From positions 62,001-126,000 of the forward strand of contig JAEUJY010000059.1 in assembly GCA_016794525.1 (NCBI GenBank): a stretch of DNA of 64,000 nt. Direction: 5' to 3'. The DNA is from Myxococcales bacterium. Lineage in GTDB: Bacteria; Myxococcota_A; Polyangia; Haliangiales; Haliangiaceae. Below, one piece after another: positions 1-64,000 of this stretch; position 1 is the first letter of the stretch; each line of letters starts with the position of its first letter. Below the pieces are notes generated by a model. It did no database searches, was not told where the DNA came from, and was given only the letters and a program-made list of their open reading frames with translations. Made by a program: the position numbers and the translations under genes.

Positions 1-136
1 CCATCTCGCGGTTCATCCCGAACGCGCGCTTGGCGGCGGTCAGGATCGCCTGCTCCAGGGCCTGGAGGAGGACGGACCGGTCGATGTTCTTGTCTCGACC
101 GACCTGGTCGATGACCATGCTGAGGTTGGCTTCCAT
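1..136 (-). CDS. nusA: Transcription termination/antitermination factor NusA, N-terminal part
   Basis: NusA binds RNA polymerase and modulates pausing, termination and antitermination. Only the first 45 codons are present; the gene runs off the left edge. The visible N-terminus ([20 protein letters not shown], then a [16 protein letters not shown] stretch) is the typical start of the NusA N-terminal RNAP-binding domain. It begins 26 bp after the rimP stop on the same strand, which is the conserved rimP-nusA order of bacteria. The start codon is the ATG at 136-134, the only one that gives this conserved N-terminus. Identification rests on the N-terminal sequence plus gene order. Confidence 0.9.
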
Positions 137-162
137 GGCGGAATCTCCGTCGGAACGCGGGG

Positions 163-831
163 CTAGTGACGAGGGGACTTGCCGGCATGCTTGCCGGCCC
201 CGGGCTTGGTGGGTTTGCCGGGCTTGCCGGCGGGAGCATCGGCGGTGCGGACCTGGCCGCGCCCGCCCTTCATGACGACGTCCCAGTCGGGGACGATCTT
301 GGCGACGTCGACGTCGGCGATCGGGAACCGCCACAGCTGGCCGTCGACCAGGATCCGCGCCTGCGCGGTGGCCGGGTCCTCGGCGCCGTCGACGCCGTCG
401 AGGACGCCGCGGAAGTTCTTGCGCTCGCTGCCCTGCGGGGTGGGCACGCCGCGCTCGAGCGTGACCTTGACCTCGGCGCCGACGAAGCGCTGGAAGTGGG
501 GCACGGTGACCAGCGGCCGGTCGATGCCGGGCGAGCTGACCTCGAGGCTGTAGGCCTGGGGGATGGGATCGGCGACGTCGAGCGTGGCCGACAGCTCGCG
601 CGACATGCGCTCGCAGTCGTCGAGATCGACGAGATCGGGCGCGAAGCCGTCGGGGCCGGGCACCGCGTCGGCGGGCGCGTCGGCGACGTCGATGAACACC
701 CGCAACACCCAGCCGCCTTGCTCGAGGGTGAACCGCACGTCGACCAGCTCGTAGCCGGCGTGCGCGCACACCGGCTCGGCGAGCTGCCATACGCGCTGGC
801 GTAGGGCCTGGGGACTGGGATGGTTCGACAT
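163..831 (-). CDS. rimP: Ribosome maturation factor RimP
   Basis: RimP assists maturation of the 30S ribosomal subunit in the cytoplasm. The 222-residue product has the family signature [12 protein letters not shown] at about residues 96-107, an N-terminal alpha/beta domain and a C-terminal SH3-like domain ([20 protein letters not shown] region). It is longer than the usual 150-160 residues because of an acidic loop around residues 50-75 and a Lys/Pro/Gly-rich basic tail. The ATG at 831 is chosen because the region upstream reads through a terminator-like hairpin. No Shine-Dalgarno is visible: the leader contains CCUCC, which resembles the anti-SD instead. It is followed by nusA, with which it is probably co-transcribed. 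Confidence 0.93.
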
Positions 832-855
832 GCGGCGTCGGAGGTGCTGGAGGCG

Positions 856-882
856 AAAAAAAAGGTGGGCCGATGCCCACCT
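856..882 (-). terminator. Intrinsic terminator-like hairpin in the rimP-nusA leader (possible attenuator)
   Basis: Read on the minus strand, an 8-bp perfect stem AGGTGGGC / GCCCACCT with an ATCG loop is followed directly by eight T residues (plus-strand A-run at 856-863). This is a textbook intrinsic terminator. It lies about 25 nt before the rimP start codon, and the next gene upstream (nitrilase) is divergent. It therefore has no upstream minus-strand gene in this window to terminate, which points to leader attenuation of rimP-nusA. Confidence 0.75.
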
Positions 883-972
883 CACGGAAACGCGAAGTGG
901 CAGACGGATACCACCCCACCAAGAAACCCGCAAGTGGCTTGTGGCCGGGGGAACACCCGGTTAGGACAGGCC

Positions 973-1839
973 ATGGGTTCCGCTCCGGTCACGATCGCCG
1001 CCGTGCAGATGTGCTCGACCGACGATCTCGCTGCCAACCTCGCGACCTGCAAGCGCCTGGCGGCGCAGGCCGCGGCGGCGGGCGCCAAGATCATCGTGCT
1101 GCCCGAGTGCTTCGCGTTCCTGGGCAGCCGCGAGGGCGACAAGATGGCGATCGCCGAGACCATCGACGACGCCCACCCCGGCCCGATCGTCGAGACGCTG
1201 CAGGCGATCGCCACCGAGCACCGGGCGGTGGTCATCGGCGGCGGCCTGCCCGAGCGGGTGCCGGGCGACGACCAGCGCGCCTATAACACGGCGCTGGTGG
1301 TCGGCCCCGGGGGCGAGCTGGCGGCCCGCTACCGCAAGATCCACCTGTTCGACGTGGACATCCCCGGCGGCGCGACGCTGCGCGAGTCCGACGCGACCGC
1401 GCCCGGCGACGCCGGCCTGGTGGTCCGCACCCACGGCGTCTCGCTGGGGATCACCATCTGTTACGACGTGCGGTTCCCCGAGCTGTACCGCCGGCTGTGG
1501 CACGCCGGGGCCGACGTGCTGCTGGTGCCGGCGGCGTTCACCGCCCACACCGGCGCGGCCCACTGGCACCTGCTGTTGCGCACCCGCGCCATCGAGAACC
1601 AGGCCTACGTGGTGGCGGCGGCCCAGGGCGGCCGGCACAACGCGAAGCGCGAGTCGTACGGCCACGCGCTGGTCGCCGATCCGTGGGGGACGATCGTCGG
1701 CGAGCAGGCCGAGGGTGAGGGCGTCGTGATCGCGACGATCGATCCGGCCGAGATCGCGCGGGTGCGCCGCAACATGCCGTGCGCGATGCACGCGGTCACC
1801 TACGATCGCCCGCTCGACGTGGCCATCGCCAGCGCCTAG
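973..1839 (+). CDS. Carbon-nitrogen hydrolase, Nit1/Nit2 type (deaminated-glutathione amidase-like)
   Basis: This is a 288-residue member of the nitrilase superfamily, which hydrolyses amide or nitrile bonds through a Glu-Lys-Cys triad. The triad is visible: Glu45 in LPECF, Lys122 in [10 protein letters not shown] and Cys163 in [13 protein letters not shown]. The FDVD and RFPELYR contexts are those of the Nit branch, whose members remove the amide of deaminated glutathione or omega-amides as metabolite repair. The ATG at 973 follows AGGACAGGCC and starts directly before the first beta strand (VTIAAVQM). It is divergent from rimP. The exact substrate is inferred from the subfamily and is not shown by the sequence. 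Confidence 0.9.
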
Positions 1840-1880
1840 CAGTCGACCTCGAACGCCTACGGCGTTTGAGGTCGAACTGC
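1839..1880. terminator. Long hairpin after the nitrilase gene
   Basis: A 19-20 bp imperfect inverted repeat (GCAGTCGACCTC... against ...GAGGTCGAACTGC) with a TAC loop begins on the last base of the nitrilase stop codon. There is no T-tract, but it is positioned as a 3' end structure between two convergent genes. Confidence 0.55.
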
Positions 1881-2010
1881 CCCGTGCCCGTGCCCGTGCC
1901 CGTGCCCGTGCCCGCTCTCCCTTCTCCCGTTCCCGCTCTCCCTCTCTTCCCGCTCTCCCGCTCTCCCTCTCCTCCCGCTCTCCCGCTCTCCCTCTCCCGT
2001 TCCCGCGCTC
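1881..2010. repeat. Hexamer CCCGTG array plus polypyrimidine CTCTCCCG tract
   Basis: About five and a half copies of CCCGTG are followed by about 100 bp of nearly pure pyrimidine (CCCGCTCTCC-type units). It fills the gap between the convergent nitrilase gene and the gene ending at 2015. It is array 1 of six similar period-6 arrays in this window. No gene is seen in it. Confidence 0.9.
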
Positions 2011-2014
2011 CCGC

Positions 2015-2374
2015 TCAGCGTGCGTCGCCGTCGCCGCCGCCGCCCGCGTCGGTCGCCACACCGGCGTCGAGCCCCTGCCCGCGCGCGGCGGCGATCGCCG
2101 CGGCCTGCTGCTCGGGCGTCATGTCGGCGCGCAGGATCACGCCCGACGGCATGACCGCGGCGTCGACGGCGGGCGGCGGCGAGACGCCAGCGTCCTTGGG
2201 GCCGAAGCCGGTCACGAACTGCGAGACGCTCTTGGCGCACGGCTTCTGCAGCACCAGCAGCGCGAGCAGCGCGGTCGCGACCACCAGGATGCGCAGGATC
2301 TCGGCGAACGAGAACGACAGCCCGCGCCCGCGCGGCAGCTTGGGGACGTCGTCGTCGTTGGACTGCTTGGCCAC
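2015..2374 (-). CDS. Small single-pass membrane protein of unknown function
   Basis: The 119-residue product has a short polar N-terminus (AKQSNDDDVPKLPRGRG), one hydrophobic segment at about residues 24-43 (EILRILVVATALLALLVL) and an Ala/Pro/Gly-rich tail containing DMTPEQQAAAIAAAR. I do not recognise a family. The start is GTG at 2374, nine bases past the stop of the upstream permease gene, with GGAAG as a weak ribosome site. It is the last gene of the ABC transporter operon and may be co-transcribed. Its 3' end abuts the hexamer/polypyrimidine array. Confidence 0.65.
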   Translation of the reverse strand: MAKQSNDDDVPKLPRGRGLSFSFAEILRILVVATALLALLVLQKPCAKSVSQFVTGFGPKDAGVSPPPAVDAAVMPSGVILRADMTPEQQAAAIAAARGQGLDAGVATDAGGGGDGDAR

Positions 2375-2382
2375 GGGGCTTC

Positions 2383-3291
2383 CTACCGCGAAGCGCGCGG
2401 CGGTGCCAGCGCGAGCGCGAACAGCGCGGCGGCGGTGAGCGTCGCGGCCAGGCCGGCAGGCACCGACAGCCACCAGCGCAGCTCGTGCTGGGTGGCCTGG
2501 GCCAGCAGCTCGCCCCACGACGGCGTGGGCGGCGGCGGCCCGAGCCCGAGGAACGACAGCGCCGCCTCGGACAGCACCGCGGTGGCGGCGGTGAGCGCGG
2601 CGGCGATCGCCAGCGCCGGCCACACCGCCGGCAACGCGTGGCGCACCAGCACCCGGGCCGGCGACGCGCCCAGGCCGCGGGCGGCGACGACGTACGGCGC
2701 GGCGAGCTCGGCGGTGAGCTGGGCGGCGATCAGCCGCGCGGTGTCGGCGCCGCGCGGCACCGCGATCAGCACCGCCAGCGCGACCAGGCCGCGGTGCCCG
2801 ACCAGCGCCGCGGCGGCCAGCGTGACCAGCAGCGCCGGCGCGCTGGCGACCGCGTCGCACAGCGCGAGCGCCGGCGACCGCAGGCGGCCGGGGCCGAGCG
2901 CGATCCCCAGCGCCAGCCCGAGGCCGAGCAGCGTGGCCAGGCCCGCCGCGCCGGCGCCCAGCGCCGCGCTGGTGCGCGCGCCGTGGATCAACCGGGCCGC
3001 GACGTCGCGGCCGCGATCGTCGGTGCCGAGCCGGTGGCGCGCCGACGGCGCCGCGAGGATGACCAGCTCGCCGTCGGTGCGCACCGCGATCGGATCGGCG
3101 ACGATCGGCGGCCACACCGCCCAGCCGTCGGGGCCGAGCCGGGCGCGCAGCGCGTCGCCGCGGGCCGCGGGGCGCCAGGTCAGGCCGGCGTCGGTGCGCG
3201 CGACGATCGCGCGATCCGACGCCAGCAGGTCGGCGGCGAGCGCGGCCAGCGCGATCAGCGCGAGCCACGCCAGCGCCAGCCGCCGGGTCAC
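2383..3291 (-). CDS. ABC transporter permease, DppC/OppC type
   Basis: This is an inner-membrane permease of the peptide/nickel (PepT) ABC importer family, 302 residues. It has an N-terminal membrane segment, the family signature HRLGTDDRGRDVAARLIHGAR near residues 95-115, several further hydrophobic spans, and a good EAA loop (AARGLGASPARVLVRHALP) that contacts the ATPase. The GTG start at 3291 overlaps the stop of the DppB-like gene by 4 bp (GTGA), so translation is probably coupled. The substrate cannot be told from the permease. No ATP-binding subunit gene is seen anywhere in the window, so it must be supplied from elsewhere. Confidence 0.85.
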   Translation of the reverse strand: MTRRLALAWLALIALAALAADLLASDRAIVARTDAGLTWRPAARGDALRARLGPDGWAVWPPIVADPIAVRTDGELVILAAPSARHRLGTDDRGRDVAARLIHGARTSAALGAGAAGLATLLGLGLALGIALGPGRLRSPALALCDAVASAPALLVTLAAAALVGHRGLVALAVLIAVPRGADTARLIAAQLTAELAAPYVVAARGLGASPARVLVRHALPAVWPALAIAAALTAATAVLSEAALSFLGLGPPPPTPSWGELLAQATQHELRWWLSVPAGLAATLTAAALFALALAPPRASR

Positions 3292-4193
3292 GCCGCCTCC
3301 GCGCCGGGCCGCGCGGCGCGCCGCGCCGCCAGCCCGCCGACCAGCGCCACCAGCGCGGCGGCGCCGGCGGCCAGCGTCAGCACGACCGGCGCGTCGCCGG
3401 CGGCGGCGGCCGCCACCAGCGTCCGCCCGGCGCCCGGCAGCGCCAGCGCGCGCTCGACCACCGCGCTGGCGGCGAGCGTGAAGCCCGCGGTCGACGCCGC
3501 CAGCGGCGCGACCCGCGGCGCGATCAGCGCCAGCGCGTGCACCGCGTGCCAGCGACGGCGGCTGGCCCCGCGCGCGGCCACCGCGATCGCCAGCGGCGAG
3601 CGATCGAGCGCGGCCAGCGCGGCGCCGACGTGCAGCGCCACCACCGCCGCGGGCGCGATCGCCAGCGCCGCCACCGCGCACGCCGACGACAGCGCCGCGG
3701 CCGGCGCCACCGCGACCGCGAGCTGACACAGCCACACCGTCGGCACCGCCACCGCCACCGCGGCCACGCCGGCCACCGCCGCCGCGCCGCCGCGCCGCCG
3801 CGCCACGGCCAGCGGGATCGCGACGCCGACCGCCAGCGCGATCGCCAGCGCGGCCAGCGCCCGGGCCACCGTCGCCGCGGCGTGGCGCGCGGCGCTGGCG
3901 CCGGCGCCGCGATCGTCGCGCCACGATCGCGGCGGCTGCCCGATCGCCGCCCGCGCGGTGATCCGCGCCCACCGCCCCGGCGCGCTGCCGTCGAGATCGT
4001 GGGCGCGCGCCACCGCCGCCACCGCGCGCGCCCGCGCCGCCGGCGCCGCCTCGTCGGGGGGCAGCCGCCCGCCGGCCCGCGCCGCGGTGAGCGCCGGCGG
4101 CTCGGGCGCCAGCTCGACCAGCGCCCAGCCGATCATCCAGGTCGCGATCCACGCCGCCAGCACCCGCGCCGCCAGGCGCGCCGCGGTCGTCAC
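3288..4193 (-). CDS. ABC transporter permease, DppB/OppB type (divergent)
   Basis: This is the partner permease of the DppC-like protein, 301 residues. It has an N-terminal span, a periplasmic stretch with DLDGSAPGRWARI, and four or five hydrophobic segments rich in Ala and Val. The EAA-like loop (AARGASRRRWHAVHALAL) is recognisable but degenerate compared with its partner. The GTG start at 4193 overlaps the stop of the upstream binding-protein gene by 4 bp. Family membership is inferred mainly from position in the operon and topology, since the sequence is strongly drifted towards Ala-rich composition. Confidence 0.75.
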   Translation of the reverse strand: MTTAARLAARVLAAWIATWMIGWALVELAPEPPALTAARAGGRLPPDEAAPAARARAVAAVARAHDLDGSAPGRWARITARAAIGQPPRSWRDDRGAGASAARHAAATVARALAALAIALAVGVAIPLAVARRRGGAAAVAGVAAVAVAVPTVWLCQLAVAVAPAAALSSACAVAALAIAPAAVVALHVGAALAALDRSPLAIAVAARGASRRRWHAVHALALIAPRVAPLAASTAGFTLAASAVVERALALPGAGRTLVAAAAAGDAPVVLTLAAGAAALVALVGGLAARRAARPGAEAA

Positions 4194-5773
4194 GGCCGCG
4201 CTCGCCACAGCCGCCACGCCGGCGGCACGCCGCGGCCATCGCCGACCAGGCCGCCGACGTCGGCGCGGGCCAGCCCGCCGCGGGTGTCGACCGCGACGTA
4301 AACCAGCGGCGCCAGCGCCTGCACGCGCCGCTCGATCGCGTGGGCCGCGGCCAGCCGCTCGTCGACGGCGGTCGCCCGGTGCCAGGCGTCGAACCAGCGC
4401 TCGAGCTCGGCGTCGGCCAGGCCCGGCCACGCCTGCGTCGCCGGCGCGTGGGCGCTCAGGCGATCGGCGGGATCGACCTCGGGGCCGGCGGACAGCGACG
4501 TGATCGCCAGCTCGAAGTCGCCCGCCGCCAGCCGCGCGAGCAGCTCGGCGAACGGCACCGCCTCGACCTCGAGCGTGAAGGCGCCGCGGGCGTCGGCCGC
4601 CCAGATGTCGGCGATCCGCGCGCTGGCCGTCGAGCCGGCCGGCACCAGCAGGCGCAGCGTCGGCGCCGGCGGCGGCCGCAGCGCGGCGGCGGCCGCCGGA
4701 TCGAACGGCAGCGGCGCCAGCGCCGGATCGCTCTCGGGCTGATCGGGCAGCCACGGCCCGTTCAGCGTCGGCGCGCCGCCCAGCACCGCGCGGGCGACGC
4801 CGGCGCGATCGAGCGTCATCACCAGCGCGCGGCGGGTGCGGGCGTCGGCCAGCGCCGGCCGGCGGGTGTTGATCACCGCCACCAGCGCCGCCGGCTGGCG
4901 GTAACGGAACCGGACCAGCGTCGGGTGCTGCTGCTGCGCCGCCACCGCCTCGGCGGCGGGCACCTGCGCGACCACGTCGAGGCGCCCGGCGGCGAGCTGG
5001 CGGATCGCGTCGGCGCGATCGGCGACCACCACCAGCTCGACCCGCGCCGCCGCCGCGCGCCGCGCCGCACCTGATACGCGGGCCAGCGCGATCCGCTCGC
5101 CGCGCGCCCACGCCTCGACCGCGAACGGCCCGCTGCCGATCGGTCGCTCGGCCAGGCTCGGCGCCGCCAGCTGCGCCGCGGGCACGATCGGCACCAGCGC
5201 CAGATCGCGCAGCCGGGACGGCCGATCTTCGCGCACCACCAGCTCGATCTCGTCGGCGTGCGGCGCGGTGATCGCGACGGCGTCGTCGAGCGCGAACCCC
5301 AGCGGGCCGGCGGCGTGGCCGACGCCGCGGCTGGCGTCGAGGCTGGCGATCACGTCGGCGGCGGTGATCGGCTGGCCGTCGGCGAACCGCCGCGCCGGAT
5401 CCAGCGTGAACCGCCAGGTGCGGCGATCGGCCGAGGCCCGCCAGTGCGACGCGACGCACGGCTCGACGCCGCCGTCGGCGGTCGGGCACGCCAGGCCCTC
5501 GACCACCTGCGACAGCACCCGCGCCGACGCCGCGTCGAGGGTGGCGAACGGATCGAGCGTCGCCGGCTCGGCGTCGAGCGCGACCCGCACGGTCGCGTCG
5601 GGGTCGGGCGCGCCGCCCGGATCGCGCGCCAGCCATCCATCGACGACGGGGGGTGGCGCGGCCGCCGGCGGCGGCGCCGCGCGCTCCCCTCCTCCGCCGC
5701 GCTCGAAGCACCCGCCCGCCGCCAGCGCCGCCAGCGCCGCCAGCGCGACGAGCCGATCGGCCGAGCGCAGCAT
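4190..5773 (-). CDS. Extracellular solute-binding lipoprotein, family 5 (peptide/nickel type)
   Basis: A 527-residue lipoprotein: Leu/Ala-rich signal with lipobox LAAGGC at about residues 17-22. The SBP_bac_5 fold is indicated by DAEPATLDPFATLDAASARVL, FADGQPITAADVIASLD (the FHDG.P.TA.DV motif), RPIGSGPF and LVMTLDRAGVARAVLGG. It captures substrate in the periplasm for the two permeases. The ATG at 5773 is the only start that gives a signal peptide. It overlaps the permease gene downstream and lies 41 bp after the second binding-protein gene. Two different binding proteins in one operon suggest broadened specificity. Confidence 0.88.
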   Translation of the reverse strand: MLRSADRLVALAALAALAAGGCFERGGGGERAAPPPAAAPPPVVDGWLARDPGGAPDPDATVRVALDAEPATLDPFATLDAASARVLSQVVEGLACPTADGGVEPCVASHWRASADRRTWRFTLDPARRFADGQPITAADVIASLDASRGVGHAAGPLGFALDDAVAITAPHADEIELVVREDRPSRLRDLALVPIVPAAQLAAPSLAERPIGSGPFAVEAWARGERIALARVSGAARRAAAARVELVVVADRADAIRQLAAGRLDVVAQVPAAEAVAAQQQHPTLVRFRYRQPAALVAVINTRRPALADARTRRALVMTLDRAGVARAVLGGAPTLNGPWLPDQPESDPALAPLPFDPAAAAALRPPPAPTLRLLVPAGSTASARIADIWAADARGAFTLEVEAVPFAELLARLAAGDFELAITSLSAGPEVDPADRLSAHAPATQAWPGLADAELERWFDAWHRATAVDERLAAAHAIERRVQALAPLVYVAVDTRGGLARADVGGLVGDGRGVPPAWRLWRARP

Positions 5774-5814
5774 CGCCGTGAGAGTAACCCCGCCGCGCGG
5801 CGGCGCCGAGCCGG

Positions 5815-7512
5815 TCACGGCGCGGGAACGGCCACCAGGCGGCACGCGGTCACGTCGAACCACCCGTCCCACACCACCACGCCGGCGACCCGATCGTTGA
5901 CCAGCCCCTGCGGCGCCACCCGCACGATGCCGGCGATCGGCAGCTCGTCGGCGAGGATCGCCGCGAGCTCGCCGACCAGCGGCCCGCGCGACTCCGGCTC
6001 CCACACCGCCGCGATCGCCGCCAGCGCCTGGTCGACCCGCCGCGACGAGAACCGCCCGGCGTTGTCGGCGCCGCCGGTGCCCACCAGCCGCGTCAGATCG
6101 CTGTCGACCGCGCCGTTCCACTCGAGGAAGGCCAGGTTGACGCCGTCGTCGTTGACCTTGTTGCGCAGCACCGCCTCGGTGCCGAGCCGCACGTCGAGGC
6201 CGATGTTGGCGCGGCGCAGCCCGTCGAGGATCTTGTCGACCTCGGGGCCGGCCTTGCCGTTCTTGCCCTCGAGCGCCAGCACCGTCAGGCGCAGCTTCTG
6301 CCCGGCCTTCTCGCGCAGGCCGTCGCCGTCGCTGTCGATCCAGCCGGCCTCGTCGAGGAGCCGCCCGGCCGCCGCCGGATCGAGCGCCGGCGGGTTCGGC
6401 CCCGGGCCGTCGCCCGGGCCACCCGGCCAGATCGGGCCGGCGATCGGCCGCGCCAGCCCGCGATCGACGTCGCTGGCGATCGCCTCGCGATCGATCAGCA
6501 GCCCCAGCGCGCGCCGCACCCGCGGGTCGTCGGTCGGCGGCGTCGTCGCGCCGAACAGCGCGTAGCGGAACCGCGGCGGCGCCAGCTCCAGCGGCGCGAA
6601 GCTCGCGGCCAGCCCGGGCGCCGACGCCTGCCCCGGCCAGTGCTCGGGGATCAGCGACGGGATCACGTCGAACTCGCCGCGCTTGGCCGCCATCAGCGCC
6701 TGCGCCGCGTCGGGCTGATAGGCATACTCGATGTCGGGGATCGCCGGGCGCGCGCCCTTGTAGCCGTCCCACCGGCTGAGGTGGACCACGCCGTCCTTGT
6801 TGTCGACGACGCGGTACGGCCCCGAGCCGATCAGCGCACCGCCGGCGAGGTCGTTGCCGAAGATCTGGTAGGGCACGATCGGGATCTCGGCGAGCCCGCG
6901 CAAGAACCAGCCGTCGGGGTGAGACAACCTGACGCGCACGATCCGCGGGTTGACCAGCTCGACCGACACGACGTTGGCGAGGCTGCCGCGCAGGTGGTCG
7001 AGGTGGCGGCCGGGATCGCGCGCCGTGTCGAGAGTGAACTGCACGTCGACCGACGTGACCGGCCGGCCGTCCTGCCAGCGGGCGTCGGGATCGAGCTCGA
7101 TGATGACCTGGGTGCCGCCCAGCTCGATGCGCCACGACCGCGCCAGCCCCGGCAGGTAGGCGCCCGGGCCGGTCCCCGCGCCCGTCGCGGGCGGCGCGTA
7201 GCGGACCAGCGTCTGGAACACCGGCCCCACGAGGATGCGGCGGCCCCACACCGACGGCGACAGCAGCGGGTGCAGCGTCCGCGGCATCGCGTCGACGTGG
7301 ATGCGCAGCGTGTGATCGCGCCGCTGCCGCAGCCCGAGGTCGTCGTCGTCCTTGGCCAGGGCCGGCGACCGCGGCGCCTGCTCGGCGACCGCCAGCGGGT
7401 CGGGCGCGTGGCGCCACGGCTTGACGCGCGCCGGCGTGGCGTCACACGCCGCGAAGACCACGGCGGCGGCGACGACGGCCGCCAGCCTCGCTTGAGGGGG
7501 GTAGTGGCTCAT
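5815..7512 (-). CDS. Second solute-binding lipoprotein, family 5 (peptide/nickel type)
   Basis: A 565-residue lipoprotein with signal MSHYPPQARLAAVVAAAVVF and lipobox FAAC. Family 5 features: ARSWRIELGGTQVIIELDPDARWQDGRPVTSVDVQFTLD-type core, LIGSGPYRVV and ALGLLIDREAIASDV. It is the first gene of the transporter operon. The start at 7512 is required for the signal peptide and lies only 14 bp from the start codon of a divergent lipoprotein gene, leaving almost no room for 5' leaders. It shares clear motif order with the neighbouring binding protein but is not a recent duplicate. Confidence 0.88.
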   Translation of the reverse strand: MSHYPPQARLAAVVAAAVVFAACDATPARVKPWRHAPDPLAVAEQAPRSPALAKDDDDLGLRQRRDHTLRIHVDAMPRTLHPLLSPSVWGRRILVGPVFQTLVRYAPPATGAGTGPGAYLPGLARSWRIELGGTQVIIELDPDARWQDGRPVTSVDVQFTLDTARDPGRHLDHLRGSLANVVSVELVNPRIVRVRLSHPDGWFLRGLAEIPIVPYQIFGNDLAGGALIGSGPYRVVDNKDGVVHLSRWDGYKGARPAIPDIEYAYQPDAAQALMAAKRGEFDVIPSLIPEHWPGQASAPGLAASFAPLELAPPRFRYALFGATTPPTDDPRVRRALGLLIDREAIASDVDRGLARPIAGPIWPGGPGDGPGPNPPALDPAAAGRLLDEAGWIDSDGDGLREKAGQKLRLTVLALEGKNGKAGPEVDKILDGLRRANIGLDVRLGTEAVLRNKVNDDGVNLAFLEWNGAVDSDLTRLVGTGGADNAGRFSSRRVDQALAAIAAVWEPESRGPLVGELAAILADELPIAGIVRVAPQGLVNDRVAGVVVWDGWFDVTACRLVAVPAP

Positions 7513-7526
7513 GTTATGACGCCGCC

Positions 7527-8213
7527 ATGGCGAACTCGCGCGCGCACGCGGCCTCGATCGGGGCTGCTCTGATCGCAAGCACCTTGGTCTTCACCGCTGG
7601 CGGATGCAAGGGCAACCAGCTCGAAGGTGCCAAGGCCGAAGTGCAACAAAGTGCGATCAAGGTGACGGTGCCGGCGGTGCCGGCGTTCGAGGTGCCGAAG
7701 CCCAACGCCGACGGCTCGCACACGATCAAGGAGCTGCGGGTCCAGGGCCAGAAGTACCTCAAGCAGGAGATCTCGGTCTCCGGCGTCGTGGTCTGGGCCT
7801 ACGACTGCGCCACCGCGATCCGCCAGCCGACCGAGGACGACGAAGCGGTGAAGAAGCGCATCGAGGCCGATCCGACGCTGTGCCGGCGCCCGGCGTTCTA
7901 CCTCGGCGACGCCGCCGACACGCCCGTCGAGCGCGCCGCGTGGATCGTCGAGGTCCCGCGCCTGCCGACCGCCGCCGAGAAGAAGAACCTGCCGAAGGAG
8001 GCCATCGAGGCCTGGCCGGCGGTGCCGCCGTACAAGGTCGGCGATCAGGTCGTCGTCACCGGCACGTGGACCACCTCGTCGCCGCACGGCGAGAACAACA
8101 CCGACGGCCTCCTCGTCTACAAGCAGATGAAGAACGTCACCCAGAACTGGGAGACGCCGCCGCTCGATCCCAACGCGCTGCCCGCCGCGACCATCGCGCC
8201 GCCGCCGCACTGA
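7527..8213 (+). CDS. Lipoprotein of unknown function
   Basis: A 228-residue lipoprotein (lipobox TAGGC around residues 23-27). The mature part has a long beta-type region ([37 protein letters not shown]) that resembles an OB-fold/nucleotide-binding-type barrel, and two cysteines that could pair (YDCATA and PTLCRR). I do not recognise a named family. The start is ATG 7527 with no Shine-Dalgarno; TATGAC lies six bases upstream and could be a -10 element for a leaderless mRNA. The gene is followed directly by dispersed repeat copy 1 and a terminator-like hairpin. Confidence 0.75.
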
Positions 8214-8220
8214 ACGACTC

Positions 8221-8290
8221 GGAGGGTTTGTCGACAAACCCTCCCCCGCGGGGGCAAGCCCCGCGGGTCCCCCACCCGATACGCGAGACA
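8221..8290 (+). repeat. Dispersed gene-end palindromic element, copy 1
   Basis: A perfect 24-bp palindrome (half-site GGAGGGTTTGTC) is followed by a second GC hairpin (CCCGCGGGGG-CAAG-CCCCGCGGG) and the tail TCCCCCACCCGATACGCGA. It begins 7 bp after the stop of the gene ending at 8213. Copies occur at 46277-46325 and 51664-51734, each just after a stop codon and in the sense orientation of that gene. Confidence 0.92.
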
Positions 8291-8306
8291 CCTGACCTCG
8301 CACACC

Positions 8307-8335
8307 AGCGGCCCCACCGGGGCCGTCGCTGTTTT
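8307..8335 (+). terminator. Intrinsic terminator-like hairpin
   Basis: The stem CGGCCCC-ACC-GGGGCCG is followed ten bases later by TTTT. It is suitably placed to end transcription of the gene at 7527-8213, after repeat copy 1. Confidence 0.55.
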
Positions 8336-8337
8336 CG

Positions 8338-8607
8338 GCCCCGATCCGGTTCCCGATCCGGTTCCCGTTCCCGATCCCGATCCCGATCCCGATCCCGCTC
8401 CGGTTCCCGATCCCGATCCGGATCCCGTTCCCGTTGCCGTCGTGTTCAGGTCGCGGTCGCGGTCACGGTCACGGTCACGGTCGCGGTCGCGGTCACGGTC
8501 GCGGTCGCGGTCGCGGTCACGGTCGCGGTCACGGTCACGGTCACGGTCGCGGTCACGGTCGCGGTCGCGGTCGCGGTCGCGGTCACGGCCGCGGTCACCG
8601 CGGTGGC
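8338..8607. repeat. Two adjoining hexamer arrays (CCCGAT/CCGGTT and GGTCGC/GGTCAC)
   Basis: The first block (8338-8432) is built from CCCGAT, CCGGTT and CCCGTT units. The second (about 8449-8607) is an almost perfect run of GGTCGC and GGTCAC units that ends at the stop codon of the convergent gene 8610-8990. Arginine/serine-like open frames in it come from the repeats alone and are not genes. The 395-bp gap 8214-8609 holds only the dispersed element, a terminator and these arrays. Confidence 0.93.
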
Positions 8608-8609
8608 GG

Positions 8610-8990
8610 TCACCGCGGGTGCAAGATGCGGTCGACGCACGCGGCCATGGCGGAGCTGGCCTTGTTGGCGGCCTCGTTCTGCGCGGCGGTGCTCTGGAGC
8701 GACTGCATGGCGGGCCCTTCCTTCAGCAGCCAGTCGCGCATCTCGAGCTCGACGTCCTTCACGCAGTCGGGCGCCATGCACGCGCACGCGGCGTCGCGGA
8801 AGCCCTCGAGCTTCGCCAGCACCGCCTCCGGCGTGACCGGCGTCGGCGTCGCCGTCGCCGCGGCGCTCCCCGCGGCTCCGCCGGCCGCGGCGTCCTGCGC
8901 CCACGACGGCTTGCCGGACTTCTGACAACCCGCGGCCGCCCCAGCGGCGACGACGACGGCGGCGAACACGACGACGGACAGGCAGCGCAT
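8610..8990 (-). CDS. Small lipoprotein with a CxCx4C motif
   Basis: A 126-residue lipoprotein with lipobox AAAGC (Cys22), an Ala/Thr/Gly linker and a helical domain carrying CACMAPDC near residues 72-79. The same C-A-C-x4-C spacing occurs in the gene at 9107-9442, so the two are tandem paralogues or share a fold. No family is recognised. On the minus strand TATACT ends nine bases before the ATG, so the mRNA may be leaderless. The stop codon is embedded at the edge of the GGTCGC/GGTCAC array. Confidence 0.75.
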
Positions 8991-9028
8991 GCGCCCGCAG
9001 TATACGCGGCGGGCCCGAAAACGCCGAC

Positions 9029-9048
9029 GGGGAGCCGCGAGGCTCCCC
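9029..9048 (-). terminator. Hairpin terminator after gene 9107-9442
   Basis: The perfect 8-bp stem GGGGAGCC / GGCTCCCC with a 4-base loop lies about 60 bp downstream of the stop at 9107. On the minus strand TTTT follows after eight bases. Confidence 0.55.
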
Positions 9049-9106
9049 ATCGACTCGTCACGCCCCGACGAACGTCAGCGCGTGGCGCAGTCCAGGTGAT
9101 GTGCGA

Positions 9107-9442
9107 TCACTGGGCCGGCGCGGCCGGGGGGGCCTCGCCACCGGCGGGGGCGGCGCCGCCCATGTCACCGGCGCCCATCGCCTTCATCATGCACTTGCCG
9201 TACTCCTCGGCGATCTTGCCGGCTTCCTTGATCTGGGACTCGGTCGCCTTGGTGTCCTTGTGCTTCTCGCCCATCTTGGCGAACTTCTCGGCCACCTTGT
9301 CGGCGCACGCCTTGTCCTTGCAGGCGCACATCTCGTCCTTGAGCTTCTTCATCTCGCCGATCGCCTCGCCGGCCTTACCACCGCAACCGGTGAGACCGAG
9401 GACCAGAGCGAGGACAGCGCCACTACGCAGGATGTTCTTCAT
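9107..9442 (-). CDS. Small lipoprotein with a CxCx4C motif
   Basis: A 111-residue lipoprotein with lipobox LTGC and a charged helical domain (GEAIGEMKKLKDEMCACKDKAC...) in which CACKDKAC repeats the cysteine spacing of the downstream gene. A Gly/Pro/Ala tail follows. The ATG at 9442 is preceded by AGGAG at a good distance. The charged repeats suggest a helical bundle in the periplasm; function unknown. The 172-bp region upstream (9443-9614) holds no gene and must contain the promoter. Confidence 0.8.
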   Translation of the reverse strand: MKNILRSGAVLALVLGLTGCGGKAGEAIGEMKKLKDEMCACKDKACADKVAEKFAKMGEKHKDTKATESQIKEAGKIAEEYGKCMMKAMGAGDMGGAAPAGGEAPPAAPAQ

Positions 9443-9614
9443 GGGACATTCACTCCTAGAGTTTCGAAAGCGCAGCGACGCCACTGCGACGGCGCTGGAG
9501 CTGTCATCCAGCTCGATGCGCGAGAGACGTTACATGACCCGCCGCGGCACGTGCACCGTCTGAGGGCGGGTTCCATTATTGCGGACGAGTCGTCAATTCA
9601 GCGGAACCGCTTGA

Positions 9615-10823
9615 TCACGGGCCGTCCTTGGACTCTTCCTCCGCGACGGCAGCCTCGGCGGCGGCGCGGGCCTCGGGCGACGCCTCGCCCATCATCACCA
9701 GCTGCATCGCCGGGGTCACCGGCACGATCGCGTCGGCCTCGTCGCCGAAGAACTCGGTGGTCTCGTAGTAGCGCACGGCGTGGCGCAACAGCACCGCCAC
9801 CGTCGCCGCGATCGGCACCGCCAGCAGGATGCCGACGAAGCCGAGCAGCTTGCCGCCGGCGACCACCGCGAACAGCGCGGCCGACTCCGACAGCCCGACC
9901 TTGTGGCCGACGATCTTGGGGGTCAGCACCGCCGCCTCGAGCAGGTGCAGCACGAGGAAGGTCCCCGCGACCGCGCCGACGGTGCCGCCGCCCGGCCAGT
10001 CGAGCAAGAGCACCAGCATCGTGATGCCGGCGCCGACGAACGTGCCGACGAACGGGATGATCGTCAGCGCGCCGACCAAGAGGCCGATCGGGATCGCCAG
10101 CGGCACGCCGATGATCCAGAACGCCACCGCGTACAGGATCGCGAGGATCGTCGTGACGATCGCCTGGCCGCGGACCCAGCCCGACACCACCCCGTCGATC
10201 TCGCCGAGGATGTCCTTGACCCGCGCCCGGCGCCGCGGCGGCACCACCTTGATGACGCGCTCGGCGATGTGCGGCCAGTCGAGCAAGAAGTAGTACGCGA
10301 ACACCGGCACCAGCAGGAACTCGGCGAGCACCGCCAGCACGGCGAACGCGCCGCCCAGCGCCACCTTGGCGATGTGCTCGAGCGGGCCGGCCGCGTCGCC
10401 CATCAGCGCCTGCAGCTCCTCGGCGTTGAGGTGCGACTGCAGGTCGAAGTCGAAGCGCGCCTTGATCCACACGCTCAGGCGCTCGATCATCGCCGGGACG
10501 TCGGCGGCGAACGCCCGGATCTGTTCGATCGCCTGGGGGATCAGGATGATCAGCACGCCGACGACGGTGCCGAGGAACCCGAACAGGAGCAGCGTCGCGC
10601 CGAGCGCGCGCGACATGCCGCGGGCCACCAGCTTCTCGAGCACCGGGTCGAGCAGGTAGGCGATGCCGAGCGCCGCGAGGATCGGCGCCAGGATCGTCGC
10701 GAGCTCCGACACCACCCGCCAGCCGATCACGACGAACACCAGGATGAGCATCCACCGCACCAGGCTGACGATCAGCGGATCGGTGGTGAGCGTGCGGGTC
10801 GGGGGTCTCTGCTTCGGCGCCAC
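9615..10823 (-). CDS. AI-2E family (PerM/UPF0118) membrane permease
   Basis: About 402 residues with the typical layout: two N-terminal spans (LILVFVVIGW, ILAALGIAYLLDPVLEKL), a span LGATLLLFGFLGTVVGVLIIL, a long amphipathic cytoplasmic stretch (residues ~90-150), then four or five spans including FLLVPVFAYYFLLDW, IIGVPLAIPIGLLVGALTIIPFVGTFVG and LAVPIAATVAVLL. The DW and IPFVG motifs are family hallmarks. Some members export AI-2 or act as Na+(Li+)/H+ antiporters; the name alone does not imply quorum sensing. The start is uncertain between GTG 10823 and TTG 10841; GTG is chosen. Confidence 0.88.
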   Translation of the reverse strand: MAPKQRPPTRTLTTDPLIVSLVRWMLILVFVVIGWRVVSELATILAPILAALGIAYLLDPVLEKLVARGMSRALGATLLLFGFLGTVVGVLIILIPQAIEQIRAFAADVPAMIERLSVWIKARFDFDLQSHLNAEELQALMGDAAGPLEHIAKVALGGAFAVLAVLAEFLLVPVFAYYFLLDWPHIAERVIKVVPPRRRARVKDILGEIDGVVSGWVRGQAIVTTILAILYAVAFWIIGVPLAIPIGLLVGALTIIPFVGTFVGAGITMLVLLLDWPGGGTVGAVAGTFLVLHLLEAAVLTPKIVGHKVGLSESAALFAVVAGGKLLGFVGILLAVPIAATVAVLLRHAVRYYETTEFFGDEADAIVPVTPAMQLVMMGEASPEARAAAEAAVAEEESKDGP

Positions 10824-10918
10824 CCGCAGACAGTAGCGCAACCGCTGCGCGCGGCCCGGATCGCGACGCCGCTATGTCGGCGCCGGCCGGCGCGACGCGC
10901 CGCGCCGCGCCGCGGGGG

Positions 10919-11221
10919 TCAGGGCAGGATCGGCGCCAGTTCGACCGGCAGGCGCAGGCGCTGGGCCGGGGCCAGGTCGAGCGCCTGGTAGTGGCTGAAG
11001 TACGCGTCGTGGTGCAGCTCGAGCCGGTGGTGGCCGGGCTCGAGCGCCAGGCCGCGGGCGACGTCGGCGATCGCGCCGACGTAGACGCCGTCGATCCACA
11101 CCGCCGCGTCGGCGACCGCGTCGACGTAGACGATCGCGTCGTCGGCGTCGACCCGGGTCGGGTGGTCGACCGCGCCGTGGGCGCAGCCGGCCAGCGCCAG
11201 CGCGACGAGCGCCGCCCTCAC
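10919..11221 (-). CDS. PEGA-domain-like lipoprotein
   Basis: A 100-residue lipoprotein (lipobox ALAGC at residues ~8-12) with a single beta domain matching the PEGA pattern: AAVWIDGVYVGAIADVARGLALEPGHHRLELHHDAY. PEGA domains are short surface beta-sandwiches common in Myxococcota envelope proteins. The GTG start at 11221 overlaps the previous stop by 4 bp (GTGA), so it is coupled to the FlgT-like gene. It is the last gene of the guaB-guaA transcription unit. Confidence 0.75.
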   Translation of the reverse strand: MRAALVALALAGCAHGAVDHPTRVDADDAIVYVDAVADAAVWIDGVYVGAIADVARGLALEPGHHRLELHHDAYFSHYQALDLAPAQRLRLPVELAPILP

Positions 11222-12417
11222 GGCGCGCCGACCGCCTTGACCTGCACGACGACGACGCCGTCGACGACCTTGGTCCGGGCGCTGAACCCGGGCGTGGCCT
11301 TGGCGATGCTCGCGGCCTTGTCGACCGCCAGGCCGTCGACCGCCAGCGCCACCGTGTCGGCGCCGACGCCGGCCACGCCGACCGCGGTCGCGCCCGGGGC
11401 CGCCGCGAGATCGGCGCGCACCAGCGCCGCCGCCTGCCACGCGCCGGGGCCGACCACCCGCACGGTCACGCCCTTGCTCGCGACCAGCGGCGGGCCGGCG
11501 GCGACGTCGGCCCGCGGCGCCGCGGCGCCGAACGCCCGGGCCGCCAGGGCGCGGCTGGCCTTGGTCGCGGCGGCCAGCGCCAGCGGCTCGCCGTTGCCCC
11601 AGGCCGCGGTGGCCACCGCCGCGGCGATCGGCGCGGGGCCGCCGCCGACCTCGACCAGGCGCAGCCACGCGCGCACCGGGGTGGCGGTCAGCGGCGTGCC
11701 GCGCACCGGGCCGGGCGCGCCGACCGCGACGCCGACCACCAGCGCGGCCTCGGCCTTCACGTCGGCGGCGAGCGCGCGGGCGCTGTCGTCGTCGACCGGC
11801 AGCTCGCCGTCGGCGTCGGGCGCCGGCCCCGCGGCCGACGCGGCCACCGCGCGGTAGCCGCTGCGCGCCAGCGCCGCGGTCAGCTCGTCGACGCCGGGCA
11901 GATCGGTCGCGGCGGCCACGCCGAAGCTGGCCTGCACGCCGGCCACGCCGGTGACCCGGTACAGGAGCGTCGCGGCGCGGGCCTGGATCGCCGGCGGCCC
12001 CGGCTCGACCGGCGGCGCGTCGGCCAGGACGACGCCCAGCTCGAGCAGCCGGGTCCGCACCTTGTCGCGATCGATCCGCACGTCGACGTCGATCTCGAAG
12101 CGGTCGGCGCCGGGGTGCTCGCCGGTCACCGCGAACGACGCGACGAAGCGGCGGGCCCGGCGGACGATCTCGCGATCGACCGCCGCGGCCTGGGCCCGGG
12201 CGTTCTTGCCGGCCAGGTCGGCCACCGCCTCGGTGACCGCGCTGGCGAACGCCGCGTCGAGGGCGCGGGTGCGGGCGTCGGCGTCGGTGGCCGCGGCGCT
12301 GCCATGGCTGGGGTAGGTGATCACGTCGGCGTGGGCGACCGCAGCCAGCGCGATCATCGCCAGCCCCGCGGCGACGCCGCCGATCGTGGGCGAGCCGGTC
12401 CGGGTCGAGGCGCTCAC
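11218..12417 (-). CDS. Secreted FlgT/DUF2066-like envelope protein
   Basis: A 399-residue exported protein: signal peptide ending LAAVAHA at about residue 30, then an N-terminal domain ([23 protein letters not shown]..., [35 protein letters not shown]) of the type found in FlgT and DUF2066/LPP20 proteins, followed by two Ala/Val-rich alpha/beta repeats. FlgT-like proteins form outer-membrane-associated rings in some bacteria; here no flagellar gene is near, so the role is open. The GTG start overlaps the upstream stop by 4 bp. Confidence 0.65.
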
Positions 12418-13093
12418 GGATCCGGTGGTACCACCACGACGACGGCGGCGCTACCCGCCACCGCGTTGGGCACGGTCAGCCCGTCGGCGCTGGCCGCGGT
12501 CGCGATCATCGGGACGACGCCGTCGGGCAGCGCCGCGACGAACCGCGTCGGCCCGGTCCAGCGATCGCCGCCGTGGACCACGGCCAGCCCCACCGCCGGC
12601 GTCACCGCCAGCCGCCGCGCGTCGACGTACGCGATCAGCAGCACGCCGTCGTCGTCCGCCACCGGCCGCGGCCCCGAGCGGGCCTGGCGCAGCGCCTCGA
12701 GGCCGAGCGCGACGGTCACCTTGGCCGAGCCGTCGGTGCCGCGATCGATCGCCACCACCGGCGCCAGCGCCAGCTCGCGCGCGACCGCCGGCGTCCGCGG
12801 ATCGAACCGCCCGCCGATCGCCGGCACCTGCGCCAGCGCCGCGGCCAGCGCCGCCCGCGCCGCCTGCTCGGCCGCCCGCGCCGCGCCCACCCGCGCCACC
12901 GTCGGCGACGGCGCGTTGCGATCGGCCGGGCCGACGCCGGTCGCGACCAGCGCGCCGCGCGACCAGTCGAGCGTCACCCCCGGCGCGACCGCGACCACCA
13001 GCGGCGTCGCCGCGGCCGGCGGCGCCGCCAGCGCCGTCGTCAGCGCGGTCGTCAGCGCGGTCGTCAGCGCCACGCGCCGCAGCGCCCGCGCCG

Positions 13094-13103
<10 letters not shown>
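12414..13103 (-). CDS. LPP20-like exported protein
   Basis: A 229-residue exported protein. The signal peptide contains an ALTT repeat (three 12-bp DNA units, 13035-13075) and a probable AAA cleavage region. The core ([22 protein letters not shown] ... [25 protein letters not shown]) resembles the LPP20 lipoprotein fold but without a lipobox. Start GTG 13103 lies inside the guaA 3' end (10-bp overlap). It belongs with the next two genes in an envelope trio appended to guaBA. Function unknown. Confidence 0.6.
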
Positions 13104-14644
<1,541 letters not shown>

Positions 14645-14659
14645 GGACGCCTGCTTTCG

Positions 14660-16318
<1,659 letters not shown>

Positions 16319-16367
16319 TCATTCCGGGGCCCTGGTGATGGCACGCACCTTGTAATCGAGCCTACCC

Positions 16368-17480
16368 ATGCGCCGCTTCGCTTCTCGCCTCGCTCCCCTG
16401 CTCTCGATCGCGCTGGCCGCCGCCTGCGTGGGCGATCCGCCCCCCGCGACGGTCGACAGCGGCGAAGGCCCCGACGCCGGCGGCGACGTCGACGCCGCCC
16501 CGACCCCCGCGATCCGCGTCAGCGGCAAGGCCAAGGACTACTTCACCGGCGCCGCGCTGGCCACGGTCGCGGTCGAGAGCGACGGCATGGAGCCGCAGCT
16601 CAACGCCACCACCGACGCCGCCGGCGACTTCGCCTTCGACACGGTGCCGCCCGGCAGCGTGTTCTACCTGTCGGCCAGCCGGACCAACTACCGCCCCACC
16701 CGCGGCCTGCCGGTCCGGGTCGAGGCGATGCCGGTGACGGCCGATCAGACGCTGGTGTCGGTGAACGACGCGCGCCGCCAGTACACGACGCTGGGCCTGC
16801 CGCTCGCGGCCGGCAAGGCGGTGGTGTTCGCCGACCTGTTGCGCCGCAACGGCACGCCGCTCATCGACGTGCCGGTCGCCGACGTCAAGCTGCTCGACGC
16901 GGCCAACGCGCCGGTCGGCCTCGGCCCGTACGTCTTCGGGCCCAACGGCGACCTCGTGCCCAACGCCACGCTGGCGGTCACCACCGACGTCGGCGGGCGC
17001 TCGCGGGTCGGCTTCCTCGACGTGCCGCCCGGCCAGTACACGCTGTCGGTGACCTACCTCGCCGGCGGCGGCGCGCCGATGACCGACACCACCCGGGTCG
17101 ACGCAGTCGCCGACGGCGCCAGCCTGGCCCGCACCGGCGACACCGGCGGCATGGGCCCCGGCATGGGCGCCCGCACGTTCACCGCCGACGTCTACCCGCG
17201 GCTGCAGACCGCGGCCAACGGCGGCCTCGCCTGCGCCAACTGCCACACCGCCGGCGGCGTCGCCGCCGTGCTGCCCTTCGACGGCCCGGTCCAGGCCACC
17301 TACGACGCCATCCGCGCCCGCCCCGGCGTCGTCGTGCTCGCCACGCCCGCCACCTCGATGCTCCTGACCAAGCCGCTCTACGAGGATCCCGCCAACCACC
17401 CCAACGCCACCTTCCTCGACGTCACCGACCCCGACTACATCGTGATCCTGCAGTGGATCACCCAGGGCGCCTCCCTCTAG
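16368..17480 (+). CDS. Lipoprotein with carboxypeptidase-regulatory-like domains and a CxxCH site
   Basis: A 370-residue lipoprotein (lipobox LAAAC, Cys20). Residues ~48-105 form a carboxypeptidase-regulatory-like beta-sandwich (GKAKDYFTGAALATVAVE ... FDTVPPGSVFY); a second sandwich is likely at 170-235 (FLDVPPGQYTLSVTY). The C-terminal part carries CANCH (289-293), a haem-c-like motif, in a domain that ends in ILQWITQGA. Such CxxCH lipoproteins are common in Myxococcota; whether haem is bound is not known. It is divergent from guaB and convergent with the next gene. Confidence 0.75.
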   Translation: MRRFASRLAPLLSIALAAACVGDPPPATVDSGEGPDAGGDVDAAPTPAIRVSGKAKDYFTGAALATVAVESDGMEPQLNATTDAAGDFAFDTVPPGSVFYLSASRTNYRPTRGLPVRVEAMPVTADQTLVSVNDARRQYTTLGLPLAAGKAVVFADLLRRNGTPLIDVPVADVKLLDAANAPVGLGPYVFGPNGDLVPNATLAVTTDVGGRSRVGFLDVPPGQYTLSVTYLAGGGAPMTDTTRVDAVADGASLARTGDTGGMGPGMGARTFTADVYPRLQTAANGGLACANCHTAGGVAAVLPFDGPVQATYDAIRARPGVVVLATPATSMLLTKPLYEDPANHPNATFLDVTDPDYIVILQWITQGASL

Positions 17481-17481
17481 C

Positions 17482-17508
17482 CCGCTGAGCCGCGGCGCCG
17501 CTCAGCGG
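17482..17508. terminator. Bidirectional hairpin between convergent genes
   Basis: Perfect 9-bp arms CCGCTGAGC / GCTCAGCGG with a 9-base loop lie directly after the stop at 17480 and include the stop codon of the convergent gene (17502). Confidence 0.6.
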
Positions 17509-18749
17509 CCCGTGCCCGTGCCCGTGCCCGTGCCCGTGCCCGATCCGGGCACGGTTCCCGTTCCGGATCCCGATCCCGTTCCGGATCCCGATCCCGTTCC
17601 GGATCCGGATCCCGATCCCGTTCCGGATCCCGATCCCGTTCCGGATCCCGATCCCGTCCCCGATCCCATCCCCGCCCCGCCTCGCCCGCCCTCCCCACCG
17701 ACGATCGTGAACCGCCGGCTGCCCACCAGCTGCCCACCCTCCGTCTCCGTCACGCAGGTCCAGACCCCGGTCGGATCCGCCGGCAGCCGCTCCTGCGGCA
17801 GCTCGCTGACGAACACCACGCCCTCGCCGTCGCACTCCATGCGCACCGGCACCACGCGCACCGCGCTGCCGCGGTGGCGCCAGACGTGGACGACGTCCTC
17901 CTTGAGGCCGCCCGGCTCGACCAGCAGCGAGCCGCAGCGCAGCCCGTCGAGCTGGCCGACCCGCAGCACGTGCTTGGACGGCGGCAGACATTCGTAGCTG
18001 CCGCGGGTGCCGTGGCCGACCGCGGTCTCGGGCATCGCCAGCGGCGCCGGCGGGATCGCGCGCCGCCCGTAGGCGACCGCGGCGAACAGGCCGGCGGTGG
18101 CCGCCACCGTCGCGACCACGCCGCGCGGCGACAACACCGCGCGCGCCGAGAACGTCAAGAGCGCGACCGCGGGCGGCGTCGCCAGCGACGCGATCAGCAA
18201 GCCATCGGTGTGGGTCACGCCGAACACCAGCGGCAGCACGACGTTGAGCACGCCGAACATCGCCAGCCCGTACATCATCGACGCCAGCCAGCGCCGCTCC
18301 ATGATCACGTTGTCGAAGACCAGGTCCATCGTCGACACCACCGCGCACACCAGCAGCACCGGCGCCATCCACCAGTTCCACGAGCTCAACGACCACGTCG
18401 CGCTGGCGCCGTACAGCGGCACCAGGAAGAAGAACATCTGCTGGTAGAGCTGCTTGATGACGTAGTTGGTCCCCAGCCGCACGCCCTTCTTGATCAGCTT
18501 CTCGTCGGGGGCGCGGTTGGCCGGCCCGACGATGAACCGCAGCGCGCCGAACATCAGCAGCCACGACAGGAACAGGACCATCAAGATCTTGTCGGCGTAG
18601 GCCAGGCCGTGGCGCGCGAACAGCATCACGCCGACGCCGAACGACAGCGCGACCATGCTGTGCAGCCACCAGATCTTCTTGATCAGCCGCGCCAGCCGCC
18701 CGGGCGGCGCCGGCGCGGGCGCGCCTGGTTCGTCGGCGGGGCGGGCCAT
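17502..18749 (-). CDS. DUF5924/DUF2914 membrane protein with a repeat-encoded tail
   Basis: A 415-residue inner-membrane protein. It has about seven hydrophobic segments between residues 30 and 245 (WWLHSMVALSFGVGVMLF, ILMVLFLSWLLMFGAL, QMFFFLVPLYG and others), then a soluble domain (VVHVWRHRGSAVRVVPVRM ... GVWTCVTETEGG ... FTIV) that matches the DUF2914 pattern. This architecture is known as DUF5924; its function is not established. After FTIVGG comes a tail of roughly 60 residues of Gly-Ser/Gly-Thr, written by the hexamer array, ending at a TGA inside the terminator hairpin. The tail looks like a captured 3' repeat. Start ATG 18749. Confidence 0.8.
   Translation of the reverse strand: MARPADEPGAPAPAPPGRLARLIKKIWWLHSMVALSFGVGVMLFARHGLAYADKILMVLFLSWLLMFGALRFIVGPANRAPDEKLIKKGVRLGTNYVIKQLYQQMFFFLVPLYGASATWSLSSWNWWMAPVLLVCAVVSTMDLVFDNVIMERRWLASMMYGLAMFGVLNVVLPLVFGVTHTDGLLIASLATPPAVALLTFSARAVLSPRGVVATVAATAGLFAAVAYGRRAIPPAPLAMPETAVGHGTRGSYECLPPSKHVLRVGQLDGLRCGSLLVEPGGLKEDVVHVWRHRGSAVRVVPVRMECDGEGVVFVSELPQERLPADPTGVWTCVTETEGGQLVGSRRFTIVGGEGGRGGAGMGSGTGSGSGTGSGSGTGSGSGSGTGSGSGTGSGSGTGTVPGSGTGTGTGTGTGR
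17511..17672. repeat. Hexamer array CCCGTG / CCGGAT / CCCGAT that encodes a protein tail
   Basis: Several CCCGTG units are followed by alternating GGATCC/CGATCC-type hexamers. The array lies inside the 3' end of the minus-strand gene 17502-18749 and encodes its Gly-Ser-Thr tail. Units are identical to those of the arrays at 1881, 8338 and 26580. Confidence 0.92.
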
Positions 18750-18812
18750 CGCCCCGTCACTACCAGGCCCCCCGGGCGTGCACAAGCGCGGCCCGGGTCA
18801 GTGACCCACGCC

Positions 18813-20054
18813 TCACCCAGGGCCCGCCTGACGGGGCGCCCTGGCCCGTCGCCGGCGTGCACCGATGGACACACCCTCGCGGCCATCCACGCGGGGTATC
18901 GGGCTCGCTGCGCCTCCCACGTGGGACGGCGGCGGCGCCCCATACGGCCGCCCGTCGGCGTGCACGAACCGCAGCTTGGCGGGCGCGCTCCCGTCGATCC
19001 GAAGCCGGCCATCGTGCGCCGCCGTGTGGTGCGCGGAGCACAGCGCCGCCAGCGTGGTCGGCGTGTGATCGCCGCCCGCCGCCCGCGGCACGAGGTGGTG
19101 GACGTCGACGTACCGCGCGTTGCGACACCCCGGCACGACGCACCGTCCGCGATCTCGCCGCAGCACCGCGCGCCGGGTCCGCGGCGGGATCGTCTTGGTC
19201 ACCCGCGCCGGCTTGTCGCCGTCGACGCGGCCCAGCAGCTCCGCGTCGCACGACGCCTGGGCCAGCTCGGCGGCGCTGAGCTCGATCGTGTGCCCGCCGA
19301 CGTCGTGCCACGCCTTGCGGCAATCGCTGCACTGCGTGATCGCGATCTGGTGCATCGGCTTGGCGGTCGCCCCATCTCCCACGTGGGAGCCCGCGAGCTG
19401 CTGGTCGCACAAGGTCGCGACCACGTCGCCGTCGGTCAGCGGGTGCCCGCACGCGGCCTCGAGCGCGCGCCGCGCCGCCGTGAACTTGCCCAGCACCGCC
19501 GCCGGCAGCAGCAGCCGCAGCTCGTGCAGCCGCGCGGCGGGGTCCGGCGGGTCATCCGGCCCGTCGCCGCGCCGCCGCCCGCTCACCATGTCCTCGATCT
19601 CCCGCACGGTGTGGTCGGCCGCCGCCGCCAGCCACGCGGCCTCGGTGTCGACGGTCGCGACCCGGGTCAGCTCGCGCGCCGCGCTGTACGCGACGTCGCC
19701 GGCCGTCATCGCCGCCCGCAGCTTCGGCAGCGCCACGAGCGCGTCGGCGACCCGCAGCCGCTCCCGCGCGACCCCGGGCGCGTAGCCCAGCACGCGCTCG
19801 ACGTACTCGACGAACGACCCGTAGCCCAGCTCGCGATGGACGCCGACCGCCCGCGCCCGCCGCAGCCACTCGGCCTCCTCGACGTCGAGCGCCGCGCGCC
19901 GCCGCGCCAGCCCGCGCAGCGTCCGATCGACCTCGCGCCAGTCGTCGCCGCGTGGCGCCGCGGTCCGCGGCACCGCGACCGCCGGCGCCGCGCCACTCGC
20001 CGTGGCTCCGCCCGCCACGCCACCACCCGCTCCGCCCTCGGCACCGTCCAGCAT
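18813..20054 (-). CDS. HNH endonuclease with DUF222-like N-terminal region
   Basis: A 413-residue protein. The N-terminal part (GYGSFVEYVERVLGYAPGVARERLRVADAL ... DVAYSAARELTRVAT) is the helical domain typical of DUF222/13E12-type HNH proteins; the C-terminal HNH nuclease carries CVVPGCRNARYVDVHHLVPRAAGGDH ... LCSAHHTAAHDG with two CxxC-type zinc sites. A CSDCRKAWHD insert adds another possible zinc knuckle. These proteins often multiply in genomes as selfish or defence-related nucleases; which applies here is unknown. Start ATG 20054 is tentative (a GTG twelve bases upstream is possible). The upstream gap contains a cluster of TGTCCG palindromes. Confidence 0.82.
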   Translation of the reverse strand: MLDGAEGGAGGGVAGGATASGAAPAVAVPRTAAPRGDDWREVDRTLRGLARRRAALDVEEAEWLRRARAVGVHRELGYGSFVEYVERVLGYAPGVARERLRVADALVALPKLRAAMTAGDVAYSAARELTRVATVDTEAAWLAAAADHTVREIEDMVSGRRRGDGPDDPPDPAARLHELRLLLPAAVLGKFTAARRALEAACGHPLTDGDVVATLCDQQLAGSHVGDGATAKPMHQIAITQCSDCRKAWHDVGGHTIELSAAELAQASCDAELLGRVDGDKPARVTKTIPPRTRRAVLRRDRGRCVVPGCRNARYVDVHHLVPRAAGGDHTPTTLAALCSAHHTAAHDGRLRIDGSAPAKLRFVHADGRPYGAPPPSHVGGAASPIPRVDGREGVSIGARRRRARAPRQAGPG

Positions 20055-20111
20055 CCCCAGAATCACAGCAAGCCACGCGCCAGGCGCAACCCCGCGTTCA
20101 CAGGCGCTGCA

Positions 20112-20205
20112 TGTCCGAATCTCGGACACGGATGGCCGGAATCGTCCGGGTTCGTCCGGAATCCGGCCATCCACCGGACAGCCGCGCCTGTCCGGCGCCG
20201 GACAG
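20112..20205. promoter_or_regulatory. Cluster of three inverted repeats built on TGTCCG
   Basis: Within 94 bp: TGTCCGA-ATC-TCGGACA (20112-20128), an 11-bp-arm repeat GGATGGCCGGA ... TCCGGCCATCC (20130-20172) and a perfect 18-bp palindrome CTGTCCGGC/GCCGGACAG (20188-20205). They lie between the 3' end of the gene ending at 20224 and the HNH start. They could be operators, a terminator cluster or a mobile-element site. Confidence 0.6.
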
Positions 20206-20223
20206 CGCAGCTGTCGCGATTCG

Positions 20224-23199
20224 TTACGGTCCGATGCGCTGAGCGGCCGCGTCCTTGGAGAGCGACTGAGATGCGCCCGTCAGGGCGTCGGGCGTGATCG
20301 CGACGTCGAGCTCGCTGCCGCTCACCGAGCCGTGGCACGAGCCGCACACCGCGTCGAACAGCGGCTCACGGATGCCCATCGAGATCTGCTCCCCGGGCGC
20401 CAGCTGGTGCTCCTCGCCCATGTTCACGACGACGTTGCCGCTGCCATCGCGCAGCTCGATCACCACACCGACCCCGGCGGGGGCGTTGAACTTGACCGAG
20501 CCGTCGCTGGCCAGCGTGGCGCGGCCGGCCTCGACGCGGTTCTGGTACACGCCGTTGGGCTGGTTGCCGGCGGTGGTCCCGGCCGGCGGCGGCACCTCGG
20601 CGTAGGCCACGAGCTGAGTGGCGCGTCGGAACGCGTCGACCGGTCGCCCCCGGCGCAGGTTGCCGGTGAGCATCGTGAAGATCATCGGCGCGTCCGGCAT
20701 GTGGACCACCGCGCGGCCCGCGCCCGTCGCTTGCTCGTCGACCGAGCCGCCAAACACGAGCTGGCGGCGGTTGAGGTACGGCTTGCGCGGCGCGGCCTTG
20801 ATCGCGAGGACGCCATCGACTTGCGCGCCGGCGCCGCCGATCAGCACCGTCCGCGCGCCGGTCCGCGGATCGATCGCGACCAGGTCCCAATCGAGCGACG
20901 CGACCGTGCCGAGGTCGGCGGTGGTGGCCGCGTACGACACCAGGATCCGTCCATCGGGCATGCCGAACGGCCCGCGGTACGCGCCGTCGGTCGCCGCGCC
21001 GACCCGCCCCGTGGCGGCGGGATCGGGGAAGGCCGCCGAGCGCAGGAAGCCGGGGTCGGTGCGACCGGCTTCGAACGGCCCGATGCTGCGGTTGAAGATC
21101 GCCAGCGCCCCGGCGCCGCCGCGTGCGCCGGCGTCCGACGCGATGAACATCAGGTTGCCGTTCAGATCCTCGCGGATGTCGGTAGCCTGGTCGTAGCCGA
21201 TCGAGTCGTGCTGCACGGTCAGGTCGTCGGGGTTGGCGTACGCCGAGCGATGGCGCTGGGCCAGGAGCGGGTGGTAGTCGGTCCGATCCCAGTTCAGGCG
21301 GCGCCCCGAGAGCTGGTACAGCGCGTCGGAGGCCTTCTCGGTGGTCATGATGATCCGCCCCTCGCGCAGCACGTTGGGGTTGAGTTCGGAGTTGGTGAGG
21401 AAGGTCAGCTGCTCGGGGTTGCTACCGTCGGGCGCCATCCGCCATAGATCCGACGCCGGCAGGAACAGCTTGCGGCTGCGCACCGGCCCGGTGACACCGC
21501 CGGCGTGAGCGCCGCCCCGCGTCGACGCGAACACGATCGCGTTGCCATCCGGGCCCCAGGTCGGGTCGAAGTTGTGGATCTTGATCCCGTTGACGTCGGG
21601 CTGGGCGGTGGTCACGCGGCGGCAGTTGCTGCCGTCGACATCGACCACCCAGATCCCCAGCGGATCGGCGGCGCTGGCGCGCCCCGCGAACGCGACCGTG
21701 GTGCCATCGTGGCGCACCGCGGGGCCCGACACGTCCGCCGTGGAAGGGTCGAGCCCCGCGCAGCCGGCGAGCAACGACGTCGAACCACCGACGCCGGTGA
21801 TCTGACCGAACGCGCCCAACGTCGCTGGCGCCACCCGCAGATCGCTGCCGCCCTGGTAGGTGTCGAACTCGAGCGGGCCGGCGACGTGGGTCGCCGAGCG
21901 CTGCACGTAGACCAGCGGAACGGTCGAGCCGGCCGCCAGGGGCGCCAGCTCGCCACGGGCGATCCGCGCGGTCCGCTCGACGTTCACCCACTCCTGGAGC
22001 GTACAGAACGGCGTCGCCGTGTCGGGATCGTAGGTCGCCGGGCAGGCGGCCGGATCCGCCGCGCCGAGGATCGGGCCGCCGCGGTGCGCGATGCCGCCGT
22101 CGGGCGGCAGGATCACCTTGGCGACGGCGCGCCCGCGGCGCGCGTCGGGCACCTCGAACGCCATGAACTCCGACAGCAGCGTGTCGTAGTTCTTCTCGAG
22201 CGTGATCGCCGAGACGAACCCGTGGCTCGACGGCCGCATCTTGAAGTCGTTGCCGGCCGCCGGGCTGTGGCAGGCGGCGAAGCCGCAGCCGCGCGTGTAG
22301 AGCATCGGCTGGACGTTGTCCCGGAAGAACTCCTTGCCGGGGTCGCCCTCGCCGAACAGCTTCGGGCCGACCTGCTCCGCCCAGGTCCGCAGCGCGACGT
22401 AGTCGCCGTTGCCCCGATCGGCGAAGCGATCGCCGCCGGTGTGCGGACCACCGCCGGCGTTGGCGGCCAGCGGCACCCGCAGGATCTGGGACTCGTCGAC
22501 CGGGCTGTCGACGAAGGCCCACGCCTGGGAGAAGTTGAACGCGCGCTGCTCGGGCGTGTCGCCGCAGGTGATGAAGAGATCCGACTGCGGCGCCCCGTGG
22601 CAGTTGCCGCTGGCGCACCCGGCCAAGACCGGCTGGACGTCGCGCTCGAAGCCGGCCCGGTTGGCGACGAACACCGGATCGGTCATGAACGCCACTGGGT
22701 CGAACGTCGGCGGTAGCGCCGACGTGCACGCGCCCTCACCCTGGCGCGGCGGCGACGGCGGCCGCACGCCGTTCTCGGTGGCGCCGTTCTCCATCCAGCT
22801 GAGCAGGATCAGGTACGCGTCGGAGCCCGGCTGCATGATGCCGCCGCCGGCGTGCAAGACGTCGAGGTCTTTGAACTCGTCGCCGTACGCCATCTGCAAC
22901 TGGCCCGGCCCCACCGCCTTGACCAGCAACAGCGGTACGGGGTAGCTGCCGAATGGCACCAGGGTGTCGCGACGCTTCTGGATCGCCTCGAAGCTGGTGA
23001 CGTCGAGGTTGCCGGCCGCGAACTGGTACGGGTCGTCGGGATTGGTGCGATGACAGCCGCTGGTGTTGCCAGCGCACGACTGAGTCAAGATCGGTTGGAT
23101 CGTGCGTTCGAAGTAGGTCCGCCCAGGCGGCGGATCACCACCGCACGCCACCGCCGCCGAGAGCACCGTCAAGAGAAACGCCGGGACGCGCATGGTCAT
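20224..23199 (-). CDS. Large lipoprotein with haem-c-like motifs and a TolB-like propeller
   Basis: A 991-residue lipoprotein (Cys19 in AAVAC). Three N-terminal haem-c-like modules have unusual spacing: CAGNTSGCH (Cys42-His50), CASGNCH (195-201) and CGFAACH (305-311); a canonical CGSCH is at 952-956. Residues ~430-800 contain TolB/WD-type propeller repeats (GIWVVDVDGSNCRRVTT, NFDPTWGPDGNAIVFASTRGG, DLWRMAPDGSNPEQLTF). The architecture resembles the HzsA-like propeller/haem proteins spread through environmental bacteria. It probably faces the outside and may carry electrons or bind a surface ligand. GGAG lies eight bases before ATG 23199. Confidence 0.78.
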   Translation of the reverse strand: MTMRVPAFLLTVLSAAVACGGDPPPGRTYFERTIQPILTQSCAGNTSGCHRTNPDDPYQFAAGNLDVTSFEAIQKRRDTLVPFGSYPVPLLLVKAVGPGQLQMAYGDEFKDLDVLHAGGGIMQPGSDAYLILLSWMENGATENGVRPPSPPRQGEGACTSALPPTFDPVAFMTDPVFVANRAGFERDVQPVLAGCASGNCHGAPQSDLFITCGDTPEQRAFNFSQAWAFVDSPVDESQILRVPLAANAGGGPHTGGDRFADRGNGDYVALRTWAEQVGPKLFGEGDPGKEFFRDNVQPMLYTRGCGFAACHSPAAGNDFKMRPSSHGFVSAITLEKNYDTLLSEFMAFEVPDARRGRAVAKVILPPDGGIAHRGGPILGAADPAACPATYDPDTATPFCTLQEWVNVERTARIARGELAPLAAGSTVPLVYVQRSATHVAGPLEFDTYQGGSDLRVAPATLGAFGQITGVGGSTSLLAGCAGLDPSTADVSGPAVRHDGTTVAFAGRASAADPLGIWVVDVDGSNCRRVTTAQPDVNGIKIHNFDPTWGPDGNAIVFASTRGGAHAGGVTGPVRSRKLFLPASDLWRMAPDGSNPEQLTFLTNSELNPNVLREGRIIMTTEKASDALYQLSGRRLNWDRTDYHPLLAQRHRSAYANPDDLTVQHDSIGYDQATDIREDLNGNLMFIASDAGARGGAGALAIFNRSIGPFEAGRTDPGFLRSAAFPDPAATGRVGAATDGAYRGPFGMPDGRILVSYAATTADLGTVASLDWDLVAIDPRTGARTVLIGGAGAQVDGVLAIKAAPRKPYLNRRQLVFGGSVDEQATGAGRAVVHMPDAPMIFTMLTGNLRRGRPVDAFRRATQLVAYAEVPPPAGTTAGNQPNGVYQNRVEAGRATLASDGSVKFNAPAGVGVVIELRDGSGNVVVNMGEEHQLAPGEQISMGIREPLFDAVCGSCHGSVSGSELDVAITPDALTGASQSLSKDAAAQRIGP

Positions 23200-23332
23200 G
23201 AGTGTACTCCAGAGGCAAGGCGGAGACGTGGGCGATCACCGTCGACAAGCAGGCGGGACGGCCGCGCGGCGGCGGGCCGAAAACGCGCATCGCCGCGCGA
23301 GGCGGCGATCGCGATCGGAGCGTGCGCGGCGG

Positions 23333-24172
23333 TCACCGCAGCGCGTAGGTGGCGGCCGTGGCCGTCGACCGCACCAGCGCCGAGGCGTCGCCCTGCGCCG
23401 CGACCAGCGCGGCGCGCGACGCCGGGTCGCCGATCTGGCCGAGGGCCCAGGCGGCGTTGCGGCGGACGTTGGCGTCGGCGTCGCTGGCCAGCACCGCCTC
23501 GAGGGCGGCGCGGCCACCGGCGAAGCGCAGCGTGCCGATCACGCCGGCCGCGGCCGCGCGGACCCGGGCGTCGCCGTCGTTGACGCGGGCCACGACCGGC
23601 GCCGCGTCGGTGACCTTGCGCAGCTTCGCCCAGTCGGTCAGCGCCTCGAGCCGGACGCTCGCGTCGCTGTCGCCGAGCGCGGCGGTCAGGCCGGCCTTGC
23701 CGTTGGGGTGGCCGATCATGCCGAGCGCGCGCACCGCGGCCAGCCGGGCCTCGGCCGACAGGTCGGTGCGACCGATCGCCGCGGTCAGCGCCGGGATGGC
23801 CGACGGGTGCATGAACGCGCCGAGCAGGTCGGCGCCGTTGCGCGCCAGGCGGCTGTCGGCGCCGGCGAGGTCGGTGGTCGCGCGGGCGGCCAGCTCGGTG
23901 CGCAGCGCCGCGTGGCGCGCGAACCACCAGCCCGCGACCTCGCGGACCTCGTAGCGATCGTGATCGAGCAGGTCCATCACGACCGGGATGCAGGCGTCGC
24001 AGGTCAGGCGCTCGGCGCGCTCGACCTCGGCGACGATGGCGTCGACCGAGCCGGTGGCCGCGGCGCCCTGGATGCGGGCCGCCGAGCCGCCGCGCCCGGC
24101 GAGCGCCGGCGAGGCCAGGCCGACGAGCAGCGCCGTGGCGACGAAGGTAGAGAGGCGGAGTTGCGTGTTCAT
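23333..24172 (-). CDS. Exported HEAT-repeat protein
   Basis: A 279-residue protein with a Sec signal peptide (cleavage near ASPALA) and about six HEAT/PBS-lyase-type helical repeats from residue 45 to the end (EVREVAGWWFARHAALRTEL, EARLAAVRALGMIGHPNGKAGLTAAL, ARVRAAAAGVIGTLRFAGGRAAL, NVRRNAAWALGQIGDPASRAAL). A CDAC pair occurs near residue 60. HEAT arrays are protein-binding scaffolds, here periplasmic. Start ATG 24172 has GGAGGA at the right distance. It sits 59 bp after the HzsA-like gene and probably belongs to one transcription unit with both haem-like neighbours. Confidence 0.85.
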   Translation of the reverse strand: MNTQLRLSTFVATALLVGLASPALAGRGGSAARIQGAAATGSVDAIVAEVERAERLTCDACIPVVMDLLDHDRYEVREVAGWWFARHAALRTELAARATTDLAGADSRLARNGADLLGAFMHPSAIPALTAAIGRTDLSAEARLAAVRALGMIGHPNGKAGLTAALGDSDASVRLEALTDWAKLRKVTDAAPVVARVNDGDARVRAAAAGVIGTLRFAGGRAALEAVLASDADANVRRNAAWALGQIGDPASRAALVAAQGDASALVRSTATAATYALR

Positions 24173-24231
24173 GGCGGTCCTCCGAGGAGCGGGACGGTTG
24201 GTTCCAGGGTGAGACGGACGGACGGCGACGC

Positions 24232-26430
<2,199 letters not shown>

Positions 26431-26540
26431 GGCGAGCCTCCTCATGCCGGGCACATACAGCAAGGCCCGCGCCACGACCTAACCACCGAGGATCACTCGA
26501 TCGACTCGCCCGCCCACGGAGGGACGCCGCCCCCCATCCT

Positions 26541-26775
<235 letters not shown>

Positions 26776-26804
26776 CCCGCTCTCCGCTCCCCCCGCTCTC
26801 CGTC

Positions 26805-27419
26805 CTACTCCGCCCCGATGATCCCGCGCTCGGCCGCCAGCGTCCGCAACAGCGTCTTCGCCCGCTCGAACCGCTTCCGCAGCACCGCGGCCCGCCGGTC
26901 GACCGACTCCTCGCCATCGCCGGGCATCGCCTGCGCGACCTCGCGCCACGACATCTTGCGATCGATCCGCAGGATCAGCAGCTCGTGGTCGTCGGGGTCG
27001 AGGGCCTCGCGCAGCCGGCGCACCTCGTCCTTGACCTCGGTGCGCATGAACTCGACGGTGCCGGTGCGGATCTGCTCGGCGCGATCGAACACCTCCTTGG
27101 CCAGGTCGAGCGGGACGTAGGCGCGCTCGCGGCGACGCGGCGCGCGGCGCAGCCGGAACAGCGCGTTGCGCGCCAGCGCGTAGAGCCAGGTGCGCAGCGA
27201 CGAGCCCCAGCGGAAGCCGGGCAAGCCTCGCCACAGGTCCTCGCAGGTGACGGCGTAGGCCTCGGTGGCGAGGTCCTCGTCGCGGGCGATGGCGTGGAGG
27301 AAGCTGGCGATCTCTCCACCGTAGAGCTCGATGGCGGCGGTCGCGGCGCGCGTCAGGTCGCCAGCGGCGACGAGATCGCGCACCGGGGCTTCGTGCGCGG
27401 TGCGATCGATGACGGTCAC
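26805..27419 (-). CDS. ECF-type sigma-70 family RNA polymerase sigma factor
   Basis: A 204-residue sigma factor with only regions 2 and 4. Region 2 covers about residues 30-100 ([20 protein letters not shown] ... [24 protein letters not shown]); region 4 is [30 protein letters not shown] followed by [14 protein letters not shown]. It directs RNA polymerase to a small regulon. The linker between regions is longer than usual. Start GTG 27419 is 83 bp downstream of the Ser/Thr kinase gene on the same strand, so the kinase may control it. No anti-sigma factor gene is adjacent. No clear ribosome site. Confidence 0.88.
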
Positions 27420-27502
27420 GGCGGGCCGCACTGTAGAACCCGGGCGCCGCCAAGTCGATCGCCGGCGCCGCGGATCCCGGGCCCGCGGCGCGGCGCCGCG
27501 GT

Positions 27503-30460
<2,958 letters not shown>

Positions 30461-30467
30461 GTCGCGG

Positions 30468-33173
30468 TCATGATAACAGCCCGCGCAGCTCGGCCAGCGC
30501 CGCCAGCGCGGCGATCGGGGTCATGCGATCGGGGTCGAGCGCGCGCAGGCGCTGCGCCACCTCGGCGGCCGGCGCGTCGACGGCGGCGGCAAGGGCTGGC
30601 AACAGCGACAGCTGGCCCGGCGGCGCCTGCGCCAGCCGCCGGCCGCTGGGCAGCGCGGCGCCGTCGCCCTCGAGGCGGGCCAGGATCGCCCGGGCGCGGG
30701 CGATCACCGAGCGCGGCAGCCCGGCCAGCCGGGCCACGTCGATGCCGTAGCTCTTCGACGCCGCGCCGGGGACGATCCGGCGCAGGAACGCCACCTCGCC
30801 GTCCTGCTCGCGCACCAGCGCCGAGACGTTGTGCACGCGTGGCCGATCGTCGGCCATCGCGGTCAGCTCGTGGTAGTGGGTCGCGAACAGCGTCCGCGCG
30901 CCGATCGCGTCGTGCAGGTACTCGGCGACCGCCCACGCGATCGACACGCCGTCGAAGGTCGACGTGCCGCGCCCGACCTCATCGAGGACCACCAGCGAGC
31001 GCCGGGTGGCGTGGGCCAGGATCGCGGCGGTCTCGCGCATCTCGACCATGAACGTCGAGTCGCCGCGGGCCAGGTTGTCGGTGGCGCCGACGCGGGTGAA
31101 GACCCGATCGCAGACGCCGATCGTCGCGGCCGCCGCCGGCACGAAGCTGCCGACCTGCGCCAGGATCACGATGTGCGCGACCTGGCGCATGAACGTCGAC
31201 TTGCCGGCCATGTTGGGCCCGGTCACCAGCACGACCTGCTCGCGATCGGCGTCGAGCCGCGCGTCGTTGGGCACGAACGTCCCGGCCGGGACCAGCGCCT
31301 CGATCACCGGGTGGCGGCCGTCCTTGATGTCGATGACCACCGAGTCGTCGACGACCGGCCGCGCCCAGCCGCGGCGCTCGGCGACCTCGGCCAGGGTCAG
31401 GCACACGTCGATCGTCGCGATCGCCGCGCCGGCGGCCAAGAGCGGCTGGTACAGCGCCGCGACCTCGGCGATGAGCGCGCGGTGGACCTCGGCCTCGCGG
31501 GTCGCGAGCGTGTCCTGGGCCGCCAGCACCTTGGCCTCGAGCTCGGCCAGCTCGCGGGTCACGTAGCGCTCGCCGCCGGCGACGGTCTGCTTGCGCAGGT
31601 AGTCGTCGGGCACGCGCGCCAGCTGGCTCTTGGTGATCTCGATGTAGTAACCGAAGACGCGGTTGTAGCGGACCTTGAGGCTGCCGATGCCGGTGCGCTC
31701 GCGCTCGCGCGCCTCGATCGCCGCGATCGCGTCCTTGCCGCCATCGGCGAGGCCGCGGCACTCGTCGACCACCGCGTCGAAGCCGGGGCGGACGAAGCCG
31801 CCGTCCTTGACCAGCGCGCCGGGCTGCTCGACCAGCGCGGCGTCGAGGTGCGCGGCCAACGTCGCCAGCGCCGGCGTGGCCACCGGGCGCAGGTCGGTCA
31901 GGGTCGGCGCGCCGTCGAGCCGCGGCGACGGCACCGCCAGCGCCGCCAGCGCCGGCAGCGCCAGCAGCGTGTCGCGCAGCCGGCCCAGGTCGCGGGGCCC
32001 GGCGACGCCCAGCGTGGCCTTGCCGGCCAGGCGCTCGAGGTCGCTGGTGGCCTTGAGCTCGCGGCGCAGCTCGCGGCGCACCTCGGCGGCGGCCAGGAAG
32101 TCGGCCACCGCGTCGGCGCGCTGCGCGATCGCCGCGCGATCGGTAAGTGGATATAGAAGCCAGCGCCGCAACAGCCGCGCCCCGGGCGCGGTGGTGGTGT
32201 CGTCGAGGACGTCGAGCAGCGAGCCCTGCCGCCGCGCGCCGACCAGCGTCTGGCACAGCTCGAGGTTGGCGATCGCCGCCTCGTCGAGGACCATCGTCGC
32301 GCCCGGCTGGTAGCAGGCCAGCCGCGCGATCGGCAGCGTGCCGCCGGGCTGGGTGGCGCGCGCGTAGGCCAGCACGGTGGCGGCGGCCTGGACCAGCGCC
32401 GGCTGCGCGGCCAGCTCGACCAGCGACTCGGCCAGCGCCGCGCCCAGCGCCGCGGTCGCGTCGCCGAGCGCCGGCACCGGCGCCGCCCCCCACACCGCGG
32501 CGTAGCGGCGCAGCGGCGCGCCCGGCGCGGCCATGCCGCCCGGGGCCAGCTCGTCGGCGGCGACGATCACCTCGCGCGGACCGACCCGGGCCAGCTCGTC
32601 GACCGTGGCCGCCGCCGTCGCCAGCTCGGTGGCGCGGAACTCGCCGGTGGTGACGTCGAGGTAGGCCAGCCCGAACCGCGGCTCGGGCGGCGGCTCGGGC
32701 GGCGGCTTGCGGGCGCCCCGCGCGACCGGGGCCGGCGGCGCCGCCGGCGGTGTGGCCCGCACCACCGCCGCGACGTAGCGGCCGGCCTTGGGATCGAGCG
32801 CGTCCTCGTCGACCACCACGCCGGGCGTGACGATCCGGACGACGTCGCGGCGCACCAGCCCCTTGGCGACCTTGGGGTCCTCGACCTGCTCGCAGATCAC
32901 GACCTTGTGGCCGAGGTCGGTCAGCTTGGCGACGTAGCCGCGGGCGGCGTGGTGCGGCACCCCGCACATCGGCACCGCGTCGACCTTGCCCTTGTCGCGG
33001 GTGGTGAGCGTCAGGTCGAGCAGCCCCGCCGCCACCACCGCGTCCTCGAAGAACATCTCGTAGAAGTCGCCGAGGCGGAAGAAGACGATCGCGTCGGGGT
33101 GGCGATCCTTCACGTCCAGGAACTGCCGCATGAGCGGCGTCTGGGACGGAGAGCTGGCGGAGCTGGCGCGCAC
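30468..33173 (-). CDS. mutS: DNA mismatch repair protein MutS
   Basis: Recognises mismatches and small loops in new DNA and recruits MutL. The 901-residue product has the mismatch-binding FYEMF (37-41), the connector and clamp domains, Walker [10 protein letters not shown] (652-660), the [11 protein letters not shown] motif, the Walker [17 protein letters not shown] and the ATHYHEL motif. A Pro-rich insert (about residues 141-165) separates the mismatch and connector domains. The start is GTG 33173; no other start retains the N-terminus. It precedes the kinase by 8 bp and probably shares its transcript. Confidence 0.97.
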
Positions 33174-33242
33174 GAGATCGGCGTCTTGTAGCCGATCGCT
33201 ATGACGCCGCGCGCGCCGCCCCGCCCTCGCCCGCCGGCCGGC

Positions 33243-33974
33243 TCACAGCCGGATGACGTAGGCGATCTTCGGCACCTTCTTCTCGAACTCGCCCTTGGCC
33301 GCGACCGCGTCCTCGTAGGTCGCGTACTTGCCCAGGCGCACCCGGAAGAACTTCTTGCCGTCGACGTCGGCCGAGGTGACGTAGGCGGCGTAGCCCGCGG
33401 CCTTGACCGTGGCCAGGAACGCGTCGGCCTCGGCCTGATCCTGGAACGCCGACAGCTGCAGCGTGAACTTGGCCGGCCCCGCCGCCGCGTCGGGCGCCTT
33501 GGGGGCGGCCGGCTTCGGCTCGGCGGCCTTCGGCTCGGCGGGCTTCGGCTCGACGGCCTTCGGCTCGGCCTTCGGCTCGGCGGCCTTCGGCTCCTCGGCC
33601 TTGGGCTCCTCGCCCTTCGCCGCCGGCGGCTCGACGGCCTTGGCCGGGGCCGCGGCCTTGCGCGCGCCGAGCGCGGCGATCTCGCGATCGACGGCGGCCG
33701 ACGGGCCGCCGCTGCCGCCCAGCGCGTTGGGGAACGTCATCGAGCCCTCGCCGGCGCCGAGCCGATCGAGCGCCGCCAGCGGATCCCGCTGGGCCGACGT
33801 CGCCGCGACCTTGTCGACGTGGCCGCGGGCCTCGAGCCGGCGCCCGACCATCACGCCGAGGACGAACACCAGGCACGCCACCACGGCGCCGCCGAAGAAC
33901 AGGTAGAAGATCTGGCGCCCGTCGAGGCTGACCTCGATCTTGTCCTTGTACAGCTCGCTATCGGTTCCAGCCAT
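33243..33974 (-). CDS. SPOR-domain single-pass membrane protein
   Basis: A 243-residue cell-envelope protein. It has a short cytoplasmic N-terminus, one membrane span (about residues 22-44, [22 protein letters not shown]), a periplasmic linker with about ten EPKA/EPKP repeats (residues ~110-160) and a C-terminal SPOR domain ([30 protein letters not shown] ... [15 protein letters not shown]). SPOR domains bind denuded peptidoglycan at division sites. The AGGAG site lies six bases before ATG 33974. Its 69-bp gap to mutS holds no gene. Confidence 0.93.
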
Positions 33975-34079
33975 GGGCAGCTCCTACCCCGACGCTTGCG
34001 CAGGCGGAAGCGCGGAGCAAGTTTTCCGGCCCCGCCAGCCCGCCGCGCGGTCGATTCGCGGCCCGACGGCGATCCAGGG

Positions 34080-37000
34080 CTACTGGAGGTGGACCGCGCC
34101 GTCGGGAGCCCGCGGCGAGACCCGCACCAGCTGGCCGCGGACGTTGGTCGACGAGTTGTTCGTCGGCTGGGTGTCGCCGCCGTCCACCACCCAGATCGCG
34201 CCGTCGGGGGCGCGCACGACGTTGGTCGGCTGCGCGATCGCGTCACCCATCGTCCGCGGCAGGAAGCCATCGACGATGCGGAACTGGATCGACGCGTCGC
34301 GGTGGACGGTGGGCACGTCGACCAGGCCGCCGGCGCGGTCGTCGCGGCACATCGCGTCGCCGGGGTAGGTCGGATCGACGAAGGTCAGGCGCAAGAGCGG
34401 GTTCTGGAAGCGGATGCCGCGGGTGGTCCGGGTCACCAGCTTGGTCCCGGCGGTGGTCAGCTCGCAGGTGCCCGGCTTGTAGTCCGGCTGCTTCTCGACC
34501 TGATCGATCGTCTCGCTGCACGGGTTGGGCGTGAGATCGGTGGGGCCGGTGCCGGTGCACGGCGGCGCGGTCAGCGGCACGCGCCCGACCAGGAGCGGGC
34601 TGGCGGCCGGGTCCTTGACGCAGCGGCCGGCGCTGTCGGCGATGAACGGGTGCAGGTAGCCCGAGCGCGAGCCGATCGCGACGAACGCGTCGGCGGCGCG
34701 CAGGTCGTAGCGCTGCAGGCCGCTGGCGCACTCGGCCGCCGGCACGATGCCCTCGATGCAGTGGCCGGCGCGGCACAGCGTGCCGGCGTCGCACTGGTCG
34801 TCGGACTGGCACGTCATCACGCAGCGGTTCAGCGCCGGGGTGCGGAAGGTGTCGGGCTCGCAGGCGTAGGTGCGGTTGGGCGCGGCGGTGTCGTCGTCGA
34901 CCGGGTGATCGGGCGACACCAGCTGCGCGTCGTAGAGCGCCAGGTCCTGGCACTGCTGGTTCGAGGTGCAGCCGGTGACCGGCGTCGTGCGCAGCTCGCG
35001 CTTGCGCTCGCGCAGGGTCAGGCGCCCGGCCAGCGCGTCCACGACCGCGTAGCGCCGCAGCGACACCAGGTAGTCGCGGCACAGGCCGGGCAGCGTGTCG
35101 AGCTTGTCCTTGGGCAGGCACGCGCCGGTGGCGATCGTCGCGTCGGGGTGGACGAAGCAGGTCTCGCCGAGCCCGCACTGGGCGTCGCCGCGGGCCGGGT
35201 CGCAGCCGCGCAAGGTCACGATGTCGCGCGGCTCGACGCCGGCGGCGCAGAACGGCGCGCTGGGATCGACGACGCTGATGCCGCCGCCGCCGATGTCGAC
35301 CAGGCCGGTCCGCACCTGCGGGCCGTCGAGCGCCTGGCTGCCGTCGGTGCGGTCGTTGGACAAGAGGCCCTCCCACACGAACTGCCAGTCCTCCTCAAAG
35401 CCCAGCGCGTGCCAGTCGGGGTAGGTCGCGAGGCGCACGTCGAGGGGCGCCGAGAAGTTGGTGTCGGGCACCGGCACGCTGGCGTCGGTGCCGACGCACA
35501 GCGACTGGTGCACCGCGGGCAACGCGTAGCTCTTCTCGCTGGCCAGCGACGCGCCCGAGAAGATGCGCACCGGGTTGGCGTCGGCGTGGGGGCCGCCGAT
35601 CACCAGCGCGCTCGACGGGACGTCGCTCGGGGGGCTCGGCGACAGCGCCGCGCAGTCGCGCCGCTGCACCATATCCTCCTCGAACAGGTTGTCGGCGTTG
35701 CGCGCGAAGCCGCTGTCGCGGATCTGGTGCGGCAGCACCAGCGGCAGCTGGGTGGCCAGCGGATCGCTGGCGACCCGGGTGTCGTCGATGTTGTCGTCGT
35801 CGATGTTGACGACGACGGTGAAGCCGTTCGACAGCGATACGTACGCGAAGTGGCCGGCCAGCCGCTCGGGCCGCTCGGTGATGCTGGTGTTGTTGGCCGC
35901 GCCGATCGCCACCGCCACCGGCCGCGCCGGGCCGGCGAACTCGACGCCGGGGCTGCGGGCGCCGGCGCGTCGCGGCGGCGTCGCCGGATCGCCCACGGCC
36001 ATGCAGATGAACGCGTCGCTGTCGTTCTCGGTCAACAGGTAGCGCGGGTCGACCTGGGTGTCGCACTCGCGGTTGGCCACCAGCACCTCGGCGACGCGCA
36101 CCGTGCCGTCGCTGGCGACCGCGTAGACGAACTGCGCGTCGGTGCCGCTGTCGCCGTCGTTGAGCCCGCCGTTGCCGCCCATCGTGATCTGCGCCGACAG
36201 CGCGACGTCGGTGACGCCGACGTCGCCGTCGAGATCGACCTGGCTGACGGTCGCCGGCAGGCCGGTCGCGGCCAGCGTCACGACGGTCACGACCGGGCGG
36301 TTGGCCACGCCGATCGCCAGCTTCTGGGTGCCGACCCGCTCGTCGCGGACGATGTCGAGCGACGTCGGACGGGCGCCGTCGACGATCGGGTCGCGGTCGC
36401 CGCACTCGCGGGGGCAGCTGAGCTCGCCGTCGCCCACGGTCGCGGTGCCGTCGGCGGCGAAGCGGATCGACGCCACCGCGCGGCCGGTCGCCGCGTCGAT
36501 CGCCGCCACCGCGTGGCAGTCGGGGTACGCGACGTAGTGGATGCCGACCGGGGTCGCCGGGCAAGCGGCGCCGATCGGCGAGGCCAGATCGGTCGCGGCC
36601 AGCGCCGCCGGGCGCGCCAAGAGCGGCGCGCCGCTGGCGGTGGTCAGCGGCAGCTCCGACACGATCGGCGCGTCGCCCTTGGCCACCACCTGCAGGAGGT
36701 CGATCACCGACAGATCGCAGCTGCCCGCGTTGGCGGTGAGCAGGTGGCAGCCGGCGGTGTCGGTGTCGATCGCGATCGGCGTCGCGCCGACCGCCAGCGC
36801 GTTGTGGCCGGGGATGTAACGGTCGGCGTCGTCGACGGTGAAGTCGCGCTCGCCGTACTCGGGCACGCCGGTCGCGACGTCGGCGTCGGCCAGGCCGAGC
36901 AGCTTGGTGTAGGCGACGGTGATCGTCCCCGTCGTGGGCTGGACCGCGGCCGTGTACCAGAACATCGCCGAGTTCGCGATGCCCTCCTGGCCCGGCGGCA

Positions 37001-37235
37001 CGTCGATCGCGTCCGAGGCGAACGCCGGCGAGCCGATGGCGCGGATGCGGCACGACGCCAGCGGCTGCGGCGTCTGGACGCTCTCGCCGGTGTCGGTGCG
37101 CTTCATCGCGCCGTAGCAGCCGAACGCGACGTCGACCGGGTTGTCGAACCGCCGGGTGACCGACACCTCGGTGCCGGTCTCTCCACACGCAGCGGTCGCC
37201 ACGACGGCGAGCGCGAACAGCGAACGGGACTTCAC
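34080..37235 (-). CDS. Large Cys-rich lipoprotein, probable beta-propeller
   Basis: A 1051-residue lipoprotein (lipobox ATAAC). The N-terminal 550 residues contain YncE-like stretches ([77 protein letters not shown], each shown in part) typical of surface propellers; the C-terminal half has paired cysteines ([23 protein letters not shown]) as in myxobacterial DUF4215/EGF-like modules. GTG 37235 overlaps the previous stop by 4 bp and is preceded by GGGAGG. It is the last gene of the glyQ operon. No function is assigned. Confidence 0.75.
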   Translation of the reverse strand: [1051 protein letters not shown]

Positions 37236-38619
37236 GAGTTGCCTCCCAGGCGGAGCACGACCCGGTACGCGACCGGCGACGTCGGATCGATGTCGACGAC
37301 CGCGAGCGAGTCGTCGAGGAAGTTGGCCACCAGCAAGAGCCCGCGGCTGGGCACCGCGGCGCTGGCGATCGGGCCGCGGCCGGTGAGCGTCGTGGCCGCG
37401 ACCGCGCCGCCGGCGCGGGGATCGACGACGTAGACCTGGCCGTCGCCGTAGCACGTCACGTAGGCGCGCTCGCCGGCGCCGGTCTCGGCGGCGGTCACCG
37501 AGGTCGCCTGCCGGCAGATGTCGGTCGACGCGATCACCCGGTTGACCGGCACGCCGGTCGGCCCGAGGCTGGTGTCGTACTCCTGCAGCGCCGGCGGCAT
37601 GCGGTTGACGAAGAACGCGCGATCGCCGCCGTCGCGGAAGACGATGCCGCGCGAGTCGTCGGCGGTGCCGCCGGAGTCCGAGCCGCTGCCGACCGCGTTC
37701 TGGAAGAAGAAGCCGCCGCTGACCAGCGACGGCTGGCGGCCGGCGGGGCGGGCGACGGTGAACAGGAACACCCGGTCGGTGTCGACGCTCTGGGCGTAGA
37801 GCAGGTCGTCGGCGCCGGCCTTGCGCCCGGCGATGCCCGACATCCCGACCGACAGGCCGATCGACCGCGCGTCGACCAGGCTCGGCACGCCGGCGGCTGG
37901 CGAGTCGATCAGCGAGATGATGCCGTTGGCGAAGTGCGACACCACGGCGAACTGGCCGAGCGAGTCGGCGAAGACGCCGTAGGGCTCGCTGGGCAGGCCG
38001 GGCGGGTCGTCGAAGCCGGTCAGCTCGACCAGGCGGTGCTCGTCGTCGCACAGCGGGAAGCCCTGGCCGGTGCTGCACGCCAGCGCGCGGGTCGCCGGGT
38101 CCCAGTCCATCCAGGTGATCGACGGATCGCCGCGCACCGGGACCAGCAGGCGCAGCTTGCCGCCGCCGAGATCCTGGGTGGTCACGGCGCTGGCGAAGTT
38201 GCCGATGCGGACGCCAGCGCCGTCGATCAAGAAGTCGGCCTCGGGGCAGGCCAGCGTCTCGGTGGCGTCGGTCGGGACGCTGCACCCCGCCGGGACCGTG
38301 CGGTTGCTCTTCCACGCCGCCACGACCTGCTCGACGACCGCCAGGTCGACGACCTGGACCGTGCCGGAGTCGTAGGTCAGGTCCGAGTTGGCCGACACCA
38401 CGAACGCGACCGAGTCATCGGGCGCCACCGTCACCGCGGTCGGGTAGAAGATGCGGTCGGGATCGGGGCGGACCTCCGACTCCGAGGCGGTGCACGCCAC
38501 CACGCCGGCGGCGAGCAACGCCCAGCGAGACGACCAGCGAGATGACCGGACGAGATCCATGGCAGCCAGCTTGGACCGGCGGCTGCCGGCGGGGGTTGCC
38601 TGGGTGACGGGGCGCACAG

Positions 38620-38623
<4 letters not shown>
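37232..38623 (-). CDS. Lipoprotein with YncE-like beta-propeller
   Basis: A propeller lipoprotein of 463 residues if started at ATG 38623 (ATGA overlap with ppdK, GGAG seven bases upstream) or 442 if started at ATG 38560 (a more usual signal peptide, no ribosome site). Lipobox LAAGVVAC. Blade-type motifs: FYPTAVTVAPDDSVAFVVSAN, EPYGVFADSLGQFAVVSHFANGIISLID, LLLVANFLDDSLAVVDIDP. It is cotranslated with the larger lipoprotein downstream, and both lie after ppdK in the glycyl-tRNA synthetase operon. No function is established. Confidence 0.75.
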
Positions 38624-44466
<5,843 letters not shown>

Positions 44467-44548
44467 GGGGGATCCGGGGGGCGCGAAAGGCGGCGCACCG
44501 TACCTCGCGAAAAACGCCCCGGTCAAGGAGCTAACCCCTTGCGATCTC

Positions 44549-44577
44549 TTGACGATCGGCAAGCGGCCGGCTAGCGT
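44549..44577 (+). promoter_or_regulatory. Sigma-70-type promoter, probably for a leaderless mRNA
   Basis: TTGACG (44549-44554), a 17-bp spacer, then TAGCGT (44572-44577). The ATG of the next gene starts only seven bases after the -10 hexamer, which places the transcription start at or beside the start codon. Confidence 0.65.
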
Positions 44578-44584
44578 CGTGGCG

Positions 44585-45151
44585 ATGCAGAGGGGTGCAC
44601 CCGTGCGCGCTCGTGCCGAGCGCGGTTTCGCCGTCGGGCTCGTCGGCGCCCTCGCGCTCGCCGCCAGCGGCTGCTCGCTCGTCCTCGACTTCGACAAGCC
44701 GACCGACGCCGCCCCCGCCGATGCGCCGGTCACCCCCGAGCAGTGCGCGGCCAACGAGCCCAACGACACGCCGGCCACGGCCACCGCGTGGGCCGGGCAA
44801 GACATCAGCGCCGCCATCTGCCCGACCGGCGGCACCGGCGACGTCGATCTGTTCGCGGTCGGCCTGGTCGACGGCCAGCCGATCCGCGCGACGATCACCT
44901 TCATGAACCGCAACGGCGCCGGCGATCTCGACCTGCGCCTGCTCACCGGCGACGGCGGGATGGTGCTCGACGACTCGAAGACGTCGGCCGACACCGAGAT
45001 GGTGCTGTGCCCGGGCGGCTCGCCGTGCCCGCCGATCACCAACGGCACGTACCTGATCGAGGTGAAGGGCTTCACCACGTCGGTGACCTCCGCCTACGTG
45101 CTGCACATCGAGACCACCGCCGACGTCGACGCCGGCATCGACGCGATGTGA
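44585..45151 (+). CDS. Lipoprotein with PPC-like (pre-peptidase C-terminal) domain
   Basis: A 188-residue lipoprotein (lipobox LAASGC). The domain [36 protein letters not shown] ... [34 protein letters not shown] ... YLIEVKGF (each shown in part) fits the bacterial PPC beta-sandwich, usually found beside secreted proteases but here standing alone. Two cysteines in the C-terminal loop (CPGGSPCPP) may pair. Its ATG is directly downstream of a consensus-like promoter, so translation is probably leaderless. It is convergent with a small gene at 45177. Confidence 0.75.
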
Positions 45152-45155
45152 GCGA

Positions 45156-45172
45156 CCGCCGCGACGCGGCGG
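45156..45172. terminator. Bidirectional GC hairpin between convergent genes
   Basis: CCGCCGCG-A-CGCGGCGG, an almost gapless palindrome, fills the 25-bp gap between the stops at 45151 and 45177. Confidence 0.55.
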
Positions 45173-45176
45173 ACCT

Positions 45177-45443
45177 TCAGGCCGGCTTGGGCTCGACCGC
45201 GCGCAGCGCCGCGACCAGGGGATCGGCGCGGTCTTTCGGTTCGACGTGGACGTCGCGGTTGATCGATTCGCCGTCGGCGCCGTGGACCTCGGGCTCGTAC
45301 GGATCCTGGCCGTAGGCGTCGCGCACCAGCACGGCGCGCTCGGGCTCGTCGTGCACCGGCGCGGGGACGTCGTCGGGATCGGTCGGCGCGGTGGCGGCGC
45401 GCGGCGGGAGAGGCGTCAGCGGGATCGGCGTGGGAGTGCTCAT
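45177..45443 (-). CDS. Small Pro-rich protein of unknown function
   Basis: 88 residues: a Pro/Thr-rich N-terminal half ([14 protein letters not shown]) and an acidic stretch ([32 protein letters not shown]) ending in a charged tail. No signal peptide, membrane span or recognised domain. Start ATG 45443 gives the most hydrophilic soluble protein. The gene lies 164 bp from a divergent BON-domain gene. It may be disordered; whether it is translated is uncertain. Confidence 0.5.
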
Positions 45444-45607
45444 GGTCGGGTTGCAGTGCAACGCCGAGACCACGCGGCGGGCGCGCCCGCGGGCCGCATG
45501 AGACCCCGCGCGCACGGTGCGTGGGCGCCCACCGCGCGCGGGCGCACGCAGTCCCCGCCGCGGCGGCGCGCGCGGCGATGGCACGCCGCCTGCTGTTCGT
45601 CTCCCTT

Positions 45608-45979
45608 ATGATCGACAAGCCCAACGCCCGGAGTTCTTCGTCCGCGCCCGCCGCGCCCGCCCGATCGTACGACGCGCTGGTGCGCGCGGTGGTGCCCCTG
45701 CCCGACTCGTCGCACCGCCCGAGCGCCGACGAGGCCGCCGCCGCCGAGGAGCCGCGCGCGCCCGTGACCGAGGGCCCCGCCGACGTCCGCGCCGCCGTGC
45801 GCGCCGCGCTCGACGCCCTGCCCCACGCCGACCTCGCCGACGTGCAGGTCGCCGTGCACCAGGGCACCGCCACCATCGCCGGCTCGGTCGCGCGCGCCGA
45901 CGATCGCGATCGCATCGTCGCCGCCCTGAGCGCCATCCCCGGCCTCGTCATCGTCGACGAGCTGCGCGTCCGGCTGTAG
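45608..45979 (+). CDS. BON-domain protein
   Basis: A 123-residue protein. After a Ser/Ala/Pro-rich N-terminal half (about 55 residues, no signal peptide) comes a BON domain ([42 protein letters not shown] ... [12 protein letters not shown], shown in part). BON domains bind membrane phospholipids or serve as periplasmic adaptors. The start ATG 45608 is chosen as the first after a stop-free but low-complexity region. Its stop is followed within 4 bp by the CTCCGG array. Confidence 0.72.
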
Positions 45980-45982
45980 CCC

Positions 45983-46230
<248 letters not shown>

Positions 46231-46238
46231 AAATACGA

Positions 46239-46273
46239 ACGGCCCGGTCGTTCCGCTGAACGCTCCGGGCCGT
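46239..46273. terminator. Hairpin with 9-bp arms
   Basis: Perfect arms ACGGCCCGG / CCGGGCCGT with a 17-base loop lie between the hexamer array and dispersed element copy 3 in a convergent gap. Confidence 0.5.
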
Positions 46274-46276
46274 CTT

Positions 46277-46325
46277 GGGTGGGGGCCCCGGCGAATGCCG
46301 GGGGAGGGTTTGGCGACAAACCCTC
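46277..46325 (-). repeat. Dispersed gene-end palindromic element, copy 3 (inverted, diverged)
   Basis: In minus orientation: a 22-bp palindrome with one mismatch (GAGGGTTTGTCG/CCAAACCCTC), then a different hairpin stem (CCCCGGCATTCGCCGGGG) and the tail CCCCCACCC. It begins seven bases after the stop of the gene at 46332-47216. The second hairpin has changed bases but kept pairing. Confidence 0.85.
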
Positions 46326-46331
46326 TCTACA

Positions 46332-47216
46332 TCACTGCGGGATCTTCGGGGTGCCGCAGGTGCCGGCGGTCTTGTAGCCCATGGTCAGGTCGTACAGCTG
46401 CTGCAGGGCGACCATGGCGTCGTCGGTGCGGGCGGTGTTGAAGGCCGGGTGATCCTGGTGCGGAATCATCCGCAGGCCGACGCGCTCGAACGTGCCGAAG
46501 TTGGGGACCATCTTCGGGTTCGCCATGTCGGTCAGGTCGACGGCGAAGAAGGCCAGCATGTAGTACTTGTTCGACGACAGCGTGTTGTACATCAGCGTGT
46601 TGTCGTCGTTGGCGATCATGCCGTAGGCGCCCGACGTGTGGCACTGCTCGCAGTTGCCGCCGTTGGAGCCCTTGTTCGACCAGCGCCCGCCGAAGTTGTT
46701 GCCGGTGAAGTCCTCGAGCTTCAGGCAGCCCGACCACTCGCTGATGAGGCGGGCGGTGGCCTGCGCCGGGGTCTCGGGGCCGGGACCGGGGCCGGGGCCC
46801 GGGCCGCCGTTGCGCTCGCTCACCTCGGCCGCCAGCCAGGCCTTGATCTTGGTCTGCTCGTCGGCGCTGTAGGTCTTGCCCTGGTGGCCGCCGGCGGCCA
46901 TGACCTTGGTGTACATCGCCGCGCCGGTCTCGGTGAAGTTGCCGACCACCGAGGTGAAGCCGACGATGGCTTCGTAGGCGTTGGCGGCGGAGGCGCCGAC
47001 GAACGGCGTAGCGTTGGCGGCGGTGGTCGAGTGGCAGCCGGCGCACTTGGCCTGCATGATGGGGTAGACGTTGGTCAGGTAGGCCTGGCGCGCCGCGCCG
47101 CCGCCGCCGCCGTCACCGCCCGTGGTCCCCGCGTCCGTCGCCGGAGTCGGGTCGAGCGTTCCCACGCAGCCGGCCGCGGCCAGAAGCGCACTCGCGACGA
47201 GGATTCGGATGGACAT
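46332..47216 (-). CDS. Lipoprotein with two CxxCH haem-c motifs
   Basis: A 294-residue lipoprotein (Cys17, LAAAGC) with CAGCH (58-62) and CEQCH (189-193) separated by a Gly-Pro linker (GGPGPGPGPGPETP). The first module has YLTNVYPIMQAKCAGCHSTTA, which is close to haem-c modules in other Myxococcota surface proteins; the second has GRWSNKGSNGGNCEQCHTSGAYG. Signal and start ATG 47216 are clear, with GGAGAA upstream. It lies 54 bp downstream of the MYXO-CTERM gene, so the two are probably co-expressed and may act together outside the cell. Confidence 0.82.
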   Translation of the reverse strand: MSIRILVASALLAAAGCVGTLDPTPATDAGTTGGDGGGGGAARQAYLTNVYPIMQAKCAGCHSTTAANATPFVGASAANAYEAIVGFTSVVGNFTETGAAMYTKVMAAGGHQGKTYSADEQTKIKAWLAAEVSERNGGPGPGPGPGPETPAQATARLISEWSGCLKLEDFTGNNFGGRWSNKGSNGGNCEQCHTSGAYGMIANDDNTLMYNTLSSNKYYMLAFFAVDLTDMANPKMVPNFGTFERVGLRMIPHQDHPAFNTARTDDAMVALQQLYDLTMGYKTAGTCGTPKIPQ

Positions 47217-47270
47217 GGTCGGGTTCTCCGAGGCGTTTGGTTGGAGAGAGGTGGTCGAGGGGGTCACGGA

Positions 47271-49208
47271 CTACTTGCGACGGCGGCGCAGGAGGGCGGC
47301 GAGGCCGAGGCCCAGGGCCGCGAGGCCACCAGCCGAGCCACCACCGGTCGAGCAACCACCCGCGGCCGAACCGGGGACGAAGGGCTCGGGCTCCTCGGGG
47401 GCCGGGTTGTCCGGGGTGTTGTCACCGGGGACGTTGTCGTTGTAGCCGCCCTGCGGGTCGGGCGCGTTGGCCGAGAACGCGGTCGGGATGATGCTGAGGA
47501 AGGCCGACGGCTTGATGGACGACTCGACGTGCTCCGAGGCCTTGCCGGTCAGCGCGCAGGCGGTGAAGAACTGGACCTTCGAGGCCTGGGTGGTGCCGGC
47601 GCCGGTCGCGTCGAAGAACGGGTTCTTGACGAGGTCGCAGCCAGCGAAGTTGCGGCCCTGGTTACCGGGGTTGTTGCCGAGGTAGTTCGAGTAGAGGTGG
47701 CGGTCGTACGGGGCGCGCGCCGAGTGCTGGCCGAGGTTGACCATGGTCTTGGCGACCGTGTCGTAGCCGATGGTGCGGACGTCGGCGTCCTGCTGCAGAC
47801 CACCGGTCTGGCTGCCCTGGACCTGGATGAAGCCGGGCATCAGCTGGTCGCCCTTGCCGAAGATGGCCGGGGCGCCCGAGAGGTGGGTGCCGTCGGTGCC
47901 GAGCAGCATCGGGCTGGCGAGGTTGATGACCGACAGCGGCATCGTGAAGGTGTAGCCGGTGCGGCTGGTCTTGATGACCGCCATCTCCATGGCGTCCGAG
48001 CGACCACCCTTGCGGTCGTCCTGGTTGTTGCCGCGGTTGAGCGTCGCCTGGAAGATGAGCTCGTTGGTCGGGAGGAACGAGCCGTCCGCCTGCTTCGCCA
48101 TCAGCCGCATGTGCTGGGCGCGCATCGAGTAGTACTCGCGGTCCTCACCGTTGACCTGCAGCGTGGTCTTGTAGCTGAGGCGATCCTTCCACAGCAGGCG
48201 GCCGTCGGCGTTGGGGCCGTTCTGGCCACCGTCCGACAGGTCGACGGCGGCGATCCAGGTGCCCTCGTGCTGCGGCTGGGTGTTGCCCTCGGTCCAGGTG
48301 CAGACCGCGTAGGACTTGTCGGCGGCGTCGATGGTGCACGAGCCGCGCGAGCGCTCCTCGCGCTGGGCCAGCGAGATGTCGAACAGGCGCTTGACGGTCA
48401 CCTCGGTGCCGGCGGCGTTGAACTCGAAGCCGGTGGCGAACAGCCAGCCGTCGTCGTTGCCGTTGCCGTTGCAGCCGCCCCACGCGGCGATCTTGGTGAC
48501 GCCGCCCTGGTCGTAGTACGGCAGGCCGACTTCGCCGGCGCCCGACTGGTGCATCGAGCAGTCGTCGTTGTTCTTCGCCTCGATGGTGACGATGTTCTGG
48601 ACCTGGCCGTTGCCGTTCTTCAGCGTGACCCGGTTCATGTCCCAGTCGTACACGCCCATCACGTAGCGCTTGGTGTCGTTGGTGCCGTTGGCCTGGTAGT
48701 TGGCGAGCAGCGCGACGTGCTTGCCGTTGTCGATGACGACCAGCTCCGGCTTGTGGCAGTTGCGGTACTCGTTGCCGTTGTTGTTGGTGGCCCAGATGTC
48801 GTACTGGGCGGCGGCCGGGCGGGCGACCTTGAGGCGGCCGGTGCCGGCGTCGACCGACAGCTCGAGCGCCGACAGCGCGCACTGGACGCGATCGGTGGGC
48901 GGCGCCTCGCGGCCGGTGCCCTCGTTGATCACGCTGGTACGCATGTGGACGTACATCGCGCGGCGACCGTCGGGGCTGAACTTCACCGACGCTTGCTCGT
49001 TGGTGTGCTCCTCGTCGGTCATGCGCAGGCGCTCGACGCCGTCGTTGCCGGTGCGGACCGGCGCGCGGTCGGTCAGCGACGCGGGGGAGATCATGAAGGA
49101 GTCGGCCATGCCGAGCTCGTTCGACGCGCCCTGGGCAGAGGCGGTACCCGGGAGGGCCGCAAGGCCAGCCAGGGCGCTCGCAAAGATGGTGGTCTTCAGC
49201 ATGTTCAT
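47271..49208 (-). CDS. Secreted propeller-like protein with MYXO-CTERM sorting signal
   Basis: A 645-residue protein. Sec signal (ends TASAQ), then beta-rich repeats with WD/TolB character (ASVKFSPDGRRAMYVHMRTS, GKHVALLANYQANGTNDT) and paired cysteines. The C-terminus has a Pro/Glu-rich linker (APEEPEPFVPGS) then Cys-(Ser/Thr/Gly)-hydrophobic-RRRRK, which is the MYXO-CTERM motif that is processed and anchored on the cell surface in myxobacteria. Base use (Asn/Gly-rich) differs a little from the Ala-rich neighbours. ATG 49208 has AGGG seven bases upstream. Confidence 0.87.
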   Translation of the reverse strand: MNMLKTTIFASALAGLAALPGTASAQGASNELGMADSFMISPASLTDRAPVRTGNDGVERLRMTDEEHTNEQASVKFSPDGRRAMYVHMRTSVINEGTGREAPPTDRVQCALSALELSVDAGTGRLKVARPAAAQYDIWATNNNGNEYRNCHKPELVVIDNGKHVALLANYQANGTNDTKRYVMGVYDWDMNRVTLKNGNGQVQNIVTIEAKNNDDCSMHQSGAGEVGLPYYDQGGVTKIAAWGGCNGNGNDDGWLFATGFEFNAAGTEVTVKRLFDISLAQREERSRGSCTIDAADKSYAVCTWTEGNTQPQHEGTWIAAVDLSDGGQNGPNADGRLLWKDRLSYKTTLQVNGEDREYYSMRAQHMRLMAKQADGSFLPTNELIFQATLNRGNNQDDRKGGRSDAMEMAVIKTSRTGYTFTMPLSVINLASPMLLGTDGTHLSGAPAIFGKGDQLMPGFIQVQGSQTGGLQQDADVRTIGYDTVAKTMVNLGQHSARAPYDRHLYSNYLGNNPGNQGRNFAGCDLVKNPFFDATGAGTTQASKVQFFTACALTGKASEHVESSIKPSAFLSIIPTAFSANAPDPQGGYNDNVPGDNTPDNPAPEEPEPFVPGSAAGGCSTGGGSAGGLAALGLGLAALLRRRRK

Positions 49209-49320
49209 GGGGTGGCCCTCGTTGGGTTGGGTTGTTACCTGCCTGTCATCTGTGCAGCCCCCGTGCCGACCCGTTTCCGCTGCAACCTACTGAAATCAGA
49301 ACCCCGGGATCTCGTGTAGT

Positions 49321-49343
49321 CGGGGGGGCGACTCCCTCCCCCG
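49321..49343 (-). terminator. GC hairpin after gene 49348-50391
   Basis: Arms CGGGGG / CCCCCG with an 11-base loop lie just downstream (minus strand) of the stop at 49348. There is no T-tract. Confidence 0.45.
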
Positions 49344-49347
49344 GGGC

Positions 49348-50391
49348 CTAGAGTTCCTCAGGGTCCGGGGTCGGGACCTCGGCCGGGGTCACCGGCCGGC
49401 TGCGCAGGATCAGGGCCTGCGTCTTGATCTTGGCGTCGCCCAGCTCGATGTGGCCCTTGGCCTGGGCGCCGGCCGCGAACCACATGGTCTCGAGCTGGGC
49501 CTGGGGCAGCTGCTCGGCCCACTTCTCGTCCCGGACCACCCAGCCCTCGACCACGTCCTTGACGTCGACGCCCCGGCTCGACAGGTACTGGTAGAGCTGC
49601 CACCGCGGCTCGCCCGAGGTGGTGTTGGCCTGGTCCATCGGCAGGTCCTGGCGCTTGATGTACGCCACCAGCCGATCGTCCTTGTAGACGCGCACGCCGC
49701 CGCGCAGCGGGGTGCCGAAGTACGGGACGCCCTCCTGGACCTCACCGTCGAGCACCAGGCCGACCGACCGATCGAGCACCGGCGGCTGCTTGGTGATGTA
49801 GACCATCACCGCCGACACCTTGTCGGGGGTGACGCCGTTGCCGAGGCCCTCGGGCACCGACTCGATGGCCTTGCCCCGGATCATCCCGCCGAAGCGGAAG
49901 TACCACTCGTCGGCGGCCTTGGACATCAGCTCCTTGCCCGAGACGATCGTCGTCTCGGAGAAGCGCGGCCCGTAGACGTGGACCTCCTTGATCGTCGCCG
50001 GGTCGAGCCCCATCGCGACCATCAGCTCGCGGAAGCGGTAGCGCCGCTCCTTGGCCCAGCGCCAGCCGGTGTCGTTGGTGCCGAACCGCTTGGGGGCCGA
50101 CGCCTTGACCTTGATCCACACCGGCTTGAGCGACAGCGGCAGCTCGGGCCAGGCCAAGAGGCCCATGAACTTGCCGTCGACGTAGATGCCGGTGTCGCGC
50201 CAGCGATCGGCGCCCGACTTGAACTCGGCCGGGACGTACTCGTCCTTGTCGTCCGGGATGACGAACGCGTCGACGCCGGCGTCGGCCGCCGTCGCCACCG
50301 GCGCGGCCTTGCTCGCGGTGCTGCCAGACTTGCAGCCGGCGGCGAGCGCGCAGGCCGCCACGCACGCGGCCAGGAAGACGCGGTTCCCCAT
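49348..50391 (-). CDS. Lipoprotein of unknown function
   Basis: A 347-residue lipoprotein (lipobox ALAAGC). The mature region has a repetitive beta-type layout with short periodic phrases (DTGIYVDGKFMGLLAWPELP, VYGPRFSETTIVSGKELM, YFGTPLRGGVRVYKDDRLVAYIKR). I do not recognise a family. The ATG at 50391 is the start that yields a signal peptide. It is alone between the MYXO-CTERM gene and a divergent lipoprotein; the 191-bp gap to 50583 carries the plus-strand promoter. Confidence 0.8.
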   Translation of the reverse strand: MGNRVFLAACVAACALAAGCKSGSTASKAAPVATAADAGVDAFVIPDDKDEYVPAEFKSGADRWRDTGIYVDGKFMGLLAWPELPLSLKPVWIKVKASAPKRFGTNDTGWRWAKERRYRFRELMVAMGLDPATIKEVHVYGPRFSETTIVSGKELMSKAADEWYFRFGGMIRGKAIESVPEGLGNGVTPDKVSAVMVYITKQPPVLDRSVGLVLDGEVQEGVPYFGTPLRGGVRVYKDDRLVAYIKRQDLPMDQANTTSGEPRWQLYQYLSSRGVDVKDVVEGWVVRDEKWAEQLPQAQLETMWFAAGAQAKGHIELGDAKIKTQALILRSRPVTPAEVPTPDPEEL

Positions 50392-50510
50392 GCTCCGACG
50401 ATCATATGCACAGGCGAGGCGATCAGGACAAGCGCTTGGGGTGTCGGTGGTCCCCAGGGCGTGGGGAGTGGAGTACCCGCGTCCACCGGGCTCCCGCGCG
50501 CCGCGGGCAC

Positions 50511-50519
50511 TGTTACAAT
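50511..50519 (+). promoter_or_regulatory. Extended -10 promoter element
   Basis: TGTTACAAT: a TG dinucleotide one base before TACAAT. No clear -35 is seen about 17 bp upstream in the GC-rich sequence, as expected for an extended -10 promoter. It drives the gene at 50583. Confidence 0.5.
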
Positions 50520-50582
50520 GGTGCGAACACGTCGAGGTCATGGCACCTCGGTTGCTTCACGATCCATACCGGGAGGCCTGTC

Positions 50583-51086
50583 ATGCGTAAACCGTCGCTT
50601 ATCCTGGTCGCTGCCGTAACCTCGTTCGCGCTGGGGTGCGATGGCTCGGTAGGGACCGAAGACGACCAGATCGTCTGCTCGACCCAGTGGAACATCACCG
50701 GGTCGGCCGTCCTCGAGACCAAGCCCGCCGAGATCAGCGGCTGCTGGCCGGTCGGCACCTGGACCTTCTCGCTGGCCCAGGCGACCAACACCTGCAACCC
50801 GGCGCCGACGCCGCTCGGGCAGTACCAGATCAAGGTCGAGCGCGACCTCGCCGCCGAGGAGCCCGACCACACGTACATCTACTCGTACCTCACCGACCCG
50901 GCCGACATGACCGCGACGGTCAGCGTCACCTCCGGCGGCGGCGGCCTGTGCGAGGGCGAGCTGCTGGTGTTCTCCACCGACGGCAAGAAGATCTGGAACC
51001 TCCACCCGTCGCTCAACGCCGACAACACGATCGGCGGCCTCGGCGACTACGAGGAGCACACGTCCAGCCAGATCCCGAAGCCGTGA
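50583..51086 (+). CDS. Small lipoprotein of unknown function
   Basis: A 167-residue lipoprotein (lipobox FALGC) with several paired cysteines (QIVCSTQWN, ISGCWPVG, NTCNP, GLCEGEL) and a beta-rich sequence (WTFSLAQATNTC, YQIKVERDLAAEEPDHTYIYSYL). No named family is recognised. GGGAGG is well placed before ATG 50583. It is the first of two plus-strand genes; the next begins 8 bp after its stop. Confidence 0.8.
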   Translation: MRKPSLILVAAVTSFALGCDGSVGTEDDQIVCSTQWNITGSAVLETKPAEISGCWPVGTWTFSLAQATNTCNPAPTPLGQYQIKVERDLAAEEPDHTYIYSYLTDPADMTATVSVTSGGGGLCEGELLVFSTDGKKIWNLHPSLNADNTIGGLGDYEEHTSSQIPKP

Positions 51087-51093
51087 GCCGGCG

Positions 51094-51666
51094 ATGAAGT
51101 GGCTGGCCCTCGGCGTGGTGGCGGTGCTGATCGGCGCGCTGCTGTTGCTGCGCGGCCTGCGCTCCGACGCGGCGGCGGCCAAGCCGGACGCCCCGCCCGC
51201 GCGCCCCGCCGCGGCGGCCCCGACCACGCCGACCGCGCGCCCGGCGCCGGCGTTGCCCGAGCACCCGGTCGTCGAGGGCCCGGTGGCGGCGTTCGAGCGC
51301 CCCGAGGAGGACGAGACCGCGCCGTTCAAGGTCGACTCCGACGAGTTCTACGAGCAGCTCGACGAGGTCTACAGCCGGCGCCTGAGCGGCTTCACCCACG
51401 ACTGCTACCAGGGCGGCCAGCACCGCAAGGCCAAGGTGCGGCTCCTGTTCCGCTGGGAGATCAAGGGCGGCGCGGTGAGCGTCAAGGACGTCCGGGTCGA
51501 CGAGAGCACGCTGGGCGATCCGGCGCTCGAGGCGTGCATGGTCAAGGCGGTGGCGGGCGCGCACTGGACCGACGCGCGGATGCCCGACTGGTCGACCAAG
51601 GTCGGCGAGGACGAGCGGCTCTTGATCCGCATCGAGAACCTCAAGCGCTTCGACAAACAGCCTTGA
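51094..51666 (+). CDS. AgmX/PglI C-terminal-domain membrane protein
   Basis: A 190-residue protein: an N-terminal membrane anchor (WLALGVVAVLIGALLLL), a Pro/Ala-rich periplasmic linker and a C-terminal domain (HRKAKVRLLFRWEIKGGAVSVKDVRVDESTLGDPALEACMVKAV, shown in part) that matches the AgmX/PglI C-terminal family, TonB-like in form. In myxobacteria such proteins are linked to adventurous gliding motility or envelope assembly, but role here is inferred only. The stop codon TGA overlaps the first bases of dispersed element copy 2. Confidence 0.75.
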   Translation: MKWLALGVVAVLIGALLLLRGLRSDAAAAKPDAPPARPAAAAPTTPTARPAPALPEHPVVEGPVAAFERPEEDETAPFKVDSDEFYEQLDEVYSRRLSGFTHDCYQGGQHRKAKVRLLFRWEIKGGAVSVKDVRVDESTLGDPALEACMVKAVAGAHWTDARMPDWSTKVGEDERLLIRIENLKRFDKQP

Positions 51667-51734
51667 GGGTTTGTCGACAAACCCTCCCCCGCGGGGTCAT
51701 GCCCCCGCGGGTCCCCCACCCGATACGCGAGACA
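51664..51734 (+). repeat. Dispersed gene-end palindromic element, copy 2
   Basis: A perfect 22-bp palindrome (half-site GAGGGTTTGTC, 51665-51686), the GC hairpin CCCGCGGGG-TCATGC-CCCCGCGGG and the same tail as copy 1 (TCCCCCACCCGATACGCGA). The TGA stop codon of the upstream gene is part of the palindrome. Confidence 0.92.
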
Positions 51735-51779
51735 GCCGACGCCCGCTCACGCTCCCGCGCGTGGTAACAAACCACGGTC

Positions 51780-54098
<2,319 letters not shown>

Positions 54099-54151
54099 GT
54101 CCCGGCGCCGACCGCGATCACGCGCTACGGTGGCGTGAGCCCGAGCATCCC

Positions 54152-54562
54152 ATGAGCGTGCCCACGTCCATCCCGCAACCGGTCGTGCTGTACGACGGCA
54201 CGTGCGGGCTGTGCCATCGGTCGGTGCGCTGGCTGATGAAGCGCGACCGGCGGCGGCTGTGGTACGCGCCGCTGCAGGGCGAGACCGCGGCGGCGCTGCG
54301 GGCGACCTACCCGATCCCGGAGACGCTGGAGTCGGTGGTGCTGATCGACGGCGATCGCATGTTCCTGCGGAGCAAGGTGTTCCTCCACGCCGCGCGCCAC
54401 CTGACCCGGCCGTGGCGCTGGGCGTACGCGTTCCGCTGGCTGCCGGCGTGGCCGCTCGATCTCGGCTACCGCGTCGTCGCGCGCCTGCGCTACCGCCTGT
54501 TCGGCCACTACGACACCTGCCGGCTGCCGACCGCCGACGAGCGCGCCCAGCTCCTGCCATGA
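54152..54562 (+). CDS. DCC-family thiol-disulfide oxidoreductase (DUF393)
   Basis: A 136-residue thioredoxin-fold-like protein with DGTCGLC (residues 15-21) near the N-terminus, the DxxCxxC motif of the DCC family, followed by basic helices and FGHYDTCRLPT near the C-terminus. Members are predicted disulfide oxidoreductases of unknown partner. ATG 54152 gives the standard N-terminal YDG strand. The 3' end overlaps the YndJ-like gene by an ATGA, so the two are coupled. Confidence 0.88.
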   Translation: MSVPTSIPQPVVLYDGTCGLCHRSVRWLMKRDRRRLWYAPLQGETAAALRATYPIPETLESVVLIDGDRMFLRSKVFLHAARHLTRPWRWAYAFRWLPAWPLDLGYRVVARLRYRLFGHYDTCRLPTADERAQLLP

Positions 54563-56160
54563 CCTTGCTGGTCGACGGGCTGGCGGCGGCGCTCGCGGTG
54601 GTCGTCGCGGTGCTGGCGCCGCTCGCGGCGGCGGCGGTCGACGGCCGCGATCGCGACGGCGCGCGGGCGCCGCTGGTGATCGCCGCGCGCCGGCTGATGC
54701 TGCCGGCTGGCGCGCTGGCGGCGATCGCGCTGTGGCTGCCGGCCGGCGTCGGCGCGGCGCTGCTCACCCTGCCCTACGCGATCGCGTGCGCGCTGGTCGG
54801 GCTGCACGGCCTCGGGCGGCTGGCCGCGCGCGGCGGGCGCGGCCCCGCCGAGGTCGCCACCGCCGCCGGCCTGGTGCTGTGGCCGGGCGGCGCGCTGTGG
54901 CTGCTGGCGCACCGCGCCGGCGTCGACCTGCTCGGCTACCCGCCGCTGTGGGTCGGCCTCACCGCCGCGCACTTCCACGTCGCCGGTGCGTTCTTGCCGA
55001 TCATCGTCGGGCGCGCGGTCGTCGGGCGCGGCCGGATCGCCGGCGCGGTCGCGATCGTCGCCGTGCTGGCGGTGCCGCTCACCGCCGCCGGCATCGCCGG
55101 GCCGCGCTGGCTCGAGCAGGCGGCCGCGCTGACGATGGCCGCCGCCGGCCTCGGCAGCGCGCTGGTCTTGCTCACGACCCGCGGCGCGCTGGCGCGGCTG
55201 GCCGGCGCCGCGCTGCTGGTGACGATGGTGCTCGCCGCGCAGTACGCCAGCCGCGGCTGGATCGCGCCGCTGCGCCTGGGCGAGCTCGACGCGCTGACCA
55301 CGATGCTGGTGGCCCACGGCGCGCTCAACCTGCTCGGCGTCGCGCTGCCCGGCCTGCTCGCGACCGCGCGCGCCGGGGCGCTGCCCGGGCACGATCGCCC
55401 GCCGCTGTCGCGGGTGCGCGGCCGCGCCCACGTCGGGCCGCGGTTCTTCGACGATCAGCAGGTCGGCGCGCCGCGCGGGCTGGTCGACGATCTGGCGGCG
55501 CTCGGCCACGCCGGCCTCGACGCCGCGGCGGTCGCGCCGGCGATCCGCGCCTTCTACCAGCGGACCGCCGATCACGATCTGGTCGTGCGGCCGTCCTGGC
55601 GACGCGGCTTCCGCGCCGGCGCCCGGCTGTGGCAGCGCGTCGGCCGCCGGCTGGGGCAGCTCGATCTGCCGACCGACGCCGAGCGCGGCGACGAGGGCAT
55701 CACCAGCCGGATCGTCGGGCTCGATCCGGCGCGCGACGGCCGCCGCGATCCGCGCGCGTGGATCCGGCAGTACGCCGACGGGCGCGCGATGTACGTCGCG
55801 GCCTACGCCACCCACGCCCACGCCGGCCGCGCGTACATGAACATCGCGTTCCCGCTGCCCGGCGGCTCGATGACCAGCGTGCTGCGGATGGATCACCTCG
55901 GCGCCGGCGTCCGGGTGTCGACGCAGGTCGGCGGCGACGCCGGCATCTACTACGTCGCGCGCCTCGGCCGCTGGACCGCGCCGCTCCGCCTGCCGCTGTC
56001 CGAGATCATCGACGTGTGGACCGCCCACGATCCCGCCGCGCCGGCGGACCTGCGGGCCGCCACGCCGCCGGGCTTCACGACGATCGCGCGCCACCGGGTG
56101 TGGCTGTGCGGCGTGCGCTTCGTGACCCTCGACTACGCGATGCGGCCGCGGGGCGGATGA
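54559..56160 (+). CDS. YndJ-like membrane protein
   Basis: A 533-residue protein. The N-terminal 300 residues form about eight to ten hydrophobic segments, including WVGLTAAHFHVAGAFLPIIVGRAV, which carries the HFH..F motif of the YndJ family. The C-terminal 230 residues are soluble (RAFYQRTADHDLVVRPSWRRGFRAGARLWQRVGRRLGQL ... TSVLRMDHLGAGVRVST). YndJ has no experimentally known role that I can name. It begins on an ATGA with the DCC gene, which suggests a joint redox or membrane function. Confidence 0.72.
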   Translation: MTLLVDGLAAALAVVVAVLAPLAAAAVDGRDRDGARAPLVIAARRLMLPAGALAAIALWLPAGVGAALLTLPYAIACALVGLHGLGRLAARGGRGPAEVATAAGLVLWPGGALWLLAHRAGVDLLGYPPLWVGLTAAHFHVAGAFLPIIVGRAVVGRGRIAGAVAIVAVLAVPLTAAGIAGPRWLEQAAALTMAAAGLGSALVLLTTRGALARLAGAALLVTMVLAAQYASRGWIAPLRLGELDALTTMLVAHGALNLLGVALPGLLATARAGALPGHDRPPLSRVRGRAHVGPRFFDDQQVGAPRGLVDDLAALGHAGLDAAAVAPAIRAFYQRTADHDLVVRPSWRRGFRAGARLWQRVGRRLGQLDLPTDAERGDEGITSRIVGLDPARDGRRDPRAWIRQYADGRAMYVAAYATHAHAGRAYMNIAFPLPGGSMTSVLRMDHLGAGVRVSTQVGGDAGIYYVARLGRWTAPLRLPLSEIIDVWTAHDPAAPADLRAATPPGFTTIARHRVWLCGVRFVTLDYAMRPRGG

Positions 56161-56218
56161 CCTGCGCGATCCCGCGCGCGCCGCCGTCACAACCCGCGGC
56201 GCGCCGGCACTACCGCGC

Positions 56219-56524
56219 ATGACCAACCGAACCATCCTGTCGCGTGTCACCTTCGCGCTCGCCGCGGCCACCGTCCTGGCGCTCACCGGCTGCGCCGACG
56301 ACGACCCGGTCGCCGACGCCGCGAGCCACATGTGCGCCTGCGAGCGCGTCAACGAGCCGGGCACCGACGTCGCCGCGTGCGAGGCCGAGGTCGAGGGCGT
56401 GCTCGCCACCAGCGCCGACTGCGTCGCGTGCATCAACGCCAACGCCGGCAGCGCGGCCAACGCGCAGACCTGCGCGACCCTCAGCGCGACCTGCACCGCC
56501 GCGTGCGGCTTCGGCGACGGCTGA
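56219..56524 (+). CDS. Small Cys-rich lipoprotein
   Basis: A 101-residue lipoprotein (lipobox LALTGC) whose mature part has eight cysteines, including CAC (HMCACERVNEPGTDVAAC) and CVAC. The periodic cysteines recall the CxCx4C lipoproteins at 8610 and 9107 but spacing differs. No family is recognised. The ATG at 56219 fits the signal peptide. It is followed by a 169-bp gap. Confidence 0.75.
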   Translation: MTNRTILSRVTFALAAATVLALTGCADDDPVADAASHMCACERVNEPGTDVAACEAEVEGVLATSADCVACINANAGSAANAQTCATLSATCTAACGFGDG

Positions 56525-56665
56525 CCACGGACGCGGGTTTCGCCAACGGGGGTTGACGGTGAAGGTGTGACGCCGCGTGGACGGTCCGCCCGGCGTGGTG
56601 ACCAAGCACCACCACCGCGGCGGTGACGGCGGGGCTGGCGCGCCCCGACCGTGACGGCGTTCGCA

Positions 56666-56680
56666 CGGCACGCGGCTTGC
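56666..56680 (+). promoter_or_regulatory. Sigma-54-like -24/-12 promoter candidate
   Basis: CGGCACG-CGGC-TTGC: GG and GC spaced by exactly ten bases and ten of eleven matches to the consensus. It lies 13 bases before ATG 56694, which leaves a leader of about 2 bases. Chance is not excluded in such GC-rich DNA. Confidence 0.35.
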
Positions 56681-56693
56681 CTCAGGCCGCGCC

Positions 56694-57608
56694 ATGTCCC
56701 TCTCCCGCCTCCTCGTCGTCCCCGCCCTCCTCGCCACCTCCCTCTTGGCCGCGTGCTCGGACGACGCCGCCGACCCCGACCTGTTCCCCGGCCGCGTGCC
56801 GTGCGCCAGCGACGCCAGCTGGGACGGCGGCGCGCCGACCCACCGGACGTTCGTCTACGACGCCGACAAGCACCTGCTGTCGTCGCGCTCGGTCGATCCC
56901 GACGGCACCGTCAGCGCGACGGTCACCAACACCTGGGTCGACGGCCACCTCGCGACCAGCGAGCGGCAGACCGCGACCACGCACACCCGCACGACGTACA
57001 CCTACGTCGACGATCTGCTGCGGACGATCGATCGCGCCGATCTCGTGCTCGACAACGGCGACTCCGGCTACACGCTGACGATCACCTACCGCGGCGACGT
57101 GCAGGTCGCGCAGCGCCTGGTCTGGCACGACCCGGCGCGGGGCAGCACGATGACCACGATCACCGGCGACGACACCGCCCGGTCGACCTGGCGCGAGTGT
57201 CCGGAGGGCGCCGACGCCGGCCCGTGCACGGTGTCGGTGTGGGAGCAACCCGATCGCGACCCGACCCACTGGACGCGCGGCACGATCGACGCCGGCGAGG
57301 ACGGCACGATCGACGACGAGTTCACCCAGACCTACGACCGCAACTTCCTGCCGCTGGTGTTCGAGTGGCGCACGCTGATCGACACGCAGCTCACGCTCGA
57401 TCAGCGCGAGACCAGCACCCGCGAGGCCGACGGGACCGAGCTGCGCCGGACGCTCGAGGTGCTGACCGCGCCGGCCGCGACGCTGGTCGAGACCTTCGCC
57501 TTCACGTGCGCCGCGGCCCGCACGCCCGCCGCGTCCTTCGGCGGCCCGGCCGCCGACCGACCCGAGCCGTCGCTCGCGCGGTTCCGGCGCAACCCGACGC
57601 AGCTCTGA
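56694..57608 (+). CDS. Lipoprotein with RHS/YD-repeat-like beta strands
   Basis: A 304-residue lipoprotein (lipobox LLAAC). The mature part has repeated short strand phrases (FVYDADKHLLSSRSVDPDGTVSATVTNTWVDGHL, TTYTYVDDLLRTIDRADL, each shown in part) resembling the Tyr-Asp repeats of RHS proteins and similar myxobacterial lipoproteins. It may fold as a beta coil on the cell surface. Start ATG 56694. The gene after it begins 42 bp downstream in the same frame. Confidence 0.72.
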   Translation: MSLSRLLVVPALLATSLLAACSDDAADPDLFPGRVPCASDASWDGGAPTHRTFVYDADKHLLSSRSVDPDGTVSATVTNTWVDGHLATSERQTATTHTRTTYTYVDDLLRTIDRADLVLDNGDSGYTLTITYRGDVQVAQRLVWHDPARGSTMTTITGDDTARSTWRECPEGADAGPCTVSVWEQPDRDPTHWTRGTIDAGEDGTIDDEFTQTYDRNFLPLVFEWRTLIDTQLTLDQRETSTREADGTELRRTLEVLTAPAATLVETFAFTCAAARTPAASFGGPAADRPEPSLARFRRNPTQL

Positions 57609-57650
57609 TCGCGGCGACGGCGCCACGGCAGATCGAGTACGCTGCCGCTG

Positions 57651-58964
57651 TTGTCCGACACCCCGCAGCCGACGCGCAGCTTCCCGGGTGGCCCGCGCCG
57701 GCGGGTCGCCTTCCTGGTCGCGGTGGCGGTGGGCGTGTTCTTCGTGCCGCGATGGTGGGGCGTCGCCATCGCGCTCGCCGCGATGGCGGGCGCGTGGGTG
57801 TGGCTCGGGCTCGGCGGCCAGCGGGTGCTGCGGCAGATCCGCAAGCTGATCCCGATCTCGCTGTTGTTCATCGCCGGCTACGCGCTGTTCTCCGACGATC
57901 CCGCGCGCGATCAGTGGTGGACGCTCGACCTCGGGGTCGTCCACCTCGACCTCAACGCGTGGGGCGCCGAGCTGGGCCTGACGATGGCGCTGCGGATCAT
58001 CACGGTCGTGCTGGCGTCCCACGTCGCCCGCGCCGGTGACGCGCGGGCGCTGGCCCACGGCCTGCGCAAGCTCGGCATGCCGCGCCTGGCCGCGGTGGCG
58101 ATCGACGCGACGCTGATGCTCCTCGACGGCGGCATGCGCGGCGGCGGCGGCCGGGGGCGCGGCGGCGGCGGTGGTGGTGGACGTGGCGGCGGCGGCGGTG
58201 GCGGTGGTGGCGGCGGCGGCGGTGGCGGCGGTGGCGGTGGCGGCGGTGGCGGCCATCACGACGACGCCACGCCCGGCGGCTTCGTCGCCGGCCTGCGCCG
58301 GCTCGCGCGCGGCGACGTCGGCGCGCTGGTCGATCCGTTCCGGCGCCACCTGCGCCGGGTCGACCGTCACCTGCGCGAGCAAGACCCCGACCTGCCGCCC
58401 CACGTCGCCACCGACGCCGGCGCGATCGCCGCGGTCGCGCTGACCATGCTCGGCGTCAAGGCGCTGAAGATCCTCCCCGGCATCCCGTTCCTGCCCGGCT
58501 ACAAGGGCGTGCTCCTCTTGCCGCTGTACCTGGTGGCCGCCGAGGTCACGCGAACCAAGGTTGGCGCCACGCTGACCGGCCTGACGATGGGCACCGTCGC
58601 GTTCCTGCTGGGCGACGGCCGCTACGGCGTGTTCGAGATCGCCAAGCACGTCACGCCGGGCATCATCGTCGACCTGCTGTACGGCCTGGCGCGCCGGGCC
58701 GCCGGCACCCACCGGATCCGCCGGATCGTCACCTACTCGACCCTGGGCCTCCTGGCCGCGCTGGGGCGGTTCGCGACGATCACGGTGATCGCCCTGGCCG
58801 TGCAGCCGCCGGCACTTGTTTACGCCGTGTTACTTCCCGGCCTCCTGGTCCACGGTATTTTCGGCGTCCTGTCGGGGGTGGTCACCGCGCCGCTCCTGAC
58901 CGCGCTGTCGTCCCCGAACGAACCGAACGAACCGCACGCCCCGCACGCCCCGGAGCCTCCATGA
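57651..58964 (+). CDS. EcfT-like membrane protein with polyglycine insert and second membrane domain
   Basis: A 437-residue protein. The N-terminal half (to about residue 160) resembles the ECF-transporter transmembrane (EcfT/CbiQ) family: hydrophobic spans, then ASHVARAGDARALAHGLRKLGMPRLAAVAIDATLMLL. A run of Gly (about residues 162-203, with few Arg and a His pair at the end) follows where EcfT has its coupling loop. The C-terminal part has about five more spans (GVLLLPLYLVAAEVTRTKVGATLTGLTMG ... VYAVLLPGLLVHGIFGVLSG) resembling an S-component. The start is TTG 57651, the only start in frame. It overlaps the first storage-protein gene by ATGA. No ATPase gene is near. Confidence 0.65.
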   Translation: MSDTPQPTRSFPGGPRRRVAFLVAVAVGVFFVPRWWGVAIALAAMAGAWVWLGLGGQRVLRQIRKLIPISLLFIAGYALFSDDPARDQWWTLDLGVVHLDLNAWGAELGLTMALRIITVVLASHVARAGDARALAHGLRKLGMPRLAAVAIDATLMLLDGGMRGGGGRGRGGGGGGGRGGGGGGGGGGGGGGGGGGGGGGGHHDDATPGGFVAGLRRLARGDVGALVDPFRRHLRRVDRHLREQDPDLPPHVATDAGAIAAVALTMLGVKALKILPGIPFLPGYKGVLLLPLYLVAAEVTRTKVGATLTGLTMGTVAFLLGDGRYGVFEIAKHVTPGIIVDLLYGLARRAAGTHRIRRIVTYSTLGLLAALGRFATITVIALAVQPPALVYAVLLPGLLVHGIFGVLSGVVTAPLLTALSSPNEPNEPHAPHAPEPP

Positions 58965-59806
58965 GCAACCTCGTCAGCGGCGATGGCCGCACCCACATCG
59001 AGTCGCGTCTGATGCGCGAGTCGCTCCAGGATCGGCGCGTCGTCGCCGGCACCGACAGCGACCGCGACGTCCACATCTTCCCCGACGCCGCGCTGATCGG
59101 CATCGGCGGCCAGAGCATCTTCGACCGCGGCAAGGACGCGATCCTGCCGCTGGTCGACGAGATCGCCGCGATCAAGCGCGACCTCGGCAAGAAGATGGTG
59201 CTGGCCGTCGGCGGCGGCACCCGGGTCCGGCACACGCTGTCGGTCGCGCTCGACCTCGGCCTGCCGGTCGGCGGCATCGCGCAGCTGATCGGCGCGATGG
59301 AGGAGCTCAACGCGATCCTGCTCAACACGCTCTTGGCCAAGCACGGCTCGATGCCGATGCAGCGCGATCACTTCTGGGATCTGCCGCTGTACTTCTCGTC
59401 GGGCATCCTGCCGATCGCGATCTCGATCCCGCCGTACCACTTCTGGGAGCCGCCGCCCGACGAGGGCGTGCTGCCGCAGCACGGCTCCGACTTCGGCCTG
59501 TTCCAGCTGGCCGAGGTGCTGTCGATGGGGCAGCTGATCTTCGTCAAGGATCAGGACGGCCTCTACGACAAGGACCCCGCGGTCCACGCCGACGCGCGCC
59601 ACATCCCGCGCATCACGCTGGCCGAGCTGCTGGCCAACCCGCCGCCGACCAACATCCTCGACGCCGAGCTGTTCCGGGCCTGGGCCACCGCCAAGAACAT
59701 CACCCGCGTCCAGATCGTCAACGGCCTCAAGCCGGGCATGCTCACCGCCGCGATCCGCGGCGAGGACGTCGGCACGGTCATCGTCAAGGAGGGCGGCCGT
59801 GGCTGA
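58961..59806 (+). CDS. Molybdenum storage protein-like subunit (amino-acid-kinase fold)
   Basis: A 281-residue protein of the amino-acid-kinase fold. IGGQSIFDRG (47-56), AVGGGTRVRH (82-91), LDLGLPVGG, IPPYHFWEPP (157-166) and VQIVNGLKPGMLTAAIRGEDVG (250-271, shown in part) match the molybdenum storage proteins MosA/MosB, which hold polyoxomolybdate clusters, rather than UMP kinase or glutamate kinase. It lacks the SRIPPHR version found in its partner (DEGVLPQHGSDFG instead). ATGA coupling to the upstream EcfT-like gene, 8-bp overlap with its partner. Confidence 0.82.
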   Translation: MSNLVSGDGRTHIESRLMRESLQDRRVVAGTDSDRDVHIFPDAALIGIGGQSIFDRGKDAILPLVDEIAAIKRDLGKKMVLAVGGGTRVRHTLSVALDLGLPVGGIAQLIGAMEELNAILLNTLLAKHGSMPMQRDHFWDLPLYFSSGILPIAISIPPYHFWEPPPDEGVLPQHGSDFGLFQLAEVLSMGQLIFVKDQDGLYDKDPAVHADARHIPRITLAELLANPPPTNILDAELFRAWATAKNITRVQIVNGLKPGMLTAAIRGEDVGTVIVKEGGRG

Positions 59807-60602
59807 CCGCAAGATCATCGAGTCGACGCTCGCCCGCACCAACCTGACCGATCACGACCTCGCCAACGTCGCGTACTCGCCGACCGCGGTGATGCCCGAC
59901 GTCCGGGTGGTCAAGATCGGCGGCCAGTCGGTGATGGACCGCGGCCGCGCCGCGCTGTTCCCGATCCTCGACGAGCTGGTCGCCGCCCGCAAGGAGGGCA
60001 TCCAGGTCGTCGTGCTGGTCGGCGGCGGCACCCGCGCGCGCCACATCTACTCGATCGCCAGCGAGCTCGAGATGCCGGTCGGCGTGATGGCCACGCTCGG
60101 CAAGTACATCCCGATGCAGAACGCGCGGATGGTGCAGATGCTGCTCGCCAAGCACGGCGGCCTGTACATCCTGCCCGACGACTTCGAGAAGCTACCGCTG
60201 TACCTGCAGCTCGGCTGCCTGCCGGTGATGAGCGGCATGCCGCCGTTCGGCTACTGGGAGAAGCGCGAGGAGGGCAGCCGCATCCCGCCGCACCGCACCG
60301 ACGCCGGCGTGTTCCTGTCGGCCGAGTTCCTGGGCGCGCGCCGCGCGATCTTCATCAAGGACGAGGACGGCCTGTACACCGACGACCCGAAGAAGAACCC
60401 CGCGGCGACCCACATCCCGCGGATCTCGGTCGCCGACCTCAAGGCCCGCGACCTGCCCGACCTCGTCGTCGAGCGCGTCGTCCTCGACTACCTGCCCCGC
60501 GCCCGCGCCTGCAAGGAGCTGCAGATCGTCAACGGCACCACGCCGGGCACCGTCCTCGCCGCCCTCCGCGGCCAGGACGTCGGCACCATCATCCACGCCT
60601 GA
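59799..60602 (+). CDS. Molybdenum storage protein-like subunit, partner
   Basis: A 267-residue paralogue of the preceding protein (KIGGQSVMDRG, LVGGGTRARH, GMPPFGYWE, GSRIPPHRTDAGVFL, LQIVNGTTPGTVLAALRGQDVG, shown in part). SRIPPHR-(T/A)-D is the best match to the storage-protein pair of Azotobacter vinelandii that I recall. Two such genes in tandem, with different cluster-region loops, fit the alpha/beta hetero-hexamer. GTG 59799 has AGGAGGG upstream and overlaps the preceding stop by 8 bp. The 3' end adjoins a hexamer array within 5 bp. Confidence 0.83.
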   Translation: MADRKIIESTLARTNLTDHDLANVAYSPTAVMPDVRVVKIGGQSVMDRGRAALFPILDELVAARKEGIQVVVLVGGGTRARHIYSIASELEMPVGVMATLGKYIPMQNARMVQMLLAKHGGLYILPDDFEKLPLYLQLGCLPVMSGMPPFGYWEKREEGSRIPPHRTDAGVFLSAEFLGARRAIFIKDEDGLYTDDPKKNPAATHIPRISVADLKARDLPDLVVERVVLDYLPRARACKELQIVNGTTPGTVLAALRGQDVGTIIHA

Positions 60603-60606
60603 AACC

Positions 60607-60952
60607 CGAACCCGGATCGAGATCCGGATCGGGATCGGGATCCGGATCGGGATCCGGATCGGGAGCCGGATCGGGATCCGGATCCGGATCGGGATCGGGA
60701 TCCGGATCGGGATCCGGATCGGGATCCGTCGCCGGATCCGGTTCCGGAACCGGTCGCCGTCGCGGCCACGGTCACGGTCGCCGTCGCGGTCGCCGTCGCG
60801 GCCACGGTCGCCGTCACGGTCGCGGCCGCCGTCGCGGTCACGGTCGCCGTCGCGGTCGCGGCCACGGTCGCCGTCGCGGTCGCGGTCGCGGCCACGGTCG
60901 CCGTCGCCGTCGCGGTCGCGGCCGCGGTCGCCGTCGCGGCCGCGGCCGCGGC
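60607..60952. repeat. Hexamer arrays GGATCC/GGATCG and GGTCGC/GGCCAC
   Basis: About 120 bp of GATCCG/GATCGG units followed by about 215 bp of GTCGCG/GGCCAC/GGTCGC units, filling the convergent gap from the storage-protein gene (stop 60602) to the stop codon at 60953. Open frames within it are repeat artefacts; no gene is seen. Confidence 0.94.
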
Positions 60953-61720
60953 CTACTGAGCGGGTCCGCCCTTGTCGGCCTCGCGCTCCTTGCCGTGGCC
61001 ATCCCCCTCGCCCGAGTGGTTCCCGCCGTGGTCGCCCTTGCCGCCGCCGGCGCCCGCGCCCTTGCCGGCCTCGCCGTCCGGCGGCACGGTGGCCGGCCGG
61101 AAGGCGTTCATCTTGTCGATGCGGGTCACGACCTCCTTGGCGAGGTCGGCCGCGGTCATCGCGCCGGTCGAGGTCATGACGACCTTGACGCCGCCCTCGA
61201 TCTCCGACGAGGCGATCGTGACGTCCTTGGCGGTGATCACCGGGCACATGCCGGCGCCGCCGCCGGTGCCCTCGCCGCTGTGCTTGACGTCGGCGTCGGG
61301 CGCGGCCTGCACCGCGACCAGGTGCGCGGCGCGCTTGCGCACGGTGGCCACCGCGTCCGGATCGGTCGCGGTGATCGCCAGCGCGATCGCGTTCTTCAGC
61401 GTGGCGTCCTCGACCAGCTCGGCCTTGGCGCCGGCGACCGCCGCGGGGCAGTTGCCGGCCTTGTTCGACATGCCCGGGTCGACCCCGGTGGCCGCGGCGC
61501 TGCCGCTGCCGGCCTGGTCACCGCTGCCAGCGGCGGTGCCGGCCGCGGTGCCAGCGGCGGTCCCGGCCGCGGTGCCAGCGGCGGTCCCAGCCGCGGTGCC
61601 AGCGGCGGTCCCGGCCGCGGTGCCGGCGGCGGGCGCGGGCTTGTCGTTCTGCTTCTTCTTGCAGGCGGTCGCCGACAGGGCGACGGCCGCGATCATCACG
61701 GTGAGCGTGCGCAGGCGCAT
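60953..61720 (-). CDS. Lipoprotein with (AAGT)n repeats and His/Gly-rich tail
   Basis: A 255-residue lipoprotein (lipobox LSATAC). After a KKKQNDKPAP segment come eight AAGT repeats (a 12-bp DNA repeat, about 61530-61635), then a globular part (GNCPAAVAGAKAELVEDATLKNAIALAIT ... VKVVMTSTGAMTAADLAKEVVTRIDKMN, shown in part) with CPVI, and a tail rich in Gly, His, Lys and Glu that could bind metal. No family recognised. AGGAGG precedes ATG 61720. Its stop codon abuts the hexamer array. Confidence 0.78.
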   Translation of the reverse strand: MRLRTLTVMIAAVALSATACKKKQNDKPAPAAGTAAGTAAGTAAGTAAGTAAGTAAGTAAGTAAGSGDQAGSGSAAATGVDPGMSNKAGNCPAAVAGAKAELVEDATLKNAIALAITATDPDAVATVRKRAAHLVAVQAAPDADVKHSGEGTGGGAGMCPVITAKDVTIASSEIEGGVKVVMTSTGAMTAADLAKEVVTRIDKMNAFRPATVPPDGEAGKGAGAGGGKGDHGGNHSGEGDGHGKEREADKGGPAQ

Positions 61721-61768
61721 GGATCCTCCTCGGCGGATGCTACCCGGCGCTGCCGCGGCGCGCACCTC

Positions 61769-61797
61769 TTGACGGCGGGCCAGCGACCGAGTAGATA
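61769..61797 (+). promoter_or_regulatory. Sigma-70-type promoter of the tRNA operon
   Basis: TTGACG (61769-61774), 17-bp spacer, TAGATA (61792-61797). Transcription would start near 61804, about 20 bases before tRNA-Gln. Confidence 0.75.
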
Positions 61798-61822
61798 GCT
61801 GTCGCCCGTTTCAGGGTGATCC

Positions 61823-61893
61823 TCGGGGATCGTCTAATGGCAGGACGTCAGTCTCTGGAGCTGACTATCTTGGTTCGAATCCAAGTCCCCGAA
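61823..61893 (+). tRNA. tRNA-Gln (anticodon CTG)
   Basis: Seven-bp acceptor stem TCGGGGA/TCCCCGA, D arm with GG in the loop, anticodon stem TCAGT/GCTGA with loop CTCTGGA (anticodon CTG), T arm CTTGG-TTCGAAT-CCAAG, discriminator A. CCA is not encoded. It reads Gln CAG codons; the synthetase gene glnS is in the same window. Confidence 0.95.
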
Positions 61894-61905
61894 CGCAGGC
61901 CTTGA

Positions 61906-61925
61906 CGCAGAGCTTCGGTTCTGCG
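61906..61925 (+). other. UUCG-tetraloop hairpin between the two tRNAs
   Basis: CGCAGAGC-TTCG-GTTCTGCG, an 8-bp stem with one G-U pair closed by a UUCG loop. A stable spacer structure that could guide tRNA precursor processing. Confidence 0.7.
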
Positions 61926-61940
61926 ACAAGAACGCCGACC

Positions 61941-62013
61941 GGCCCCATAGTCTAGCGGTCTAGGACGTCGCCCTCTCACGGCGAAAACAAGGGTTCAAGT
62001 CCCTTTGGGGTCA
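61941..62013 (+). tRNA. tRNA-Glu (anticodon CTC)
   Basis: Acceptor stem GGCCCCA/TGGGGTC, anticodon stem TCGCC/GGCGA with loop CTCTCAC (anticodon CTC), T arm AAGGG-TTCAAGT-CCCTT, discriminator A. CCA is not encoded. It reads Glu GAG codons and is co-transcribed with tRNA-Gln. Confidence 0.95.
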
Positions 62014-62045
62014 CGACAAGACGACGGTCCACCCGGACCACAAGA

Positions 62046-62072
62046 GCGCCCACCCGGGCGCCTCGTCATTTT
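62046..62072 (+). terminator. Terminator of the tRNA operon
   Basis: GCGCCC-ACCC-GGGCGC hairpin followed by CTCGTCATTTT, 33 bases after tRNA-Glu. Confidence 0.65.
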
Positions 62073-62106
62073 CGGGGTCTGATCGCCGGCCGCGCCCCGG
62101 GCGCCG

Positions 62107-64000
62107 TCACCGCGCGGTGATCGTGCCGCGGATCATGTCCATGCCGCAGGCGTAGGTGACGGTGCCGGCGGTCGGGAAGGTCACCGGCACCTCGACCGCC
62201 TGGTTCAACGGCAAGGGCTGGACGATGCGGCGGCCGGCGACCGTCATGACGACCTCGGTGGCGCAGGTCCGGGCGGTCGTGCGCTCGAAGACCAGGACCA
62301 CCGGTGCGCCGACGGGGACGGTCGCGTCGGCGGGCTGGAAGCCGGCCTCCGTGACGGTGATCGAGACGCGGGCCGGGCGCTTCGGCGGCGGACGCTTCGG
62401 CGGGGGCCGCTGCGGCCGCGCCGCCGCAGGTGGCCCGGGGGTGGGCGCTGACGGGCGCGGGGGCGCGACCGCGGCGCGGACCCGCGCGACCAGCGCGTCG
62501 AGATCGTCGCCGGCTTCGACCTCCAGGACCTTCCGCCCGGCGGCGTCGAACACGACCACGTACGGCAACGGGATCGTCCACGCGTCCGACCGGCTGACGT
62601 CGACGCGACGCAGCGCGAGGCGATCCGGCTGGGCGCGGACCAGGTCGACCAGGATCGGCGCGAGCGTCTGGCACGGCGCGCACCACGTCGCCCACACGTC
62701 GACGATCGTCACCTTGCCGGCGACCGGCGCCAGCGCCTGACCGGGCGCGGGCTCGGGGATGTCGGCGATGTCGAGCCCGTCCGCGACAGGTGGCGGCGCG
62801 TCGGCCACATGGTCGTGCGCGTCGTGCGCGTCGTGCGCGTCGTGCGCGTCGTGCGCGTCGTGCGCGTGTGCGTCCTCACCGCCGTGGTCGTGATCGCCGT
62901 CGCCGTGATCGCCGTGGTCGTGATCGCCGTGGTCGTGCTCGTCGTCGTGCTCGTCGTCGTGCGCGTCGTCGTGCGCGTCCGCGCGCGCGGCGCCGCCGAA
63001 CGTCCACGCCACGCCGAGCTCGACGATCGCGGGCATCGCGAGCTGACCGCCGACCACCCGGGTGACGACCGGCACCTTCACCCCGAGGTCGAGCGCGAGC
63101 CGCGGCGAGGCGTTCCACGTCGCGCCGGCGGCGAGCATCGCGTCGAGGCGCCCCTGGTTGCCGTCGTCGGTGGGGACCACCCCGCCCCACCGCTCCGCGG
63201 TCTCGGCCTGGACCTCGGCGCCGCCGCGCAGCGTCCACCGCGCGCCGACGCTGCGGCGCGCCGACGCGCCCGCCGCGTAGCGGTCGCCGGCCTGGTAGCC
63301 CTCGCCGTTGGCGTACAGCGTCTGCTGCGTGAACCCGAAGCCGCCGACGCGCCACCGCCCGACGCTGCGGCTCGCCTCGAGCGTCAGCACCGGGTTCACC
63401 GTGCCGGTGCCCAGCTGGATGTGCTGGTGCGCCAGCCCCTGCGCGCCGCGCGCGAACGGATCGGCCTCGGTGCGACCGAGCGGCACGGTGACCCCGGCGC
63501 GGCCGGCCACGCGCCACGCGCCGAGGACGCGGCCGTACCCGCCGAGCACCATCGGGTCGCCGAGCCCCGCGACCGTCTCGTCGCGGTGGTGGATCCCCGG
63601 CGTGGTCAGCGCGACCGCCACGCCGGCGGCGTCGTAGTAGTCGATCGTCGTCGCGGTCAGGCGCAGCGGCAGCACCAGCGACGCGCCGAACCCGCCCGGC
63701 AGCCCGACGTCGGCGCCGAGCCGCGCCTCGGTGATCGCCAGGTGCTGATCGTGGACGATGTCGATCTCGCCGCGGCCGACGACGTCGTCGCGATCGTCGT
63801 GGGTGGTGTGGACCGCCGTCGCCAGCCAGCTCAGGTGGAGGGCCACCTGCCCGGCGGCGAGCGTCGCGTCGTCGACCTTCCCGACCGGGAGGTTGGGGTT
63901 GCTTCAACCCGCGCAGGCCCCGCCGGCCCGCGCGTCGTCGGGCGCGAGCCCGAGCGCCAGGGCGGCGACGAGCAGCGCGGCGGGGCGGACCCGGATCGAC
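62107..64000 (-). CDS. Candidate selenoprotein: signal peptide, beta-barrel, His/Asp-rich linker, thioredoxin and cupredoxin domains (5' end beyond window)
   Basis: In one frame from the right edge: signal peptide (IRVRPAALLVAALALGLAPD, then DARA), mature GGACAG, an in-frame TGA at 63904-63906, then SNPNLPVGKVDDATLAAGQV and an outer-membrane barrel of about 270 residues (strands LGADVGLPGGFGASLVLPLRL, WRVAGRAGVTVPLG and so on). A His/Asp-rich stretch follows (62800-62990, repeated HDA from a 9-bp DNA repeat), then a thioredoxin domain with WCAPC (62671-62685) and a C-terminal cupredoxin-like domain with CATEV and YACGMDM (possible Cu ligands). Reading TGA as selenocysteine gives CAGU, a CxxU redox motif. 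A stop-codon pseudogene is possible but the downstream frame is fully intact. The N-terminal start lies outside. Confidence 0.72.
63875..63893 (-). promoter_or_regulatory. Candidate bacterial SECIS element
   Basis: Directly downstream of the TGA (minus strand): stem ACCU-CCC / GGG-(bulged A)-AGGU with apical loop GGUC. The loop begins 18 bases after the TGA and starts with GG, which fits the known bacterial pattern (loop 16-37 nt after TGA, G in the first two loop bases, GGU core bound by SelB). The helix is seven pairs long. Confidence 0.62.

Follow-up and report, generated by a model that had tools for sequence, protein, structure and literature searches.

Known outer-membrane channels and selenoproteins

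The nearest described structures to the barrel treated here are those of the COG4313 channels, represented by Pput2725 (PDB entry 4rl8), and of FapF, which have in common with it a 12-stranded barrel extending over nearly the whole of its model. The Pput2725 channel is narrowed by its own first 14 residues, which enter the lumen from the periplasmic side and fold there (PMC4493636). Pput2725 and FapF differ from the present family in sequence (11-14% identity), and the portions of the published accounts available for them describe neither a selenocysteine or CxxC tip nor a thioredoxin partner.

Outer-membrane barrel selenoproteins are already known as a kind (NF041027, NF049945). GSU2204, an MtrB/PioB-like protein (NF041027) that forms a barrel in the outer membrane, is catalogued among the selenoproteins (PMC13188914), and TonB-dependent receptors of the FCYXU type (NF049945) are outer-membrane selenoproteins with a CxxU motif. 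The family differs from the former in that the members scanned match neither its NCBIfam model (11 members) nor Pfam MtrB/PioB, and from the latter, a TonB receptor family, in that 11 scanned members do not match its model. A selenocysteine pair spaced three apart (UxxU) likewise occurs in a Prx-like thiol:disulfide oxidoreductase and in the metal-binding protein NF041115, but the domains listed for these proteins give them other folds, with no barrel tip. The thioredoxin domain that is fused to, or encoded beside, the barrel shares its WCxPC motif with periplasmic thioredoxins of the TlpA/DsbE type, from which it differs in being joined to barrel, HMA or cupredoxin modules.

Searches of 11 members against NCBIfam release 20 gave only thioredoxin or TlpA-type matches to the fused domain, or matches at chance level. 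Pfam barrel matches in the members scanned were weak or single; Phenol_MetA_deg (PF13557) exceeded its cut-off in one scanned member only (L110, 24.4 bits against 22), which is not the window protein. The 119-family selenoprotein catalogue of 2026 holds no such family, and in the openly accessible literature we found no paper joining selenoproteins with Myxococcota and, for UxxU together with the outer membrane, only reviews. A sequence-only reading that preceded this analysis knew of no described selenoprotein with this architecture, a view with which the NCBIfam and catalogue searches agree, and the family of outer-membrane channel selenoproteins is very probably undescribed.

The window gene and its reading frame

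The window, by which is meant the whole 64,000-nucleotide stretch of DNA analysed here, ends within a minus-strand gene of which the part at 62107-64000 lies inside it. The gene stops at a TGA (62107-62109); its GTG start, at a place equivalent to 64005 or 64023, falls outside the window and was therefore hidden from the sequence-only reading. A second TGA, at 63904-63906, shares its reading frame with the barrel ORF downstream and with the signal peptide upstream, and the frame is open upstream of this TGA as far as the GTG. Readthrough yields ...DDARAGGACAGUSNPNLPVGK..., so that the early claim of a frame running through the TGA into a signal peptide is borne out by in-frame translation. Since TGA serves this gene both internally and as its ordinary terminator, context must decide which of the two meanings applies.

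All parts of the predicted protein are encoded on the minus strand, in the order signal peptide, CAGU, 12-stranded barrel, His/Asp linker, thioredoxin and cupredoxin. The signal peptide (63916-64000 for most of its length, the first residues being outside the window) is recognized by its hydrophobic core in an open frame, and is followed by the C-A-G-U motif (TGC GCG GGT TGA, 63904-63915) at the predicted mature N-terminus and by S-N-P-N-L (63889-63903), which is nearly invariant in an alignment of 30 sequences. The mature N-terminal segment and the barrel, assigned to the COG4313/FapF type through an AlphaFold2 model and its PDB matches, span 62986-63915. Next comes a repetitive His/Asp-rich linker (HDHGDHDHGD..., DAHDAHDAH; 62794-62982), similar to linkers in the relatives L021, L022 and L102-L105. 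The thioredoxin domain (62455-62739; PF00085, E 5e-8, 33.3 bits against a cut-off of 23.5) carries WCAPC with its cysteine codons at 62680-62682 and 62671-62673, and the cupredoxin domain (62113-62373; Cupredoxin_1, PF13473, E 3e-7, above the Pfam gathering score) has the form C-A-T-E-V ... C-G-M-D-M. Both Pfam scores and the barrel model are in keeping with the fusion first proposed, in which CAGU precedes a barrel joined to thioredoxin and cupredoxin domains.

Other features lie close to this gene. Two tRNA genes, tRNA-Gln(ctg) and tRNA-Glu(ctc), occupy 61823-62014 on the plus strand, just past the 3' end of the barrel gene. A lipoprotein-like gene on the minus strand (60953-61765) contains a repeated AAGT stretch (a 12/24-base tandem repeat, 61525-61632), and long low-complexity tandem arrays of GGATCG and GTCGCG-type units fill 60612-60953, between two genes. 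Two adjoining plus-strand genes lie at 58961-60602; the first has molybdenum storage protein (MoSto) subunits as its PDB matches (E about 1e-59), and the second looks like the sister MoSto subunit.

Selenocysteine and cysteine across the family

Two close relatives from a scan of a genome collection, L021 (62% identical, CAG-TGA) and L022 (TGA-GCG-GGT-TGA), both keep SNPNLP intact past the TGA. A profile search for the barrel in 379 genomes from the window gene's phylum (Myxococcota) found it in 63. In the majority of relatives the protein is a barrel alone, about 340 residues long. Across the genes in which the motif is readable, it is placed directly behind the signal peptide, among the first few mature residues.

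The 64 readable genes fall into four forms: UxxU in 51, CxxU in 4 (the window gene included), CxxC in 7 and xxxC in 2, the last being one RxxC and one QxxC. Cysteine thus substitutes for selenocysteine at either position, and the window gene represents a minority form, most of its relatives (51/64) having TGA at both. The position of the window TGA is occupied by TGA in 55 of the 64 aligned homologues and by TGC or TGT in the other 9, among which are CAGCSNPNLP (L106), CPGCQNPNLP (L111, L112) and CAACGNPSLP (L117, L121). Such cysteine homologues, with CxxC ahead of SNPNLP, were what the sequence-only reading had predicted, and the region around the TGA, whose loss from homologues would have spoken against that reading, is retained. 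Alignment of UGA with cysteine codons between flanks conserved on both sides, the general mark of a selenoprotein gene, is therefore found here; N27, P28 and L30 are invariant across 30 aligned sequences, and the consensus of the mature start is [U/C]-x-x-[U/C]-x-N-P-x-L.

The same comparison bears on whether the TGA is an ordinary stop that closes a short upstream peptide, with the barrel restarting at the GTG at 63846. A mechanical ORF call does show exactly such a split, but a restart there would cost the protein its signal peptide as well as the conserved xNPxLP segment, 55 genes keep the pattern, and the cysteine forms run through in frame. An open upstream frame with a hydrophobic core is present in 63 of 63 testable homologues, and the mean peak Kyte-Doolittle value upstream of the motif is 2.49 in frame, the two alternative frames giving 0.18 and 0.07. 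An ordinary stop is exceedingly improbable.

In a maximum-likelihood tree the motif changes form at least seven times. The CxxU gene of the window is grouped with a congeneric UxxU gene (support 97/90), and the six CPGC/CAAC genes form a single clade.

With 51 of the 379 phylum genomes carrying it, the selenocysteine form is not rare in the phylum. Among 297 genomes sampled around a Geothrix genome (Acidobacteriota), four have strong matches, UxxU or CxxU, with a like hairpin. Judged from these sequences, the family is found in Myxococcota and a few Acidobacteriota, most members having two predicted selenocysteines. A deltaproteobacterial MAG (genome G380) holds a UAAU gene and two divergent CxxU barrel-thioredoxin fusions (L199, L200). 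These fusions read CxxU-NPxLPVG, and are alike to the main family in motif and hairpin and barely similar to it in the barrel; they are perhaps a second subfamily. Distant barrels in the Acidobacteriota sample (L208-L217) start CGACGC or CSTCGC directly behind the signal peptide, and are a possible cysteine-only outgroup.

The SECIS element

Bacterial SECIS elements have published limits: a loop of 3-9 nt with a G in its first two positions, a spacing of 16-37 nt, and an MFE of -7.5 or lower (PMC13188914). The SECIS-like GGUC hairpin that had been noticed behind the TGA is present at 63873-63895. Its apical loop (63883-63886) begins 17 nt past the UGA, a 4 bp core stem (UCCC/GGGA) is extended around a bulge, and the energy is -9.0 kcal/mol when the structure is made to form, all within those limits. 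Taken alone, this hairpin does not exceed chance expectation (z = 0.27 for the 44 nt fold, and the free MFE structure is another one) and, with its bulge, is among the weaker hairpins of the family. The case for a SECIS element rests on comparison, in which the signal goes far beyond chance.

In the phylum set, the best of the hairpins within 40 nt places its loop 16-18 nt past the second UGA in all 55 selenocysteine genes, and these loops begin with, or soon reach, G or GG. A strict test (stem of at least 5 bp, G in the loop, fixed spacing) was applied to these 55 genes and six more, with 18,348 further positions of those genes as background; it was passed by 57 of the 61 genes as against 5.0% of background positions. 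With GG required in the loop the figures are 53 of 61 as against 2.0%, and none of the 9 cysteine genes passes. The energy limit of -7.5 kcal/mol is reached by 60 of the 61 members but is loose, 30% of background sites passing likewise, and so loop and spacing carry the weight. Within the GGUC class there is silent covariation between the third bases of Leu and Gly codons (G-C in 13, C-G in 7), for which the Fisher p of about 9e-6 is optimistic because related sequences are counted singly. The family as a whole therefore upholds the hairpin that was first noticed in the window.

The distance to the loop is about 17 nt for the second UGA and about 26 nt for the first. This spacing suits both, and one SECIS element could serve the two codons. 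The xxxC paralogues L107 (RATC, genome G333) and L132 (QATC, genome G370) keep part of a stem with a GGUC or CGUC loop, and are perhaps former selenocysteine genes with a relic SECIS.

Selenocysteine machinery

The sequence-only reading named selA, selB, selC and selD as genes that a selenoprotein-making genome should hold. For selA, selC (tRNA-Sec, anticodon TCA) and selD this proved right. The selD gene of the genome (L017, contig C137, minus strand) itself has an in-frame TGA in the context GGGUAAK, a known selenoprotein site, and would be a second selenoprotein gene of this genome. The fourth gene, selB, was not found in the assembly, a draft of 177 contigs, by the NCBIfam model, by the SelB wing domain or with the SelB of a relative, though it is present in two genomes of the same genus and in others of the family. 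The two best candidates from the genome are EF-Tu and an EF-Tu-like protein and were rejected. In three relatives selB adjoins an AMP-ligase gene, and this gene is also absent from the assembly (best match 34%). The joint absence of selB and this neighbour suggests that a stretch is missing from the draft, rather than that selB alone was lost; an assembly gap fits, without proof. Three of ten other selenocysteine-form genomes examined, also drafts, likewise gave no selB.

Across the phylum, selA is present in 45 of the 51 genomes with the selenocysteine form as against 1 of 7 with CxxC only (p 1.4e-4); its overall frequency is 241 of 379. This co-occurrence, like the hairpin, is not expected from a sequencing error, a pseudogene or a code change by which TGA generally stands for some other amino acid. 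One draft genome by itself could not have excluded such explanations, but the TGA is common to many independent genomes, and TGA is the commonest terminator in the family (35 of 62 complete genes, that of the window among them). Taken together, explanations of this sort are scarcely credible, and from the comparative sequence evidence the TGA at 63904-63906 is almost certainly decoded as selenocysteine.

The thioredoxin partner and a possible metal site

A thioredoxin is linked to 53 of the 64 barrel genes: in 42 it is encoded upstream on the same strand, and in 11, including the window gene, it is fused behind the barrel. No such partner was found in the fetched flanks of the remaining 11. 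That a domain is fused in one lineage and encoded next door in others is a classical indication of joint function, and the window thioredoxin domain is matched by a profile built from the upstream partner genes of other loci. As judged from the sequences, thioredoxin is the partner of the barrel across the family, mostly encoded in its own gene upstream, where it is joined to a domain of metal-binding type, and it is fairly likely that it services the selenol/thiol site. An in-frame "U" in about 15 partner genes turned out to be a terminal TGA stop or a TGA upstream of the start, and the partner is no selenoprotein.

In the partner genes a heavy-metal-associated domain (HMA, PF00403) or a Cys/His-rich segment stands in front of the thioredoxin. 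Of four partners scanned with Pfam, HMA was above its cut-off in three and thioredoxin in two. The CPGC/CAAC clade and some other partners carry the Cys/His-rich segment in place of HMA, so that the metal link is not uniform. A metal-linked function has about even chances.

One account of these modules is that the selenol/thiol pair acts chiefly as a set of soft-metal ligands (copper, mercury or similar) in a channel or sensor, the thioredoxin only keeping the pair reduced. It draws on the HMA or Cys/His-rich segment of the partners, on the cupredoxin and His/Asp linker of the window gene, on near-invariant histidines in the barrel, and on the several metal-linked selenoproteins in the 2026 catalogue. 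It is weakened by the 23 neighbourhoods, in which metal-efflux genes form no recurrent cluster next to the barrel; indeed, no gene besides the thioredoxin partner recurs across them, clusters being of two only. We regard this account as a tentative one, rather doubtful in so exclusive a form.

The barrel and its predicted tip

AlphaFold modelling of the entire protein gave a poor result (pLDDT 53), set aside in favour of a model of the barrel alone, which was built from an alignment of only three sequences and has about 12 strands (pLDDT 68.7, pTM 0.64). Its best PDB match is 4rl8 (Pput2725; Z 23.9, rmsd 2.7 over 246 residues), and the FapF entries (5o65-5o68) score Z about 23; a PDB sequence search with the family profile gave no match. 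Histidines are near-invariant in the barrel of 30 members and, by our reading of the strand layout in the model, would lie towards the extracellular side.

By analogy with Pput2725, placement of the UxxU/CxxU tip in the barrel lumen is slightly favoured. The analogy has to carry this placement, since the barrel model is of moderate confidence and its first 17 residues have pLDDT below 50. One reading of such a placement is a gate: a diselenide or selenenyl-sulfide switch in a lumen-inserted N-terminus would open and close a COG4313-type channel for small molecules. The COG4313/FapF fold, the constricted lumen of Pput2725 (PMC4493636), the position of the motif within the first few mature residues, and the ability of a cysteine pair to stand in for the selenocysteine pair all suit such a gate, which by itself leaves the HMA partner without explanation. 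As the whole explanation, a gate is unlikely.

The best explanation overall, and probably the correct one, is a family of selenocysteine-tipped outer-membrane channels, serviced by thioredoxin, perhaps with a luminal site, and engaged in soft-metal or redox handling. The N-terminal segment would fold from the periplasm into the barrel lumen, as it does in the COG4313 channel Pput2725, and would thereby place two selenol/thiol groups inside the channel. The tip would cycle between a diselenide (in the window gene, a selenenyl-sulfide) and the selenol form, the attached or neighbouring thioredoxin reducing it, and would either gate the channel or bind or reduce a substrate, a soft metal or the like. 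The HMA, cupredoxin and His-rich modules, together with the histidines conserved in the barrel, favour a soft metal, copper for example. A stronger proposal, that a luminal selenocysteine pair set by a dedicated thioredoxin/metal-domain partner forms a diselenide switch that opens, closes or charges the channel, is speculative and on balance improbable. The outermost membrane has no energy source of its own, and if the proposal were true, the diselenide switch would amount to selenol-based redox control at that membrane.

Implications

The family would add a group whose members mostly have two selenocysteines to a catalogue of about 119 selenoprotein families, and its members are split at the UGA by gene callers. 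Selenol chemistry at the tip of a channel that has a thioredoxin/metal-domain partner would make the handling of redox state or of soft metals at the outer membrane directly testable. The repeated exchanges of selenocysteine and cysteine, at two adjacent sites that one SECIS element may serve, offer a natural experiment on the retention and loss of selenocysteine.
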